Assembly: GCF_002952215.1 (NCBI RefSeq)
Contig: NZ_CP022600.1
Span: forward strand, 2,170,001-2,234,000
Reading direction: 5' to 3'
Length of the DNA stretch: 64,000 nucleotides
Source: Porphyrobacter sp. HT-58-2
GTDB lineage: Bacteria > Pseudomonadota > Alphaproteobacteria > Sphingomonadales > Sphingomonadaceae
The notes under the pieces are model-generated. The model was not told where the DNA came from and ran no database searches. It was given only the letters and a program-made list of their open reading frames with translations. The translations under genes and the position numbers were made by a program. This document shows positions 1-64,000 of this stretch, in pieces. The stretch's first letter is position 1. Each line of letters begins with the position of its first letter.

Positions 1-947
1 ATGTGATCATCATGGGCGAGGATGTCGGCTATTTCGGCGGCGTGTTCCGCGCCACGGCTGGCCTTCAGGCCAAGCACGGCAAGACCCGGGTGTTCGACAC
101 GCCGATCTCCGAATGCGGGATCATCGGCGTGGCCGTGGGGATGGGGGCCTACGGCCTGCGCCCTGTGCCGGAAATCCAGTTCGCCGATTACATCTATCCC
201 GGCCTCGACCAGCTGATCTCCGAAGCCGCGCGCCTGCGTTACCGCTCTGCGGGCGATTACATCGCGCCGCTGACCGTGCGCTCGCCCTTCGGCGGGGGGA
301 TCTTCGGCGGCCAGACGCACAGCCAGTCGCCCGAGGCGCTGTTCACCCATGTCTCGGGCCTCAAGACCGTGATCCCCTCCACGCCCCACGATGCCAAGGG
401 GCTGCTGATTTCGGCGATCGAAGACAATGATCCCGTGATCTTCTTCGAGCCCAAGCGCATCTATAACGGGCCGTTTTCGGGCTATTACGACAAGCCGGTC
501 GAGCCGTGGAAGAAGCACGCCGATAGCGTGGTGCCCGAGGGCTATTACAAGGTGCCGCTCGGCAAGGCACGCATCGTGCAGGAAGGTGAGGCGCTGACCG
601 TGCTGGCCTATGGCACGATGGTCCACGTGGCCGAAGCGGTGTGCAAGGCCAAGGGCGTCGATGCCGAAATCCTCGACCTGCGCACGCTGGTGCCGCTCGA
701 CATCAAGGCGATCGAGGCCTCGGTCGCAAAGACCGGGCGCTGCCTGATCGTCCACGAAGCAACCCGCACCTCCGGCTTCGGCGCGGAACTCTCGGCGCTC
801 GTCACCGAACGCTGCTTCTACCACCTCGAAGCGCCAGTGGAACGCGTCACCGGCTTCGACACGCCCTATCCCCACAGCCTCGAATGGGCCTATTTCCCCG
901 GCCCCGTCCGCATCGGCGAGGCGATCGACAAGCTTCTCAAGGACTGA
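1..947 (+). CDS. Branched-chain 2-oxoacid dehydrogenase E1 beta subunit (5' truncated)
   Basis: This is the beta chain of the thiamine-dependent decarboxylase of the branched-chain 2-oxoacid dehydrogenase complex, which with E1 alpha decarboxylates keto acids from Val, Leu and Ile. The frame is open at the window edge, so the real start lies upstream; about 314 residues are visible and the family is usually 330-350. The first half is the transketolase-type pyrimidine-binding domain (IMGEDVGYFGGVF, then IQFADYIYPGLDQLISEAARLR). The C-terminal transketolase domain follows (KARIVQEGEALTVLAYGTM, ending FPGPVRIGEAIDKLL). It ends 4 bases before the E2 gene, so the two are surely co-transcribed. A pyruvate-type E1 beta is the alternative; the IYNGPFSGYYDKPVEPWKKH segment fits the branched-chain enzyme better. 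Confidence 0.9.
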   Translation, partial: VIIMGEDVGYFGGVFRATAGLQAKHGKTRVFDTPISECGIIGVAVGMGAYGLRPVPEIQFADYIYPGLDQLISEAARLRYRSAGDYIAPLTVRSPFGGGIFGGQTHSQSPEALFTHVSGLKTVIPSTPHDAKGLLISAIEDNDPVIFFEPKRIYNGPFSGYYDKPVEPWKKHADSVVPEGYYKVPLGKARIVQEGEALTVLAYGTMVHVAEAVCKAKGVDAEILDLRTLVPLDIKAIEASVAKTGRCLIVHEATRTSGFGAELSALVTERCFYHLEAPVERVTGFDTPYPHSLEWAYFPGPVRIGEAIDKLLKD

Positions 948-951
948 CCCG

Positions 952-2229
952 ATGGCCAAGTTCATTTTCAAGATGCCCGACGTGGGCGAAGGCGTGGCCG
1001 AGGCGGAAGTCGTCGAATGGCACATCAAGGTCGGCGACCGGGTCGAGGAGGATCAGCACCTTGTCGACGTGATGACCGACAAGGCCACCATCGACATCGA
1101 AAGCCCTGTGGCGGGGACGGTGGTCGAAGTGGCGGGCGAAGTCGGCGATGTGATCGCGATTGGTTCGATGCTGCTGGTGATCGAGGTTGAAGGCGAGGTC
1201 TCTGAAGAACAGGCCGAGGCTGCTGCCGAGCAGATCGAAGACGAGATGTCGGATGCGGACGAGGCGGAGGAGGCAGTTGCGCCTGAACCCGTTCGTGCTG
1301 AGCCTGTGGAAGCCCCCGCTTCGCCTGCGCCCGCGCCTGCTCCGGTGGTCGTTGCGCACAAGGTTCTCGCCAGCCCCGCCGTGCGCCAGCGCGCGCGCGA
1401 TCTCGGGATCGATCTGGCAGAGGTAAAGCCCGCCGAGGATGGCCGGGTGCGTCACGGCGATCTTGATGCGTTTCTCGCCTATAACGTCGGCAGCGGTTTT
1501 GGCGCCGCGGGCAAGGCACGAGCGGACGAAACCATCAAGGTCATTGGCCTGCGCAAGCGCATCGCTCAGAACATGGCGGCGGCCAAACGTCACATTCCGC
1601 ACTTTACCTATGTCGAGGAATGCGACGTCACCGATCTCGAAACCCTGCGCGCGCAATTGAACGCTGGCCGGGGCGAGCGGCCCAAGCTCACCATGCTCCC
1701 CCTGCTGATCCGGGCGATCTGCAAGGCGTTGCCCGACTACCCGATGATCAACGCGCGCTATGACGACGAGGCGGGCGTGGTGACGCGCTATGGCAGCGTG
1801 CATCTCGGCATGGCGGCGCAGACCGATTCGGGCCTGATGGTGCCGGTGATTCGCGACGCACAGGCGAAGAACCTGTGGCAACTTGCCAGGGAGATCGGCC
1901 GCCTGGCCGAGGGCGCGCGCAGCGGCAAGGCGACTTCGGAGGAACTCTCCGGCTCGACGTTGACGATTACTTCGCTCGGGCCGCTCGGCGGGGTTGCGAC
2001 CACGCCGGTGATCAACCGGCCAGAGGTGGCGATCATCGGCCCCAACCGCATCGTCGAGCGTCCGATGTTCGTTTCCGACGGCATGGGCGGCGAGCGAATC
2101 GCCAAACGCAAGCTGATGAACATCTCGATTTCCTGCGATCACCGCGTGGTAGACGGACACGACGCGGCAAGCTTCGTGCAGGCCATCAAGCGGCTGATCG
2201 AAACGCCTGCTCTGTTGCTGGTCGACTAG
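952..2229 (+). CDS. Dihydrolipoamide acyltransferase E2 of the branched-chain 2-oxoacid dehydrogenase
   Basis: This E2 core protein (425 aa) carries the acyl group on lipoate and passes it to CoA. Residues 1-78 form the lipoyl domain, with the lipoylated lysine predicted at K44 in VMTDKATIDIE. A peripheral-subunit-binding domain lies near 139-175 (LASPAVRQRARDLGIDL). The acyltransferase domain runs from about 190 to the end, with the catalytic DHRVVDG motif near the C terminus. The acidic and Ala/Pro-rich linker at about 80-137 contains PVRAEPVEAP (residues 112-121), which looks like a translated REP element. The gene starts 4 bases after E1 beta. No E3 gene follows; a tRNA does. Confidence 0.93.
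   Translation: MAKFIFKMPDVGEGVAEAEVVEWHIKVGDRVEEDQHLVDVMTDKATIDIESPVAGTVVEVAGEVGDVIAIGSMLLVIEVEGEVSEEQAEAAAEQIEDEMSDADEAEEAVAPEPVRAEPVEAPASPAPAPAPVVVAHKVLASPAVRQRARDLGIDLAEVKPAEDGRVRHGDLDAFLAYNVGSGFGAAGKARADETIKVIGLRKRIAQNMAAAKRHIPHFTYVEECDVTDLETLRAQLNAGRGERPKLTMLPLLIRAICKALPDYPMINARYDDEAGVVTRYGSVHLGMAAQTDSGLMVPVIRDAQAKNLWQLAREIGRLAEGARSGKATSEELSGSTLTITSLGPLGGVATTPVINRPEVAIIGPNRIVERPMFVSDGMGGERIAKRKLMNISISCDHRVVDGHDAASFVQAIKRLIETPALLLVD
1286..1314 (+). repeat. REP-like element inside the E2 coding frame
   Basis: The segment beginning CCCGTTCGTGCTGAGCCTG resembles the dispersed REP-type repeat of sphingomonad genomes and shares the CCGTTCGTG head with copies at 7663, 13532 and 52280. Here it is read in frame as PVRAEPVEAP inside the flexible linker of the E2 protein, where an extra low-complexity stretch would be tolerated. 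Recognition is by eye, not by a repeat search. Confidence 0.55.
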
Positions 2230-2264
2230 GCGAAAAATTTGCGCCGGGGGCGGTGACAGGGGCG

Positions 2265-2293
2265 TTGACAGCCCGCTGCACCGGCCCTAATGG
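2265..2293 (+). promoter_or_regulatory. Putative sigma-70-type promoter of tRNA-Asp
   Basis: A consensus -35 hexamer TTGACA at 2265-2270 is followed, after exactly 17 bases, by TAATGG at 2288-2293. This places transcription start about 45 bases before the tRNA. There is no other gene it could serve. Confidence 0.6.
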
Positions 2294-2347
2294 CGCTGCT
2301 CCACGAGCGGGACGGCAGCGCCGGAACACTCGGTCAGGACAAGATGC

Positions 2348-2424
2348 GCGGGTGTAGCTCAGTCGGTTAGAGCGCCGGCCTGTCACGCCGGAGGTCGCGG
2401 GTTCGAGCCCCGTCACTCGCGCCA
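2348..2424 (+). tRNA. tRNA-Asp (GTC)
   Basis: The 77-base cloverleaf has acceptor GCGGGTG pairing with CACTCGC (one G-T), a D arm with AGCTCAGTCGGTTAGAGC, anticodon loop CTGTCAC with anticodon GTC, and a T arm with GGTTCGAGCC. The 3' end is G plus an encoded CCA. Confidence 0.97.
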
Positions 2425-2468
2425 CTTGTCCAACGGAACGCCCTTAAGGGCATTGGCAAAGGCGGGCG

Positions 2469-2714
2469 TCAGTCCGCCTTTTCTTTTTCCGGTTCCGGCG
2501 CGTTCCAGCGGCCCGTCTCCATCCAGATCAGAAATCGCTTGAGCGGCAGCAGCCAGACGAGGCCAAGCACGACATAGACGACGGTTTGTGCGCCGCCCGA
2601 CCAGCTGCCGATGATGCCGGGCGCATAGCGGGCGATCACCACGCCATAGATGATCAGCAGGACGAACAGGCCGACGATGCCGAAGGGGATTCGCCAGGTG
2701 GGGGTCTCGCGCAT
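2469..2714 (-). CDS. DUF2842 family small membrane protein
   Basis: This 81-residue protein has two predicted hydrophobic helices, about residues 11-30 (GIVGLFVLLIIYGVVIARY) and 42-60 (TVVYVVLGLVWLLPLKRFL), then a charged tail ending EPEKEKAD. Length and the WLLPLKRFLIWMETGRW segment match DUF2842, an uncharacterised inner-membrane family of alphaproteobacteria. Its ATG overlaps the stop codon of fau by one base (TAATG), so the two are translationally coupled. No function can be assigned. Confidence 0.8.
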   Translation of the reverse strand: MRETPTWRIPFGIVGLFVLLIIYGVVIARYAPGIIGSWSGGAQTVVYVVLGLVWLLPLKRFLIWMETGRWNAPEPEKEKAD

Positions 2715-3292
2715 TACAGGGTTCCGTAAATCCGGGTGGGGGTGACGACTGCATCGAGCGTAATGTCATGCGGTTCGGTCGGCAGGGCCTCGCAGGCTTG
2801 CGCGTCCCATGCCAGCCCAACGGCGAGAGTGGGGCGATGTTCCGCCAGCCAGCGATCATAATGCCCGCCGCCTTGCCCCAGTCGCGCGCCCCCGGCGGTG
2901 AAGCCCACCAGCGGGACGAACAGGACATCTGGCACCAGCGGCTCGGCGTCGGGCCCGGGCTGGAGGATGCGGTTGGGGCCGGGGGCAAGGTCGCTGTCTG
3001 TGTGCGGATCGCTGTAACGCGCAAAGGCCATCGGCGCATCGGGTGCGGCAAAACGCGGGAGGGCAATTCTATGTCCGGCTTCGTGAAAGAAGCGCGCATA
3101 GCCGCCGGTCGGTGCTTCGTAGGGCCCCGCGTGATAGAGACCGATCACCGCCTCATCCCCGATCCGCGCGAGCAGCGGCGCAGGCGGGCGATGGAACAAC
3201 AGCCCGCGGATGTTGTCTGGCAGCGCCTCGACATGAGCGCGGCGTGCGGCGCGGAGCTGTTTGCGAAGTTCGGTTTTGGCGGGGTCGGTCAT
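2714..3292 (-). CDS. fau: 5-formyltetrahydrofolate cyclo-ligase
   Basis: This cytosolic enzyme (192 aa) converts 5-formyltetrahydrofolate to 5,10-methenyltetrahydrofolate with ATP. The family signature LGQGGGHYDRW lies near residue 138, and the N-terminal basic helix KTELRKQLRAARRAH is typical. The order zapA - 6S RNA - fau is conserved in many proteobacteria (ygfA in E. coli), which supports both this call and the 6S RNA call. DUF2842 follows with a one-base overlap. Confidence 0.92.
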   Translation of the reverse strand: MTDPAKTELRKQLRAARRAHVEALPDNIRGLLFHRPPAPLLARIGDEAVIGLYHAGPYEAPTGGYARFFHEAGHRIALPRFAAPDAPMAFARYSDPHTDSDLAPGPNRILQPGPDAEPLVPDVLFVPLVGFTAGGARLGQGGGHYDRWLAEHRPTLAVGLAWDAQACEALPTEPHDITLDAVVTPTRIYGTL

Positions 3293-3312
3293 TACACCCT
3301 TAGCGGTAGGCT

Positions 3313-3453
3313 ACGGCCCACGGGGCCGCAAGGGCGACCGCCCGCCCGCAGCGGGCGCAGCTTGCTGCGCGTCTAGCGAGGATCGCAGCCCGGACGGGCT
3401 GCGAAAAGCAAAAAACGGCCCACGGGGCCGCAAGGGCGACCGCCCGCCCGCAG
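3313..3453. repeat. 39-bp direct repeat pair, GC-rich
   Basis: An identical 39-base sequence occurs at 3313-3351 and 3415-3453, starting ACGGCCCACGGGGCCGCAAG. Between them is a perfect hairpin CGCAGCCC-GGAC-GGGCTGCG (about 3385-3404). Each copy carries the inverted repeat CGGCCC-CGT-GGGCCG on the minus strand, but only the 3415 copy is followed by a T run. I see no coding potential in 3293-3520; open frames here are GC-rich artefacts. Confidence 0.8.
3409..3430 (-). terminator. Rho-independent terminator downstream of 6S RNA
   Basis: On the minus strand CGGCCC-CGT-GGGCCG is followed directly by TTTTTTG, a strong intrinsic terminator. It would end transcription coming from zapA and 6S RNA before fau, so fau may have its own promoter. 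Confidence 0.75.
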
Positions 3454-3529
3454 GGGTGGCCCTGAAAGGGCCGGGCCCCCGGAGGAAAGCCAAGCGCGCG
3501 GATGCGCGCGCCGGCGCTTGAGGCCAACA

Positions 3530-3670
3530 AATAGAGTGGCGGAACCACCATGGGTCGTTTGCGCTAGAAATCCTCTGACGCGTGGTACGTCAGGTGGGCG
3601 CCGTATACCCAAGCCTTCCGGACGAACCAGCAGGCGAGGGCAGGGACAACTCCCATTTGGATTACTTATA
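3530..3670 (-). ncRNA. ssrS: 6S RNA (approximate ends)
   Basis: 6S RNA binds the housekeeping RNA polymerase holoenzyme in stationary phase. On the minus strand this interval contains GGTTCGTCCGGAAGGCTT, close to the E. coli 6S segment GGTCCGTCCGAGAAGCCTT. A possible closing stem pairs ATGGG-AG-TTGT (about 3647-3657) with ACGACCCAT (about 3550-3558). A GTGG-TTCCG-CCAC hairpin lies at the 3' end. The location between zapA and fau on the same strand is the classic 6S position. The ends are estimates; a covariance search (Rfam RF00013) would settle them. Confidence 0.75.
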
Positions 3671-3722
3671 GCCTCAGGGATATTCAATCGGCTCGTGCCG
3701 GGCAGTCCCGCCGCCCTGCTAT

Positions 3723-4217
3723 TTAGGCGCTGAAGATGGCGGCTTCAAGCTCGGCCGCACTTGCTTCGGCACGGGTGGCAAGGGCTTCAAGGCGATCGGC
3801 CAGGTCGGACGGCGCGCTGGGAGCTGCGACCGGGTCACCGAACAGGTCGATCTGCGGCGCTGATGGTGAGGGCGAAGGCCGCTTCGCGGCCTCCCGCGCG
3901 GCGGCAAGATCTGCTTCAAGAGCGACGATGGCGCTACGCAGAGCCTCAACTGCTTCAGCATCGGCCGGATCGGTGGACGGGGCTGTTGGTGCGGACTGCG
4001 CGGCTTCTGCGAGGCGCTTCCTTGCCTCGGTCAGTTCATCGGCGAGAAACAGCGCGGCAAACAGCAGGTTCTGCGCTTCCAGCGGCGCGCGCGACGTTCC
4101 CAGCTGCGCATATTTCTCGGCAATGATTGCGCCGAGTGCAGCAACATGTGCTTCCTCGCCATCGGCGCAGGCCACCGTGTAGCTTTTCGGGCCGATGGTC
4201 AGCGTGACAGTGCTCAT
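3723..4217 (-). CDS. zapA: Cell division protein ZapA
   Basis: ZapA binds FtsZ and bundles protofilaments at the division ring. The N-terminal ~90 residues carry the family pattern (VTLTIGPKSYTVACADGEE, then LLFAALFLADELTEARKRLAE). The protein is long (164 aa; the core family is about 100) because of an Ala/Glu-rich C-terminal coiled coil (VEALRSAIVALEADLAAAREAAKR, ADRLEALATRAEASAAELEAA). It is preceded 6 bases upstream by a small coiled-coil gene and followed by 6S RNA. Confidence 0.88.
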   Translation of the reverse strand: MSTVTLTIGPKSYTVACADGEEAHVAALGAIIAEKYAQLGTSRAPLEAQNLLFAALFLADELTEARKRLAEAAQSAPTAPSTDPADAEAVEALRSAIVALEADLAAAREAAKRPSPSPSAPQIDLFGDPVAAPSAPSDLADRLEALATRAEASAAELEAAIFSA

Positions 4218-4223
4218 CGCGCG

Positions 4224-4439
4224 CTATTCCTCGAGGCGGGCCAGCAGATCGTCAAGTTCACGCAGACTGTCAGAGACTTGCTCGCGCAACTTTTCATGGG
4301 CGTTGACCAGTTCCACCACCCGTGCCGATCCGCCCGATGATCGCGCCTCGACATCCGGGAGGGCAACCCGCGCGGCATCGATCCGCGCCATGGCGGCCTC
4401 GATGCGTCCAAGTGCGCTTGCAATGCGATCTGCGCTCAT
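4224..4439 (-). CDS. Small coiled-coil protein upstream of zapA
   Basis: This 71-residue protein (MSADRIASALGRIEAAMARI... ending LRELDDLLARLEE) is almost entirely predicted amphipathic helix. It ends 6 bases before zapA, so they form one transcript. I chose ATG at 4439; an in-frame TTG at 4457 (adding VSNAL) with an AAGG-like ribosome site is possible. Position and coiled-coil character suggest a ZapA/FtsZ-associated role, which is inference only. Confidence 0.7.
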   Translation of the reverse strand: MSADRIASALGRIEAAMARIDAARVALPDVEARSSGGSARVVELVNAHEKLREQVSDSLRELDDLLARLEE

Positions 4440-4649
4440 GAGCGCGTTCGATACCAACAGAAGCCTTCACACGCAAAGCCTTGGGGCGGGCTGTTGATAA
4501 GTGACACGCACTTCGCGCCGTTCCAACGGGTTGCAGGCTGCGCACGCAAGGTTGACCTCCCCCTTGGCCTCGGCAATGGCACGCCCACCGTAACCGGGGC
4601 CGAATCGCGCGCGATGGCGCGGCGGCTCCCGCAGGAGAATTGCGTGCCG

Positions 4650-6626
4650 ATGAGCCTTGATGCCGCCCGCCTCCAGCCGATGGCCAATGCCATCCGCGCC
4701 CTGTCGATGGACGCGGTCGAAGCCGCCAATTCGGGACACCCGGGGATGCCGATGGGCATGGCCGACGTCGCAACCGTGCTGTTCACGCAGCATCTGAAGT
4801 TTGATCCCAGCGCGCCGCACTGGGCCGATCGCGACCGCTTCGTGCTGTCTGCGGGGCATGGCTCTATGCTGATCTACAGCCTTCTGTACCTCACGGGCTA
4901 TGCCGCGCCGACGATTGATGACATCCGCAACTTCCGGCAGCTTTCCAGTCCCTGTGCCGGCCACCCGGAAAACTTCCTGCTCGACGGGGTGGAATGCACC
5001 ACCGGCCCGCTGGGCCAGGGGATCGCGATGGCGGTCGGCATGGCTATGGCCGAGCGGCACCTGAATGCCGTGTTCGGTGACGATCTGGTCAACCACCGCA
5101 CCTGGGTGATCGCGGGCGACGGCTGCCTGATGGAGGGCATCAACCACGAAGCGATCGGGCTGGCGGGGCATCTAGGCCTTGGTCATCTCAACGTGCTGTG
5201 GGACGACAACCGCATCACCATCGACGGCGCGACCGATCTGTCGACCTCGGAGGACATCAAGGCCCGTTATGCCGCGACCGGGTGGCACGTCACCGAGTGT
5301 GACGGCCATGACTTCGCCGATATCGACCGGGCGCTGGCTGAGGCGAAGGCCGATCCGCGCCCCTCGCTTGTCGCCTGCCGTACGCTGATCGGCAAGGGCG
5401 CCCCCAACAAGCAGGGTACCAGTGCCACCCACGGCTCGCCGCTGGGCGCTGCCGAAGTCGCCGCCGCGCGCGAGGCGCTGGGCTGGACGGCTGCACCGTT
5501 CGAAATTCCGTCCGAGATCCTCGCTGACTGGCACATGGCGGGTGAGCCGGGCCGCCGCGCGCACGGCACCTGGGCGGGCCATCTCGAAGCCAGCCCCCGC
5601 AAGGCCGAGTTCGAACGCCGCATGGCAGGCGGCTTGCCCGAAGGCTTCAGCCTCGATGCGCACATCGACGCGCTGCTCGCCAATCCGCAGAAAATCGCCA
5701 CCCGCAAGGCGAGCGAAATCGCGCTTGCCGCGATCAACCCGCAGCTGCCCGACACCATCGGTGGCAGCGCCGACCTGACGGGATCGAACAACACCCTGGC
5801 GGGCGGGATCGGCACCTTTGCGAAGGACGATTATTCCGGCCGCTACGTCTATTACGGCATCCGCGAATTCGGCATGGCCGCGGCGATGAACGGCATGGCG
5901 CTGCATGGCGGCGTGATTCCCTATGGCGGCACCTTTCTCGTCTTTACGGACTATGCCCGCGGCGCGATCCGTTTGTCGGCGCTCCAGCATTGCCGCGTGG
6001 TCTATGTGATGACCCATGATTCCATCGGGCTTGGCGAGGACGGGCCGACCCACCAGCCGGTCGAGCATCTCGCCTCGCTGCGGGCGATGCCGAACCTGTT
6101 GGTGATGCGTCCGGCCGATGCAGTCGAGACGGCCGAGTGCTGGCAGATTGCGCTGGAGCAGAAGGATCGCCCGACGGTGCTGGCGCTGACCCGCCAGAAC
6201 CTGCCGCAGCTGCGGCTTGAAGCGGGCGAGAACCTCTCGGCCAAGGGTGGCTACCGGCTCAAGGCCGCCGAAGCCTCGCGCAAGGTCGTGCTGCTCGCCA
6301 CCGGATCGGAAGTGGAGCTGGCGATGGCTTGCGCTGCGCAGCTGGAAGGGCAGGGCGTGGGGGCGGACGTCGTGTCGATGGTCTGTACCGAACTGTTCGA
6401 CGAGCAGCCCGCGGACTACCGCGCCGACCTGCTGCCACAGGACGCGCTGATCGTTTCGGTAGAGGCGGCGAGCACCTTTGGCTGGCAGCGCTACACCGGC
6501 ACCACCGGCCTCAATATCGGGATCGACAGCTTCGGCGCTTCGGCCCCGGCGGGCGATCTGTTCGCCCATTTTGGTTTCGCAGCGGATAAAATTGTTCCGC
6601 AAATCCTGAACAAATTGAACGCTTAA
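4650..6626 (+). CDS. tkt: Transketolase
   Basis: This thiamine-diphosphate enzyme (658 aa) moves two-carbon units between sugar phosphates in the pentose phosphate pathway. The N-terminal domain has NSGHPGMPMGMAD and the cofactor motif GDGCLMEGINHEA (about residues 156-168). The middle domain has IREFGMAAAMNGMALHGG and THDSIGLGEDGPTHQPVEH; the C-terminal domain ends the protein. The frame is open upstream to 4494, but the first transketolase-like residues start at ATG 4650, preceded by GCAGGAGAAT. It heads a run of glycolytic genes and is divergent from the zapA unit. Confidence 0.96.
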   Translation: MSLDAARLQPMANAIRALSMDAVEAANSGHPGMPMGMADVATVLFTQHLKFDPSAPHWADRDRFVLSAGHGSMLIYSLLYLTGYAAPTIDDIRNFRQLSSPCAGHPENFLLDGVECTTGPLGQGIAMAVGMAMAERHLNAVFGDDLVNHRTWVIAGDGCLMEGINHEAIGLAGHLGLGHLNVLWDDNRITIDGATDLSTSEDIKARYAATGWHVTECDGHDFADIDRALAEAKADPRPSLVACRTLIGKGAPNKQGTSATHGSPLGAAEVAAAREALGWTAAPFEIPSEILADWHMAGEPGRRAHGTWAGHLEASPRKAEFERRMAGGLPEGFSLDAHIDALLANPQKIATRKASEIALAAINPQLPDTIGGSADLTGSNNTLAGGIGTFAKDDYSGRYVYYGIREFGMAAAMNGMALHGGVIPYGGTFLVFTDYARGAIRLSALQHCRVVYVMTHDSIGLGEDGPTHQPVEHLASLRAMPNLLVMRPADAVETAECWQIALEQKDRPTVLALTRQNLPQLRLEAGENLSAKGGYRLKAAEASRKVVLLATGSEVELAMACAAQLEGQGVGADVVSMVCTELFDEQPADYRADLLPQDALIVSVEAASTFGWQRYTGTTGLNIGIDSFGASAPAGDLFAHFGFAADKIVPQILNKLNA

Positions 6627-6641
6627 GCAGGAGAACCTCTC

Positions 6642-7649
6642 ATGGCCACCAAAGTTGCCATCAATGGCTTTGGCCGCATCGGCCGCCTTGTCGCTCGCGC
6701 TATCCTAGAGCGGACCGACCACGATCTCGATCTCGTCGCGATCAACGACCTTGCCGATGCCAAGGCCAATGCTCTGCTGTTTGCGCATGACTCGATCCAC
6801 GGGCGCTTCAATGGGGATGTGACCGCCGATGGCGATGCGATCATCGTCAATGGCAAGCGCATCGCCGTGACCAAGGAGCGCGATCCCGCCAATCTGCCGC
6901 ACGCGGCAATGGGCGTTGATATCGTGCTGGAATGCACTGGCTTCTTCCAGTCGGACGAAGCGAGCCGGCCCCATCTGGCCGCCGGGGCCAAGCGCGTGCT
7001 GATTTCTGCGCCTGCAACCGGTGTTTCCAAGACCATCGTCTATGGGGTGAACCACGAAACCCTGACGGCTGAGGACGTGATCATCTCCAACGCGAGCTGT
7101 ACCACCAACTGCCTTGCGCCGGTCGCCAAGGTGCTGAACGACGTGATCGGGATCGAACGCGGGTTCATGACCACGATCCATAGCTACACCAACGACCAGC
7201 GTATGCTCGACCAGATCCACTCCGATCTGCGCCGCGCCCGTGCAGGCGCGCAGAACATGATCCCGACCACCACTGGCGCCGCGCGTGCGGTGGGTCTGGT
7301 GCTGCCCGAACTGAAGGGCAAGCTCGATGGTTCGTCGGTCCGCGTGCCGACCCCCAATGTCTCCATGGTCGATCTCGTCTTCGTGCCGAGCCGCGATACC
7401 ACCGCGGAGGAAATCAACGCGGCCCTCAAGGCCGCAGCGGAAGGCGCCATGAAGGGTGTGCTCGACTATACCGACCAGCCGCTGGTTTCGAGCGATTTCA
7501 ATCACTACCCGGCGTCTTCTACCGTCGATTCGCTGGAAACCAGCGTGATGGAAGGCAAGCTCGCCCGCGTGGTCAGCTGGTATGACAATGAATGGGGCTT
7601 CTCCAACCGGATGATCGACACCGCCGGGGTGATGGCGAAGTTTCTTTAA
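6642..7649 (+). CDS. gap: Glyceraldehyde-3-phosphate dehydrogenase, type I
   Basis: This enzyme (335 aa) oxidises and phosphorylates glyceraldehyde 3-phosphate with NAD. The Rossmann motif is [10 protein letters not shown] near the N terminus, the catalytic cysteine is C153 in [12 protein letters not shown], and the C terminus has [16 protein letters not shown]. It starts 15 bases after tkt with a GCAGGAGAA ribosome site, so the two are co-transcribed; a REP element then separates it from pgk. Confidence 0.97.
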
Positions 7650-7662
7650 AACTCCCGACAGC

Positions 7663-7707
7663 ACCGTTCGTGTCGAGCGAAGTCGAGACACTGCCCGACG
7701 CGAACGG
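7663..7707. repeat. REP-like element between gap and pgk
   Basis: CGTTCGTGTCGAGCGAAGTC and following bases match copies at 13532 and 52280. A shortened inverted partner (GCGAACGG) ends near 7707. It sits inside the transcribed gap-pgk spacer, so it could act as an RNA-stabilising hairpin. Confidence 0.7.
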
Positions 7708-7781
7708 TTCTCGAAGGCTATACTGGGGCCACCCGCCTGATGGTCGGGCGGTGGGCTCGAACCGAACGGATATGTTGGCCG

Positions 7782-8993
7782 ATGAGCTTCAAGACCCTCG
7801 ATGATCTCCCCGCCGATCTGACCGGCGAAGTTGCGCTGGTGCGCGTCGATCTCAACCTGCCGATGAAGGATGGCTCGGCCACCGACGTCACCCGGGTCGA
7901 GGCGGTGAAGCCGACCATCCTCGAACTGGCCGCGCGCGGGGCCAAGGTGCTGCTGCTGGCCCATTTCGGGCGGCCGGGCGGGCAGCGGTCTTCGGTGCTT
8001 TCGACCAGCATGGTGATCGGCGATGTCGAGCGGGTGCTGGGCAAGGAAGTGATGTTCATCCCCGAAATCGCTGGGCCGGTGGTCGATCAGGCGGTGGAGA
8101 CTATCCTGCGGGCAGGGGATGTGGCTTTGCTGGACAACACGCGCTTTTGGCCGGGCGAGGAGGCGAACGACCCCAATCTGGCGCAGGCGATTGCCGCCCA
8201 CGGTACGCTCTATGTCAATGATGCCTTCAGCGCTGCGCACCGCGCCCACGCGACGACCGAGGGCCTGGCGCATGTCCTTCCGTCCTATGCGGGCCGCTCG
8301 ATGGAAGCGGAACTCAAGGCGCTGGATGCGGCGCTCGGCAATCCCGAGCAACCCGTGGCGGCGGTGGTCGGCGGGGCCAAGGTTTCGACCAAGCTGGCCG
8401 TGCTGGAAAACCTTGTGGGCAAGGTGCAGCACCTGATTATCGGCGGCGGCATGGCCAACACGTTCCTCGCGGCAAGGGGCGTCGATGTGGGCAAGAGCCT
8501 GTGCGAGCATGATCTTGCGCCCACGGTGGCAAAGATCATGGACGAGGCCGACCACGCTGGCTGCACTGTCCACCTGCCCTATGATGTCGTTGTGGCCAAG
8601 GAATTCGCCGCAAACCCTGCATCCTTGCGGGTCTGCAACGTCCACGAAGTCGCCGCCGACGAGATGATCCTCGACCTCGGCCCGCAGGCGGTCGAAGCGC
8701 TCGCCGATGTGCTCAAGACCTGTCGCACGCTGGTGTGGAATGGCCCGCTGGGCGCCTTCGAGACCGAGCCCTTCGATGCGGCGACCGTGGCACTGGCGCG
8801 CACGGCGGCGGCGCTGACGCTCGAAGGTTCGCTCACCAGCGTGGCGGGCGGCGGGGATACGGTCGCGGCGCTCGCCCATGCGGGGGCTTCCGAAGATTTC
8901 ACCTATATTTCAACTGCTGGCGGGGCGTTCCTCGAATGGATGGAGGGCCGCGTCCTGCCCGGTGTTGCGGCTCTCGAAGGTCTGGATGGCTGA
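7782..8993 (+). CDS. pgk: Phosphoglycerate kinase
   Basis: This enzyme (403 aa) makes ATP from 1,3-bisphosphoglycerate. The N-terminal motif [15 protein letters not shown], the [11 protein letters not shown] segment, [17 protein letters not shown] and [15 protein letters not shown] are all present, and the C terminus has the [12 protein letters not shown] glycine loop. The start at ATG 7782 (MSFKTLDDL) is the one that matches the family; in-frame codons upstream fall in the REP-flanking spacer. The next gene overlaps its 3' end by 8 bases. Confidence 0.96.
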
Positions 8994-9411
8994 TACTGCA
9001 GTCGAAGTCGAAGCCCTCGCCCTTGGCGTGATGCGCGCCTGGGTGGCGGGCGATGGCAAGGCGCTGAAAAAGGTGCTGGCACGCGATTTCATGATGATGG
9101 TCGGCACGCACCCGCCGCAGTTGCTCGACAAGCCGAGCTTTCTGGCGGCGCAGGAACGCGGGTTTCAATGCAGCCGCTTTGCCTTGCGCGAGGTGTTTGT
9201 TCGCCAGCATGGCAAGGCGGCATGGCTTGTCGCCGGTGCGGAACTGGAATTGCAGCTTGGCGGCAAGCCGTGGCACGGCGCGTTCCTGATGACCGACCTG
9301 TGGCGCTGCGGGACGATCAGCGGGTGGAAGCTGGCAGAGCGCAGCCTCGCCCGGCTCGACAGCGACGACAGCCTCGCCCCAGCCGTGGCGCGCCTGCAAT
9401 TATGGACATGA
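8986..9411 (+). CDS. NTF2-like (DUF4440-type) protein
   Basis: This 141-residue protein starts inside the pgk stop region (8-base overlap), so it is translationally coupled to pgk. The pattern [26 protein letters not shown] followed by [25 protein letters not shown] and [22 protein letters not shown] is that of NTF2-like/SnoaL/DUF4440 proteins, small cone-shaped folds used as enzymes or ligand pockets. There is no signal peptide. The substrate is unknown; its place in a glycolytic run is the only clue. Confidence 0.7.
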
Positions 9412-9415
9412 CAGC

Positions 9416-9868
9416 ATGAGCGAAGCGGTAGAGACGAGTTACGGGCAGCTCAGCGTCATGGAGACGGGCGAATTTGCCGGTTGGCGATATTGGCAGGGGG
9501 ACCCTTATGAGACGCGCTCCGGCCCGTTCTACTATCGCCGCGAGGAAGATGGCACCTATGTCAGCGCCTTCCGCGCCGAGCCGCGCCACATGAACGGCGG
9601 CGGCTTCATGCATGGCGGCTGCATGATGACCTTCGCCGATTTTGCGCTGTTCGCGATCGCCACCGATGTTCTTGATGGTGACCACGCGGTCACGCTCAAC
9701 CTGTCGGGCGATTTCCTCGGCCCTATCGCCAGCGGCGCGCTGGTCGAGGCGCGCGGCGAGGTGACGCGGGGCGGGGGCAAGACGATCTTCGTGCGCGGGC
9801 TGGTGACCGGCGACGGCTCGCCTGCGCTGAGCTTCACCGGCATCATCCGCCGGCTTGCGAAACGCTGA
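9416..9868 (+). CDS. PaaI-family hotdog thioesterase
   Basis: This 150-residue single hotdog-fold protein belongs to the acyl-CoA thioesterase PaaI family. The HGG signature is in MHGGCMMTFADFALFAIA, followed by TLNLSGDFLGPIASGALVEA and GRL-like C-terminal strands. It follows the NTF2-like gene by 4 bases. The acyl-CoA substrate cannot be read from the sequence. Confidence 0.83.
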   Translation: MSEAVETSYGQLSVMETGEFAGWRYWQGDPYETRSGPFYYRREEDGTYVSAFRAEPRHMNGGGFMHGGCMMTFADFALFAIATDVLDGDHAVTLNLSGDFLGPIASGALVEARGEVTRGGGKTIFVRGLVTGDGSPALSFTGIIRRLAKR

Positions 9869-9995
9869 TTGCTGGCTGTTGGCCTTCGCGGTTGCAGCAC
9901 CGCCGGCGACTGGCTAAGGGCGCGCGCGTGAGGCTTTTGCATAGGTATGCAGAGGCCATCGGAACATGGCCACGACAACAGGGGAAACCAGCGCA

Positions 9996-10880
9996 ATGAA
10001 CACCCGTGAAATGACCGACCGCATCGCCACCGGACAGGGGTTCATCGCTGCGCTTGACCAGTCGGGCGGCTCGACCCCCAAGGCGCTGCGCGGTTATGGG
10101 GTGGACGATTCCGAGTGGTCGGGTGACGAGGAAATGTTCGCCCAGATCCATGCGATGCGCGCCCGCGTCATCACGAGCCCCTGCTTTTCCAGCGGCAAGG
10201 TGATCGGCGCGATCCTGTTCGAGAAGACCATGGATGGCGAAGTCGACGGCAAGCCCACCGCTGATGCGCTCAAGGATCGCGGGATCGTCCCCTTCATCAA
10301 GGTCGACGAAGGCCTCGCTGACGAAGCGGACGGCGTGCAGCTGATGAAGCCGATGGTGAAGCTCGCCGCGCTGCTAGAAAAGTCGGTCGCCAAGGGCATG
10401 TTCGGCACCAAGATGCGCTCGGTCATCAAGGCGGCGAACCCCGCCGGGATCGCCGCCGTGGTCGCCCAGCAGTTCGAGGTGGGCGCGCAGATCACCGCCG
10501 CAGGCCTGATGCCGATCATCGAGCCTGAATATGACATCACCGCCGAGGACCGCGCCGAGGGCGAGGCGATCCTGCTCGCAGAGATCGTGAAGCACCTCGA
10601 CGCTCTGCCCGAGGGTCAGCAGGTCATGCTCAAGCTCTCGATCCCCGCCACCCCCGGCCTCTACACGCCACTGGTGAACCACCCCAAGGTGCTGCGCGTG
10701 GTTGCGCTGTCGGGCGGCTTTTCCACCGACGATGCCTGCGCCCGCCTTGCCCAGAACCCCGGCATGATCGCCAGCTTCAGCCGCGGTCTGCTGCAGGACC
10801 TGCGCAAGCAGCAGAGCGACGCCGAGTTCGACGCTGCGCTCGGCAAGGCCATCGACCAGATTGCCAGCGCCAGCGTCTGA
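9996..10880 (+). CDS. Fructose-bisphosphate aldolase, class I
   Basis: This Schiff-base aldolase (294 aa) cleaves fructose 1,6-bisphosphate. The N-terminal FIAALDQSGGSTPKAL and the lysine-bearing QVMLKLSIPATPGLY (about residue 212) mark the bacterial class I enzyme; GGFSTDDACARL follows. I chose ATG 9996 (MNTREMTDRIATGQGF) with AGGGGAAACC upstream; the frame is open to 9966. It lies in the same direction as tkt-gap-pgk, 127 bases after the thioesterase. Confidence 0.93.
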   Translation: MNTREMTDRIATGQGFIAALDQSGGSTPKALRGYGVDDSEWSGDEEMFAQIHAMRARVITSPCFSSGKVIGAILFEKTMDGEVDGKPTADALKDRGIVPFIKVDEGLADEADGVQLMKPMVKLAALLEKSVAKGMFGTKMRSVIKAANPAGIAAVVAQQFEVGAQITAAGLMPIIEPEYDITAEDRAEGEAILLAEIVKHLDALPEGQQVMLKLSIPATPGLYTPLVNHPKVLRVVALSGGFSTDDACARLAQNPGMIASFSRGLLQDLRKQQSDAEFDAALGKAIDQIASASV

Positions 10881-10921
10881 GCGCGTGACAGCCGGGGCGT
10901 GAGCGGTTAGCGAGCCGCGCC

Positions 10922-11563
10922 ATGAACGACACACAGCTCTATCTGATCTCGCCGCTGGATGTTGGCGGCGAATTTCCCGCCCGGCTCGAACGTGCGCTGG
11001 CGGCGGGCGCGCGGCGGCACGGCGATCTTGTCACGGCGTTCCAGTTCCGGGTGAAGGGGATAGACCAGCACGAGGCCGCCCGCCTCGCCGCGCCGCTGCA
11101 AGCCATCTGCGCCGCGCATGACGTGGCCTTCATCGTCAATGATTCGGTCGCGCTCGCCAAGCGGTTGAAGGCCGACGGGGTGCATCTCGGGCAGGGCGAC
11201 GGCTCACCCAAGGACGCCCGCGCCGAACTGGGCCGCGAGGCGCAGATCGGCGTCACCTGTCACGCCTCGCGGCACCTGGCGATGGAAGCGGGCGAGGCGG
11301 GGGCGGATTACGTGGCCTTTGGAGCCTTCTATCCCTCGACCACCAAGGACAAGGGTGATGCGGAACGCCCACTCCCCGAACTGCTCCAGTGGTGGACACA
11401 GCTGTTCGAAATCCCCTGCGTCGCCATCGGGGGCATCACGCCGGAAAACTGCAAGCCGCTGGTCGAGGCGGGCGCGGATTTCCTCGCCGTCAGCCATGCC
11501 GTGTGGGGCGGGGACGAGGTTGCCGCGATCGAGGCTTTTGCCAAGGTGATGCGGGGCGCGTAA
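10922..11563 (+). CDS. thiE: Thiamine-phosphate synthase
   Basis: This TIM-barrel enzyme (213 aa) joins the thiazole and pyrimidine halves of thiamine. Visible motifs are FQFRVKGID, FIVNDSVALAKRLKADGVHLGQGDG, the phosphate-binding FGAFYPSTTKDKG and IGGITPENC. It is the last gene of the plus-strand run; its product cofactor serves transketolase at the head of the run and the BCKDH E1 upstream. I saw no TPP riboswitch in the 41-base gap before it. Confidence 0.9.
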   Translation: MNDTQLYLISPLDVGGEFPARLERALAAGARRHGDLVTAFQFRVKGIDQHEAARLAAPLQAICAAHDVAFIVNDSVALAKRLKADGVHLGQGDGSPKDARAELGREAQIGVTCHASRHLAMEAGEAGADYVAFGAFYPSTTKDKGDAERPLPELLQWWTQLFEIPCVAIGGITPENCKPLVEAGADFLAVSHAVWGGDEVAAIEAFAKVMRGA

Positions 11564-11575
11564 GGCCCGTGCGGC

Positions 11576-12283
11576 TCAATTGGCCTTCAACGCATCGCGC
11601 ACGAAGGGGTTGAGATCACTCGGCAGGAAATGGCCGACAACGGTCACCGCGCCGCCCTCCGCCAGCCGCACCAGTACCACCTCGCCTTCGGACAGCTGCA
11701 CACCGGTCAGCTGGTGGATCATTCCCCCATGGCCGACAAGGGCGATATTGGTTCCTGGCAGGCCAGGGGCAAGTTCAACCAACAGTTCGCGCATTTCCGC
11801 CGAGGCGACCGCGAGATTGCGCGCTCCGTCCGGGTCCTGATGCAGCATCCGCCGGTCAGTTTCATAGCCAACGCCGAACATCCCGCGCGCGGTTTCGGTG
11901 GCGCGGCACATCGGGCTGGCGATAACCCTGCCGACGGGGATTTCCAGCGCCCGGAACACCACACCCGATTCCGCCGCACCTGCCGTTCCCGCGACCGAAA
12001 GGTTGCGCTGCGCCCGGCAATCTGTGTCAGAGCGCGAATAGTCGTCTTCGCGAGAGGGCAGTTCGGTGCGTTCGTGCCGGATCAGCATCACAAGACCGCC
12101 CTGCCGCATCGCCGCGATCATGTCGCGGAAAGCATCCAGCGGAACGCCTGCCAGTGGCTTGCCATCGCGTCCGGTGACAGGCTGGGCCTCGGCCGCATGA
12201 AACGGCCCGGCGGCCAGCACCATGGCGGCAAACAGAAGAGCGAAGCGGCTAAGCAAGGCAGGCAAAAGGAAGCGAGATTTCAC
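11576..12283 (-). CDS. Exported histidine phosphatase family protein
   Basis: This 235-residue protein has a signal peptide (VKSRFLLPALLSRFALLFAAMVLAAGPFHAAEA). The first catalytic histidine is in MLIRHERTE and the second in ALVGHGGMIHQL, with RATETARGMFG between them. RHE in place of RHG occurs in exported members of this superfamily. I chose GTG 12283, preceded by AGAGGG, because the residues upstream of it are Arg-rich and not signal-like. The substrate is unknown. It converges with thiE, with 12 bases between the stop codons. Confidence 0.8.
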   Translation of the reverse strand: MKSRFLLPALLSRFALLFAAMVLAAGPFHAAEAQPVTGRDGKPLAGVPLDAFRDMIAAMRQGGLVMLIRHERTELPSREDDYSRSDTDCRAQRNLSVAGTAGAAESGVVFRALEIPVGRVIASPMCRATETARGMFGVGYETDRRMLHQDPDGARNLAVASAEMRELLVELAPGLPGTNIALVGHGGMIHQLTGVQLSEGEVVLVRLAEGGAVTVVGHFLPSDLNPFVRDALKAN

Positions 12284-12368
12284 AGGACAAACCCTCTTTC
12301 GGACAGGTCGGCACAAACAGTCTCTGACGTGACGCCAAACCCGCTGGCGGGCAAGCCTTGATCGCGCC

Positions 12369-12782
12369 TCAGTTGCCGCTGCCAACCCGTGTGCAGATCA
12401 GCTTGCTGAGGCTCCCGTCGCTGTTCAGCTTCTGCAACGTATTCTCGCCCAGCACCCTGAAGCGTTCGTCCTTCTTCGGACCACGGGTAAAAATCACCTC
12501 GCGCCCGCGCATGAGGTAGATGCCAGAGCCCGCCGGACTTTCGTAGCTCGAGGCGGTGCCGATGCGGAAGGCTTCTTCCGGTACCTCGATAAAGGTCTCG
12601 CCCCCGGCATCGCCGGGCAGGGCGCATTGCCAGTTGCCGTGCCGCAGAATGCCGAGCATCCCGCTGGTCGCACTGCCTTGCGGGCGCGACGCGTTGCGGT
12701 CTTGTCCCTTGGCACTGCCGGGCAGCAGCGCAGCGGCAGCAGCGGCGCTCATGAGAAGAAGAAAGACATAGCGGGTCTTCAT
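12369..12782 (-). CDS. Small secreted protein, unknown function
   Basis: This 137-residue protein has a signal peptide ([27 protein letters not shown]) followed by a small domain with two cysteines ([12 protein letters not shown], and SKLICTRVG at the C terminus) that could form a disulfide in the periplasm. I do not recognise the family. ATG 12782 is chosen because it begins the signal peptide; the frame is open 14 codons further. It lies upstream of the phosphatase on the same strand. Confidence 0.65.
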
Positions 12783-12961
12783 GGCGGAGCCTCTATCAGC
12801 CCGTGCCGCCCCGCGCCACGTCATTAAGCATCATTCGGCATCCTTTGCGCCCGCTTGCCCAGCGATGCGCTATCGGCTATCGGCGCGCATCCTTTCAGGC
12901 GCGGCGCTGTATCGGCTGCCCGCCTGCTCGCTCTTTCCATCTCGTAAAAAGGCCCACAGCC

Positions 12962-13525
12962 ATGAAGATCAGCGGCGTCGATATTCGCCCCGGCAATATC
13001 CTCGAATATGAAGGCGGCATCTGGAAGGTCGCCAAGATCCAGCACACCCAACCCGGCAAGGGCGGGGCCTATATGCAGGTCGAGATGAAGAACCTGCAGG
13101 ATGGTCGCAAGACCAACGTGCGCTTCCGCAGCGCCGACACGGTGGAGCGCGTGCGGCTTGATACGAAGGACTTCCAGTTCCTCTATGCCGAGGGCGATGA
13201 TCTGGTGTTCATGGACAATGACACCTACGAGCAGATCACCCTGCCGGGCGACCTGCTGGGCGACGCGCGCCCCTTCCTTCAGGACGGGATGCAGGTCGCG
13301 CTTGAGCTGTGGGACGAAAAGCCGATCAGCGTCGAACTGCCTGCGCAGGTCGAAGCCACCATCGTCGAGGCCGACGCCGTGGTGAAGGGGCAGACCGCCT
13401 CGTCCAGCTACAAGCCCGCGATCCTCGACAACGGCGTGCGCATCATGGTTCCGCCGCACATCGGCAGCGGCACCCGCATCATCGTCGACGTCTACGAGCA
13501 GGCCTACGTCGGCAAGGCGGGCTGA
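12962..13525 (+). CDS. efp: Elongation factor P
   Basis: EF-P (187 aa) rescues ribosomes stalled at polyproline. It has the KOW-like N-terminal domain ([19 protein letters not shown]), with the tip-loop lysine in [15 protein letters not shown], and two OB-type domains ending [18 protein letters not shown]. The start ATG 12962 follows AAAAAGGCCCACAGCC. No EpmA/EpmB gene is in the window, so the modification state cannot be judged. A REP element follows. Confidence 0.95.
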
Positions 13526-13531
13526 GTCGCC

Positions 13532-13610
13532 TGAACCCGTTCGTGTCGAGCGAAGTCGAGACACCTTAGCGCCGTTACCCAAGCCTCTCGACTGCGCTCG
13601 AGGCGAACGG
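13532..13610. repeat. REP-like inverted repeat between efp and the inositol phosphatase
   Basis: A left arm beginning CGTTCGTGTCGAGCGAAGTC and a right arm beginning CCTCTCGACTGCGCTCGAGG form a long imperfect inverted repeat separated by about 20 bases. This is the fullest copy in the window and the likely reference for the family. Confidence 0.8.
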
Positions 13611-13624
13611 CAGAGAGTATTGCA

Positions 13625-14443
13625 ATGGCAGCTATATCCGGCCTCATCCGCGTCATGGAACGCGCCGCGCGCAAGGCGGGCGGGCGTTTGCGGCGCGATT
13701 TCGGCGAAGTCGAACACCTTCAGGTCAGCCGGAAAGGCCCGGCCGATTTCGTCAGCAAGGCCGATATGCGCGCCGAGCGCACGATCTATGACGAACTGAC
13801 CGCCGCCCGTCCGGGCTGGGGCTTCGTGATGGAAGAGGCGGGCGTGATCGAGGGCGATCCGGGGATGCCGCGCTGGATCGTCGATCCCTTGGATGGGACC
13901 AGCAATTTCCTCCACGGCATCCCGCATTTCGCCATTTCCATCGCCGCGCAGGAACCGCGCCCCGATGGCAAGGGCTGGGGCGATGTCGTCGCCGGCGTGG
14001 TCTATCAGCCGATCACCGATCAGACCTTCTGGGCCGAAAAGTCGCGCGGCGCATGGCTCCACGATGCGCGGCTGCGTGTCTCGTCGCGCTCACGCTTGAC
14101 CGATGCCCTGGTGGCGACAGGCGTGCCGTTCTTCGGCCACGGCGACTTTGCCGAATGGAGCAAGATTTTCGGTGCGATCGGGCCTGAGGTTGCCGGAATC
14201 CGCCGCTTCGGTGCGGCCAGTCTCGATCTCGCTTACGTCGCGCAGGGCCGGTTCGACGGGTTCTGGGAAAGCGGGCTTTCGGATTGGGACACGGCCGCAG
14301 GCTGCCTGCTGGTGCGCGAGGCGGGCGGGTTCGTTTCCGACTTCCGGGGGCGGTCTGAACAGATTCACTCGGCACAGGTGCTCGCCGCAAACGATGCGCT
14401 GCACTCCAAGCTGCACAAGCTGCTGGCAGGGGCGCTTCGCTAA
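13625..14443 (+). CDS. suhB: Inositol monophosphatase family protein
   Basis: This Mg-dependent phosphatase (272 aa) has both family signatures: IVDPLDGTSNFLHGIPHFAIS (about residues 85-105) and SDWDTAAGCLLVREAGG near the C terminus, plus metal ligands in VMEEAG. SuhB-type proteins hydrolyse inositol phosphates and also help rRNA antitermination. The gene starts 15 bases past a REP element. Confidence 0.9.
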   Translation: MAAISGLIRVMERAARKAGGRLRRDFGEVEHLQVSRKGPADFVSKADMRAERTIYDELTAARPGWGFVMEEAGVIEGDPGMPRWIVDPLDGTSNFLHGIPHFAISIAAQEPRPDGKGWGDVVAGVVYQPITDQTFWAEKSRGAWLHDARLRVSSRSRLTDALVATGVPFFGHGDFAEWSKIFGAIGPEVAGIRRFGAASLDLAYVAQGRFDGFWESGLSDWDTAAGCLLVREAGGFVSDFRGRSEQIHSAQVLAANDALHSKLHKLLAGALR

Positions 14444-14521
14444 GGGCTGACCGGGGTCTCGCGCGGGGTTGACCCCCACTTGCCCCCCTTCAGACCTCCT
14501 TTAGGCCCCCCTCAAATGCAG

Positions 14522-14537
14522 TGTTTCGCGTGAAACA
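14522..14537. other. parS-like 16-mer
   Basis: TGTTTCGCGTGAAACA matches the ParB-binding consensus TGTTTCACGTGAAACA at 15 of 16 positions. It lies in the 145-base gap before tRNA-Leu. The single change is in the central CACGTG core, which may weaken binding. Confidence 0.4.
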
Positions 14538-14588
14538 TTTGCCAGAGCGAGTGGCTCTCGCTAACAGCGCGGTTCTTCCGCTCTGGTT

Positions 14589-14673
14589 GCCCCTGTGGTG
14601 GAATTGGTAGACGCGACCGACTCAAAATCGGTTATCGAAAGATGTGCCAGTTCGAGTCTGGCCAGGGGCACCA
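14589..14673 (+). tRNA. tRNA-Leu (CAA)
   Basis: This 85-base class II tRNA has acceptor GCCCCTG pairing with CAGGGGC, anticodon stem ACCGA/TCGGT with loop CTCAAAA (anticodon CAA), a long variable arm, a T arm with AGTTCGAGTCT and an encoded CCA. It decodes UUG. Confidence 0.96.
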
Positions 14674-14740
14674 ACATTCCCGCAGCATAACAAACCGCTT
14701 GCCCGCTCCCCGCCGGACTGGTTAGCCTTGGTGCAACCTC

Positions 14741-16576
14741 ATGCTGGAAGCACCATCCCTCCACGCGATCGCAGCCATGGCGGTGACCATCGCCATGTTC
14801 ATCGGTTTTGCCCGGGGGCGCTACCCTGAAGAGATCATCTCGCTGGTGATCATCGCGGTGATCGGGGTGGGACTCTATTTCGCGCCGCTGGAAGGTAACA
14901 AGCCGACTGACGGACTGGCGCTGGCCTTTGGCGGGTTCGGCCATTCGGCACTCATCACGATTTGCGCGCTGATGATCATGGGGCGGGGGCTGGTGGTCAC
15001 CGGCGCGCTCGAACCTTTCGCACGCCTTCTTGAAAATGTGTTTCGAATCAATGGGCAGCTGGGCCTTCTGGCAGCCTTGTTGTTGGCGTTCTTCCTGTCG
15101 ATGTTCATCAACGACACGCCGGTGATGGTGCTGCTCATCCCGATTGTCGTGGCGATTGCAGCCAAGGGGTTGATGGCCTCGTCGAAGATCCTGATGCCGA
15201 TCAATTGCGCGGTGCTGCTGGGCGGGATGGCAACCACGATCGGTACCTCGACCAATATTCTTGTCGTCACCATCGCCAACGACATCGGCATGCCGCCCAT
15301 TGGGGTGTTCCAGTTCACGCCGATCGTGCTGATGGCCGGGCTGGCGGCGATCCCGTACCTGTTCTTCGTCATGCCGCGTCTGCTGCGCGATAACAGCGTG
15401 ACCCCGGACAGCGCCCGGCGCATCTTCCATACCAGGCTGCGGGTCGGGGCGGGCAGTCTGCTGGCGGGCGGTGATCTCTCCACGCTTCAGGGCAAGCTGC
15501 CCGAAGGAATCACCTTCCACGATGCGCCCTCTGGCCCGTTTCAGCCAGACCACCGTCTGCACATCTCCGGCACCCACGAAGCCATCGAGGAAGCCGCCCG
15601 CGCCTTGAAGGGAGAACTGGCACCAAGCTGGGTGGTCGATCGCATCCGCCGCATTTCCAAATCGCAAGGGCAGGACATCGTCGCGGTGGAGATGACGGTG
15701 ACGGCGGATTCGCGCCTTATCACCCGCACGCTCGCCAGTTCGGGAATTGCCGATCTTTACGGCGTGGCGGTGCTCGGGATCCACCGGCCCAACCGGGTGC
15801 TGGGCGAACGCGATACCTATAGCGAGGCAGGCGACCTCAGGATCCTCGAAGGCGATGTGCTGCTGGTCATGGGGATCGAGGAGGACTTGCAGGCCTTCGC
15901 CCGGAATGACGGGTTGCTGCGGCTCGAAGGTGCGCGCGAGCTGCCACGCCGTTCGAAGGCGGTGCTTGCGGGTGCGATCATGCTCGGCGCGATTGCAACC
16001 GCCTCTATCGGGCTGCCGTGGTTCGATGCGAGCGGCTTTGCACCAATCAAGCTGCCGATTGCGATTTCGGCGCTGGCGGGCGCCATCATCATGTTCGTGA
16101 CCGGCTGCGTGAAGTTCGACCGTGTCGGGCGGGCGCTGTCAGCGAAGGTGATTGTGCTGATCGCTGCGAGCCTGGCCATCGGACGGGTGATCGATGAAAG
16201 CGGCGCGGCAGAATGGCTGGGGCAGGCGCTCTCGCTCGGGCTTGGCTATCTGCCGCCGGCGCTGGTGCTGTCGGCGATCATGCTGTTCGTGACGTTGCTG
16301 ACGAATTTCGCTTCCAATGCAACTGCGGCGACCATCGGGACGCCTATCGCCTATAACATCGCGATCCAGTTGGGCCTTCCGCCCGAACCGCTGGTGCTGG
16401 CGGTGCTGTTCGGGTGCAACCTGTCATTTGCCACGCCCATCGCCTATCAGACCAACCTGCTGATCATGTCCGAAGGCGGATATGAATTCCGCGATTACGT
16501 GCGCGCCGGGGTGCCGCTGGTGGGTCTGATGGTCACAGTGCTCTCGGTGCTGCTGGTGGTGTGGTACGGCCTGTGA
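14741..16576 (+). CDS. SLC13-family anion transporter with internal TrkA-C domains
   Basis: This 611-residue inner-membrane protein has N-terminal and C-terminal helix bundles with the SLC13/DASS patterns INDTPVMVLLIPIVVAIA and TNFASNATAATIGTPIA. Between them (about residues 220-395) is a soluble region with two TrkA-C-like domains (KLPEGITFHDAPSGPF..., VEMTVTADSRLITRTLAS). This SLC13-RCK architecture is common for sulfate or dicarboxylate carriers, but the substrate cannot be read. It overlaps the next frame slightly and sits 67 bases after tRNA-Leu. Confidence 0.85.
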   Translation: MLEAPSLHAIAAMAVTIAMFIGFARGRYPEEIISLVIIAVIGVGLYFAPLEGNKPTDGLALAFGGFGHSALITICALMIMGRGLVVTGALEPFARLLENVFRINGQLGLLAALLLAFFLSMFINDTPVMVLLIPIVVAIAAKGLMASSKILMPINCAVLLGGMATTIGTSTNILVVTIANDIGMPPIGVFQFTPIVLMAGLAAIPYLFFVMPRLLRDNSVTPDSARRIFHTRLRVGAGSLLAGGDLSTLQGKLPEGITFHDAPSGPFQPDHRLHISGTHEAIEEAARALKGELAPSWVVDRIRRISKSQGQDIVAVEMTVTADSRLITRTLASSGIADLYGVAVLGIHRPNRVLGERDTYSEAGDLRILEGDVLLVMGIEEDLQAFARNDGLLRLEGARELPRRSKAVLAGAIMLGAIATASIGLPWFDASGFAPIKLPIAISALAGAIIMFVTGCVKFDRVGRALSAKVIVLIAASLAIGRVIDESGAAEWLGQALSLGLGYLPPALVLSAIMLFVTLLTNFASNATAATIGTPIAYNIAIQLGLPPEPLVLAVLFGCNLSFATPIAYQTNLLIMSEGGYEFRDYVRAGVPLVGLMVTVLSVLLVVWYGL

Positions 16577-16596
16577 CGACAAGGGGAGGTATGGTC

Positions 16597-17916
16597 ATGA
16601 TGAGGGCAATGATGCTGGCAAGCGCGGGGCTGCTGACGCTGGCGGCTGTACCGGCGCGGGCCGATGATCTGCGTGATGCGGTGGCGGCTGATCTGCCGGG
16701 GCTGGTTGCGCTCTATCAGGATTTGCACGCCAATCCCGAACTGTCCTTCCAGGAGGTGGAAACCGCTGCCAAGCTGGCTGCCCGCGCCCGCGCGCTGGGT
16801 TTCGAGGTCACCGAAGGCGTCGGCAAGACCGGTGTGGTTGCGGTGATGCGCAATGGCGATGGCCCCACGGTGATGCTGCGCGCGGACATGGACGGGCTGC
16901 CGGTGATCGAACAAACGGGACTGCCTTACGCCTCGAAGCGCCGGGCGGTGCCGGCGACGGGCATCGAGACCGGGGTGATGCACGCCTGCGGGCACGATAC
17001 CCACATGGCTGCATGGGTGGGGACGGCACAATTGCTGGCCGAGCGGCGCGATCAGTGGTCTGGCACGCTGGTGATGATCCTTCAGCCCGCCGAAGAAATC
17101 GGCGAAGGTGCCAAGGCGATGCTGGACGATGGCCTCTTTACCCGCTTTCCCAAGCCCGACTACGTGCTCGCCTTCCATGATGCCGCACAGGCTCCTGCCG
17201 GTTTTATCGGCTATTCCAAGGGCTTCGCGCTTGCCAATGTCGATTCTGTCGATGTCGTGGTGCCCGGCGTGGGTGGGCATGGTGCCTATCCTCACACGAC
17301 CAAGGATCCGATCGTGATCGCGTCCAGCATCGTGACGCGGCTGCAGACACTGGTGGCGCGCGAACTCGATCCGCAAGAGCCCGCCGTGGTGACTGTCGGC
17401 AGCTTCCAGGCCGGTTCCAAGCACAACATCATTCCCGACGAAGCCCGGCTCCAGATCACCGTGCGCAGCTATGCCGACGAGACCCGCCAGCACCTGCTTG
17501 ACGGGATTGCCCGGATCGCGCGCGGCGAGGCGATCGCTGCGGGGATGCCTGAAGACAAGCTGCCGCGTGTCACGGTTTCCGATCCCTATACGCCTGCGAC
17601 CTATAACACACCGGAATTCACTGATCGGGTGATGGAAGGGCTCAAGGGCCGTTTTGAAGGCCGGGTGTTCGAGACCAAGGCGGTGATGGGGGGCGAGGAT
17701 TTCAGCCAGTTCTACCGCGCTGACCGCGAGAATGTCGAATCGCTGATCTTCTGGGTTGGCGGGGTGCGTGCATCCGAATGGGAAAAGGCGCAGAAGGGCG
17801 AGATCGAGTTGCCGTCCCTGCATTCGCCTTTCTGGGCCCCCGATGCGCCGGTGGTGATTGCGACGGCTACAGAGGCGCTCGCCGCTGCGACGCTGGATCT
17901 GATGAAGAAGAGTTGA
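16597..17916 (+). CDS. Exported M20-family amidohydrolase
   Basis: This 439-residue metal-dependent hydrolase of the M20/amidohydrolase family has a signal peptide (MMRAMMLASAGLLTLAAVPARA), so it acts in the periplasm. Metal ligands are visible in HACGHDTHMAAW and QPAEEIGEGAKAML, and the GGHGAYPH dimerisation-domain motif is present. Similar enzymes remove acyl groups from amino acids. ATG 16597 is chosen because GGGGAGG lies 7 bases upstream; ATG 16591 is too close to it. The gene starts 20 bases after the transporter, suggesting uptake or release of the product. Confidence 0.87.
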   Translation: MMRAMMLASAGLLTLAAVPARADDLRDAVAADLPGLVALYQDLHANPELSFQEVETAAKLAARARALGFEVTEGVGKTGVVAVMRNGDGPTVMLRADMDGLPVIEQTGLPYASKRRAVPATGIETGVMHACGHDTHMAAWVGTAQLLAERRDQWSGTLVMILQPAEEIGEGAKAMLDDGLFTRFPKPDYVLAFHDAAQAPAGFIGYSKGFALANVDSVDVVVPGVGGHGAYPHTTKDPIVIASSIVTRLQTLVARELDPQEPAVVTVGSFQAGSKHNIIPDEARLQITVRSYADETRQHLLDGIARIARGEAIAAGMPEDKLPRVTVSDPYTPATYNTPEFTDRVMEGLKGRFEGRVFETKAVMGGEDFSQFYRADRENVESLIFWVGGVRASEWEKAQKGEIELPSLHSPFWAPDAPVVIATATEALAAATLDLMKKS

Positions 17917-17935
17917 CGCGCTCGGGGATGGCGTA

Positions 17936-18094
17936 GCGGTAAGGCGGCAAACCCGCCCTCAAGCAGCGAAGCGGTAGAGCGGCAAACCCGCCCTCAAGCA
18001 GCGCAAGCGGTAGAGGCGGCAAACCCGCCCTCAAGCAGCGCAAGCGGTAGGGCGGCAAACCCGCCTCAAGCAGCGCAAGCGGTAGGGCGGCAAA
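17936..18094. repeat. Minisatellite, about 36-bp unit x 4.4
   Basis: Four units of 35-37 bases, each beginning GCGGTAG and containing GGCGGCAAACCCGCC, plus a partial fifth, lie head to tail after the M20 gene. Units differ by single-base changes or indels. Each can form a GGCGG/CCGCC hairpin. Units are contiguous with no spacers, so this is not CRISPR. An open minus frame across it gives LRAGLPPY-type repeats and is not credible as a gene. Confidence 0.85.
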
Positions 18095-18105
18095 GACTCA
18101 AAATT

Positions 18106-18155
18106 TGGCCGCCGGAGCGCGCCTTTGAGGGCGCATTCCGACGGCCGTTTCTCCT
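18106..18155. terminator. Hairpin between convergent genes, probable bidirectional terminator
   Basis: GGCCG...CGGCC arms enclose an inner GCGCC-TTTGA-GGGCGC hairpin. It is followed by GTTTCTCC on the plus strand and by AAATTTTGAG on the minus strand. It separates the plus-strand M20 gene from the minus-strand aceA unit. Confidence 0.5.
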
Positions 18156-18185
18156 CCCCAGGAGAATTGTGGAACTGAAACAGTT

Positions 18186-18365
18186 TTACGAAGGGACGTA
18201 AGTGCCCAGGCGGTGGTGCAGGGCGTTGATCTTGGCCAGCTCTTCGCGGTCCTCGGTGTTGCGGGCATGGCTTTCGAGCGCGCGGCGCAGCAGCTTCATG
18301 TCGGCGGTCGAAAGCAGCGCACGGGCGCGGGCAGGTTCGGGGTTGGTGGTTTCGGTATCGCTCAT
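18186..18365 (-). CDS. Small protein downstream of isocitrate lyase
   Basis: This 59-residue soluble protein (MSDTETTNPEPARARALLST, ending LAKINALHHRLGTYVPS) has an acidic start and one or two predicted helices. ATG 18365 is preceded by TAGGAGAGTGACG, a good ribosome site; GTG 18371 is an in-frame alternative. It lies 96 bases after aceA on the same strand. I do not recognise a family; the good ribosome site and codon use support it being real. Confidence 0.65.
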   Translation of the reverse strand: MSDTETTNPEPARARALLSTADMKLLRRALESHARNTEDREELAKINALHHRLGTYVPS

Positions 18366-18461
18366 CGTCACTCTCCTAGGGTGCTTGCCCGGCCAGCCTT
18401 AGGCGGCTTTGGGGGCGACCGGAAGGCTACAAAATGTAACCCTCCGGTCCTCTCCCCCAGA

Positions 18462-20060
18462 CTATGCAGCCTCGAACTGGTTCATCGTGTTGTGGATGCC
18501 ACCCGCTTTGAGTGCCGCTTCACCGGCGAAGTATTCCTTGTGGTCATCGCCAATGTCGGATCCCGACATGTTCTGGTGCTTCACGCAGGCGATGCCCTGG
18601 CGGATTTCCTCGCGCTGCACGCCCTTGACGTAGCCGAGCATGCCGGCCTCGCCGAAGTATTCGCGGGCGAGATTATCAGTGCTCAGCGCGGCGGTGTGGT
18701 AGGTCGGCAGGGTGATGAGGTGGTGGAAGATCCCGGCCCGCGCAGCAGCATCGCGCTGGAAGGTGCGGATTTTTTCGTCGGCTTCGTTCGACAGCTCGGT
18801 GCCGTCATAATCGACGCTCATCAGCTTCGCGCGGTCGTAGGCTGACACGTCCTTGCCCGCCGCTTCCCAGGCGTCGAACACCTGCTGGCGGAAGTTCAGC
18901 GTCCAGTTGAAGCTGGGCGAGTTGTTGTAGACCAGCTTGGCATTGGGAACGACTTCGCGGATGCGGTCGACCATGCCCGCGATCTGCTCGACGTGGGGCT
19001 TCTCGGTCTCGATCCACAGCAGGTCGGCGCCGTTCTGGAGCGAGGTGATGCAGTCGAGCACCACGCGGTCCTCACCGGTGCCGGGGCGGAACTGGTAGAG
19101 GTTCGAGGGCAGGCGCTTGGGCGCAAGCAGCTTGCCATCGCGGCTGATGAAGACCTGACCGTTGGTGATGTTGGCCGGATCGACTTCCTCGGCATCGAGG
19201 AAGCTGTTGTACTGGTCGCCCAGATCGCCCGGCTCCTTGGAGAAGGCAATCTGCTTGGTGAGGCCGGCGCCGAGCGAGTCGGTGCGCGCGACGATGATCC
19301 CGTCTTCCACGCCCATTTCGAGGAAGGCATGGCGGCAGGCGCGGATCTTCTGGAGGAAGTCCTCGTGCGGCACGGTGACCTTGCCGTCCTGGTGACCGCA
19401 CTGCTTTTCGTCCGAGACCTGGTTTTCGATCTGCAGCGCACAGGCACCGGCTTCGATCATCTTCTTGGCGAGCAGGTAGGTCGCCTCGGCATTGCCGAAG
19501 CCAGCGTCGATATCGGCGATGATCGGAACCACGTGGGTTTCGTAATTGTCGATCGCGTTTTCAAGCCGCTTGACCTCGACCGCGTCACCGGCCTCGCGGG
19601 CCTTATCGAGCGCGCGGAACATCATGCCCAGTTCGCGGGCGTCGGCTTGCTTGAGGAAGGTGTAGAGTTCCTCGATCAGCGCCGGCACCGAAGTCTTCTC
19701 GTGCATCGACTGGTCGGGCAGCGGGCCGAATTCGCTGCGCAGCGCGGCGACCATCCAGCCCGAGAGGTAAAGGTAACGCTGCTTCGTGGTGCCGAAGTGC
19801 TTCTTGATCGCGATCAGCTTCTGCTGCGCGATGAAGCCGTGCCAGCAGCCCAGCGACTGGGTGTACTGCGCGGGGTCGGCGTCATAGGCTGCCATGTCGG
19901 CGCGCATGATCCCGGCGGTATACTTTGCGATGTCGAGACCGGTTCTGAAGCGGTTCTGGATCACCATGCGCGCGGCGCTTTCGGGATCGATCGCAGCCCA
20001 GCTCGGACCAGCGGCGGTAACGACATCGCGCATCCGGGTGATGGTGTTCTGGTAGGTCAT
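18462..20060 (-). CDS. aceA: Isocitrate lyase (long, 532-residue type)
   Basis: This enzyme splits isocitrate to glyoxylate and succinate, the first step of the glyoxylate bypass used for growth on acetate or fatty acids. The catalytic signature is KQCGHQDGKVTVPHEDF (around residue 220), the form found in the ~530-residue isocitrate lyases, rather than KKCGH of the E. coli type. ATG 20060 (MTYQNTITRMRDV) has CAGGAGAAGCAC before it; the frame is open 35 codons further. It is divergent from an ScfR-type regulator, with a 12-bp inverted repeat in between. Malate synthase is not in the window. Confidence 0.95.
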   Translation of the reverse strand: MTYQNTITRMRDVVTAAGPSWAAIDPESAARMVIQNRFRTGLDIAKYTAGIMRADMAAYDADPAQYTQSLGCWHGFIAQQKLIAIKKHFGTTKQRYLYLSGWMVAALRSEFGPLPDQSMHEKTSVPALIEELYTFLKQADARELGMMFRALDKAREAGDAVEVKRLENAIDNYETHVVPIIADIDAGFGNAEATYLLAKKMIEAGACALQIENQVSDEKQCGHQDGKVTVPHEDFLQKIRACRHAFLEMGVEDGIIVARTDSLGAGLTKQIAFSKEPGDLGDQYNSFLDAEEVDPANITNGQVFISRDGKLLAPKRLPSNLYQFRPGTGEDRVVLDCITSLQNGADLLWIETEKPHVEQIAGMVDRIREVVPNAKLVYNNSPSFNWTLNFRQQVFDAWEAAGKDVSAYDRAKLMSVDYDGTELSNEADEKIRTFQRDAAARAGIFHHLITLPTYHTAALSTDNLAREYFGEAGMLGYVKGVQREEIRQGIACVKHQNMSGSDIGDDHKEYFAGEAALKAGGIHNTMNQFEAA

Positions 20061-20216
20061 GTGCTTCTCCTGTCCGTCCTGGGGAGTGGCCCGAGTCTGC
20101 CTGATCCCGCTTGGGAGACTCGCACCGCCTGGATGGGCAGTCTCTGGCGTGCTGCGGCGCACCATGACAGGGAAAGTTACAGAAAATCGTGTCGCTATCC
20201 CGACAATCGCCCGTGA

Positions 20217-20250
20217 TCTTGTGTAAATCTGTCAATTAATTTACACAAGA
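20217..20250. promoter_or_regulatory. Perfect 12-bp inverted-repeat operator between aceA and its regulator
   Basis: TCTTGTGTAAAT (20217-20228) and ATTTACACAAGA (20239-20250) are perfect inverted copies with a 10-bp spacer, so half-site centres are 22 bp (two helical turns) apart. The right arm ends 4 bases before the regulator's ATG and the spacer holds TTGACA on the minus strand. Binding here would repress the regulator itself and could control aceA. Confidence 0.75.
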
Positions 20251-20253
20251 CAT

Positions 20254-21606
20254 ATGGCCGACACCAATCTCCTCGCAGGGCCCGCCCTGCGCCGCCTGCG
20301 CAAACGCGAAAGTCTCACACAGGCCGCGATGGCGAGCATCCTGGGCATCTCGCCTTCCTATCTCAATCTGATCGAGCGCAATCAGCGCCCCCTTTCGGCC
20401 CGAGTACTGGTGCAGGTGATCGAACGTTTCGATTTCGACCCGCGTTCCATACGGGAAGACGAGGCGATCGGTGGGCTCGACGGGATGGTGCGGCGCCTGT
20501 CCGACAAGCGTTTCGCTGATCTTGGGATCGACCGCGAGGAAGTGCAGGAGCTGCTCGCTGCCGCACCCCAGATCGCGGCAGCCTTCGCGCGCCTCTATGA
20601 CACGGGCGGCGGTGAGCGCGTGATCCTTGAGGATACTTCGGCAGCAGTGCGCCGTGCGATCGAGCGGTGGCAGAACCATTTCGCCGATCTTGATCACGCC
20701 GCCGAGGATCTGGCCGATGAACTGCGCCTCTCCCGCGGGGAAATTAGCGCAGCTCTGTCCGAGCGACTGCGGGAAAAACACCAACTCCAAGTTCGCATTC
20801 TGCCCGCAGAAGTAATGCCGGGTCAGGTTCACCGGCTCGATCTGCATGCGCGGCAATTGCAGCTTTCCGAGATGCTTCCCGGTGCTGCCAGGCGCTTCCA
20901 GATCGCACGGCAGGTGGGAATGCTGGAAATGCGCGAAGGGATCGAGACTCTGGTTGCAGGGGCGAACCTGACAAGCAGCGAAGCCCGCAACGCCTTGAGA
21001 GAGCATATCGCCGATTACCTCGCGGGGGCGTTGCTGCTGCCCTATCGTCGGTTCCTGCGCGCCTGCGAGGCGACAGGATATGATCTGGCGGTGCTGCAAC
21101 GCCGTTTTGCCGTGAGCTTCGATCAGGTCGCTGAGCGGTTGACGACCTTGGGCCGCGTGGGGGAGCGGGGATTGCCGTTCTTCACTGCCACCATCGACCG
21201 CGCCGGAAGGATGACCCATTTCACAGCCGGGGGCAGCGGAGCGCTCTACCCGCTTGAAGGCGCGCGTTGGCCGGCCTTCATCCCCTATGCCGCCTTCGAG
21301 CGCCCTGGCACAGTGCTGACACAGGCTGTGACCTTCGGCGAGGGTGAGGCGGTTCCGCGCCACTGGTTCATCATCACGCGAACCGTTGACGGCGACGGCG
21401 TGATGTGTGCCGGCCGACGTGCGGTGGCGCTTGGGATAGAAGCGCGCTTTGCCGGAGACCTGGCCCATGCTCGCGGCGTCTCGCTTGATCGCGATGATGC
21501 AGTGCCGCTCGGCGTACCGTGTGGGCGCTGTGGCCGAATTGAATGTCTGACCCCAGCACCGGCTCGGATCGCCAGCACTCTGCCCCGACCGCGCGCCTCA
21601 TCATAA
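20254..21606 (+). CDS. XRE-family regulator with ScfR (short-chain fatty acyl-CoA regulator) C-terminal domain
   Basis: This 450-residue transcription factor has an N-terminal helix-turn-helix (LRRLRKRESLTQAAMASILG, then SPSYLNLIERNQRPLSARVL, residues 9-50). The middle region is ImmA/IrrE-like but lacks HExxH (REHIADYLAGALLLPYRRF). The C-terminal domain ends in a Cys cluster GVPCGRCGRIECLTP, like the acyl-CoA regulator family (RamB of actinobacteria is a relative that controls glyoxylate genes). Divergence from aceA suggests it senses an acyl-CoA and controls the glyoxylate bypass. ATG 20254 lies just after the inverted repeat, implying autoregulation. Confidence 0.85.
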   Translation: MADTNLLAGPALRRLRKRESLTQAAMASILGISPSYLNLIERNQRPLSARVLVQVIERFDFDPRSIREDEAIGGLDGMVRRLSDKRFADLGIDREEVQELLAAAPQIAAAFARLYDTGGGERVILEDTSAAVRRAIERWQNHFADLDHAAEDLADELRLSRGEISAALSERLREKHQLQVRILPAEVMPGQVHRLDLHARQLQLSEMLPGAARRFQIARQVGMLEMREGIETLVAGANLTSSEARNALREHIADYLAGALLLPYRRFLRACEATGYDLAVLQRRFAVSFDQVAERLTTLGRVGERGLPFFTATIDRAGRMTHFTAGGSGALYPLEGARWPAFIPYAAFERPGTVLTQAVTFGEGEAVPRHWFIITRTVDGDGVMCAGRRAVALGIEARFAGDLAHARGVSLDRDDAVPLGVPCGRCGRIECLTPAPARIASTLPRPRASS

Positions 21607-21657
21607 CCGGCAGGTTAACCCTTACAACCCGCGGAAATTGAGGCTCGGCGAAGGGGT

Positions 21658-21668
21658 GTAAAGTTTAC
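21658..21668. promoter_or_regulatory. GTAAA-G-TTTAC palindrome upstream of the PEP-CTERM glycosyltransferase gene
   Basis: TGTAAAGTTTACCGACACTT contains a perfect 11-base palindrome 59 bases before the glycosyltransferase start. The downstream regulator PrsR is named for a conserved box near PEP-CTERM genes; I propose this as the box but do not recall its exact consensus. I could not find a convincing -24/-12 promoter. Confidence 0.4.
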
Positions 21669-21726
21669 CGACACTTAAGGTCTCAGCCGTAAAAGCGGAT
21701 GCTCTGCACCAGAGGCCGCCGCTACG

Positions 21727-23112
21727 ATGATCCGATTGTTCAAGCACTACATTCCGCACGCTGTGCTGTTGCTTGGTCTGCTCGATCTGGCGCTCTTGGT
21801 CATGGCCAGCGAGATCGCCTGGCAATGGCGTGCGCATCAGATAGGTATGGATCCGGGTACTGTGAGCGGGCGCGGCCTTGCTCTGTTCGGCACGGCGATG
21901 GTGATCTGGCTGGCGATGATCGCTGTCGGGGTATACGGACCTTATGCCTTACGATCGCTGCGCTTTGCGGGCGCACGGGTGCTGGTGGCGATCAGCCTCG
22001 GGATCATTGCTCTGGCGGTGATCGATTTTGTCTTGCCCAGCGACCTGTTCTGGCGATCGACGCTGCTTTACACCATGGGCCTTGCGATCCTGGTGCTCGT
22101 GGCCGACCGGCTCCTGCTCAACTCCTTTCTCGGTTCCTCCGCTTTTCGCCGCCGGGTCATGGTGCTTGGTGCGGGTGACCGGGCGCAGCGCCTGCGCGAA
22201 CTGGGCGACAAGCCTGAGTCAGGCTTTGCGATTGTCGCCTACATTGCGATGAGCGAGGACAACCGCATTGTCGAGGAAGCGATCCCGCGCTCGGCGATTC
22301 ATGATCTGGGCCGGTTTGTCGAGAACCTCGGCGTGTCCGAAGTGGTGCTGGCACTGCAGGAACGTCGCAACGCCCTGCCGCTGAAGGACTTGTTGCGGAT
22401 CAAGACCAAGGGCGTCCACGTCAATGATTTCTCCAGCTTCATCGAGCGCGAAACCGGCCGTGTCGATCTCGATACGGTCAATCCCAGCTGGCTGATCTTC
22501 TCCGATGGTTTTTCCAGTTCGCGGATGTTGTCGAGCGCGGTCAAGCGCATCTTCGACATTACCGCCAGCGTCATCCTGCTGACGTTGACTCTGCCGGTAA
22601 TCGGCCTGTTCGCGCTCATCGTGAAGCTTGACAGTAAGGGGCCGGCCTTTTTCCGACAGAAGCGTGTGGGGCTGTACGGTGAGCCTTTCACTCTCATCAA
22701 ACTGCGTTCGATGCGCACGGACGCCGAAAAGGACGGAGCCAAGTGGGCAGAGGAAAATGACCCGCGCGTCACTCGTGTCGGTCGTTTCATTCGCAAGGTG
22801 AGGATCGACGAACTGCCGCAGACCTGGAGCGTGCTGAAGGGGGAAATGAGCTTTGTCGGCCCACGCCCCGAGGTGCCGTCCTTTGTCGAAAGCCTGGAGG
22901 AGGAAATACCCTTCTATGGCGAGCGGCACATGGTGAAGCCCGGGATCACCGGATGGGCGCAGATCAACTATCCCTACGGCGCATCGGTCGAGGATAGCCG
23001 CTGCAAACTGGAATATGATCTGTACTACGCTAAAAATTACACGCCCTTCCTCGATTTCGTAATCCTGTTGCAGACCCTGCGCGTGGTCTTGTGGCCGGAG
23101 GGCGCGCGGTGA
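21727..23112 (+). CDS. XrtA/PEP-CTERM system sugar transferase (TIGR03013 type)
   Basis: This 461-residue membrane protein is a polyprenyl-phosphate sugar-1-phosphate transferase that starts exopolysaccharide repeat synthesis. Four N-terminal membrane helices (about 10-110) are followed by a CoA-binding-like domain (FRRRVMVLGAGDRAQRL). The bacterial sugar transferase domain (KRIFDITASVILLTLTLP, then VRIDELPQTWSVLKGEMSFV and GPRPEVPSF) completes it. Linkage by a 4-base overlap to prsK and then prsR identifies it as the glycosyltransferase of an XrtA/PEP-CTERM locus. No exosortase gene is in view. Confidence 0.88.
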   Translation: MIRLFKHYIPHAVLLLGLLDLALLVMASEIAWQWRAHQIGMDPGTVSGRGLALFGTAMVIWLAMIAVGVYGPYALRSLRFAGARVLVAISLGIIALAVIDFVLPSDLFWRSTLLYTMGLAILVLVADRLLLNSFLGSSAFRRRVMVLGAGDRAQRLRELGDKPESGFAIVAYIAMSEDNRIVEEAIPRSAIHDLGRFVENLGVSEVVLALQERRNALPLKDLLRIKTKGVHVNDFSSFIERETGRVDLDTVNPSWLIFSDGFSSSRMLSSAVKRIFDITASVILLTLTLPVIGLFALIVKLDSKGPAFFRQKRVGLYGEPFTLIKLRSMRTDAEKDGAKWAEENDPRVTRVGRFIRKVRIDELPQTWSVLKGEMSFVGPRPEVPSFVESLEEEIPFYGERHMVKPGITGWAQINYPYGASVEDSRCKLEYDLYYAKNYTPFLDFVILLQTLRVVLWPEGAR

Positions 23113-25238
23113 ACGGGCTGGAGGCACCTTTGCAGCTGGTGGGTTTCATTGCCTGGCTGGTCGGCGCGGTGCTCAGCGCCGGAGCGATGGTGTGGATCTG
23201 GCAGAATGGCGAGCAGGCGCGGCCTGATCGCACGTCCTTGATGATCGCCGCCGGACTGAGTGCCTTGTGGTGTGCTATTTCGGCCGGGCTGGGGCCTGAG
23301 CACAATGCCGCGATCATCGCTGCAATGGGCCGCAATCTTGCTCTGATCGCGACGCTCTTCTGCCTGTTTGCCGCCGATGGCCGGACGGCGAGCCTCAAAC
23401 CGGTGCGCCCGGTCATCGTCGCGCTGGTGCTGGTGCAGTTGTTGCAGCCCTTGCTTTTGCTGGTCGGTGCAAAGGGCAGTGGATCGGCGGGCATGGTGTT
23501 CGAGGCGCGGATGCTGATCGACATGCTGGTATCGATCGGTGTCCTGATGTTGCTCCACAATCTCTATGCTGGTGCAGCAAGCGGCCTGCGCCCGGTATTG
23601 CGCTGGACCGGGATCGGGCTGGCGGGGATCTTTGCCTATGATCTCAATCTCAGCACCGTGGCCTATCTGGGTCAGGAAATGCCCAGTGCGCTGCGCGACA
23701 TGCGCGGATTGTTTGCTGGTGTCATGGCAGGTCTGTTCGCGCTTGGCATGAGCGCCGCCGGACCGCGAGTGCAGTTCAGTCCTTCGCGTGCGGTGACTTT
23801 CCGCACGCTGTCCCTGCTTCTGATCGGTGGCTATCTGGCTGGTATGGTGCTGGTGACCAAGTCGCTGGCGCTGATCGGCGGCGACATCGCCCGGGCGTCT
23901 CAGGTGGTGTTTGTCGTGATCGCCGTTGTCGCTGCCGCCATCGCGCTGCCATCGCCGCGGATGCGGGCCTGGCTGCGGGTCATGGCAACCAAGCATCTGT
24001 TCCAGCACCGTTATGACTACCGGCAGGAATGGATGCGTTTTACGCGGACCATCGGCCACGGCGGCACCGGCAGCGCAAGCCTCGAGGAACGCGTCGTAAA
24101 GGCACTGGCCGACATTACCGAGAGCCCGGCAGGGCTGTTGCTGATGCCTAATGAGCAGGCTCAGCTCGAACTGACCGCGCGCTGGAACTGGCCGACGCTT
24201 GCGGTGCCTGCCGTTGCCGCGGATTTCGCGCTTTCGGGTCTGCTTGAACAGCATAACCTGATCCTCGCGCTAGATGAGGCGCGCGCCGGGATCGACCATC
24301 ATGGCGAAGCACGCGAAGTGCCTGACTGGCTATGCGAGGCCGATGATGCCTGGGCGCTGGTGCCGCTGATCCACTTTGACCGGCTTGTAGGGGTGATCGT
24401 TCTGGCCCGACCACTCCATCCGCGCCAGCTCGATTGGGAGGATTTCGATCTGCTGCGCGTCACCGGTCAGCAATTGGCGAGCTATCTGGCAGAACAGGCC
24501 GGGCAGCAGGCGCTGATGGACGCCAGCCGTTTCGATGAATTCAACCGTCGCATGGCGTTTGTCATGCATGACATCAAGAATCTCGTCAGTCAGCTGTCGC
24601 TGCTGGCGGCCAATGCCGAAAAGCATGCCGACAACCCCGCCTTCCGCGCCGATATGCTGGTGACCTTGCGCAACTCGGCCGACAAGCTTTCGGCCTTGCT
24701 GGCGCGGCTTGGGCGGTATGGTTCGGGGCAGGTCAATGCCATTGCTCCGATCGCGCTGGTGGATCTTGCGCGTACGATCGTTGATCGCTTCGAGGGCGTT
24801 CATCTGGTGGCCTTGACCCGCGATACGCCGGTCAGCGTCATGGGCAACCGTGAGGCTTTGGAACAGGCCCTTATCCATCTCGTCCAAAATGCGATTGACG
24901 CCAGCGAGGCGGGAATGCCCGTGTTTCTCGATGTTACCGCGGATGCCCTGCATGGTGCGATCGATGTGGTGGATTCGGGGAAAGGCATGAGCCCCGAATT
25001 CGTGCGAAGCGGGCTGTTCAAGCCTTTTGTCTCGTCCAAATCCGGCGGATTCGGGATCGGAGCCTTCGAAGCGCGCGAACTGGTCAAGGCGATGGGCGGG
25101 CGGATTGCCGTCGAGAGTCGCGAAGGACTCGGCACGCGCTTTTCGATCGTCCTGCCCCAAGCCAATGCCGCCCGACTGTTCGGAGCGCAGGAGAACGACC
25201 AGCTCGATCAACAGCCACGGCATCAGGAGGCCTCGTGA
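23109..25238 (+). CDS. prsK: XrtA/PEP-CTERM system histidine kinase PrsK
   Basis: This 709-residue sensor kinase has about eight N-terminal membrane helices (residues 10-290), then a GAF-like domain and a kinase core. The histidine is in AFVMHDIKNLVSQLSLLAANAEK, the N box is VQNAIDASEAGMPVF, and the ATP-lid glycine motifs are VDSGKGMSPEFV and SGGFGIGAFEARELV. The start is GTG 23109, overlapping the glycosyltransferase stop (GTGA). It phosphorylates PrsR, encoded next. Confidence 0.88.
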   Translation: MNGLEAPLQLVGFIAWLVGAVLSAGAMVWIWQNGEQARPDRTSLMIAAGLSALWCAISAGLGPEHNAAIIAAMGRNLALIATLFCLFAADGRTASLKPVRPVIVALVLVQLLQPLLLLVGAKGSGSAGMVFEARMLIDMLVSIGVLMLLHNLYAGAASGLRPVLRWTGIGLAGIFAYDLNLSTVAYLGQEMPSALRDMRGLFAGVMAGLFALGMSAAGPRVQFSPSRAVTFRTLSLLLIGGYLAGMVLVTKSLALIGGDIARASQVVFVVIAVVAAAIALPSPRMRAWLRVMATKHLFQHRYDYRQEWMRFTRTIGHGGTGSASLEERVVKALADITESPAGLLLMPNEQAQLELTARWNWPTLAVPAVAADFALSGLLEQHNLILALDEARAGIDHHGEAREVPDWLCEADDAWALVPLIHFDRLVGVIVLARPLHPRQLDWEDFDLLRVTGQQLASYLAEQAGQQALMDASRFDEFNRRMAFVMHDIKNLVSQLSLLAANAEKHADNPAFRADMLVTLRNSADKLSALLARLGRYGSGQVNAIAPIALVDLARTIVDRFEGVHLVALTRDTPVSVMGNREALEQALIHLVQNAIDASEAGMPVFLDVTADALHGAIDVVDSGKGMSPEFVRSGLFKPFVSSKSGGFGIGAFEARELVKAMGGRIAVESREGLGTRFSIVLPQANAARLFGAQENDQLDQQPRHQEAS

Positions 25239-26602
25239 TGGCGGACAAGAAACCCGTACTGCTGGTGATCGAGGATGATCCGGGCCTGCAGGCGCAGCTC
25301 AAGTGGGCCTACGACGATTTCGAGGTTGTAATCGCGGGCGATCGTGACAGCGCGATTGCAGCGTTACGTTCGGAAGCACCTGGGGTCGTGACGCTTGATC
25401 TCGGCCTGCCGCCCGATCCCGATGGCACCACCGAAGGCTTTGCCGTGCTTGATGCAATCATGGCGCTTAAGCCAGATACCAAGGTGATCGTCGCCAGCGG
25501 CCACGGTGCGCGGGAAAGCGCGCTCGCGGCGATCGCGCGCGGGGCCTATGATTTCTACCAGAAGCCGATCGACATTGACGCGCTCGGCCTGATTGTGCGC
25601 CGCGCCTTCAATCTGCGGACTATCGAGGAGGAGAACCGTCGTCTGCTCGCCTCCAGCAGTGCCGATAAGACGGTGCTTGGTCGCATGGTCACGGGCGCAC
25701 CGGAAATGGTCAAGGTGGCACGCACGATTGAACGCGTGGCGCGCACCAACGTGTCAGTGATGCTGCTGGGCGCGAGCGGGACAGGCAAGGAGCTGCTTGC
25801 GCGGGGGCTGCATGATGCGAGCGACCGGGCCAGCGGCCCGTTTGTTGCGATCAACTGCGCGGCAATCCCTGAAAACCTTCTGGAAAGCGAGCTGTTTGGT
25901 CACGAAAAGGGCGCCTTTACCGGAGCAGTCAAGACCACTGAGGGCAAGATCGAAAGTGCCAACGGCGGGACGCTGTTCCTTGACGAGGTGGGCGATATTC
26001 CGCTGCCGCTTCAGGTCAAGCTGCTGCGCTTTCTGCAGGAACGCACGATCGAACGCGTTGGCGGGCGCCGAGCGATCCCGGTCGACGTGCGAATTGTCTG
26101 CGCGACCCATCAGGATCTTGAAGGCATGATCCAGCAGGGCCTGTTCCGGGAGGATCTGTTCTACCGCCTTGCCGAAATCGTGGTCCGTATACCGGGACTG
26201 GCCGAAAGGTTCGGCGATCCGGTGCTGCTGGCCAAGGTGTTCCTCAAGCGGTTCGCCGCCGAGATGAATCCTGCCGTTACCGGCTTTGCCCCCGACGCCT
26301 TGGCCGCGATCGATGCGCATGATTGGCCCGGCAATGTCCGCGAGCTGGAAAACCGGGTGAAGCGAGCGGTCATCATGGCTGACGGCAAATTGGTGGGTGC
26401 CGAAGACCTCGATTTCGGCAAGGGTGAAGACGAGGATGCCGACGTCCTCAATCTCAAAGCCGCGCGCGAGGCTGCCGATCGCCGGGTGATCCGCCATGCG
26501 CTCGCCCGTAGCGAAGGCAATATCTCCAGCACCGCCAAGCTGCTCGGGATCAGCCGTCCGACGCTGTACGACCTGCTCAAGCAGTATGACCTGCAGACCT
26601 AG
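25238..26602 (+). CDS. prsR: PEP-CTERM-box response regulator PrsR (sigma-54 activator)
   Basis: This 454-residue NtrC-type regulator has a receiver domain (phospho-acceptor Asp in VVTLDLGLPPDPDG) and an AAA+ domain with Walker A GASGTGKE and the sigma-54 contact loop GAFTGA. A Fis-type helix-turn-helix lies at the end (NISSTAKLLGISRPTLYDLL). It therefore activates sigma-54 promoters. ATG 25238 follows AGGAGG by 7 bases and overlaps the prsK stop. Confidence 0.9.
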   Translation: MADKKPVLLVIEDDPGLQAQLKWAYDDFEVVIAGDRDSAIAALRSEAPGVVTLDLGLPPDPDGTTEGFAVLDAIMALKPDTKVIVASGHGARESALAAIARGAYDFYQKPIDIDALGLIVRRAFNLRTIEEENRRLLASSSADKTVLGRMVTGAPEMVKVARTIERVARTNVSVMLLGASGTGKELLARGLHDASDRASGPFVAINCAAIPENLLESELFGHEKGAFTGAVKTTEGKIESANGGTLFLDEVGDIPLPLQVKLLRFLQERTIERVGGRRAIPVDVRIVCATHQDLEGMIQQGLFREDLFYRLAEIVVRIPGLAERFGDPVLLAKVFLKRFAAEMNPAVTGFAPDALAAIDAHDWPGNVRELENRVKRAVIMADGKLVGAEDLDFGKGEDEDADVLNLKAAREAADRRVIRHALARSEGNISSTAKLLGISRPTLYDLLKQYDLQT

Positions 26603-28069
26603 TCTCCTGACGATCTTTGCCGCGCTGGCACTGGTTCTGGCGGGCTGTTCGGAACCGGCGGGAGAGACCACGTCCAGTCAGACAGCGGCCCGCAATCCTG
26701 CCTATGCCAAACTGATGGCCGAAGCCGATGCGGCTTTGGGGCGCGGCGCTTTGGAGGAGGCGGGGCAATCGCTTGATGCAGCTCGCGAACTGGCACCGGA
26801 TGATCCTCGCCTATGGGTTGCCATTGCACGCCTGCGATTTCGCGGGGTGAGCAACTGACCGCGCTTGAGGCGGCGGATCGCGCGCTTGCGCTGGGGCCGC
26901 GGCATGGCCCGGCGCTGCTGATGCGCGCGCTGATGGTCCGCGATGTGCATGGCGCGTCGGATTCTTTACCCTGGTTCAAGGCCGCGATTGCCGCGGATCC
27001 CGAAAATGCCGACGCGCTGGCGGAATATGCGGCGACGCTTGGTGATGGCGGGCAGGCTCAGGCAATGCTCGAGGCGGTGCGCGCCTTGGCCGAGGCTGCT
27101 CCAGATGATCCCCGAGTTTTCTATCTTCAGGCAGTTCTGGCTGCGCGCGGCGGCGAATTTGCTCTGGCGCGCAGCCTGCTCGCCCGAAGCGGCATGGCCG
27201 CCCGCGGGATCCCTGCGGCTATGCAGCTTGATGCTGTCATCAATCTTGCTGAGGGAAACGCCGATAGCGCCGCCACCACATTGGAGACGCTAGTAGCACG
27301 CCAGCCTGCCAATGCGCGATTGCGCGATTTGCTGGCGCGGGCTCTGTTCGATGCCGGACGTCCGCAGGCAGTGGTGCAAAAATTCGCTGAGCAGGCGCAG
27401 CTACCCGAAGCCTCGCCCTATCTCGTCATGCTTGTGGCACGGGCTCACGAGCGGCTTGGTGATCGCGCAGAGGCTGCGCCTCTGCTTGTACGGGCCTATG
27501 GCGGCAGCACCGGCGCACCCGTGGTGCTGGCCCTGCGCGAGAATCTGCCTGCGCCGAGTGCCACCGCGCGCGCTGCCGGATTGGCCGGGAACTGGAGCGC
27601 GGCATGGTCTGGCGTTGATGCGTTGACGGCGCGGTTTCCCGCCTCTGCCGATGTTGCGGTTCTGACAGGGGACGTGGCCTTGGCCGACGGTGACCCCCGC
27701 GGCGCGCTGGAGGCCTATGCTCGTGCCGCGCTGGTCAAGCGGCCTTGGCCTTTGGCGCGCAAGGCGGCTTGGGCCTATGTGCAGGCGGGCGATCCTGAGG
27801 CGGCCAAGGTTCTGCTTGCGCGTCATGTTGCAGGAGAGCCCGATGCAGCCAGTGCGCTTGTGGCCTTGGCCCGGCGTCAGGCCGAGGGTGGTGCTTGGAG
27901 CCGGGCAGCGCTGCTGCTCGATCATGCGATAGCGCGCGAGGCGGGACATGATCCTTCGCTGCTCGCGCTGCGCCTGCGGGCGGCGCGCGAAACCGGAGAT
28001 AAGGCGGGCGAACGTCGATTTGCCGCAATGCTGGCAGAGGTTCAGCCCCGCCCGCTCACGGTGCGCTGA
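26586..28069 (+). pseudogene. TPR-repeat lipoprotein of the XrtA/PEP-CTERM locus (PrsT-like), frameshifted
   Basis: Two frames together make one protein of about 490 residues. Frame 1 starts at ATG 26586 inside the prsR end and gives a lipoprotein signal (FAALALVLAGCSEP), then TPR helices up to WVAIARLRFRG, but stops at 26858. Frame 2 continues at EQLTALEAADRALALGP and runs through several TPRs to 28069. Adding one G to the GGGG run at 26844-26847 restores a continuous frame. The position after prsK and prsR matches PrsT, an outer-membrane TPR protein, though PrsT is usually longer. This may be a real mutation, phase variation or a consensus error. Confidence 0.7.
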
Positions 28070-28119
28070 CGTCTTTCGCTATCGACAAACCGGAAGGGTC
28101 AGGGCAGGGCGCCGTGCCG

Positions 28120-29097
28120 ATGGCCAAGCCCTTTGCCCTGCCGCGTCTGCCGTTTCTGACCGATCCAATGATCGCCGTGTTGCTAGCAGCCACGGCTCTT
28201 GCGCTTGTGCTGCCCGCGACGGGAGAGGCGCGCGGAATTGCCGGGCTGGTTTCGAACATCGGGATCTTCGTGCTGTTCCTCGTCAACGGGATGCGCATTC
28301 GCCGGTCCGAGATTGCACGGGGCCTGACCAACTGGCGCTATTTCGGGCCGCTGATGCTGTTCGTTTTCGGAGGCATGGCACTGACAGGCCTCGGTTTTGC
28401 GAGCCTTGCAGAGCATATGCTGCCGCCGCTCGTCGCGCTCGGTTTCATTTATCTTGGCTGCCTGCCTTCCACGGTGCAATCGGCAACCTCCTATACCAGC
28501 CTTGCCAACGGCAATGTCGCCCTCGCTGTGGTGGGCGCCGCGTTGATCAATATCGCGGGCGTATTCGTCAGTGCACCGCTATTCGCGGCTTTGGGCGGGA
28601 GCGCGGCGGGGGAGATCGGTAGCGAAGCGATCATTCGCATCGGCCTCATTCTCATTCTGCCTTTCGTCGTCGGGCAGGCGGTGCAGGATCGGGTAATCGA
28701 CCGCGTGGCCAAGCACCGTTCGCGGATTGCCTGGCTTGATCGGGCGGTGATCGGAATTGCAGTCTATGTCGCTTTCTCGGGCGCGGTGGAGCAGGGGCTT
28801 GCGACAATGTTCGCGCCGGGCGATTGGGCGGTGCTCGCAGGCCTGGTGCTAGCGATGCTGGCGCTCGCCTTGGGGGCAGCTTGGGGCGTCAGCGCTGTCA
28901 TGGGATTGCCACGGTCTGACCGCATCGCGTTTCTCTTCGCCGGGTCACAGAAAAGCGTGGCCATCGGCGCTCCGCTGGCCGCGATCCTGTTTCCGCCTTC
29001 CAGTGCGGGCTTCGTGATCGCGCCGCTGCTGCTCTACCACCTTGCGCAATTGGTGCTGGCCGCGCCGCTGGCGCTGAGGCTCGCAAGGAACGTCTAG
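28120..29097 (+). CDS. Bile acid:sodium symporter (BASS) family transporter
   Basis: This 325-residue protein has nine or ten hydrophobic helices. The family patterns are [18 protein letters not shown] near helix 2, [20 protein letters not shown], and [19 protein letters not shown] in the second half. The substrate is an organic anion, not identifiable here. ATG 28120 is chosen over GTG 28114; both are in frame. Its stop overlaps the stop of panB on the other strand (shared CTAG). Confidence 0.85.
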
Positions 29098-29966
29098 GCC
29101 TTGGGCTGATAGGTCTGGTCCGCTGTGGGGAAGCTGCGGGCGCGCACTTCTTCCGCATAGCGGGCCACGGTGCGGTCAATCACGCCGGCGATGTCCTCGT
29201 AACGCTTCACGAAGCGCGGCACGCGTTCGAACATGCCGAGCATGTCTTCGGTCACCAGCACCTGCCCGTCGCACTGGGCCGAGGCGCCGATGCCGATGGT
29301 GGGGCAGGCCACAGCCTTGGTCGCCGCGATGGCGATGGGTTCAACCACGCCTTCGATGACGATCGCGAAAGCCCCCGCCTCGTCCAGCGCCTTTGCGTCT
29401 GAGACGATCTTCTCCGCCTCGGCATCCGAACGCCCGCGTGCGCCATAGCCGCCAAGCACGTTCACCGCCTGCGGGGTAAGGCCGACATGGCCCATCACCG
29501 GAATGCCGCGCTGGGAAAGGAAGGCAACGGTCGGCGCCATCGCCGCCCCACCTTCAAGCTTCACCGCCGCAGCGCCGGTCTGCTTGAGCAGATAGGCCGC
29601 GCTTTCGAAGGCCTGTTCGGGCGAGGCCTCATAGCTGCCGAAAGGCATGTCAACCACCACCACCGAATGGTAGGAGCCGCGCACCACCGCCGCGCCGTGA
29701 TTGGCCATCATCTCCAGCGTCACCGGCACGGTCGAAGGCAAGCCGTAGATCACCTGCCCGAGCGAGTCCCCCACCAGCAGCAGGTCGCAATGCGCATCGA
29801 GCAACTGCGCCTGCCGCGCCGTGTAGGCGGTGAGCATCACCAAAGGCTCGCCCGTCACCCCGTCGGTCTTGCGGGCGCGGATCGCGGGCACAGTCAGCCG
29901 CTTCATTGGCGCCGGGGTCGGGTTGGCGCGACTGGTGGAGGTGTCGAGCTGGAAGGTCGTGGACAT
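29094..29966 (-). CDS. panB: 3-methyl-2-oxobutanoate hydroxymethyltransferase
   Basis: This 290-residue TIM-barrel enzyme adds the methylene-THF carbon to 2-oxoisovalerate, the first pantothenate-specific step. Motifs are [57 protein letters not shown] and [21 protein letters not shown] 29966 ([12 protein letters not shown]) is taken; the frame is open 60 codons upstream without family-like sequence. The substrate links it to the ilv genes later in the window. No panC is adjacent. Confidence 0.93.
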
Positions 29967-30103
29967 GGGCCGGGGTGTAGCGCCTGTGCGCTTCGGGGGA
30001 AAGCCCGCGCTTTGGCGCTTGTTTTGCGAGCCTGTTGCGCTAGCGTTGGACAGTGATGATTGCGCCGGGGATTGTCGCGCGATCAATGGGAGACCAATTC
30101 CAG

Positions 30104-31681
30104 ATGTTTCTTGATCGGGTAAAGCCGCTCGATGCGATCCTCGCAACAGCGGAAAAGAAATCGCTGCATCGCTCGCTTGGAGCGGTGCAGCTGACCTTGT
30201 TCGGCATCGGCTGCATCATCGGCACTGGCATCTTCGTGCTGACGTCTGCCGGGGCGCAGAAGGCCGGGCCGGGATTGATGCTGGCCTTCATCATCGCCGG
30301 ACTTGTCTGTATCGTGGCTGCGCTCTGCTATGCTGAGATTGCTGCAATGGTGCCGGTGGCAGGCTCTGCCTATACCTATACCTATGCTACAATGGGCGAG
30401 TTGCTTGCCTGGACTGTGGGCTGGGCGCTGGTGCTCGAATATGCGATCGCGGCTTCAGCCGTTTCGGTCGGTTGGTCGGGCTATTTCGCAGGGACGATCC
30501 TCAACGAGTTTTTCGGGCTCAGTCTGCCAGCCTGGCTCAGCGCCGGGCCGCTGGCGCTCGGCGGGTCGGAAGGCGGACTGATCAACTTGCCCGCCCTCGT
30601 CATTGCCTTGCTGGTCACGTGGCTGCTGATGATCGGCACCACTGAAAGCGCGCGGGTCAATGCCGTGCTGGTGGCGATCAAGATCACTGCGCTGACTGCC
30701 TTCATCGGCCTCACCCTGACGAGCGCCTATTTCGATCCCGACAAGTTCAATCCTTTTCTGCCGGCCGGGATTTTCGGCGGCTTCGGCAGCGGGGTGGGCG
30801 CAGTTGGCGCGGCGGCGACGATTTTCTTTGCCTACGTGGGCTTTGACGCGGTCTCGACCGCGGCGGAAGAGACCAAGAACCCGCAGCGCAACGTGCCTAT
30901 CGGTCTGGTCGGGTCGCTGCTGATCTGCACGATCTTCTACATCCTCGTGGCGGCAGGCGCGATCGGGACCATCGGCGGGCAGCCGATCATGGGGCCGAAC
31001 GGCATGCCTTTCCCCGCGGGGTCGGAAGAACTTGCTCGTCAGTGCCTGATGCCTGAACACCGCGATGCGCTGGTGTGTTCGAACGAGGCGCTGGCCCATG
31101 TGTTGCGCCAGATCGGCTTTTCCGGCATCGGCAATGTGCTGGGCATCGCGGCGTTCCTTGCGCTGCCTTCGGTGATCCTGATCCTGTTGTTCGGTCAGAC
31201 CCGCATCTTCTTCGTGATGGCGCGCGACGGGCTGTTCCCGGAGAAGCTCGCCGAGGTGCATCCCAAGTGGAAGACGCCCTATATCGTGACCGGTCTGACC
31301 GGCCTGCTGGTCGCGGTCGCCGCGGCCTTCCTTCCGGTGGGGCAGCTGGCCGATATCGCCAATGCCGGGACGCTTTACGCTTTCTTCATGGTGGCTATCG
31401 CTGTGATGCTGCTGCGCAAGCAGGCTCCTGATCGCGAGCGTCCCTTTACGGTGCCGGCGCTGTGGCTGGTCGGGCCGCTCACGATTGGCGGTTGCCTTTT
31501 CCTGTTCCTCAATCTGCCGACTGAGGCGATGCTGGTGCTGCCGGGCTGGACCATCATCGGCTTTATCATCTACTTCGCCTATAGCCGCCGCAGCAGCCAT
31601 CTTGGCCGCGGTGTTGTGGTCGTGGTTGACGACATCGAGGGTGAGGAAAAGATGGTGCCGATCGACACCTCGGAGAATTGA
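30104..31681 (+). CDS. APC-family amino acid permease
   Basis: This 525-residue permease has about 12-13 membrane helices. Its N terminus [20 protein letters not shown] contains the substrate-binding GxGIF motif, and [16 protein letters not shown] is typical of the cationic amino acid transporter branch. A cysteine-containing extracellular loop ([20 protein letters not shown]) is inserted between helices. ATG 30104 follows GGGAGA by about 11 bases; ATG 30086 (MGDQFQ) is an alternative. It ends at a strong terminator. Confidence 0.88.
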
Positions 31682-31706
31682 TCGGGCGAGGTGTTTGAAG
31701 AGACGA

Positions 31707-31740
31707 AGGGCCGCCAGTTTTGGCGGCCCTTCTGCTTTGG
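31707..31740 (+). terminator. Intrinsic terminator of the amino acid permease
   Basis: A perfect 9-bp stem GGGCCGCCA-GTTT-TGGCGGCCC is followed by TTCTGCTTT, 26 bases after the stop codon. It insulates the SOS genes that follow. Confidence 0.85.
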
Positions 31741-31773
31741 GGGAGGGGGATGATTGCCAAGCTGGAAATCTTG

Positions 31774-31788
31774 GAACATAATGAGAAC
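31774..31788 (+). promoter_or_regulatory. LexA box upstream of imuA
   Basis: GAACATAATGAGAAC fits the alphaproteobacterial LexA operator GAAC-N7-GAAC exactly and lies 2 bases before the imuA ATG, so LexA binding would block initiation or early elongation. Confidence 0.88.
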
Positions 31789-31790
31789 AT

Positions 31791-32560
31791 ATGAGTCGTT
31801 CGTCCATGCCTTTCCAACCTTCCAGACCCTCTCCCGCGCGTCTCCTGCCCGCCCGTTTATCCGACGTGCGCTGGCAGCCGGGCCTCACCGCGCAACCGTT
31901 CCATTCCGAAATCTTCGCTCCTGCCACCGAGGCGAGCGGGGCAGGGCTGGCGCTTGCGCTGGCGCGTGACGCCTTGACGTCAGTTGAGGCGGGGAGCGAC
32001 GACACCCGCCAGGTGCTGTGGGTGCAGGATCGCGCGGCGATCCGGCTCGGCGGGCGGCCGTGTCTTGCGGGCCTGCCGCCTGATCTGCGTCATCGCCTGA
32101 TCCACGTCGCAGCCCACACCCCGAAGACGCGCTGTTCGCGCTGGAGGAGGGGCTCAAGTGCCGTGACCTCGCCTGCGTGATCGGCGAGATCGCGGGCAAC
32201 CCGCGCGCGCTTTCCTTCACCGCATCACGCCGCTTGAGCCTCACGGCGGAACGCCACGAGGTCAGGCTGTGGCTGGTGCGGCTCGATGCCGTGCCGGACC
32301 TCTCCTCCGCCCGGATGCGCTGGCAGGTGCGCGCGGCCCCGTCGCCGCGCCCGCGCTGGAACCTCGCCGCCCCCGGCACTGCCAGCTGGCACGCCGAACT
32401 GTTCCGCGCGCGGGCCCATGCTCCGGGTGAATGGATGCTTTGCGATGACGACGGAAACTTGCGCATCTACCGCGATGCCGACCGTGCGGCCGCGACGGAT
32501 CCTGTCCGTCTGGTTCGCCCGACTGTCGGTCGATCGTTGGCGGCGCGCGTTCGCGCCTGA
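31791..32560 (+). pseudogene. imuA: ImuA, SOS mutagenesis accessory protein, frameshifted
   Basis: ImuA is a RecA-like partner of ImuB and DnaE2 in induced mutagenesis. Frame 1 (from ATG 31791) runs through VLWVQDRAAIRLGGRPCLAGL and LRHRLIHVAAHTP, then goes out of frame and stops near 32180. Frame 2 reads EDALFALEEGLKCRDLACV then IGEIAGNPRALSFTASRRLSL to 32560. Restoring one G near 32121-32124 (ACCCCGAAG to ACCCCGGAAG) yields an uninterrupted ~256-residue protein of normal ImuA length. It overlaps imuB by 86 bases. Either a real inactivation or a consensus error. Confidence 0.8.
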
Positions 32561-34067
32561 CGCGCCCGAAACCTGCGCGCCCACCGCGCTGATCATCGAC
32601 ACCGCGCATGGCCCGCGCATCATAGCGGCCAATGATGCCGGGCTGGAGGCAGGGGCGAGGGCTGGCATGTTGCTGGCCGACGCGCGCGCGCTGTGCCCTG
32701 ATCTTGTCGCTGTCCCGGCCGATCCGGCGGGCGATCTGGCAACGCTCGAAAAGCTGGCCCTGTGGGCGCAGCGCTGGGGGCCGTGGAGCGCGCTCGATCC
32801 GCCTGACGGGTTGCTGGTCGATGTCACCGGCGCGGCGCATCTGTTTGGAGGTGAGGAGCGGCTGCTGGCCGATGTCGCGCGGGCTTTTGCTGCCCGCGGG
32901 CTTGCCACCCGCGCGGCGCTTGCACCGACGGCAGGCGCGGCCTGGGCGCTCGCTCGGTATGGCCCGCCTGCCAGCATCCTTCACCCCGGTGACGACCCGC
33001 TCTGCCAGCTCGGCGATCTGCCGGTCGCGGCGCTGCGGCTCGACGATGACGTGCTCACCGTGCTGCGCCGTCTGGGCATCAAGCGGCTCGGCGAACTCGC
33101 CGGGGTGAGCGGTACCAGCGACGATCCGGAGGCCGAGGCCGCCGCGCGCGACGCGCTACGCCGCCGGTTTCGCAATCACCGCTCGCCTGCCGCCAACCCG
33201 CTGCTGCGATTGGACCAATTGCTGGGCCGCTTGCCCGAACCGCTGCTCCCGGTGATCGATCGGCCCATGCCGATGGTGCAGCGCCGGCTGATGGAGCCCT
33301 TGCGTCACCGCGCATCGCTCGACCGGGTGGTGGGCGATCTCGCACAGGACATGGTGCGTGCGCTCGAAGCGCGGGGGGAAGGCGCGCGGCGGCTCGAACT
33401 GGCCTTGTGGCGGGTCGATGGCGAGGTGCTGATGCGCCGGATCGAACTCGCCGCTGCAACCCGCGAGCCAGAGCATATGCTGCGGCTGTTCGCGCGGCGG
33501 CTTGACGATGTCAACGCGGGGTTCGGGATCGAGATGCTGCAATTGCGCGCCAGCTGGAGCGAGCCGCTGGCGCTGTCGCAGGCCGATCTCGATGCTGCGG
33601 CAGAACAGCACGGCACATCGCTGGCAGCCTGCGTTGACCGGCTGACTGTGCGCCTCGGCCAGCAGGCCGTGACCCGCCCAGTCGTGCGTGCCAGTCACAT
33701 TCCCGAGCGCGCGCAGGGCTGGCAGCCACCGCTCGCCCCGGTACCGCCAATGCAAAGCCAACTCGCTTTCAACACCCGCCCGCTCAAGCTGCTCGACCAG
33801 GCCGAGCCGATCGCGGTGCTCTATGCCTCGCCCGATGGCTTCCCCCAGCGTTTCCGCTGGCGCGGTGCGGTACGCGAGGTGGTGCGTGTGGAAGGGCCGG
33901 AGCGGATTGCCCCCGAATGGTGGCGCGAGCGATCCAGCGTGCGATTGCGCGACTATTACCGGATCGAGGACGAAGCCGGACGGCGCTACTGGATCTATCG
34001 TCAGGGGAGTGTGGGCGATGGGCGCGGGGGGACACCGGACTGGTTCCTGCAAGGGCTTTATACCTGA
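32475..34067 (+). CDS. imuB: ImuB, Y-family polymerase-like protein
   Basis: ImuB (530 aa) is a catalytically inactive Y-family relative that tethers DnaE2 to the sliding clamp during translesion synthesis. The N terminus RRILSVWFARLSVDRWRRAF and PTALIIDTAHGPRIIAANDAG are typical, followed by little finger-like and C-terminal regions. The acidic catalytic residues of Y-family enzymes are not in their usual context. I chose ATG 32475 (MPTVRPRRILS); ATG 32445 is an alternative. It overlaps imuA. Confidence 0.9.
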   Translation: MPTVRPRRILSVWFARLSVDRWRRAFAPDAPETCAPTALIIDTAHGPRIIAANDAGLEAGARAGMLLADARALCPDLVAVPADPAGDLATLEKLALWAQRWGPWSALDPPDGLLVDVTGAAHLFGGEERLLADVARAFAARGLATRAALAPTAGAAWALARYGPPASILHPGDDPLCQLGDLPVAALRLDDDVLTVLRRLGIKRLGELAGVSGTSDDPEAEAAARDALRRRFRNHRSPAANPLLRLDQLLGRLPEPLLPVIDRPMPMVQRRLMEPLRHRASLDRVVGDLAQDMVRALEARGEGARRLELALWRVDGEVLMRRIELAAATREPEHMLRLFARRLDDVNAGFGIEMLQLRASWSEPLALSQADLDAAAEQHGTSLAACVDRLTVRLGQQAVTRPVVRASHIPERAQGWQPPLAPVPPMQSQLAFNTRPLKLLDQAEPIAVLYASPDGFPQRFRWRGAVREVVRVEGPERIAPEWWRERSSVRLRDYYRIEDEAGRRYWIYRQGSVGDGRGGTPDWFLQGLYT

Positions 34068-34122
34068 TGTGGTGCCCCCCAGCGCTCAGCATTCCTTTAC
34101 CGAATTGTGAGAGACTTCACTC

Positions 34123-34455
34123 ATGCACCTCGATTCGATCCCGCGCGCATCCGAACGTCGGCCCATGCATCTCACGGTGAAAAGCCGGGTGCGTTCGCGT
34201 GTGGTGTTTGTCGATCTGCTCGACCTGTCCGAAGGCGGCTGCAAGATTCGCGCGAAGGCCGGCTTTGCCGAGGTAGGCGACCGCGTGACGATGAAGGTCA
34301 ACGGAATCAATACGCCGCTCGGCTCGATCGCCTGGGTGGACGGCGGGTTGGCTGGTGTTGCCTTTGAAGGCGCGATGCATCCGGCTGTAATTGATTATCT
34401 GTTCCAGCAGCACGAAGTGCGGGAAAGCCTTCCCAGCTTCCGCCGCATCGTCTGA
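34123..34455 (+). CDS. PilZ-domain protein
   Basis: This 110-residue protein carries a PilZ domain, the cyclic-di-GMP receptor fold. The pattern is ASERRPMHLTVKSRVRSR followed by LLDLSEGGCKIRAK (the [D/N]xSxxG motif) and IAWVDGGLAGVAFE. The first motif is degenerate compared with RxxxR, so ligand binding is uncertain. It sits between imuB and the second LexA box, in the same direction. Confidence 0.8.
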   Translation: MHLDSIPRASERRPMHLTVKSRVRSRVVFVDLLDLSEGGCKIRAKAGFAEVGDRVTMKVNGINTPLGSIAWVDGGLAGVAFEGAMHPAVIDYLFQQHEVRESLPSFRRIV

Positions 34456-34494
34456 TCGATCTTGCAAGCTTTGCATTTGGCAACAAGAATTGCG

Positions 34495-34509
34495 GAACAT
34501 ATAAGGAAC
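34495..34509 (+). promoter_or_regulatory. LexA box upstream of the radical SAM gene
   Basis: GAACATATAAGGAAC fits GAAC-N7-GAAC exactly and lies 17 bases before the radical SAM start. It gives the second half of the island its own SOS promoter. Confidence 0.88.
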
Positions 34510-34525
34510 ATCAAAAGGTGTTCCG

Positions 34526-35779
34526 ATGGTTCAGCAGCCCCTCAGAAAGCGCGACTTACGCCAGAAGCTTGAAATCCTTGCCGATGCGGCGAAATATGAC
34601 GCGTCCTGCGCCTCGTCCGGCACAGCGAAGAAGAATTCGCTGGGCGGGAAGGGAGTGGGTTCGACTGAGGGGATGGGCATCTGCCATGCCTATGCGCCGG
34701 ACGGGCGCTGTATCTCGCTGCTCAAGATCCTGCTGACCAATCACTGCATCTTCGATTGCCACTACTGCATCAACCGCAAGAGCTCGAACGCCCCCCGCGC
34801 GCGGTTCACCCCGCAGGAGGTGGTCGACCTGACGCTGAGCTTCTACCGGCGCAACTACATCGAAGGGCTGTTCCTGTCCTCAGGGATCGTGAAGAGCGCC
34901 AATCATACGATGGAGCAGCTGGTCGAGGTCGCCCGCATCCTGCGCGAGGAGCACGATTTTCGCGGCTATATCCACCTCAAGACCATCCCCGAGGCCGATA
35001 CCGAGATCATCCATCAGGCGGGCCTCTATGCCGACCGCGTCTCGATTAATGTCGAACTGCCAACCGATCAGGGCCTGACCCGGCTCGCGCCCGACAAGAA
35101 CGCCCGCCAGATCGAGGGCGCGATGGGGCGCACAAAGGAGCGCATCCTCACCGCGAAGGATGAGCGCAAGCGTTTCCGCCATGCGCCGCGCTTTGCCCCG
35201 GCGGGACAATCGACGCAGATGATTATCGGCGCGGACGATGCCAGTGATGCGGCGATCATCGGCAAGGCGAGCCGGCTCTATGGCGATTTCGGTCTCAGGC
35301 GCGTTTATTACAGCGCCTTCTCGCCGATCCCCGATGCGAGCGCTGTGCTGCCCCTCAAGCGCCCGCCATTGCTGCGCGAGCACCGGCTGTATCAATCCGA
35401 CTGGCTGATGCGCTTTTACGGCTTTGCCCCTGAGGAGGTGGCCAATGCGGCGGAAGCGGACGGCAACCTGCCGCTCGATATCGACCCCAAGCTCGCTTGG
35501 GCGCTGAAGTTCCGTGGGAGCTTCCCGGTCGACGTCAACCGAGCCCCCAGGGAGATGCTGTTGCGGGTGCCGGGGCTGGGCACCAAGGCGGTGGCGCGCA
35601 TCCTCGCCTCGCGGCGGCACCGGCGGCTGCGATTGGACGATGTCGCGCGGCTGACGGTGTCGGTCGCCAAGGTGCGCCCCTTCATCTGCACGGTGGACTG
35701 GCGCCCGACCTTCCTGACTGACCGCGCGGATTTGCGGGGGTTGATCATCCAGAAGTCCGAACAGCTGGAGCTGTTCTGA
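34526..35779 (+). CDS. Putative DNA modification/repair radical SAM protein (TIGR03916 type)
   Basis: This 417-residue protein has the radical SAM iron-sulfur motif C-x3-C-x2-C in NHCIFDCHYCINRKSSNAP (about residues 73-91). It starts with LRKRDLRQKLEILADAAKYDASC and carries a helix-hairpin-helix DNA-binding element near the C terminus (NRAPREMLLRVPGLGTKAVARIL). This architecture matches the TIGR03916 family, named as a DNA modification/repair protein because it co-occurs with a UdgX-type gene; its reaction is not known. It overlaps the next gene by one base and is preceded by a LexA box. Confidence 0.88.
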   Translation: MVQQPLRKRDLRQKLEILADAAKYDASCASSGTAKKNSLGGKGVGSTEGMGICHAYAPDGRCISLLKILLTNHCIFDCHYCINRKSSNAPRARFTPQEVVDLTLSFYRRNYIEGLFLSSGIVKSANHTMEQLVEVARILREEHDFRGYIHLKTIPEADTEIIHQAGLYADRVSINVELPTDQGLTRLAPDKNARQIEGAMGRTKERILTAKDERKRFRHAPRFAPAGQSTQMIIGADDASDAAIIGKASRLYGDFGLRRVYYSAFSPIPDASAVLPLKRPPLLREHRLYQSDWLMRFYGFAPEEVANAAEADGNLPLDIDPKLAWALKFRGSFPVDVNRAPREMLLRVPGLGTKAVARILASRRHRRLRLDDVARLTVSVAKVRPFICTVDWRPTFLTDRADLRGLIIQKSEQLELF

Positions 35780-37221
35780 TGCGCGTCATGCCCTACGCCG
35801 CAATCGGCGCGCATTACGCCGTCCACTTGCCCGCGCCCGACGATTTTGCCTTCTGGCGCGAGCGGGCGCGGGGGCTCATCCAGTGCGATGTGCCGCCTGA
35901 CCGGGTATCGTGGATCGAGCCGGGGGCGACCGGCGATCTGTTCGCCGCCGAAGGGCCTTCCCGCGCCGAGCGCCGGATGCCTGCACCGCCTGCCGATGCG
36001 CGTCCCGTCCGCGCCAGCCAGCGCTTCCTGACGCTCGCCCGCAGCGCCGCTTTGCATAGCGAACCGACGCGCTTCGCCCTCCTCTACCGCGTGCTGTGGC
36101 GGCTTCAGCGCCAGCCCCGGCTGATGGAAGACAAGGCCGATCCCGAGGTTCGTCGCCTCGAAGAGCTCGCCAAGTCGGTGCGGCGTGATGCCCACAAGAT
36201 GCACGCCTTCGTCCGCTTCCGCGAGGTGCAGGAGGAGGACGGCACCCCTCACTTCGTCGCCTGGTTCGAGCCCGATCATCACATCGTGCGCGCCGAGGCG
36301 GCTTTCTTCATGCGCCGCTTTGCCAATATGCGCTGGTCGATCCTCACCCCGCGCGGGAGCATCCACTGGGATGGCACCACGATGCGCGAAGGCCCGCCCG
36401 CGCGCCGCGAGGATGCGCCGGGCGGCGATCCGGTCGAGGAACTGTGGCGGTCCTACTATGCCTCGATCTTCAATCCGGCGCGGCTGAAGGTCGGCGCGAT
36501 GCTCTCGGAGATGCCGAAGAAATACTGGAAGAATCTGCCCGAGGCCGAGCTGATCCCGCAGCTCATCGCCGGCGCGCAGGCGCGCGAGGCGGCGATGGTG
36601 GCGGCGGGCGCGCGGGACGAGCGGGCGCGGCCGGAGACGCTTGCCAAAGTCGCGCAAGGCATCGCCGCCTGCCGCGACTGTCCGATTGCCGACTGCGGCA
36701 CCCGCGCGGTGGCGGGGGAGGGGCCTTCGCAGGCCGCGCTGATGATCGTCGGCGAGCAGCCCGGCGATCAGGAGGACATCGCCGGGCGGCCTTTCGTAGG
36801 CCCGGCGGGGCAGCTTCTGGACGAATATCTTGCCGCCGCCGGTATCGAGCGGGGCGCGGCCTATGTCACCAATGCGGTCAAGCACTTCAAGTTCGCATGG
36901 AAGGGCAAGCACCGCCTGCACCAGTCGCCTGGTGCGAAGGAGATCGATACCTGTCGCTGGTGGCTCGATGCCGAGCGCGCGCTGGTGCGTCCCCGGATCG
37001 TGCTGGCGCTGGGGGCAAGCGCGGCGCGCGGGTTGCTCGGGCGCACGGTCAGCGTCAATCGCGAGCGTGGCCAGGCCATCCTGCTTGGTGACGGCGCGGA
37101 ATTGTGGGTGACGGTCCACCCCTCCTACCTTCTGCGATTGGACGGCGCGGCGCGCGAAAAGCAGGCGGTGCTGTTCGCTGCGGATCTGGCGATGGTGCGG
37201 GAGCGATTGGGGGTGGACTGA
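35779..37221 (+). CDS. DUF4130-UdgX fusion, uracil-DNA-binding protein
   Basis: This 480-residue fusion has an N-terminal DUF4130 domain (FARFALLYRVLWRLQRQPRL-type region to about 250) and a C-terminal uracil-DNA glycosylase-like UdgX domain from about 285. In that domain IVGEQPGDQEDIAGRPFVGPAG is motif 1 and VHPSYLLRL the distal motif. UdgX forms a covalent bond to the abasic site through a His in KRRIH; here the equivalent is GKHRLHQSP with the His at 381, so the nucleophile is kept while the loop differs. It overlaps the radical SAM gene and dnaE2 by one base each, making one SOS transcript. Confidence 0.88.
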   Translation: MRVMPYAAIGAHYAVHLPAPDDFAFWRERARGLIQCDVPPDRVSWIEPGATGDLFAAEGPSRAERRMPAPPADARPVRASQRFLTLARSAALHSEPTRFALLYRVLWRLQRQPRLMEDKADPEVRRLEELAKSVRRDAHKMHAFVRFREVQEEDGTPHFVAWFEPDHHIVRAEAAFFMRRFANMRWSILTPRGSIHWDGTTMREGPPARREDAPGGDPVEELWRSYYASIFNPARLKVGAMLSEMPKKYWKNLPEAELIPQLIAGAQAREAAMVAAGARDERARPETLAKVAQGIAACRDCPIADCGTRAVAGEGPSQAALMIVGEQPGDQEDIAGRPFVGPAGQLLDEYLAAAGIERGAAYVTNAVKHFKFAWKGKHRLHQSPGAKEIDTCRWWLDAERALVRPRIVLALGASAARGLLGRTVSVNRERGQAILLGDGAELWVTVHPSYLLRLDGAAREKQAVLFAADLAMVRERLGVD

Positions 37222-40200
37222 TGCCCGACGCCCCGCTCACTCCCGACAAGCGCAGGCTCGATATCGACCCCGACGGCATCGCCGCGCCGCCACGCGCAGC
37301 CTTCGTCGAACTCGGCCTCGTCAGCTGCTTCAGCTTCCTGCGCGGCGCCTCGGACGCGGTCGATCTGGTGCTCGCTGCCCACGCGGCGGGTTATGACGCG
37401 ATTGGTATCGCCGACATCAATTCGATGGCAGGCGTGGTGCGCATCCATACCGAGGCGCGGACGCTGAAATTGCGCCCGGTGATCGGTTGCCGGATCGAGA
37501 CGGTTGAGGGCCTCGCCTTCCTCGCCTACCCTGAGGACCGCGCCGCCTATGGCCGCTTGTGCCGCTTGATCAGCGCGGGCCGGATGCAGACGCTCTCGGG
37601 CGAATGGCAGGACAAGGGCGTGTGCGAGATCGACCTTGCGCTGCTGGCCGAGCATTCCGAAGGCGTGCAGTTGATCCTGCTCCCGCCGGATGATCCGGAT
37701 GCGCGCTTCACCATTCAGGTGCCGAGCAATGTGATCCCCTTTCCCCGTCCCGGCCCCCGAGCCGGGAGCCCGCTCCCTTCCGATAGCGGCCCGCAAGACA
37801 GCGGGGCCCCGGATCAGGTCCGGGGTGGGGGGAGCATGGAACTGACTGCCCCGTTCGCCGACCTCCTGCCCCACCTCGTCCGCCAGTTTCCCACGCTGCG
37901 CCACATCGCCGCCAGCTACCTTTATCGCGGTGACGATATCGCGCGAATCGAGCGACTGGACGAACTCGCATGCGCTCACGGCCTTGGCCTCCTCGCCACC
38001 AACGACGTCCACTATCATGCGCCCGAGCGGCGCGCCTTGCAGGACGTGATGACCGCGATCCGGCACAAGACCACCGTGGCCGCCGCCGGGCACCTGCTCC
38101 ACCCCAATGCCGAGCGGCACCTCAAGTCCCCGCAGGAGATGCGGCGCCTCTTCGCCCGCTGGCCTCACGCGATCCGCGCCGCGCGCGAAGTCGCCGATCG
38201 GTGCAACTTCAGCCTCGATGAACTGCGCTACGAATACCCGGAGGAGATCTACCCCGACGGCCAGACCCCGCAGGCCTTTCTGGAGAGCGAGGTCTGGGCC
38301 GGGGCAGGGGGGCGCTATCCCGAAGGGTTGCCCGAAACCGTCCGCGCCACGCTGGAGCGCGAGCTTGCCCTTATCGCCAAGCTTGATCTGGCGCGCTACT
38401 TCCTCACCATCAAGGACATCGTCGATTTCGCGCGGGGGCAGGAGCCGCCAATCCTGTGTCAGGGGCGCGGCTCAGCGGCCAACTCCGCCGTGTGTTACGT
38501 CCTTGGCATCACCAGCGTCGATCCGGCCAAGCACCAGCTCTTGTTCGATCGCTTCATCTCCGAAGAGCGCAAGGAGCCGCCCGATATCGATGTCGATTTC
38601 GAGCATGAACGGCGCGAGGAGGTGATCCAGTACATCTACCGCAAATATGGCCGCCACCGCGCCGGGCTGTGTGCGACCGTGATCCACTACCGCCCGCGCA
38701 TGGCGATCCGCGAGGTGGGCAAGGCGATGGGCCTGTCGGAGGACGTCACCAGCGCGCTGGCACGCACCGTCTGGGGCGGGTGGGGCCGCGAGATTTCCGA
38801 GAAGCACGCCGCCGAAACGGGCCTCGACATAACCGACCCGCACTTGCGCCGCGTGCTCAAGCTCACCGAGCAGATGATCGGCATGCCGCGCCATCTGGGC
38901 CAGCATGTCGGCGGCTTCATCCTGACCGAAGGCGCGCTGACCGAGACCGTCCCGATCGGCAATGGCGCCATGCCCGAGCGGAGCTTCATCGAGTGGGACA
39001 AGGACGATATCGAGGCGCTGGGCATCCTCAAGGTCGATGTGCTGGCGCTGGGGATGCTGACCTGCATTCGCAAATGCCTCGATCTGCTGGGTGCGCATCA
39101 CGGCCGCGCTCTGACGCTCGCCACTGTCCCGCGCGAAGATCCGGAGACTTACGCCATGCTGCGCCGGGGCGATTCGCTCGGGGTGTTTCAGGTCGAGAGC
39201 CGGGCGCAGATGAACATGCTCCCGCGCCTGCGCCCGCGCGAATTCTACGATCTTGTCATTCAGGTCGCGATTGTCAGGCCCGGCCCGATTCAGGGCGACA
39301 TGGTGCATCCCTATCTCAAGCGCCGCCGCGGTGCAGAGCCCGTCCAGATCCCCGCGCCCGCGCCCGAACACGGGCCGCCGGATGAGCTCACCAGCATCTT
39401 GGGGCGCACGCTGGGCGTGCCGATCTTTCAGGAACAGGCGATGAAGATCGCATTGGATGCGGCGAAGTTCTCCAGCCTCGAAGCCAACCGGCTGAGAAAG
39501 GCGATGGCGACCTTCCGCAGCCGGGGGATGGTGGACGAGCTTCAGGACATGATGGTCGAACGCATGGTCGCGCGCGGCTATGATCGCGACTTTGCACAGA
39601 GATGCTTCAATCAAATCAGAGGTTTCGGCGAATATGGCTTTCCCGAAAGTCACGCTGCGAGCTTTGCCCAGCTGGTTTACGTGTCGAGCTGGCTCAAGTG
39701 CCACTACCCGGCTGCCTTCGCCTGCGCGCTGCTCAATTCGCAGCCGATGGGCTTCTACGCGCCCGCGCAGATCGTGCGCGACGCGGCGGAGCACGGGGTG
39801 CGGGTGCTGCCGGTCGATGTGAATGCAAGTCTCTGGGATTGCACGCTGGAGGGCGAAGCCCTGCGCCTTGGCTTGCGCCAGATTGACGGCCTGCCCGAAC
39901 ACGTCGCCGCCGCGCTTGTCTCGGCGCGCGAGGCAGGCGGGGCTTACCGCGATATTGCCGATCTGCGCGCACGGGGCCGGCTGTCGCCGGTGCATATCGA
40001 GCGGCTCGCCAGCGCCGATGCTTTCACCTCGCTGGGGCTCACCCGCAGACAGGCCTTGTGGGATGCCCGCAGTCTGATTGCCGCGCCCGACCTGCCTTTG
40101 TTCCGCGCCATGGGCGTGCGCGAGGAGGGGGCGGAGCGCCGTGCGATCACACTCCCCGCCATGCCCCTGTCCGAGGAAGTGGTGGCCGATTACCAGACCA

Positions 40201-40682
40201 CCCGCCTCAGCCTGAAGGCGCACCCCATGGCCTTCCTGCGTGCCGATCTGGCCGAGCGCGGTTTCGTGCGCGCCTGCGATTTAAGATCGCGGAAATTCAG
40301 GAGCATGGTGCAGGTCGCTGGCGTGGTGCTGATCCGCCAGCGGCCCGGCAGCGCCAAGGGCGTGACCTTCATCACGCTCGAGGACGAGACCGGGGTGGTC
40401 AACCTCGTGGTATGGCCCGATCTCAAGGAAAAACAGCGCAAGGTGGTGATGGGGGCACGGCTGATGGAGGTGCGGGGCCGGGTCGAGTATGATGACGAGG
40501 TGATCCACGTCATCGCCGCCCATCTGACCGATGCGACCCACCGGCTTCACGCCCTGTCCGACGACCTGCTCGACGCCCCGCTCGCCCGCGCTGACGAGGT
40601 CAATCGTCCGATGCCGGAGCGCGGCCCCGGTGGGCATCCACGCGATGCCCGTATCATCCCGAAATCACGCGATTTTCACTAG
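37221..40682 (+). CDS. dnaE2: Error-prone DNA polymerase DnaE2 (ImuC)
   Basis: DnaE2 (1153 aa) is a C-family polymerase that performs damage-induced mutagenic synthesis with ImuA and ImuB. The PHP domain opens with FVELGLVSCFSFLRGASDAVDL, the catalytic acids are in PPDIDVDFEHERREEVIQYI, and the tandem HhH and C-terminal OB-fold (VAGVVLIRQRPGSAKGVTFI) follow. Residues about 177-205 (PRPGPRAGSPLPSDSG, then APDQVRGGG) are a translated repeat. ATG 37221 overlaps the UdgX stop (TGATG); the frame is open 39 codons upstream. Confidence 0.94.
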   Translation: MPDAPLTPDKRRLDIDPDGIAAPPRAAFVELGLVSCFSFLRGASDAVDLVLAAHAAGYDAIGIADINSMAGVVRIHTEARTLKLRPVIGCRIETVEGLAFLAYPEDRAAYGRLCRLISAGRMQTLSGEWQDKGVCEIDLALLAEHSEGVQLILLPPDDPDARFTIQVPSNVIPFPRPGPRAGSPLPSDSGPQDSGAPDQVRGGGSMELTAPFADLLPHLVRQFPTLRHIAASYLYRGDDIARIERLDELACAHGLGLLATNDVHYHAPERRALQDVMTAIRHKTTVAAAGHLLHPNAERHLKSPQEMRRLFARWPHAIRAAREVADRCNFSLDELRYEYPEEIYPDGQTPQAFLESEVWAGAGGRYPEGLPETVRATLERELALIAKLDLARYFLTIKDIVDFARGQEPPILCQGRGSAANSAVCYVLGITSVDPAKHQLLFDRFISEERKEPPDIDVDFEHERREEVIQYIYRKYGRHRAGLCATVIHYRPRMAIREVGKAMGLSEDVTSALARTVWGGWGREISEKHAAETGLDITDPHLRRVLKLTEQMIGMPRHLGQHVGGFILTEGALTETVPIGNGAMPERSFIEWDKDDIEALGILKVDVLALGMLTCIRKCLDLLGAHHGRALTLATVPREDPETYAMLRRGDSLGVFQVESRAQMNMLPRLRPREFYDLVIQVAIVRPGPIQGDMVHPYLKRRRGAEPVQIPAPAPEHGPPDELTSILGRTLGVPIFQEQAMKIALDAAKFSSLEANRLRKAMATFRSRGMVDELQDMMVERMVARGYDRDFAQRCFNQIRGFGEYGFPESHAASFAQLVYVSSWLKCHYPAAFACALLNSQPMGFYAPAQIVRDAAEHGVRVLPVDVNASLWDCTLEGEALRLGLRQIDGLPEHVAAALVSAREAGGAYRDIADLRARGRLSPVHIERLASADAFTSLGLTRRQALWDARSLIAAPDLPLFRAMGVREEGAERRAITLPAMPLSEEVVADYQTTRLSLKAHPMAFLRADLAERGFVRACDLRSRKFRSMVQVAGVVLIRQRPGSAKGVTFITLEDETGVVNLVVWPDLKEKQRKVVMGARLMEVRGRVEYDDEVIHVIAAHLTDATHRLHALSDDLLDAPLARADEVNRPMPERGPGGHPRDARIIPKSRDFH
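37749..37833. repeat. REP-like insertion inside dnaE2
   Basis: The segment contains GGCCCCGGATCAGGTCCGGG, the core of a repeat common in sphingomonads between genes. Here it is read in frame as Pro/Gly/Ser-rich sequence (including APDQVRGG) in the PHP-domain region of DnaE2. It lies between conserved blocks and is likely an insertion. Confidence 0.6.
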
Positions 40683-40698
40683 GCCTGCGCCCTGAATT

Positions 40699-41388
40699 TC
40701 AGGCAGCTTCGAGCGCATAGCCGGCGGAACGCACCGTGCGGATCGGATCTTTCGCACCGTCAATCCCGATCGCCTTGCGCAGCCGCCGGATGTGGACGTC
40801 AACCGTGCGCAGTTCGATGTCCGAACCCGTGCCCCACACGCCATCGAGCAGTTGCCCACGGCTGAACACCCGGCCAGGGCTTTCCATGAAGAATTTCAAC
40901 AGCCTGTATTCGGTCGGCCCCAGTTGCAGCGCGCGGCCGCGGCGCTGGACCTTGTGTGCCACCGGATCAAGCTTGAGATCGCCCACTTCGATCGTCTCGC
41001 CTGCCAGCGCAGGACGGATGCGGCGCATCACTGCCGCCACACGCGCCAGCAACTCTCTGGGAGAAAAGGGTTTTGTGAGGTAATCATCAGCCCCGGTCTC
41101 AAGCCCGCGCACCCGGTCGTCCTCGGCTTCGCGGGCGGTCAGCATGATGATCGGGACATGGGCCGTCTGCTTGTCGCGGCGCAACCGGCGGCAGACCTCG
41201 ATCCCGCTAGTGCCTTCGATCATCCAGTCGAGGATGATGAGATCGGGCATTTCCTCGGCGGCGAGCACCAGGGCTTCATCCCCGTCGCCGGTGCAGCGTA
41301 CGGCGTAACCTTCGTTGCGGAAACGATATTCCAGCAATTCGGAGAGCGATGGATCGTCTTCGACCAGCAGCAATTTGGCAGCGGACAT
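40699..41388 (-). CDS. phoB: Phosphate regulon response regulator PhoB
   Basis: PhoB (229 aa) is phosphorylated by PhoR when phosphate is low. The receiver has VEDDPSLSELLEYRF, the phospho-acceptor D54 in LIILDWMIEG and K in DDYLTKPFSPREL. The winged-helix DNA-binding domain ends RTVDVHIRRLRKAIGIDGA and TVRSAGYALE. It is the distal gene of the minus-strand pst group, separated from phoU by about 240 bases. Confidence 0.93.
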   Translation of the reverse strand: MSAAKLLLVEDDPSLSELLEYRFRNEGYAVRCTGDGDEALVLAAEEMPDLIILDWMIEGTSGIEVCRRLRRDKQTAHVPIIMLTAREAEDDRVRGLETGADDYLTKPFSPRELLARVAAVMRRIRPALAGETIEVGDLKLDPVAHKVQRRGRALQLGPTEYRLLKFFMESPGRVFSRGQLLDGVWGTGSDIELRTVDVHIRRLRKAIGIDGAKDPIRTVRSAGYALEAA

Positions 41389-41505
41389 GCGCGATATGCC
41401 TCCTCAGACCCGCCAATGCGGGGAACCGCCGACCCTATGTGTCACTTGCGCGACAGTTTGATGAAACCGCGCCGGAATTCAACCGCGGCCTGCCCGAACC
41501 CGCCA

Positions 41506-41521
41506 TGTTTCACGTGAAACC
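41506..41521. other. parS-like 16-mer between phoB and phoU
   Basis: TGTTTCACGTGAAACC matches the ParB-binding consensus TGTTTCACGTGAAACA at 15 of 16 positions, including the intact GTTTCACGTGAAAC palindrome. It lies in the 241-base gap between phoU and phoB. Confidence 0.65.
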
Positions 41522-41629
41522 GCCTGTTCAAGGCGCAGCAAGATCCCCGCGAAGCGAGGCTAAGGGTGGTCTAAAGCGGGGCAAGCAGCAGGCGAGACCG
41601 GTTCAAAACCGGCCTGCCGCAGGCACGCT

Positions 41630-42298
41630 TCAGCGGTCGCCTTCGGGCGGGTAGACGCCGGTGGCCGCGAAATGCACCATCTCGGCCACGTTGGTCGCAT
41701 GATCGCCGATGCGTTCGATGTTGCGGGCCACGAACAGCAATTGCGCCGCGCTCGAAATGGTCGAAGGATTTTCCACCATGTGGCTGACAAGGTTGCGGAA
41801 GATCGAGTTATAGAACCCGTCGACCTTGGCATCAGTGGCAATCACTTCGCGGGCAAGGTCAGGATCGCGCGCGGCATAGGCGGTCAGCACATCATGCACC
41901 ATCTCGCCCGCCAGTTCGCCCATCGTCGGCAGCAGCGTCAGCGGTTCGAACCGGGCGCGTCCTTCGATCATCCCGGTGCGCTTGGCGATGTTCTTCGAAT
42001 AGTCGCCGATGCGTTCCAGCACCCCGCCGATCTTGAGCGCGGCGATCACTTCGCGCAGGTCATCCGCCATCGGGGCGCGCAGCGCGATGATCCGCACGGC
42101 GAGCTTGTCGACTTCCATTTCCAGCGCGTCCATGCGCTTGTCACGGGCGACAACCTGTTCGGCCAGCACTTCGTCGCCGCGCACCAGCGCATCGAGCGAT
42201 TCGGCGATGGCAACCTCGGCGAGGCCACCCATCTCCGCGATCAACCCGCGCAGACGGGTGATGTCTTCATCAAATGCCTTGACGGTGTGTTCAGCCAT
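41630..42298 (-). CDS. phoU: Phosphate transport system regulator PhoU
   Basis: PhoU (222 aa) is an all-helical protein that damps PhoR signalling and Pst transport. It has the two repeated metal-binding helices (RDKRMDALEMEVDKLAVRII, and ARNIERIGDHATNVAEMVHF). Its ATG overlaps the pstB stop codon. Confidence 0.93.
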   Translation of the reverse strand: MAEHTVKAFDEDITRLRGLIAEMGGLAEVAIAESLDALVRGDEVLAEQVVARDKRMDALEMEVDKLAVRIIALRAPMADDLREVIAALKIGGVLERIGDYSKNIAKRTGMIEGRARFEPLTLLPTMGELAGEMVHDVLTAYAARDPDLAREVIATDAKVDGFYNSIFRNLVSHMVENPSTISSAAQLLFVARNIERIGDHATNVAEMVHFAATGVYPPEGDR

Positions 42299-43065
42299 CA
42301 GCCGTACCTTCCGGTGATATAGTCTTTGGTACGCTCTTCGATCGGATTGGTGAAGATCTCCGAGGTCGGGCCATATTCCACCATCTTGCCGAGGTGAAAG
42401 AAGGCGGTGCGCTGGCTGACGCGGGCGGCCTGCTGCATCGAGTGCGTGACGATCACGATGGCGTAGCGCCCGGAGAGTTCATCGATCAGTTCCTCGATCT
42501 TGGCGGTCGCGATCGGATCGAGCGCGCTTGCCGGTTCGTCCATCAGGATAACCTCCGGGTCAACGGCTATCGCCCGCGCGATGCACAGGCGCTGCTGCTG
42601 ACCCCCGGAAAGCGCGGTGCCGGAATCATCGAGCCGGTCCTTGACCTCGTCCCACAGGCCCGCGCGGGTGAGCGAGCGTTCCACGATCACGTCGAGATCG
42701 GCCTTCTTTTCCGCCAGCCCGTGGATCTTGGGGCCATAGGCGATGTTTTCGTAGATCGACTTGGGGAAGGGGTTGGGCTTTTGGAACACCATGCCGACGC
42801 GGGCGCGCAGTTGCACAACGTCCATGCGGCTACCGTGAATATCCTCCCCGTCGAGTTCGATCAGGCCTGTCACCTTGGCCGCGCCGATGGTGTCGTTCAT
42901 GCGGTTGAAGCACCGCAGGAAGGTCGATTTCCCGCAGCCCGACGGGCCGATGAAGGCGGTGACGTAATTGGGCGAAATGTCGATCGAGACGTGATCGATC
43001 GCTTTCTTCTCGCCGTAGAAGACACAGACGTCCTGCGCGCGGATCTTGGCGCCTTCGTCAGCCAT
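42298..43065 (-). CDS. pstB: Phosphate ABC transporter ATP-binding protein
   Basis: PstB (255 aa) has Walker [11 protein letters not shown], the ABC signature [17 protein letters not shown], Walker [14 protein letters not shown] and the switch His in VTHSMQQ. I chose ATG 43065 ([13 protein letters not shown]); GTG codons about 18-24 bases upstream overlap the pstA stop and could be used instead. No clear Shine-Dalgarno helps to decide. Confidence 0.94.
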
Positions 43066-43082
43066 GTTGGGATGAATCACAG

Positions 43083-44357
43083 TCACCAGCGTTTCTCGAA
43101 CTTGTTGCGGAGGTAGATGGCAAGGCCGTTCATGACGAGCAGGAACACCAGCAGCACGATGATAGCCGCGCTGGTGCGCTCCACAAAGCCGCGATCGATC
43201 TCGTCGGACCACAGGAAGATCTGCATCGGCAGCACCGTGGCGGGCGAGGTAAAGCCGTCGGGCGGGGTGGCCACGAAGGCGCGCATCCCGATCAGCAGCA
43301 GCGGGGCGGTTTCGCCCAGCGCACGGGCCATGCCGATAATGGTGCCGGTCAGCATCCCCGGCAGCGCCAGCGGCAGGACATGGTGGAACACGACCTGCAC
43401 CGGCGAGGCGCCGATGGCGAGCGCACCGTCACGGATCGAGGGCGGCACCGCCTTGATCGCGTTTCGCCCGGAAATGACGATCACCGGCATGGTCATCAGC
43501 GCCAGCGTCATGCCCCCGATCAGCGGGGCGGAACGTAGGTTGGGGAACAGCCACAGGAACACCGACAGGCCCAGCAGGCCGAAGATGATCGACGGCACCG
43601 CCGCAAGATTGCTGATCGAAACCTCGATGATGTCGGTCCAGCGGTTCTTGGGGGCATATTCCTCAAGGTAGAGGGCCGAGAGCACGCCGATCGGGAAAGC
43701 CAGCACCAGCGTGACCAGCATCGTCAGCATCGAGCCCTTGAGCGCGGCCCAGATGCCTACCGCCTGCGGGCTGGTGGCGTCCGAACGGGCAAGGAAGCCC
43801 CAGTCCCAATTGTTCGCCAGCTTGCCTTCATCGGCAAGGCGCTGTGCCAGCGCGCGTGTTTCGGGCGGGCCATCACCGCGCAGCGCAGCGGCCATCGCCG
43901 AGGTTGCGGGCAGATCGAAGCTGGCCGTGCGCCCGAGCAGCGTGGGGTCATCAATGATCGCGGCGGCGACATCGCGCCAGGCATCAGGCGAAAGCTGCGC
44001 GGCACCCGCCTTGCCAAGCTGCATTTCCGCTTCGAGCTGCACGGCTTCGGCGAGGTTCTGCTTCTTGAGCCACAGCATCGCTTCGGGCGTATCGAGCTGG
44101 GCTGCATCGGCGCTGATCTGCGTTGCGGGAAGATTGATGCTCACCGTCATTTCGGCGCGCTGGAACCCGGCAATGCCGTTGATCGCCATATTGCCGAGCA
44201 GGAACACCAGCACCGCGACCGAGAAGACCACGGCAGACAGGCCCAGCAGGCGGAAATTGCGTTCGGCGCGGTAACGCTTGGCCAGCCGCTTTTCGAAGGC
44301 AGGCGTACGGGTCGGCCCGACATTCGGTGTGGTATCGGGGAGGGCTGCGGTGCTCAT
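43083..44357 (-). CDS. pstA: Phosphate ABC transporter permease PstA
   Basis: PstA (424 aa) is one of two inner-membrane channel subunits. The first helix ([20 protein letters not shown]) is followed by a long periplasmic region (about residues 65-190), the DUF3333 N-terminal extension of alphaproteobacterial PstA. The permease core has [20 protein letters not shown] and the coupling loop [20 protein letters not shown]. Its start overlaps the pstC stop by 4 bases. Confidence 0.92.
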
Positions 44358-45739
44358 TCGTAGGCCTCGCGGAAACGCTTGACGACGCGCAGGGCGATGA
44401 AGTTGAGCGCCAGCGTCACCATGAACAGCACAAAGCCCAGCGCAAAGGCGCTGAGTGTGGCGGGGTGATCGGTGCTCTGTTCGCCGGTCAGCAGCTTGAC
44501 GATCTGCACCGTCACGGTGGACATCGGCTCAAGCGGGTTGGCGGTCAGATTGGCGGCAGGCGATGCGGCCATCACCACGATCATCGTCTCGCCAATGGCG
44601 CGGCTGACCGCGAGCATGATCCCGGCGACGATGCCGGGCAGGGCAGCGGGGAACAGCACCTTGCGGATTGTCTCTGACTTGGTCGCACCCATTGCCAGGC
44701 TGCCGTCGCGCATCGCGCCGGGGACAGCGGCCATCGAATCGTCCGCCATCGATGACACGAAGGGAATGATCATCACTCCCATCACGATGCCAGCGGCCAG
44801 CGCGCTTTCAGTCGAGGCACTGGCGATGCCGAGGGAAACCGCCGCATTGCGGATCGCAGGGGCGATGGTGAGCGCGGCGAAATAGCCATAGACCACGGTC
44901 GGCACGCCGGCGAGAATCTCCAGCAGCGGCTTGATCCAGGTGCGCACGCGCGGGTCGGCATATTGGGTGAGATAGATCGCGCTCATCAGGCCGAGCGGAA
45001 TGGCAACGATCATGGCGATGATCGCGCCGATGAAGATCGTCCCCCAGAACAGCGGCACCGCCCCGTAACGGGTGGGATCGACGGCGTCCGGGCTGGCGGT
45101 GGTGTCCGGCCCCCATTTGGTGCCAAACAGGAAATCGACCGGCGAGACGATGCCGAAGAAGCGCACCGTTTCGAACACCAGGCTGGCGAAGATGCCGAAG
45201 GTCGTCAGGATCGCCACCAGCGAAGCGACCAGCAGCACCGCCATTACCGTGCGTTCGACCCGCGTTCGGGCGCCGAATTGCGGCTTCAGCCGAAGGAATG
45301 CGAGCGCGCCGCCTGCCAGCGCGATCAGCACCGTCACCATCACGCCGACCGAATTGTAATGGGCGATCGCTTCACGGAACGGAGCGATCAGCGCCTCGGC
45401 ATCGTCGTTGAATACGCCCGGTGCCTGCCCCAGCGCGACGGCGCGGGCCTCGCCGAGAAAGGCGTCACGTTCGAACGCCATCGCGGGCAGATCCTGCGCC
45501 GCCGGGGAGGCCAGCACGGCCTGCATCACCAGCTGCGGCGAAAGCACCGACCACACCACCACGAAGCCGAGCACCGGCAGCACGACCCACAGCGCGACAT
45601 ACCAGGCGTGATAGACCGGCCGCGATGCGGGCCGCTCAGCCGCATCGCCCGTCTGGAAACCCCACGCTTTTGCCCGGCCGGCCAGCCAGCCGACAAGGCC
45701 AAGGCCCAGCGCAATGAGGATCAACGTGATCGGCGACAT
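44354..45739 (-). CDS. pstC: Phosphate ABC transporter permease PstC
   Basis: PstC (461 aa) is the partner permease. It has an N-terminal membrane region and an extra periplasmic loop (about 70-125), then the binding-protein-dependent permease core with ILAGVPTVVYGYFAAL and the coupling loop ATKSETIRKVLFPAALPGIV. It begins about 100 bases downstream of a Pho box. No pstS gene lies upstream; phoR does. Confidence 0.92.
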   Translation of the reverse strand: MSPITLILIALGLGLVGWLAGRAKAWGFQTGDAAERPASRPVYHAWYVALWVVLPVLGFVVVWSVLSPQLVMQAVLASPAAQDLPAMAFERDAFLGEARAVALGQAPGVFNDDAEALIAPFREAIAHYNSVGVMVTVLIALAGGALAFLRLKPQFGARTRVERTVMAVLLVASLVAILTTFGIFASLVFETVRFFGIVSPVDFLFGTKWGPDTTASPDAVDPTRYGAVPLFWGTIFIGAIIAMIVAIPLGLMSAIYLTQYADPRVRTWIKPLLEILAGVPTVVYGYFAALTIAPAIRNAAVSLGIASASTESALAAGIVMGVMIIPFVSSMADDSMAAVPGAMRDGSLAMGATKSETIRKVLFPAALPGIVAGIMLAVSRAIGETMIVVMAASPAANLTANPLEPMSTVTVQIVKLLTGEQSTDHPATLSAFALGFVLFMVTLALNFIALRVVKRFREAYE

Positions 45740-45840
45740 CGATATGACCTGTGCTTCCTGCAGACAATGCGTTTGCGGTCAGGCCGCCAGCGGCCACGCA
45801 TTCCCGCAAACCCGCCATGGCGGGCCGATGTTGAATAAAT

Positions 45841-45858
45841 AAGACACTACTATGACAA
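45841..45858 (-). promoter_or_regulatory. Pho box upstream of pstC
   Basis: TTGTCATAGTAGTGTCTT on the minus strand fits two direct 7-mers with a 4-base spacer (CTGTCAT-N4-CTGTCAT), matching 11 of 14 repeat positions. It overlaps the last codons of phoR and lies about 100 bases before pstC, so PhoB would drive pstC-pstA-pstB-phoU and perhaps phoB. Confidence 0.55.
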
Positions 45859-47091
45859 TTGTTGGGTTTCTGACGGGTTCTGGTCGAATTCGGCAGCTTC
45901 GGGCGGGGGCGCTTCGGCTTCGGCCAGCGGAAACCGCACCACCACGCGTGTTCCCTTACCCAGCTCGCTGGTTATGTCGAGCCGTCCGCGATGGCGTTCC
46001 ACGATATGTTTGACGATCGCAAGCCCGAGCCCTGTCCCGCCCGAAGCGCGGCTGCGCCCGGGATCGGTGCGATAGAAGCGGCGGGTGAGATGCGGGATCT
46101 GTTCGGGTGCAATGCCTTCGCCCTGATCGGCCACGGTCACCCGGGCCAGATCGCCCTGCGCCAGATCCAGCGACACACTGACCGGCGTGTCGGGCGCGCC
46201 ATATTTGAGCGCATTGTCGACCAGATTGCGCACGACCTGTTCAAGCTGCTGGCGATCGCCGTGCACCACCGGCTGTGCGGCCAGATCGAACAGGAGGCGC
46301 TCGGCCCGTGCCGAACCGGCCGCATCACGCGCCGCGCGTTCGACCAGCGCGGCAAGATCGATCCGCTCGGTCGGCAGTTCGTGCTTTTCCGCTTCGACCC
46401 GCGACAGGCTCATCAGATCGCTTACCAATGATTGCATGCGCTTGGCTTCACGTTCGATGATTCCGAGGAACTTGGTGGCAGTGGGCGTGTCGAGCTGCGC
46501 ATCGCCTTCCTGCAAGGTTTCGACATAGCCGAGGATCGCAGCCAGCGGCGTGCGCAGTTCGTGGCTGGCATTGGCGACGAAATCGGTATGCGCGCGGCTG
46601 ATGTCGGCCTCGGCGGTCTGGTTGATGAATTCGAGCATCGCCAGCCGGTCATCGATCATCTGGCGATTGATCTGCCAGATATCTCCGCGCCGCACGAGCC
46701 CGCGCACGATCGCCTCGCGCTGGCCATTCTCGCCCAGCAGCGACACGGCTTCGGGTTGGCGCAAGGCAACGCGGGTGTCCTGTCCGATCACGTGCGGCCC
46801 CAGCATCCGGCGCGCGGCATGATTGGCCAGCGCAATGGTGTTGCGGTCCGTTATGACCAGCGGGATCGAGGAATTCTCGATCAGATCGCTGATCGATTCG
46901 AGGGTCAGTCGCTGCCTGGTCTTGGCCCGGGGCGGTTCCGGCGGACGCCCCGCCGCCACCAGCAGCGATCCGACCCACACGGTCAGCACCGCCACGGCAA
47001 TCACCACGTCCACGCCCAGCAACAGCAGCGCCACGAAGGTCACCGCCGCAAGGCTGACGCCGGCGATGGGAAAGTTCTGGCCGCTGCCCAT
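45850..47091 (-). CDS. phoR: Phosphate regulon sensor kinase PhoR
   Basis: PhoR (413 aa) is a membrane-bound kinase with an N-terminal helix pair (GVSLAAVTFVALLLLGVDVV), a PAS domain (IENSSIPLVITDRNTIALAN), HisKA with H177 in ASHELRTPLAAILGY, and an ATPase domain (LVDNALKYG, VADQGEGIAPEQI, GTGLGLAIVKHI). ATG 47091 (MGSGQNF) is chosen; the frame is open 9 codons further from a TTG. It precedes the pst genes on the same strand. Confidence 0.92.
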   Translation of the reverse strand: MGSGQNFPIAGVSLAAVTFVALLLLGVDVVIAVAVLTVWVGSLLVAAGRPPEPPRAKTRQRLTLESISDLIENSSIPLVITDRNTIALANHAARRMLGPHVIGQDTRVALRQPEAVSLLGENGQREAIVRGLVRRGDIWQINRQMIDDRLAMLEFINQTAEADISRAHTDFVANASHELRTPLAAILGYVETLQEGDAQLDTPTATKFLGIIEREAKRMQSLVSDLMSLSRVEAEKHELPTERIDLAALVERAARDAAGSARAERLLFDLAAQPVVHGDRQQLEQVVRNLVDNALKYGAPDTPVSVSLDLAQGDLARVTVADQGEGIAPEQIPHLTRRFYRTDPGRSRASGGTGLGLAIVKHIVERHRGRLDITSELGKGTRVVVRFPLAEAEAPPPEAAEFDQNPSETQQLS

Positions 47092-47209
47092 GGCCCAGCG
47101 CCTTACAGCCAAGCGCAAGGGCTGGAAAGAGGTGCAAGGCGCACGCCAACCGGAAATGAAAAAGGCGGCGAGGCCGAAGCCTGCCGCCTTGTTCCAGCCT
47201 CGTGAGAGG

Positions 47210-47284
47210 TGGTGACCCCTACGGGAATCGAACCCGTGTTTCAGCCGTGAAAGGGCCGCGTCCTAACCGCTAGACGAAGGGGCC
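47210..47284 (-). tRNA. tRNA-Glu (TTC)
   Basis: This 75-base tRNA has acceptor GGCCCCT pairing with AGGGGTC (one G-T), D arm CGTCTAGCGGTTAGGACG, anticodon loop CTTTCAC (anticodon TTC), T arm CGGGTTCGATTCCCG and encoded CCA. Confidence 0.97.
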
Positions 47285-47304
47285 GTCGCGATTGCGAGAG
47301 CGCG

Positions 47305-47333
47305 CCAATAGGGGGGTGTTTCAGGGTGGTCAA
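47305..47333 (-). promoter_or_regulatory. Putative promoter of tRNA-Glu
   Basis: On the minus strand TTGACC (47333-47328) and TATTGG (47310-47305) are separated by 17 bases, placing the transcription start about 15 bases before the tRNA. Confidence 0.55.
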
Positions 47334-47376
47334 CCCCCGTTTGCGCTGCCGCCGGGAAATTTTGTGCGCCGCGGCC

Positions 47377-49176
47377 TCAATCGGCGAAAGCTGCGTCTTC
47401 CAGTTGCAGTTCAGCCGTCGGGCGATTGCCCCAGTCATCAATCTTCGCGCGCCCTGCAAGGTGAAAGCGCCGCCCATTGCTGCGGTGCAGCAGGGTCTGG
47501 CCCAATTCGGTCTCTGCCGCGCGAAAGGCGATGGCCTTGAAGCTCTTCCCGTCATTGCCGCTTGCGATCAGGCGCACGTGATCCTTGCCAACGATATCGG
47601 CCTTCACAATCCGTACCGGGCCAACCGCAACCCGCGGCGCTGGCCAGCCCACGCCATAGGGGCCAGCGGCCTCCAGCGTTTCGACCAGATCGGGGGTCAG
47701 GCCTCCCGGTGCCAGCGCGAGATCGAGCAGCATCGCTGCGCCCGCCCGCGCGCGCTCGACATCGCGGGCCAGGCGTTCATCAAGAAAGCCTGCGAAATCA
47801 GCGAGCCGCGCCGGGTCGATCGTCAGCCCCGCGGCCATTGCGTGACCACCGCCTGCGACCAGCAGTCCCGCCTCGCGTGCGGCAATGATCGCGGCGCCCA
47901 GATCAACGCCGCTGATCGAACGTCCGGAGCCTTTGCCCTGCGATTCGTCCAGTGCGATCACGACTGCGGGCTTTCCGGTCTTTTCCTTGATGCGCCCGGC
48001 AACGATCCCGATCACGCCGGGGTGCCAGCCGTGGCCGGACAAGACCTGCACCGCCATGTTGTGCTGGCCCGCCAGCTGCGCCTCGGCCGCTTCCTGCACT
48101 TCCGCTTCGATCGCGCGGCGTTCGTCATTCAGCTGGGAAAGCTGCGCGGCGATGGCGCGGGCTTCTTCGGGGTCGTTCGTGGTCAGGAGGCGCACGCCCA
48201 GAGTCGATTCGCCGATCCGCCCGCCGGCATTGATGCGCGGGCCAAGCGCGAAGCCGAGATCGCTGCATTGCGGCGCGCGGGCGAGACGGCTTGCATCCAT
48301 CAGCGCCGCCATCCCGATCCGGTCGCGTCGGGCCAGCACTTTCAGCCCCTGCGCAACAAATGCACGGTTCAGGCCGTGCAGCGCGGCAACGTCGGCCACC
48401 GTGCCGAGCGCGACAAGATCGAGCAGGCCCATCAGGTCAGGCTCCGACCGTCCGCCCGCAAACCAGCCCCGGCCTCGCAATGTCCGCACCAGCGCAACGC
48501 CGAGTAGGAAGGCGACGCCGACCGCCGCGAGGTGGCCATGCGCCGCGCCCAGATCGCTTTCGTCGAGCCGGTTGGGATTGACCAGAGCGACAGCGGGCGG
48601 AAGCTCGGGCGCGCATTTGTGGTGATCGACCACGATGACATCCACCCCCGCATCGCGCGCCATGCCCAGCGCCTCGTGCGCCATCGCGCCGCAATCGACC
48701 GTGACGATCAGCTGCGATCCGGTCTCCGCCAGCCTGACCAGCGCCTCTCCGCTTGGGCCATAACCTTCCAGCAGGCGGTCGGGGATGTAGTAACCTGCCT
48801 CCAGCCCCAGCTGGCGCAGCAGTTCCACCAACAGCGCGGCACTGGTGGCCCCGTCCACATCATAGTCGCCATAGATCGTCACTCGCTCGCCGGTGGTGAC
48901 GGCATCGGCCAGACGCTCTGCGGCGGTGTCCATGTCGCGAAGGCACGAAGGGTCGGGCAGGAAGGCGCGCAAGGTTGGTTGGGCGTGGCGGGCAAGATCA
49001 TCCTCGGCCACGCCACGTGTCAGCAGCAACTGCTCAAGGATCGAATGGTCAAGGCCTTGGGCGGCATCGCCCAGTTCCATGTTCCCGCCGCGCCAGCGCC
49101 AGGCCTTGCCCGAAAGCGAGGTGGCAACGCCCAGCACGGGCGCAAAAGCAGGCGGGGGCAGGGGGCTGGCAGGCAT
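47377..49176 (-). CDS. recJ: Single-stranded-DNA-specific exonuclease RecJ
   Basis: RecJ (599 aa) is a 5'-3' exonuclease on single-stranded DNA in recombination and mismatch repair. The DHH phosphoesterase motifs are visible in order: YGDYDVDGATSAALLV, TVDCGAMAHEAL and VVDHHKCAPELPPAVALVNP. The DHHA1 domain has GHGWHPGVIGIVAGRIKEK and VAGGGHAMAAGLTI. ATG 49176 is the first Met with family-like sequence; the next gene starts 83 bases away on the other strand. Confidence 0.94.
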   Translation of the reverse strand: MPASPLPPPAFAPVLGVATSLSGKAWRWRGGNMELGDAAQGLDHSILEQLLLTRGVAEDDLARHAQPTLRAFLPDPSCLRDMDTAAERLADAVTTGERVTIYGDYDVDGATSAALLVELLRQLGLEAGYYIPDRLLEGYGPSGEALVRLAETGSQLIVTVDCGAMAHEALGMARDAGVDVIVVDHHKCAPELPPAVALVNPNRLDESDLGAAHGHLAAVGVAFLLGVALVRTLRGRGWFAGGRSEPDLMGLLDLVALGTVADVAALHGLNRAFVAQGLKVLARRDRIGMAALMDASRLARAPQCSDLGFALGPRINAGGRIGESTLGVRLLTTNDPEEARAIAAQLSQLNDERRAIEAEVQEAAEAQLAGQHNMAVQVLSGHGWHPGVIGIVAGRIKEKTGKPAVVIALDESQGKGSGRSISGVDLGAAIIAAREAGLLVAGGGHAMAAGLTIDPARLADFAGFLDERLARDVERARAGAAMLLDLALAPGGLTPDLVETLEAAGPYGVGWPAPRVAVGPVRIVKADIVGKDHVRLIASGNDGKSFKAIAFRAAETELGQTLLHRSNGRRFHLAGRAKIDDWGNRPTAELQLEDAAFAD

Positions 49177-49259
49177 GGCGCGCGTTCTAGCGCAAAGCGC
49201 GCGGTGCCGACAGGTGGGCGTGGTTGACAATCGACAGGTGCGCGGGGAAGCTTTCGCCA

Positions 49260-49757
49260 ATGGCCTCCGTCTCTTCCCCGCCTCGCGTGTTGATCATCTG
49301 GCACAGCCGCACCGGGGCCAGCGCCGCGATGGCGACGGCCGCTGCCGCAGGGGCCGGCGATGCCGGGTGGCTTGTCGCGGCGGCTGATGCTGCGCCCGAG
49401 ATGCTGCTGGGTGCAGATGGCTACATCTTCTGCTGCCCGGAAAACCTCGCCAGCATGAGCGGTCTGATGAAGGAGATGTTCGACCGCGCCTATTACCCTG
49501 TGCTCGGCCGGATCGAAGGGCGGCCCTATGCCACGATCATCGCTGCCGGTTCGGACGGGGAGGGTGCGCAGCGGCAGATTGACCGCATCGCCACCGGATG
49601 GCGGCTCAGGCGGGTGGCCGAGCCGCTGATCGTCAATTTCGCGGCGCAGACTGCCGAAGCCATTGCCGCGCCCAAGCAGGTACCCGCAGCGATGATTGCC
49701 CGGTGTCGTGAATTGGGCGCTGGCATGGCAGAGGGGCTGCGGCTCGGCGTGTTCTAG
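49260..49757 (+). CDS. Flavodoxin-like / NAD(P)H-dependent oxidoreductase
   Basis: This 165-residue protein has the FMN phosphate-binding loop IIWHSRTGASAAMATAAAAG at the N terminus and FCCPENLASMSGLMKEMFDR in the middle, the pattern of short flavodoxin-fold reductases. GRPYATIIAAGSDGEGA forms the second flavin contact. ATG 49260 (MASVSSPPRV) is taken; the frame is open upstream to 49224. The partner is unknown. Confidence 0.8.
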   Translation: MASVSSPPRVLIIWHSRTGASAAMATAAAAGAGDAGWLVAAADAAPEMLLGADGYIFCCPENLASMSGLMKEMFDRAYYPVLGRIEGRPYATIIAAGSDGEGAQRQIDRIATGWRLRRVAEPLIVNFAAQTAEAIAAPKQVPAAMIARCRELGAGMAEGLRLGVF

Positions 49758-49876
49758 AGATTGACCCATTTTGGAACAGCCAAGGCCTTTGGGGACTCGA
49801 CGATGGCTCGCAAACACGTCAATGATATCTTGGGAGTTTTGCTGAGCCCAGGCACGATATCAGGGGGGCCTGAACC

Positions 49877-50656
49877 ATTTCACAGTCGCAGCGCGCCGAT
49901 GCCGCAGAGCTGCATTTGCTGTTTGCACCCGGCAAGCGGCCTGATCGGCTCGCGATCGGGGCATTTGCGGCCAATCAGCACGTGGCGGGTATCAGCCATG
50001 ATCCCTTCCATGATGAAAAGCCGCACGCCGAAGCGGTCTGGCCTGGTCAGCAGCTTTGGGTCGAACTGCTGCGTGACGGATTGACCTTTGATCTCAGCGG
50101 CCTTGCTCCGGGCCCGGCGAGCGAATTTCCGGTGGTCGAGCATCGCTTCGATCTGCCAGCGCTGCCTACGGCTGAACGCTTCGAATCGATGGTGCTGCGG
50201 GTCGGGCCGCACCTTGCGGCAAGCGGAAACAGCCTGCCGGTGATGCGGGCGCTGTTTGCGCTCGCCGGAGACCTGACCCGCCACTTCGGCGATCTTGCCG
50301 CCGTTTGCTGGGGGCCGGCGCGCAGTGCAATCGGGCGACAGTTTTTTGAATCCGTCACTTCCGCATGGCTCGATGGTGGTCCCTTTCCCGCGCTTGGGCT
50401 TACCGCCTTTTCACAGGCCGATGATGGCGCGCTGCAAAGCGTGGGACTGACGTTCTGGACCGGGCAGGAACTGCGGATAGAGCCGCCCCTGTGCGGTGAT
50501 CGGGTGGCAGCGACGCGGCTTGGCATCCGTCTCGTCAATCATCTCGTCATCGCCGGAACACTGACGAATGATGAGCGGATCATCGCGCCGGATGGCACGC
50601 GGCTTGTCCTTCGGCCCTCGCGCAATCGCGCCCTTGTCAGCGTGTGGCGGGAATAG
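49877..50656 (+). CDS. Unknown protein upstream of the AHH nuclease (start uncertain)
   Basis: This protein of about 246-259 residues reads HLLFAPGKRPDRLAIGAFAA near its N terminus and LRVGPHLAASGNSLPVMRAL in the middle. I do not recognise the family with confidence. No ATG or GTG fits: TTG 49916 is possible, and so is ATT 49877, which has GGGGGG about 8 bases before it and keeps the coding-like SQSQRADAAELH. An upstream ATG at 49803 (MARKHVNDILG) is in another frame and would join only with one extra base. It abuts the AHH gene (TAGATG). Confidence 0.6.
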   Translation: MSQSQRADAAELHLLFAPGKRPDRLAIGAFAANQHVAGISHDPFHDEKPHAEAVWPGQQLWVELLRDGLTFDLSGLAPGPASEFPVVEHRFDLPALPTAERFESMVLRVGPHLAASGNSLPVMRALFALAGDLTRHFGDLAAVCWGPARSAIGRQFFESVTSAWLDGGPFPALGLTAFSQADDGALQSVGLTFWTGQELRIEPPLCGDRVAATRLGIRLVNHLVIAGTLTNDERIIAPDGTRLVLRPSRNRALVSVWRE

Positions 50657-51175
50657 ATGCAGGTTTGGGGTCGTCGCAATCGCATCACTGTCATCGCCTT
50701 CCGCTCGGTCAATGTGCCGGGTTCGCGGGCCTATGACCCCGGTCTGCAACGTCACCACCTGCTGCCCCGGCAATTGCTTTCCCAGCGATGCTTCGGCGCG
50801 ATGTTTGCCGATATCGGACGCGCGCGGGTAGGATTTGACGATTTCCGCCGCAACGGCCTGCTGCTGCCCGCAAACGAGGTCGCCAGCCTGCGCACCGGGA
50901 TGCCGCTCCACCGCGGGCCGCACCGGCGTTACAACGAGGTCGTGATCGCCCGCGTCGGCCAGATCGAGGCGCGCTGGTCGCTGCTGCGCCGTCATGACGA
51001 GGACGCAGCGCTGGCTGAGGCGCTGATGCGCCTGCATCTGCTGCAAGGTGCGCTGCGCCGCCAGTTGCTGGCGGAGCGTCGGCGGATCCTGCTCAACCGC
51101 AATGACCCGCTTGGCACCGGCTTCGACTTTACCGAGCTGGACGCGATGGCCGAGGCTTTGTGGTCAGCGCAGTAA
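50657..51175 (+). CDS. AHH-type HNH/Endo VII superfamily nuclease-like protein
   Basis: This 172-residue protein carries LQRHHLLPRQLLSQRCFGAM, NGLLLPANEVASLRTGMPLH and RGPHRRYNEVVIARVGQIEA. These are the His-rich metal finger and downstream elements of the AHH branch of HNH/Endo VII nucleases, with RHH in place of AHH. Such domains are known from polymorphic toxins and also occur as stand-alone proteins in sphingomonads. There is no signal peptide. It starts directly at the stop of the unknown gene, so the pair is coupled. Confidence 0.75.
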   Translation: MQVWGRRNRITVIAFRSVNVPGSRAYDPGLQRHHLLPRQLLSQRCFGAMFADIGRARVGFDDFRRNGLLLPANEVASLRTGMPLHRGPHRRYNEVVIARVGQIEARWSLLRRHDEDAALAEALMRLHLLQGALRRQLLAERRRILLNRNDPLGTGFDFTELDAMAEALWSAQ

Positions 51176-51182
51176 CGCGCGG

Positions 51183-52187
51183 TTACTCTGCTGCCTGCGC
51201 CATCGCGGCCCACGAGGCATAGCCCGAATTGCCCGCCAGCCGCGCCTTGGCCTCGTGATATTCACGCTCGAACCGGGCGACGAGGTCTTCGACCGTGCCG
51301 ACTTCCTTGATCGTGCCGATCCCCTGGCCCGAGCCCCAGATGTCCTTCCACGCCTTGGCCTTGGTGTTGCCGCCGCTGCCGAAGTTCATCTTGCTCGGAT
51401 CGCTTTCGGGCAGATCGTCGGGATCAAGCCCCGCTGCCTCGATCGAGGAGCGCAGGTAATTGCCATGCACCCCGGTGAACAGGTTGGTGTAGACGATCCC
51501 TTCCGACGAACCTTCGACGATGCCCTGCTTGTAGCCTTCGGTCGCGTTGGCTTCCTTGGTCGCGATGAAGGCGCTTCCGGCATAGGCGAAATCGGCGCGC
51601 AGGGCCTGCGCTGCAAGGATCGAGGCCCCGTGGCCGATCGAACCCGACAGCGCCACCAGCCCGTCGAACCATTCGCGGATTTCCTGCATCAGCGCAAAGG
51701 GCGAAAGCGCGCCTGCATGGCCGCCCGCACCCGCTGCGACCGGGATCAGGCCGGTTGCGCCCTTTTCGATCGCCTTCATGGCGAAGCGGTTGTTGATTAC
51801 ATCGTGCATCGTCACGCCGCCCCAGTTGCGCACGGCGGTGTAGATGTCCTCGCGCGCGCCCAATGAGGTGATGATCATCGGCACCTGCCACTTTGCGCAG
51901 GTCGCCATGTCGGCATCGACACGGTCGTTGGTCTTGTGGACGATCTGGTTGACCGCAAAGGGCGCCGCCGGGCGATCCGGATTGGCGCGGTTGTGCGCGG
52001 CCAGTTCTTCGGTGATCTGGTGGAGCCACTCGTCAAGCTGCGACTGCGGCCGCGCGTTCAGCGCCGGAAAGCTGCCGATGATCCCCGCCTTGCACTGCGC
52101 GATCACCAGTTCGGGGCCGGATACGATGAACAGCGGCGAGCCGATCAGCGGCAGGCGCAAACGATCGAACGGGGCGGGAAGGGGCAT
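51183..52187 (-). CDS. Nitronate monooxygenase-family flavin oxidoreductase
   Basis: This 334-residue FMN TIM-barrel enzyme has RLPLIGSPLFIVSGPELVIA at the N terminus, EKGATGLIPVAAGAGGHAG at the flavin phosphate site and YAGSAFIATKEANATEGYKQ. These match the NAD(P)H-dependent flavin oxidoreductase/nitronate monooxygenase family. ATG 52187 follows CAGGAGAAACCC. It converges with the AHH gene, 7 bases apart. Confidence 0.88.
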   Translation of the reverse strand: MPLPAPFDRLRLPLIGSPLFIVSGPELVIAQCKAGIIGSFPALNARPQSQLDEWLHQITEELAAHNRANPDRPAAPFAVNQIVHKTNDRVDADMATCAKWQVPMIITSLGAREDIYTAVRNWGGVTMHDVINNRFAMKAIEKGATGLIPVAAGAGGHAGALSPFALMQEIREWFDGLVALSGSIGHGASILAAQALRADFAYAGSAFIATKEANATEGYKQGIVEGSSEGIVYTNLFTGVHGNYLRSSIEAAGLDPDDLPESDPSKMNFGSGGNTKAKAWKDIWGSGQGIGTIKEVGTVEDLVARFEREYHEAKARLAGNSGYASWAAMAQAAE

Positions 52188-52279
52188 GGGTTTCTCCTGA
52201 AAACTGTGTTCTTAACCCGCGTCTCTAGCGCCGGTTCCTGATGTGCCAAGCGTGATTTTCGGCAGTGTGCAAACCCGCA

Positions 52280-52344
52280 CCGTTCGTGTCGAGCGCAGTC
52301 GAGACACCTGCGTCGAAGCCTCTCGACTTCGCTCGAGGCGAACT
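52280..52344. repeat. REP-like inverted repeat after the amidohydrolase gene
   Basis: The left arm CGTTCGTGTCGAGCGCAGTC and right arm CCTCTCGACTTCGCTCGAGG repeat the element at 13532 with a shorter loop. It lies 14 bases past the 3' end of the amidohydrolase. Confidence 0.8.
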
Positions 52345-52357
52345 GAACCAGGAAGTT

Positions 52358-53404
52358 CTAGCCGAGCAGATCCTCCAGTCCGTAGAACCGCGCTGCCGTG
52401 CCTGCGAACAGGGCCGACTTTTCATCGGCGCTGGCCGAGCGGGTCAGGCGCTTGAAGGCGTTCCACAGCACGGCGTAATCCGCGCCCCAATAATCGACCG
52501 GGTAGTTGCTTTCGAACATGGCGCGGCGCGGCCCAAAGGCCTCGATGGAGGTTTCGATATAGGGTCGCCACAGCGCGGCCAGGTGTTCCGATCCGTGACC
52601 AGCGGCAGGGCCATCTTCGGGCAGGGCGCAGAACGCCATCGCCAGCCCGCCGAGTTTGACCACCACGTTCTCGCAAGCGGCAAGCTCCTTGATATTGTGC
52701 CGCCAGATATCGAACCGCTCATGCAGCTTGCCTCTGTAGCGCGCGACCCCCAGCGGGGTACCGCAGTGGTCAAGGCAGATCGGCTGATCGGGAAAGGCGC
52801 GGGCAAGGTCGATCACGTCCGGCAGTTGCGGTTCGAGCAGCCACGCGTCGAAGGTCAGCCCGCGCTTGCCAAGCTCGGCGAAACCCTCGCGAAAAGCGGC
52901 ATCGCGGTAGAGGCCTTCGGGGTGGTGGAACGGCGGGCCGAGCACGTCTGCGTCAGCATCCCATGCGGCGGCATGGCGAATACCTCTGAAACGTCCGGGC
53001 GCGGCGGCTTGCAGTGCATCGAGCACTTCGCCAGCGTGGCTGCCGCGGGTCAGATCGGCATGGCCGACGATCCCGGCACAATACCGCGATGGGCCGTACA
53101 GCCCGCTCGCCGATTGCGCGGCAACGCCGTTCACGAATTCGACCTCGCCCACCACCTTCAGCGCATCGCCATAGACGCCATTGTAGAAGGCGCCGCATTC
53201 CATGAAGACCGTGCCGATGATGTTGTGCCCGCTACCCGACAAATGCGCGTGGAGCTGGTCGAAGGTGTAATGCGCATTATCGACCAGCGCAGCGATGAAG
53301 TGGTGATGCGGCTCGGGGAACATCGGCAGCATCGGCCGCAGGTCCCACAGGTGATGATGCGGATCGATGATCGGCAGATCGGGTTCCAGGATGGCTTCGG
53401 TCAT
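52358..53404 (-). CDS. Amidohydrolase-2 family metal-dependent hydrolase
   Basis: This 348-residue TIM-barrel hydrolase has the metal-binding IIDPHHHLWDL at the N terminus, the ICLDHCGTPLG strand and the late FESNYPVDYWGADYAVLWNA aspartate region. The family includes gluconolactonase-like lactonases and decarboxylases; the substrate is not clear. It is upstream of the flavin oxidoreductase on the same strand with a REP element between. Confidence 0.82.
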   Translation of the reverse strand: MTEAILEPDLPIIDPHHHLWDLRPMLPMFPEPHHHFIAALVDNAHYTFDQLHAHLSGSGHNIIGTVFMECGAFYNGVYGDALKVVGEVEFVNGVAAQSASGLYGPSRYCAGIVGHADLTRGSHAGEVLDALQAAAPGRFRGIRHAAAWDADADVLGPPFHHPEGLYRDAAFREGFAELGKRGLTFDAWLLEPQLPDVIDLARAFPDQPICLDHCGTPLGVARYRGKLHERFDIWRHNIKELAACENVVVKLGGLAMAFCALPEDGPAAGHGSEHLAALWRPYIETSIEAFGPRRAMFESNYPVDYWGADYAVLWNAFKRLTRSASADEKSALFAGTAARFYGLEDLLG

Positions 53405-53463
53405 GTCTCTCTCCCTCGCGCCTTCCTAGGCAGGGACCCTTGCGCGGAAAAGCGCAAAAAGCG

Positions 53464-54249
53464 TCAGGCGATGGCCCGGTGATAGAGGTGCCAGGTCGCA
53501 TGGCCCAGCACCGGCAGGGCCACCAGCAGACCGAGAAAACCCGGCAACATCGCCACGAACAGCAGCGCCGCAATTACCGCCGCCCAGGTGAGCATCACCA
53601 CGAAATTGCGGCGCACTACCGCGAAGCTGGCGATGATTGCGGTCAGGAAATCGACCTTGCGATCAACCAGCAGCGGCAGGCTGATGACGGTCATGGCGTA
53701 GAAGGCGAAGGCCATCACGCCGCCGACTGCGCCGCCAACGCCAAGCATCGCAAGGCCTTCGGGCGTCAGCAGTGCGGCGAGGGGATCGCGCCCCATGCCG
53801 CTTTCGCCGACGAACACCGCGAAAATCGCATGCGCCACGATCATCCAGAAGGAAAAGGCAACGAATACGATCACCCCCATCGACAGGATCTGGTCATCGC
53901 CATGGCCCTTGAGCGCGCCCAGCACTGCACCCCATGTCAGCGGCGCACCGGCCGCGCGCCGCCTGCTTGCCTCATAAAGGCCCACTGCCACAAAGGGCGC
54001 GACCAGAGGGAAGCCCGCTATGGCCGGGATCAGCCAGGTGAGATTGCCGCCTGTCACCGTCACCCAGCCGATCAGAAGGCCAGCCAGCACATAGACACCG
54101 CCGAAGAACAGGCCAAAGCGCGGCATCGCAAGAAAATCGCGCCAGCCGGTACCGAGCGCCTTGGCGAGATCGCCCAGCGTCAGGTCGCTGGCCACCCGCG
54201 GGGGCGACAGAGGCGTGTTCAGGGCGCTGTCCTGTCCGGTCGTTTCCAT
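53464..54249 (-). CDS. DUF2189 family integral membrane protein
   Basis: This 261-residue protein has about six membrane helices (for example LFFGGVYVLAGLLIGWVTV and ILSMGVIVFVAFSFWMIVAH) after a soluble N terminus (DLTLGDLAKALGTGWRDFLA). The ends match DUF2189. ATG 54249 is taken (GGGAGGGCAAGGCGCAG upstream); the frame is open 250 codons further on a shadow of the CPBP gene. Function unknown. Confidence 0.82.
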   Translation of the reverse strand: METTGQDSALNTPLSPPRVASDLTLGDLAKALGTGWRDFLAMPRFGLFFGGVYVLAGLLIGWVTVTGGNLTWLIPAIAGFPLVAPFVAVGLYEASRRRAAGAPLTWGAVLGALKGHGDDQILSMGVIVFVAFSFWMIVAHAIFAVFVGESGMGRDPLAALLTPEGLAMLGVGGAVGGVMAFAFYAMTVISLPLLVDRKVDFLTAIIASFAVVRRNFVVMLTWAAVIAALLFVAMLPGFLGLLVALPVLGHATWHLYHRAIA

Positions 54250-54429
54250 CTGCGCCTTGCCCTCCCTTGCCACGCTGGCATGAGATTGCGCGCAAATAGC
54301 GCGGGCCGCAAGCGGGACTACGGCTACGTCCCCGCCGGACAAGGGTGCTGCCCTGTTTTGCCTCTGGCTTTGGCAGAGCTGCAGGGGCATCTTGCACCCC
54401 ACATCGAGGAATTTAGCAGGGGATAGCAA

Positions 54430-55287
54430 ATGGCCGATCTGATCTTGCCGGTGCGCATCGACAAGCGGCATCGACTGGCGGCGATCATCCTTGTCGCAAG
54501 CATTACTGTGGCCGCGACTAATTTTTTCCTGTTCGGACGCGAGGATTCGGTCCTGTGGGCCATCCACAAGGCGACTGATGGCTGGATCAACGAAAATCTG
54601 ACCCTGTTCGTGCCGCTGACTCTGGCGATCATCGGCGGGATGGTGATGGCATGGGGCCGCCAGAGCCTTGCCGATCTCGGCCTCGGCGCGGGCTGGGCGG
54701 TGCGACTGGTGTTGTTGCTGCTGACCGGATGGACGGTGATGCAGGCCATCGCGCTGGCGGCCGCGCTGGCCAGCGGGATGGGGATCGCGCTCCACCCGGC
54801 GTGGGCCAAGTATGGCGCTGGCACGGTGCTGGGCCTGCTGATCGCAATGGTGCTGGGCACGGCGCCGTTCGAGGACGGGCTGTTCCGCGGCTATGTGCTC
54901 CCGCAGCTTTATTTTCAGTCGGGTAAGCGCATCGCCAACGAGACTGCCCGCGCAATCGCGGCGCTGCTGCTGTGCGCGGTGATCTTTGCCTTGTGGCACC
55001 TGCCGACGATCCTGCTCAACCGCGAGGTAACTGCGGGTGCTGTCGTCGGGGCGCTGGCCTACATGCTACTGGGCGGAGTGATGCTGGGTCTGCTGTACCT
55101 GCGCACCGGGCGGTTGGAGATCGTGATCGCCCTGCACGCACTGGTCAATGCGCCGACGATGCTGGTCGCAAGCCCGCTCCCCGGATCGGCACTGGCCGGT
55201 CTTGTGGGTGTGGCGGCGATCATTGCCGGGCCATTTCTTGCCGGCCAGCGCTGGTCGCCCGGGCTGGTGCGCTTCGTGCCGCGCTAA
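54430..55287 (+). CDS. CPBP family intramembrane metalloprotease
   Basis: This 285-residue membrane protein of the CAAX-protease and bacteriocin-processing family has about eight helices. Motifs: FEDGLFRGYVLP (ED where EE is usual), FALWHLPTILLN (FxxxH) and IALHALVNAP (HxxxN). Both histidines are kept. ATG 54430 follows CAGGGGATAGCAA. It converges with leuA, overlapping it by 4 bases. Substrate unknown. Confidence 0.85.
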   Translation: MADLILPVRIDKRHRLAAIILVASITVAATNFFLFGREDSVLWAIHKATDGWINENLTLFVPLTLAIIGGMVMAWGRQSLADLGLGAGWAVRLVLLLLTGWTVMQAIALAAALASGMGIALHPAWAKYGAGTVLGLLIAMVLGTAPFEDGLFRGYVLPQLYFQSGKRIANETARAIAALLLCAVIFALWHLPTILLNREVTAGAVVGALAYMLLGGVMLGLLYLRTGRLEIVIALHALVNAPTMLVASPLPGSALAGLVGVAAIIAGPFLAGQRWSPGLVRFVPR

Positions 55288-56963
55288 CCGGCAACCGCGC
55301 TGTTCGCCGCCGAAAGCACCGCACGCACGCTGGCGGTGGCCACGTCTTCGTCGATCCCGCAGCCCCAGATGGTGCGACCGTCAGGGGAGCGGCATTCCAG
55401 GTAGGCCGCCGCGCGCGCGTCCGTCCCGGTGCCAAGCGCGTGTTCGGTGTAGTCGACCACATCGAGCGTCACACCGAAGGCCTCGCGCAAGGTCCCCATC
55501 ACGCTGGAAATCAACCCGTTGCCGCGTCCCGAGACGCTCTGCTCCACGCCGTCCACTGCGATGGTGCCGGCAAAGATCCGGGTGCCGTCGGACGCGCGGC
55601 TTTCTTCATAGCGGACCAGCTGGAAGTGCTTGGGGTGGGTCTTGACGTGGTAGGCGCGGCGGAAGGCGTCCCAGATGTCGGCGGCGTTCAGTTCCCGGCC
55701 CAACGCGTCGGCCATGTGCTGGACGTGCTTCGAGAAATCGGCCTGCATCTTCTTGGGCAGCTTGAGGCCCTGATCCTTCTCCAGCACCCAGGCGAACCCG
55801 CCCTTGCCGGATTGCGAATTGACCCGGATCACCGCTTCGTACGAGCGGCCAAGGTCGGCCGGATCGATCGGCAGATAGGGCACGCGCCATGCCTCGTCAT
55901 TCTGCGTCTCGCGCGCCTCGAAGCCCTTCTTGATCGCGTCCTGATGGCTGCCCGAAAAGGCGGTGTAGACCAGCTCCCCGCCATAGGGGTGGCGCTGGTG
56001 GACGGGGATGTCGTTGCAATATTCCACCGTCTCGATCACCCGGTCGATGTCCGAGAAATCGAGGCCCGGATCGACCCCTTGCGTGTAGAGATTGAGCGCC
56101 ATCGTCACGAGGCAGCAATTGCCGGTGCGCTCGCCATTGCCGAACAGGCAGCCCTCGACCCGGTCAGCGCCCGCCATCAGGCCGAGCTCTGCCGCCGCAA
56201 CGCCGGTGCCGCGGTCGTTGTGGGTGTGCAGGGACAGGATCGCACTCTCGCGGTTTGGCAGGTGACGGCAGAAATATTCGATCTGGTCGGCGTAGATATT
56301 GGGCGTCGCTGCCTCGACTGTGGCGGGCAGGTTGAGGATGATCGGGTGTTCGGGGGTGGGTGCAAGCACCTCCATCACCGCCGCGCAGACCTCGATGCTG
56401 AAGTCGAGTTCGGCGGTGGAGAAGGTTTCCGGCGAGTACTGGAAGTGCCAGTCCGTGCCGGGATAGCGCGCGGCCTCATCCCGCATCACCTTGGCGCCCG
56501 CGATGGCGATGGCCTTCACCTCGTCCTTGCTCATGCGGAACACGATGTCGCGCCATGCGGGGCTGACCGCGTTGTAGAGGTGGACGATCGCCGCGCGGGC
56601 GCCCTCAAGGCTGGCAAAGCTGGTGCGGATCAGGTCTTCGCGGCTTTGGGTCAGCACCTGCACGATCACGTCGTCGGGGATCGCATCGGCTTTGACGAGG
56701 CCGGAGATGAAATCGAACTCGGTTGCGCCGGCGCTGGGGAAACCGATCTCGATTTCCTTGAGGCCGACCTCAACCAGCAGGTCAAAGAAGCGGCGCTTCT
56801 TCACCGCGTCCATCGGATCGATAATCGACTGGTTGCCGTCGCGCAGATCGGTCGAAAGCCAGCGCGGGGCTTGCTCGATCAGCTTTGAGGGCCATTGGCG
56901 GTTCGGCAGATCGATCTGGCCGAAAGGACGATACTTGGCGGCAGGATGCTTGAGCATGGGCAT
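55284..56963 (-). CDS. leuA: 2-isopropylmalate synthase (long type)
   Basis: LeuA (559 aa) condenses acetyl-CoA with 2-oxoisovalerate, the committed step of leucine synthesis. The catalytic STDLRDGNQSIIDPMD and the metal-binding LHTHNDRGTGVAAAELGLMA motifs are visible, and the C-terminal regulatory domain (SSVMGTLREAFGVTLDVVDY) senses leucine. Length and AKYRPFGQIDLPNRQWPSK near the start match the 560-residue LeuA type 2. ATG 56963; ATG 56957 is also in frame. A leucine-rich leader precedes it. Confidence 0.94.
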   Translation of the reverse strand: MPMLKHPAAKYRPFGQIDLPNRQWPSKLIEQAPRWLSTDLRDGNQSIIDPMDAVKKRRFFDLLVEVGLKEIEIGFPSAGATEFDFISGLVKADAIPDDVIVQVLTQSREDLIRTSFASLEGARAAIVHLYNAVSPAWRDIVFRMSKDEVKAIAIAGAKVMRDEAARYPGTDWHFQYSPETFSTAELDFSIEVCAAVMEVLAPTPEHPIILNLPATVEAATPNIYADQIEYFCRHLPNRESAILSLHTHNDRGTGVAAAELGLMAGADRVEGCLFGNGERTGNCCLVTMALNLYTQGVDPGLDFSDIDRVIETVEYCNDIPVHQRHPYGGELVYTAFSGSHQDAIKKGFEARETQNDEAWRVPYLPIDPADLGRSYEAVIRVNSQSGKGGFAWVLEKDQGLKLPKKMQADFSKHVQHMADALGRELNAADIWDAFRRAYHVKTHPKHFQLVRYEESRASDGTRIFAGTIAVDGVEQSVSGRGNGLISSVMGTLREAFGVTLDVVDYTEHALGTGTDARAAAYLECRSPDGRTIWGCGIDEDVATASVRAVLSAANSAVAG

Positions 56964-57009
56964 GAAAGAAGGCTCGTCGCGGAAAGGGAAGGGACAGTGC
57001 GGCGGTTCA

Positions 57010-57062
57010 CCCTTGGGAGCGGGCCGCTCGCGTCCGAGGCGCGCGGCTTCCTACGCCCAAGG
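57010..57062 (-). promoter_or_regulatory. Candidate leuA attenuator hairpins
   Basis: CCCTTGGG overlapping the end of the leader ORF (57062-57055) can pair with CCCAAGGG (57017-57010). Inside it GCCGC...CGGC with CTCG-GACG-CGAG forms a second hairpin. Ribosome position on the leader could switch between them. There is no strong T run, so control may be at leuA translation rather than termination. Confidence 0.5.
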
Positions 57063-57104
57063 GCGCATAAGTCGAAGCAGCAGCGCAAGTCCGTTTCCAG
57101 CCAT
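57051..57104 (-). CDS. leuL: leu leader peptide
   Basis: A 17-residue ORF MAGNGLALLLRLMRPWA has five Leu codons out of 17 (CTT, CTG, CTG, CTT, CTT), four of them in a cluster, and lies 88 bases before leuA. Leucine-rich leaders ahead of leuA are known in alphaproteobacteria. Its start is preceded by GAGAG. Confidence 0.7.
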   Translation of the reverse strand: MAGNGLALLLRLMRPWA

Positions 57105-57170
57105 GGTGGCTCTCATTGCCGATAATTGCGCCATATGCAAGCCGGGAATGGGACTGATTGCGTCGATGCC

Positions 57171-57668
57171 TCAGCCGCAGCGCGCATCGCGGATGATGTT
57201 CTGCGCATCGAGCATGATCGACAGGCGCGGGTTGGTGGGATCGGGGTTGACGTAGCCGCCGCTGCCATGTGCGACGAAGCGCAGGTTGTCGGTCCGGCCC
57301 AGAACCTGCGCAATCTGCGCACGCGTGGCTTGATCGGCCTGTCGACCGATGAACGGCCCCATCAAGGGTGCGCCGCAGGTTCGGGAAGCCGGATCGGTCA
57401 GGGTTCCGCGCGCAAAGGGGCCGGGTGCTGCGCCGGGCAGGGGAGCGGCAACCTGTGGCGTGGCCGTTGCAGCGGGGGCCGGGGCAGGGGTCTCACCCGA
57501 AACGGCCCCCGGTGTTGCTGCCGCAGTGCCTTGCCCGATCCGGGCGGCAAAGCTGTCTGCATCATTGCCCGGCCCCTTGGCCGGCTCGCTCCCGCAAGCC
57601 GCCAGCGCGAGCGCAAGAGCAGACAGCGCGAGAGGAAAGGCGCGTTTGGCTGTGGTGGTCATGGTCAC
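57171..57668 (-). CDS. Lipoprotein with I78-type peptidase-inhibitor-like domain
   Basis: This 165-residue protein has a lipoprotein signal (LALSALALALAACGSEP), then an Ala/Pro linker (about 40-90). The C-terminal domain has PFIGRQADQATRAQIAQVL and RLSIMLDAQNIIRDARCG. The final D-x-x-N-x-I-x-x-x-R-C-G pattern is that of I78 family inhibitors, but the RPGDAVTMDYRPDRLN segment is changed to VAHGSGGYVNPDPTNPRL. Function is inferred only. Confidence 0.68.
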   Translation of the reverse strand: MTMTTTAKRAFPLALSALALALAACGSEPAKGPGNDADSFAARIGQGTAAATPGAVSGETPAPAPAATATPQVAAPLPGAAPGPFARGTLTDPASRTCGAPLMGPFIGRQADQATRAQIAQVLGRTDNLRFVAHGSGGYVNPDPTNPRLSIMLDAQNIIRDARCG

Positions 57669-57732
57669 TGGTCCCTGTTATCCGGCACGTCCAAAACGCG
57701 CCCAGCGTTACCGGTTTATGACAGGACTGGTT

Positions 57733-58884
57733 TTAGTTGCGACTGCGAAGCCTGTCCGGAGTGAGCTGCTCGATCCGCGTCACACCCATCAGCCGCATTC
57801 CGCGCTCGATTTCGTCCTTGAGAATGCCGAGCGCGCGCTCGACGCCCTCCTGACCTGCTGCCGCCAGTGCATAGAGATAGAGCCGCCCGCCCGAAGCCGC
57901 GGTCGCGCCGCTGCACAGCGCCTTGAGCACATGGGTGCCGCGCCGCACGCCGCCGTCGCAGATGATCTCGATCTGCCCGCCGACCGCGTCAACAATCTCG
58001 GGCAACTGGTCGAAGGGCGCGCGGCTACCGTCGAGTTGCCGCCCGCCATGGTTCGAGATCATGATCGCATCCGCGCCGATCTCCATCGCGCGGCGTGCGT
58101 CGGCTACGCTCATCACGCCCTTGAGCACGAAAGTCCCGCCCCAATCCTGGCGGATGCGCGCGGCGGTGTCCCAGTCCATCGCGGTGTCGAGCATGGTGTT
58201 GAAATATTCAGCGATGCTCACCGCCTTGCCGCTGCCTTCGGTGACATGGGTATCGAGATTGGGCAGGCGGAACTTTTCGCGCAGCACATAGTCGAGTGTC
58301 CAGCGCGGGCGGGTGGCGTAGCTCCAGATGCTTGCCGGGGTAAAGCGCGGCGGGGTGGTGAAGCCGCTCCGCAGGCACCGCTCACGCTTGCCGGAAACGA
58401 TGGTGTCGACCGTCAGCGCCAGCGCATCGAACTTCGCCGCCTGACAGCGTTCGATCATGTGGGTGTTCAGGCCGGAGTCCTTGTGGACATAGAGCTGGAA
58501 CAGCTTGGGGCCGCTTGTCAGCGCAGCGATCTCCTCGATCGAGCGGGTGGCGAGGCTGGAGATGCCGAACCACAAGCCGAATTTCTCCGCCGCCTTCGCC
58601 ACTGCCGTCTCGCCCTGCCAGTGGAAGGCGCGCTGCACGGCGGTGGGCGAGAGCATCAGCGGGAGCGCGGATTTCCTGCCCAGAATCGTGCAGGAGGTGT
58701 CGATCTTTTCCACGCCCGCCAGCACATCCGGCACCAGATCGACGCCCGCGAAAGCGGCGGTGTTCCTCGCCTTGGTCAGTTCATCATCGGCCGCCCCGTC
58801 GATATAGTCGAACACGGGGAAGGGCAGGCGGGCTTTGGCCAGCCGCCGGAAATCATCGATATTGTGGCAATCGGACAGACGCAT
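57733..58884 (-). CDS. lldD: FMN-dependent alpha-hydroxy acid dehydrogenase (L-lactate dehydrogenase-like)
   Basis: This 383-residue FMN enzyme oxidises 2-hydroxy acids, most likely L-lactate. FDYIDGAADDELTKARN, LMLSPTAVQRAFHWQGETAV and the active-site SNHGGRQLDGSRAP (His at about 277) are present. GGVRRGTHVLKALCSGATAA departs from the usual GAxAVxIG at the flavin phosphate loop. ATG 58884; the frame is open 37 codons upstream. It lies 46 bases after yceI. Confidence 0.87.
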   Translation of the reverse strand: MRLSDCHNIDDFRRLAKARLPFPVFDYIDGAADDELTKARNTAAFAGVDLVPDVLAGVEKIDTSCTILGRKSALPLMLSPTAVQRAFHWQGETAVAKAAEKFGLWFGISSLATRSIEEIAALTSGPKLFQLYVHKDSGLNTHMIERCQAAKFDALALTVDTIVSGKRERCLRSGFTTPPRFTPASIWSYATRPRWTLDYVLREKFRLPNLDTHVTEGSGKAVSIAEYFNTMLDTAMDWDTAARIRQDWGGTFVLKGVMSVADARRAMEIGADAIMISNHGGRQLDGSRAPFDQLPEIVDAVGGQIEIICDGGVRRGTHVLKALCSGATAASGGRLYLYALAAAGQEGVERALGILKDEIERGMRLMGVTRIEQLTPDRLRSRN

Positions 58885-58930
58885 CGTGGTTCGCGGCCTG
58901 CCCGATTGATGGGGGTGTGTCGAGAGGGAC

Positions 58931-59590
58931 TTACTGCTTCTCGAAGGCGACGCTGATGTCCAGTTCCACCTCGTCGCTGACGAAGGGGATGCCATAGTTT
59001 ACGCCGAAGTCAGAACGCTTGATTTCGGTTTCGGCTTCGAAGCCCACGGTTTCCTTCTTGTTGAAGGGGTTGATGCCTGCACCGGTGAATTCTGCCTCGA
59101 AGGTGACCTCTTTGGTCACGCCATTAAGCGTTAGATCGCCGGTGATTTCCGCCATCATCCCGTCGGCCTTGACCGCGGTCGAGACAAAGCGGGCTGCGGC
59201 AGGCGAGGGGCCGAAGAAATCGGGCTTGCCGCCATCCTTGCCCGCGCGCAGCAGGTGCTCAGTCAGGCCCTTGCTGGCGGTGGTCACGCTGGCGACCGGG
59301 ATCGTCACATCGACCTTGGAGGCGGAAAGATTCGCCGGATCCAGCTCCAGCGTACCAGCCACATCGCCGAAGATGCCATAGTAATCGTTGAAGCCGAAGT
59401 GATTGACTTCAAACGCGATCAGCGAATGGCCCGGATCAGCGGCATAGGTTCCGGCAGTGACGCGCGAGGCGTCCTGAACGCCAGGCACTTCGGGCGCGCC
59501 TTGCGCAAAAAGAGAAGGGGCAAGGCTGATGCCGCCAGTGACGGCAGCCAGAGTGGCGACGGCAGCAGCAGCAAAGGCGAAGCGGTTCAT
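58931..59590 (-). CDS. YceI-family periplasmic lipid-binding-like protein
   Basis: This 219-residue protein has a signal peptide (AFAAAAVATLAAVTGGISLA) and the YceI lipocalin-like fold: YAADPGHSLIAFEVNHFGFN, a central DLTLNGVTKEVTFEAEF and SDFGVNYGIPFVSDEVELDI at the end. The family binds polyisoprenoid-like ligands. ATG 59590 is chosen as the start of the signal peptide. It follows ilvC by 69 bases. Confidence 0.87.
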   Translation of the reverse strand: MNRFAFAAAAVATLAAVTGGISLAPSLFAQGAPEVPGVQDASRVTAGTYAADPGHSLIAFEVNHFGFNDYYGIFGDVAGTLELDPANLSASKVDVTIPVASVTTASKGLTEHLLRAGKDGGKPDFFGPSPAAARFVSTAVKADGMMAEITGDLTLNGVTKEVTFEAEFTGAGINPFNKKETVGFEAETEIKRSDFGVNYGIPFVSDEVELDISVAFEKQ

Positions 59591-59659
59591 CGGGGATGGC
59601 CTCCTGTTGGTACAGTCAGCCAACCCCCGATCCCCTTGTAAGTTCCTCGGCCTGCCGCC

Positions 59660-61302
<1,643 letters not shown>

Positions 61303-61313
61303 GGAGGGTGTCC

Positions 61314-63128
61314 TTAGACCAGCGCCTTGGCTTCGTCGTCCATCGTGCCGTCGACCTTGTCGCCGTAGAGCAGCATCTCGGTGTGCGCGGCGCCGCTCGG
61401 GATCATCGGCAGGCAGTTGGCATCCTGCGCGACGAGGCAATCGACGATCACCGGGCCGTCGTGGTCGAGCATCCGCATGATGCCATCGTCCAGATCGCGT
61501 TCTTCCGTGATGCGGATGCCCTTCCAGCCATAGGCTTCCGCCAGCTTCACGAAGTCGGGCAGGCTGTCCGAATAGCTGTTGGAATAGCGGCTCTCATAGG
61601 TCAGTTCCTGCCACTGGCGGACCATGCCCATATATTCGTTGTTGAGGATGAAGATCTTGACCGGCAGGCGGTATTGCGACGCGGTGCCGAGTTCCTGGAT
61701 GTTCATCTGGATCGAGGCTTCGCCCGCGATGTCGATCACCAGCGCGTCTGGGTGGCCCAATTGTGCGCCGATCGCGGCGGGCAGACCATAGCCCATCGTC
61801 CCGAGCCCGCCTGACGTGAGCCACTTGTTCGGGTCTTCAAAGCCGAAATACTGCGCCGCCCACATCTGATGCTGACCGACTTCGGTGGTGATGATCGGCT
61901 TCCTGGCGTGCGTAAGGGCATGGAGCCGCTCGACCGCCTTTTGCGGCATGATCATGCCGGGGTTCTTGGTGCTGCGCTCCGGATAGGCGAGGCATTCACG
62001 CGCGCGCCAGCCGGCGATCCGCGCCTTCCACTCGCCGAGGTTTTTCGGCTCTCGGCTGCCCCATGTCTCGATCAGCTGTGCCAACACCGTGCCGCAGTCG
62101 CCGACAATGCCCATGTCCACCGGCACTGTCTTGTTGATCGAGGACCGGTCGATATCGATGTGGATCTTTTTGGAATTGGGCGAGAAGGCATCCAGCCGCC
62201 CCGTCACCCGGTCATCGAAACGCGCGCCGATGCACACCATCACATCGCACTGGTTCATCGCCATATTGGCTTCATAGGTGCCGTGCATCCCCAGCATCCC
62301 GAGCCAATCGGGGTGCTGCGAGGGAAAGGCACCAAGGCCCATCAGGGTCGAGGTGACGGGTGCGCCGGTGATGTCCTGAAACCGGCGCAGCAGCGCGCTG
62401 GCCTCAGGCCCGGAATTGATCACCCCGCCGCCGGTGTAGAAAATCGGGCGCTGGGCTGCGGCGATCATTTCGACCGCTTCGATGATCTGTTCGGGCGGCG
62501 CGACGGTCTGCGGGGCGTAGCGATGCGATCCGGCCCGCACCAGCGCGCGGCGTTCCGAAGGCACGGCAATCTGGACGTTCTTGGGAATGTCGATCACGAC
62601 CGGACCGGGCCTGCCGGTGGTCGCGATCAGGAAGGCCTCCTTGATCGTCGCGGCGAGATCGGCCGGGTCCTTCACCAGATAATTATGCTTGGTGCAGTGC
62701 CGCGTGATGCCGATGGTGTCGGCTTCCTGAAAAGCGTCGGTGCCAATCAGCGCAGTCGGAACCTGTCCGGTGATGACCACCATCGGGATCGAATCCATCC
62801 ATGCGTCCGCAATGCCGGTGATCGCGTTGGTCGCCCCCGGACCGCTGGTGACGAGCACCACGCCCGGCTTGCCGGTCGCGCGCGCATAGCCTTCGGCGGC
62901 ATGGGCCGCGCCTGCTTCGTGGCGTACGAGAATATGGCGGATGCGTTCATCGCCGAACAATTCGTCGTAGATCGGCAGCACCGCGCCGCCCGGATAGCCG
63001 AACACGAATTCGACACCCTGTTCGATCAGGCACTGAACAAGGATCGCCGCGCCGCTCATCGCGGTTTCGTTCGCCGGGACGGCGGTGTTCGGGGTAGGGG
63101 CCGGCTTGTCGGGCACAAGGCACTCCAT
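61314..63128 (-). CDS. ilvB: Acetolactate synthase large (catalytic) subunit
   Basis: IlvB (604 aa) is the thiamine- and FAD-dependent catalytic subunit. The glutamate motif is [20 protein letters not shown] and [20 protein letters not shown]; the cofactor motif is [19 protein letters not shown] (the common form is GDGSFQMN...N). ATG 63128 (MECLVPDK) is given, but GTG 63116 has GGAG at the right distance. An intrinsic-terminator-like hairpin lies upstream. Confidence 0.95.
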
Positions 63129-63169
63129 CTGACGGAACCCTCGGGGCCGCAGTGGGCCGCAGGGGCGTG

Positions 63170-63211
63170 AATAAACAAAACCGGCCCGACGCATGGGGGC
63201 GCATCGGGCCG
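63170..63211 (-). terminator. Terminator or attenuator between miaA and ilvB
   Basis: On the minus strand CGGCCCGATGCG pairs with TGCGTCGGGCCG (12 bp with two G-U, loop CCCCCA), then GTTTTGTTTATT follows. It can end miaA transcription; if a promoter lies upstream (a TTGACC is present near 63248) it would act as an ilvB attenuator. I found no Ile/Val/Leu-rich leader ORF. Confidence 0.65.
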
Positions 63212-63253
63212 AGAGAGACGCCCGCTATCTGTTATAATCTGATAGGTCAAGCC

Positions 63254-64000
63254 TTAATTGCGCAATAATGATGCGAAAAGAGCCTTAAGGTCGATATTTT
63301 CATGCCCCTGTCCGATGGTCGCCCGAGGCCATTCGGGTGGCGGCTGCCGTCGGAACCAGGTGAACTGGCGCTTGGCATAGTTGCGCGTGGCCTGACTGCC
63401 GGCTGCAATCACCCCATCCTTGTCCAGCACGCCTTCCAGCATCGCGGCAATTTCCGGCACACCGATGGCATGCATCACCGGCAGATCGGGATCGAGCCCG
63501 CGCGCCAGAAGGCTCTCGACCTCCTCTACGGCGCCGTTTTCGAGCATCGCGGCGAAGCGATGGTTGCAGCGGTCGTAAAGCCATGTGCGATCGGGTTCTA
63601 TTACCAGCGGGTGCAGCGCGATCTCCTCGGCGATCCCACCTGACTTGGCGAGCTGCCAATCGGCCAGGGTCACGCCGGTCGAGCGTTTGACTTCCAGCGC
63701 GCGGGCGATGCGCTGGCGGTCGCCCGGATCAAGTTCGGCAGCGCGCAGCGGGTCTTCGATCTGAAGGAGCTTGTAGGCCGCGTCATCGGGCAGGGCGCGC
63801 ACAGCGGCGCGGATATCGGGGTCGATGGCGGGGATCGGCGCAATGCCCTCCAGCAGCACTTTCAGATACAACCCCGTGCCGCCGACAAGGATCGGTACGG
63901 CCCCGGATGCGTGAACATCGGCAATCTCGGCCTTGGCCCTTTCCGCCCAGGCGGCAGCGGAACATGCCTCGTTGCCGTCCCACGCGCCGAACAGGCGGTG
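63254..64000 (-). CDS. miaA: tRNA dimethylallyltransferase (5' truncated by window edge)
   Basis: MiaA transfers a dimethylallyl group to A37 of tRNAs that read UNN codons. About 248 C-terminal residues are in the window and the frame is open to the edge (HRLFGAWDGNEACSAAAWAE). Motifs ILVGGTGLYLKVLLEG, DRQRIARALEVKRSTGVTL and YAKRQFTWFRRQPPPEW are diagnostic. It lies upstream of ilvB on the same strand. Confidence 0.93.
   Translation of the reverse strand, partial: HRLFGAWDGNEACSAAAWAERAKAEIADVHASGAVPILVGGTGLYLKVLLEGIAPIPAIDPDIRAAVRALPDDAAYKLLQIEDPLRAAELDPGDRQRIARALEVKRSTGVTLADWQLAKSGGIAEEIALHPLVIEPDRTWLYDRCNHRFAAMLENGAVEEVESLLARGLDPDLPVMHAIGVPEIAAMLEGVLDKDGVIAAGSQATRNYAKRQFTWFRRQPPPEWPRATIGQGHENIDLKALFASLLRN

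Follow-up and report, generated by a model that had tools for sequence, protein, structure and literature searches.

The window analyzed here is a stretch of 64,000 nucleotides from Porphyrobacter sp. HT-58-2, whose genome is a single contig of 3.28 Mb. On its plus strand, beginning at position 31774, lies an island comprising in succession a LexA box, imuA in two frames, imuB, a PilZ gene, a second LexA box, a radical SAM (rSAM) gene, a gene for a DUF4130-UdgX fusion and dnaE2. It is flanked by an amino-acid permease-like gene and a phoB-like gene, both labelled from their translations, and the nearest named relatives of its rSAM protein come from Porphyrobacter and Erythrobacter. The first box, GAACATAATGAGAAC (31774..31788), is an exact match to the pattern GAAC-N7-GAAC and precedes imuA, the first part of which (31791..32180) is an open frame that stops early, while the second (32177..32560) runs in a different frame from what is merely the mechanical start of that ORF. 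The imuB open frame spans 32286..34067, with its true start probably further in, and encodes a Y-family-like protein with the IMS, IMS_C and DUF6504 domains (PF00817, PF11799 and PF20114, all above the Pfam cut-offs). Next comes the PilZ-domain gene (34123..34455; PF07238 at 31.2 bits against a cut-off of 22.5), which is also found in loci of the same genus. The second box, GAACATATAAGGAAC (34495..34509), again an exact match, lies 16 bp before the start of the rSAM gene (34526..35779), the product of which belongs to TIGR03916 (rSAM_link_UDG; 578.7 bits, cut-off 343.5) and has an HhH-like C-terminal part. The fusion gene (35779..37221) encodes a protein matching TIGR03915 over residues 20-256 (228.2 bits, cut-off 112.25) and TIGR03914, likewise above cut-off, over residues 258-473. 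The last gene, dnaE2 (37221..40682), encodes a DnaE2-type, error-prone polymerase III alpha subunit, as confirmed by NF004225 (1391 bits, cut-off 939).

The two exact boxes reported by a first-pass annotation of this DNA are thus where it had placed them, and the coordinates and family matches bear out its rSAM/UdgX/dnaE2 unit, in which the rSAM gene overlaps the fusion gene, and the latter dnaE2, by one base at each junction. The second box does lead into this unit as described, although the PilZ gene between imuB and that box had been missed. The annotation further took the island to be complete, which it is not as sequenced, because imuA is split between two overlapping frames; in all 39 related loci with the gene it occupies one frame of 240-300 aa. 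The split may reflect a genuine interruption of the gene or a mistake in the sequence. The intact ImuA of a relative matches NF033429 only weakly (22.9 bits, cut-off 150). In its gene set and in the LexA box at imuA the island is identical to the ImuA-ImuB-DnaE2 mutasome; it differs in that the PilZ gene, the second LexA box and the rSAM-UdgX genes part imuB from dnaE2, and in the broken imuA of the window's sequence.

We rejected the frequency of the boxes as evidence, since the bare GAAC-N7-GAAC pattern is near background in both the window (4 matches against 1.32 expected, a count reached by 5 of 100 shuffles) and the genome (93 against 105 for the reversed control). The pattern GAAC-N4-GTTC yields one match against 0.52 expected. 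What raises the two island boxes above chance is their position and conservation, together with like boxes that precede recA, lexA and uvrA of the same genome (recA and uvrA being identified from translations). Both island boxes are among the 14 of the 93 genomic matches that start with GAACAT. A box is retained upstream of imuA in 31 of the 31 related loci for which sequence ahead of the gene is available, a count that leaves out the contig-edge row L044. Near the rSAM start a box is found in 78 of 80 related loci (the misses being L093 and L110), against a background of 30 boxes across the other 1.48 Mb of those loci. By linkage, this amounts to 32/32 loci scored as dnaE2-linked and 46/48 others, the latter including at least L041 and L049, which are cut by a contig end, and L058, with a gap of 592 bp before dnaE2. 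This conservation across related loci supports the earlier claim of SOS-type boxes at both units, and its naming of the mutasome genes is borne out as well. A conserved GAAC-N7-GAAC at these promoters fits putative membership in the LexA regulon.

The same can be followed beyond the order. The alpha LexA motif is used here in the form given in a passage of PMC8565304. We searched the region round the rSAM start in the 43 genomes of our phylum sample that lie outside the window's order and have an rSAM match above cut-off. The alpha box occurs in 26 of the 26 such genomes from the window's class and in none of the 17 from other classes, 12 of which have CTGT-N8-ACAG instead (expected from resampled sequence: 0.21 and 0.05). 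Neither of the box types tested occurs at the rSAM gene in the remaining five of the 17 (G424, G446, G469, G268, G287). CTGT-N8-ACAG is presumably the LexA motif of those other classes. Judged by these motifs, SOS control of the rSAM gene appears to have outlasted a change of the LexA motif itself.

Co-occurrence was examined in an order sample of 196 genomes and a phylum sample of 299 genomes, the two having some genomes in common. In the order sample, rSAM and DUF4130 matches are found in an identical set of 82 genomes (rSAM above cut-off), 79 of the pairs lying within 1.5 kb. In the phylum sample, all 53 rSAM genomes have DUF4130, within 1.5 kb in 51, and DUF4130 occurs without rSAM in three genomes. 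Of three control genomes, that of C. vibrioides matches both TIGR03916 and TIGR03915, for TIGR03915 above cut-off; two of the three exceed the cut-off of TIGR03916. A UdgX domain follows within 100 bp of DUF4130 in 40 of the 56 DUF4130 genomes; among the other 16, G030, G384 and G470 seem to be cut short by a contig end or interrupted by a frame break. Because DUF4130 is present in every rSAM genome, and UdgX adjoins it in only 40 of 56, rSAM and DUF4130 form the core pair, with UdgX as an optional addition. Exceptions to the rSAM-DUF4130-UdgX pairing are three genomes of family f14 that lack rSAM and two of the 80 loci, in which rSAM is present and no UdgX match is found.

The UdgX signature is given in PMC10359453 as Q53, R107 and H109. 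The GEQPG and KHRLH motifs of the fusion align to GEQPG and KRRIH of UdgX with the signature residues kept, and 67 of 73 related proteins match all three UdgX motif searches, the rest failing either the strict R-loop pattern (four) or motif B (two). On this alignment the fusion has retained the residues needed for the covalent capture typical of UdgX. It differs from the M. smegmatis UdgX in its KHRLH R-loop and in that UdgX here lies C-terminal to a DUF4130 domain, within an SOS operon. The matches listed in fold searches with the fusion are all to the UdgX domain.

As to the rSAM protein, six cysteines, namely C28, C53 and C62 along with C74, C78 and C81 of the CxxxCxxC cluster motif (C74xxxC78xxC81), are invariant in 48 of 48 aligned rows. 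The HhH elements ascribed to it by the first-pass annotation find weak backing in a profile match of the tail to RuvA (E 6e-4) and a weak one to ComEA-related HhH; the Pfam HHH_3 match, at 20.1 bits, falls below its cut-off of 27. Among the 50 matches listed by each fold search, the predicted model ranks highest with HydG, the PFL-activating enzyme and MiaB (Foldseek) and with lipoyl synthase and HydE (VIA-align), although its pLDDT is below 50 at residues 28-40 and 48-63, i.e. in the N-terminal cysteine region. It departs from lipoyl synthase (LipA/LIAS) in its HhH-like tail and in a cysteine spacing unlike that of LipA, and lipoyl synthase is not its best Foldseek match. From the six invariant cysteines and the weakly supported HhH tail, the protein may be a radical SAM enzyme of the two-cluster type whose substrate is DNA; for its putative reaction, the cysteines, the predicted fold and the genomic context are the guides. 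Few radical SAM enzymes are known to repair DNA, and TIGR03916 itself is still named 'putative DNA modification/repair'. Relatives of the rSAM protein are present in 158 plasmid records. Ten phage records also match; we rejected a phage origin, as in the best annotated of them glyS, glyQ and aidB lie close to the match and the record seems to be bacterial, and a second is unannotated.

We recover dnaE2 (thresholds of E 1e-200 for the order and E 1e-270 for the phylum) in 79/82 and 45/53 of the rSAM genomes, respectively; in the phylum sample this compares with 69 of 246 genomes without rSAM, kinship being ignored. The Fisher p-values for rSAM and dnaE2 likewise leave kinship out of account and are not taken here as probabilities. 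In 35 of the 82 rSAM genomes of the order, dnaE2 lies within 4 kb of rSAM, always on the same strand. From one of the dnaE2 searches, the linkage table behind these counts takes 23 positions, picked by eye for sharing a contig with rSAM or DUF4130 (which a few of them do not), and leaves out the others. On a tree built from 80 rSAM rows (the window, three outgroups and 76 of the 80 loci, the four at contig edges being omitted), the linked state requires 9 changes against 26 with shuffled labels, and every row of the well-supported 14-row clade holding the window is linked to dnaE2. A second architecture is seen in the f14 loci L218-L221, where rSAM-UdgX diverges from imuB-dnaE2 with one box, GAACATATCATGAAC, between them, an imuA-like match preceding imuB in L218 and L220. 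The f14 loci L222-L224 have no rSAM, yet they still contain a box, imu genes and a DUF4130-UdgX protein. The occurrence of two linkage architectures argues for a real functional connection, at the least putative shared control. As a separate observation, these architectures and the enrichment of dnaE2 in rSAM genomes point to a cooperation closer than mere co-regulation.

The two nonetheless also occur apart. Four of the 11 sampled genomes of the window's own genus lack any rSAM or DUF4130 match and retain dnaE2. The 13 loci of our neighbourhood comparison were hand-picked from the dnaE2 and rSAM tables rather than drawn at random. In three of the four genomes (G163, G130 and G127), imuA-imuB-PilZ is followed by a box and then dnaE2, the box being letter-identical to box 2 of the window in G130 and G127 and one letter different in G163. 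In the fourth, G157, imuB and dnaE2 are neighbours and a single box lies upstream, and in eight further chosen loci of the order (L269-L276) imuB likewise directly adjoins dnaE2. About 50 bp after the box, G127 has a stretch resembling residues 18-40 of the rSAM protein (48% over 23 residues; E 0.53, which is not significant alone), the window counterpart of which starts 67 bp after the box. This suggests that the rSAM-UdgX pair might have been lost in G127 rather than never gained, and by inference also in G163 and G130. Conversely, three of the 82 rSAM genomes of the order (G134, G168 and G193, all with rSAM and DUF4130) yield no dnaE2 match at E 1e-200, as do eight of the 53 in the phylum at E 1e-270; in G134 the rSAM-DUF4130 pair has its own box and adjoins a phoB-like gene. 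The order rSAM-UdgX-dnaE2 with a box, which the first-pass annotation expected to be conserved and the loss of which in close relatives it held to count against its proposal, is thus kept in all 14 rows of the window's clade and absent from four of 11 genomes of the genus, i.e. such loss is found in part. The tight coupling to translesion synthesis that it proposed is not borne out in that form, the stable partner of rSAM being DUF4130 and not UdgX or DnaE2. Because genomes carry either module alone, an obligate translesion step is argued against, and the modules are better described as putatively co-regulated and separable.

We therefore regard the island as probably consisting of two SOS-controlled modules that would have common LexA control and, in this clade, form one operon. 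The first would be the imuA-imuB-dnaE2 mutasome gene set, with imuA broken in the window sequence, and the second the radical SAM enzyme together with DUF4130 as its obligate partner, which in this island is joined to UdgX, behind a box of its own. LexA would keep both promoters repressed until it is cleaved in response to RecA filaments, whereupon ImuB and ImuA would recruit DnaE2 to stalled forks. In parallel to the mutasome, and this we offer only as a tentative possibility, rSAM-DUF4130 might be held on DNA by the HhH-like tail and reverse or process a damaged base by radical chemistry. The UdgX domain would bind covalently to uracil or abasic sites where the DNA is single-stranded, and the tie to translesion synthesis would be one of common timing and common damage, with no obligate hand-over.

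Alternatively, rSAM-UdgX could be a working arm of the mutasome, preparing or clearing abasic or damaged sites for DnaE2. The same-strand linkage in 35 of 82 genomes, the divergent arrangement round a common box in L218-L221, the UdgX protein that still faces the imu genes in the rSAM-less L222-L224 and the greater prevalence of dnaE2 in rSAM genomes would all be in its favor. Yet we consider it unlikely, given that either module occurs without the other, that 46 of 48 loci scored as unlinked to dnaE2 keep their own box and that no dnaE2 match turns up in eight of the 53 rSAM genomes of the phylum sample. Distinct from this, and in our estimate rather improbable, is a reading in which rSAM-DUF4130 is a two-cluster enzyme, its second cluster on C28, C53 and C62, that acts on damaged DNA bases, with UdgX as a docking module that many lineages have gained and that would park it on uracil or abasic sites of single-stranded DNA at stalled forks; if this were true, mutasome linkage in two architectures would mark a combined repair-or-bypass pathway.

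Family models for spore photoproduct lyase exist. PMC3765255 ties DUF4130, in SOS neighbourhoods, to UDGs and to radical SAM proteins of the SplB-like type, and proposes that the radical SAM genes next to DUF4130 and UDG encode a photolyase of this type, reversing a thymine photoproduct. The radical SAM domain, the HhH-like tail and the boxes indicating SOS control of our protein agree with that published proposal. We hold it to be quite doubtful here: no spore photoproduct lyase model is among the NCBIfam/Pfam matches (E 0.001; to E 0.1 for two relatives), three extra cysteines are invariant, and the leading fold matches are to other radical SAM enzymes, with no such lyase among the 50 Foldseek and 50 VIA-align matches listed, an absence that excludes nothing. 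That the rSAM protein is an eraser, releasing UdgX once it has become covalently bound to abasic DNA, is suggested by the one-base overlap of the two genes and by the turnover route that a suicide-type binder would need; this is very improbable, and could not be the general function, because there are DUF4130 genomes without an adjoining UdgX (16 of 56, contig-end and frame-break cases included). Hardly credible, finally, is a DNA-modification or anti-phage device in place of repair, for which the family name and the plasmid-borne relatives might speak, but against which stand the conserved LexA boxes and the lack of any PADLOC match at E 0.001.

We take COG4277 to be the TIGR03916 radical SAM protein. 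According to the relevant passages of PMC8565304, LexA regulates a two-gene COG1573-COG4277 operon in Bacteroidetes, COG1573 being a uracil-DNA glycosylase, and such regulation had earlier been reported in Verrucomicrobia and Alphaproteobacteria; to judge from these, the literature already describes such a radical SAM/UDG pair under SOS control. The present locus resembles that operon in its UDG-based pair and in having LexA boxes where LexA control is reported there, and differs in that the pair sits inside an imu operon, ahead of dnaE2. Passages of other papers describe an Acinetobacter rSAM gene raised on desiccation (PMC13130816) and a radical SAM gene, maybe of another family, in the LexA regulon of S. 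venezuelae (PMC9380542); those of three Caulobacter papers (PMC12700426, PMC6120978, PMC1839093) make no mention of a radical SAM gene. Our literature search did not find UdgX together with DnaE2 or with a radical SAM protein. The first-pass annotation was thus right in most of what it saw, and the setting is of a known sort. The analysis adds that the pair is set inside the imu operon, that imuA is broken, that rSAM pairs strictly with DUF4130, that the box switches between LexA types and that some genomes have one module and not the other. A constant partner, a surviving SOS box and separable modules turn guilt by association into directly testable questions: what kinds of damage call for rSAM-DUF4130, and whether the mutasome requires this pair.

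Within the island, imuA (31791-32560) is divided over two overlapping frames, while it is encoded as a single frame in all 39 of the 39 related loci; the split version might represent either a true break in the gene or a sequence error. Further downstream, a PilZ-domain gene (34123-34455) is situated after imuB and before the second LexA box (34495), and loci from the same genus retain it both in the presence and in the absence of the radical SAM-UdgX pair. The dnaE2 gene encompasses a GC-rich, partly palindromic segment (37752-37840), which looks like an inserted low-complexity segment; a 20-mer search recovered no second copy of it in the window.

Elsewhere in the same genome, two tandem LexA-type boxes (L149, G000:C1:1784201-1784239) precede a gene whose product, only 84 aa long, resembles a membrane protein and may be a division inhibitor induced in the SOS response. 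Another box, GAACATATGAGGAAC (L152, G000:C1:1878178), lies upstream of a gene coding for a 214-aa protein.

Beyond this genome, in three members (G406, G470 and G390; loci L222, L223 and L224) of f14, the family with radical SAM-UdgX divergent from imuB-dnaE2, DUF4130 adjoins the imu genes and a box, and the radical SAM protein finds no match in these three genomes. A record named Acinetobacter phage MD-2021a (L212), in which radical SAM and DUF4130-type genes are found beside glyS, glyQ and aidB, looks bacterial rather than phage.

In 14 of the 80 radical SAM-related loci (L106 and 13 others), a hemerythrin-like gene is placed between the radical SAM and UdgX genes, with that in L106 (L106:11295-11774) matching PF01814. 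It is a candidate for a protein that perhaps handles oxygen or iron in the service of the radical enzyme.
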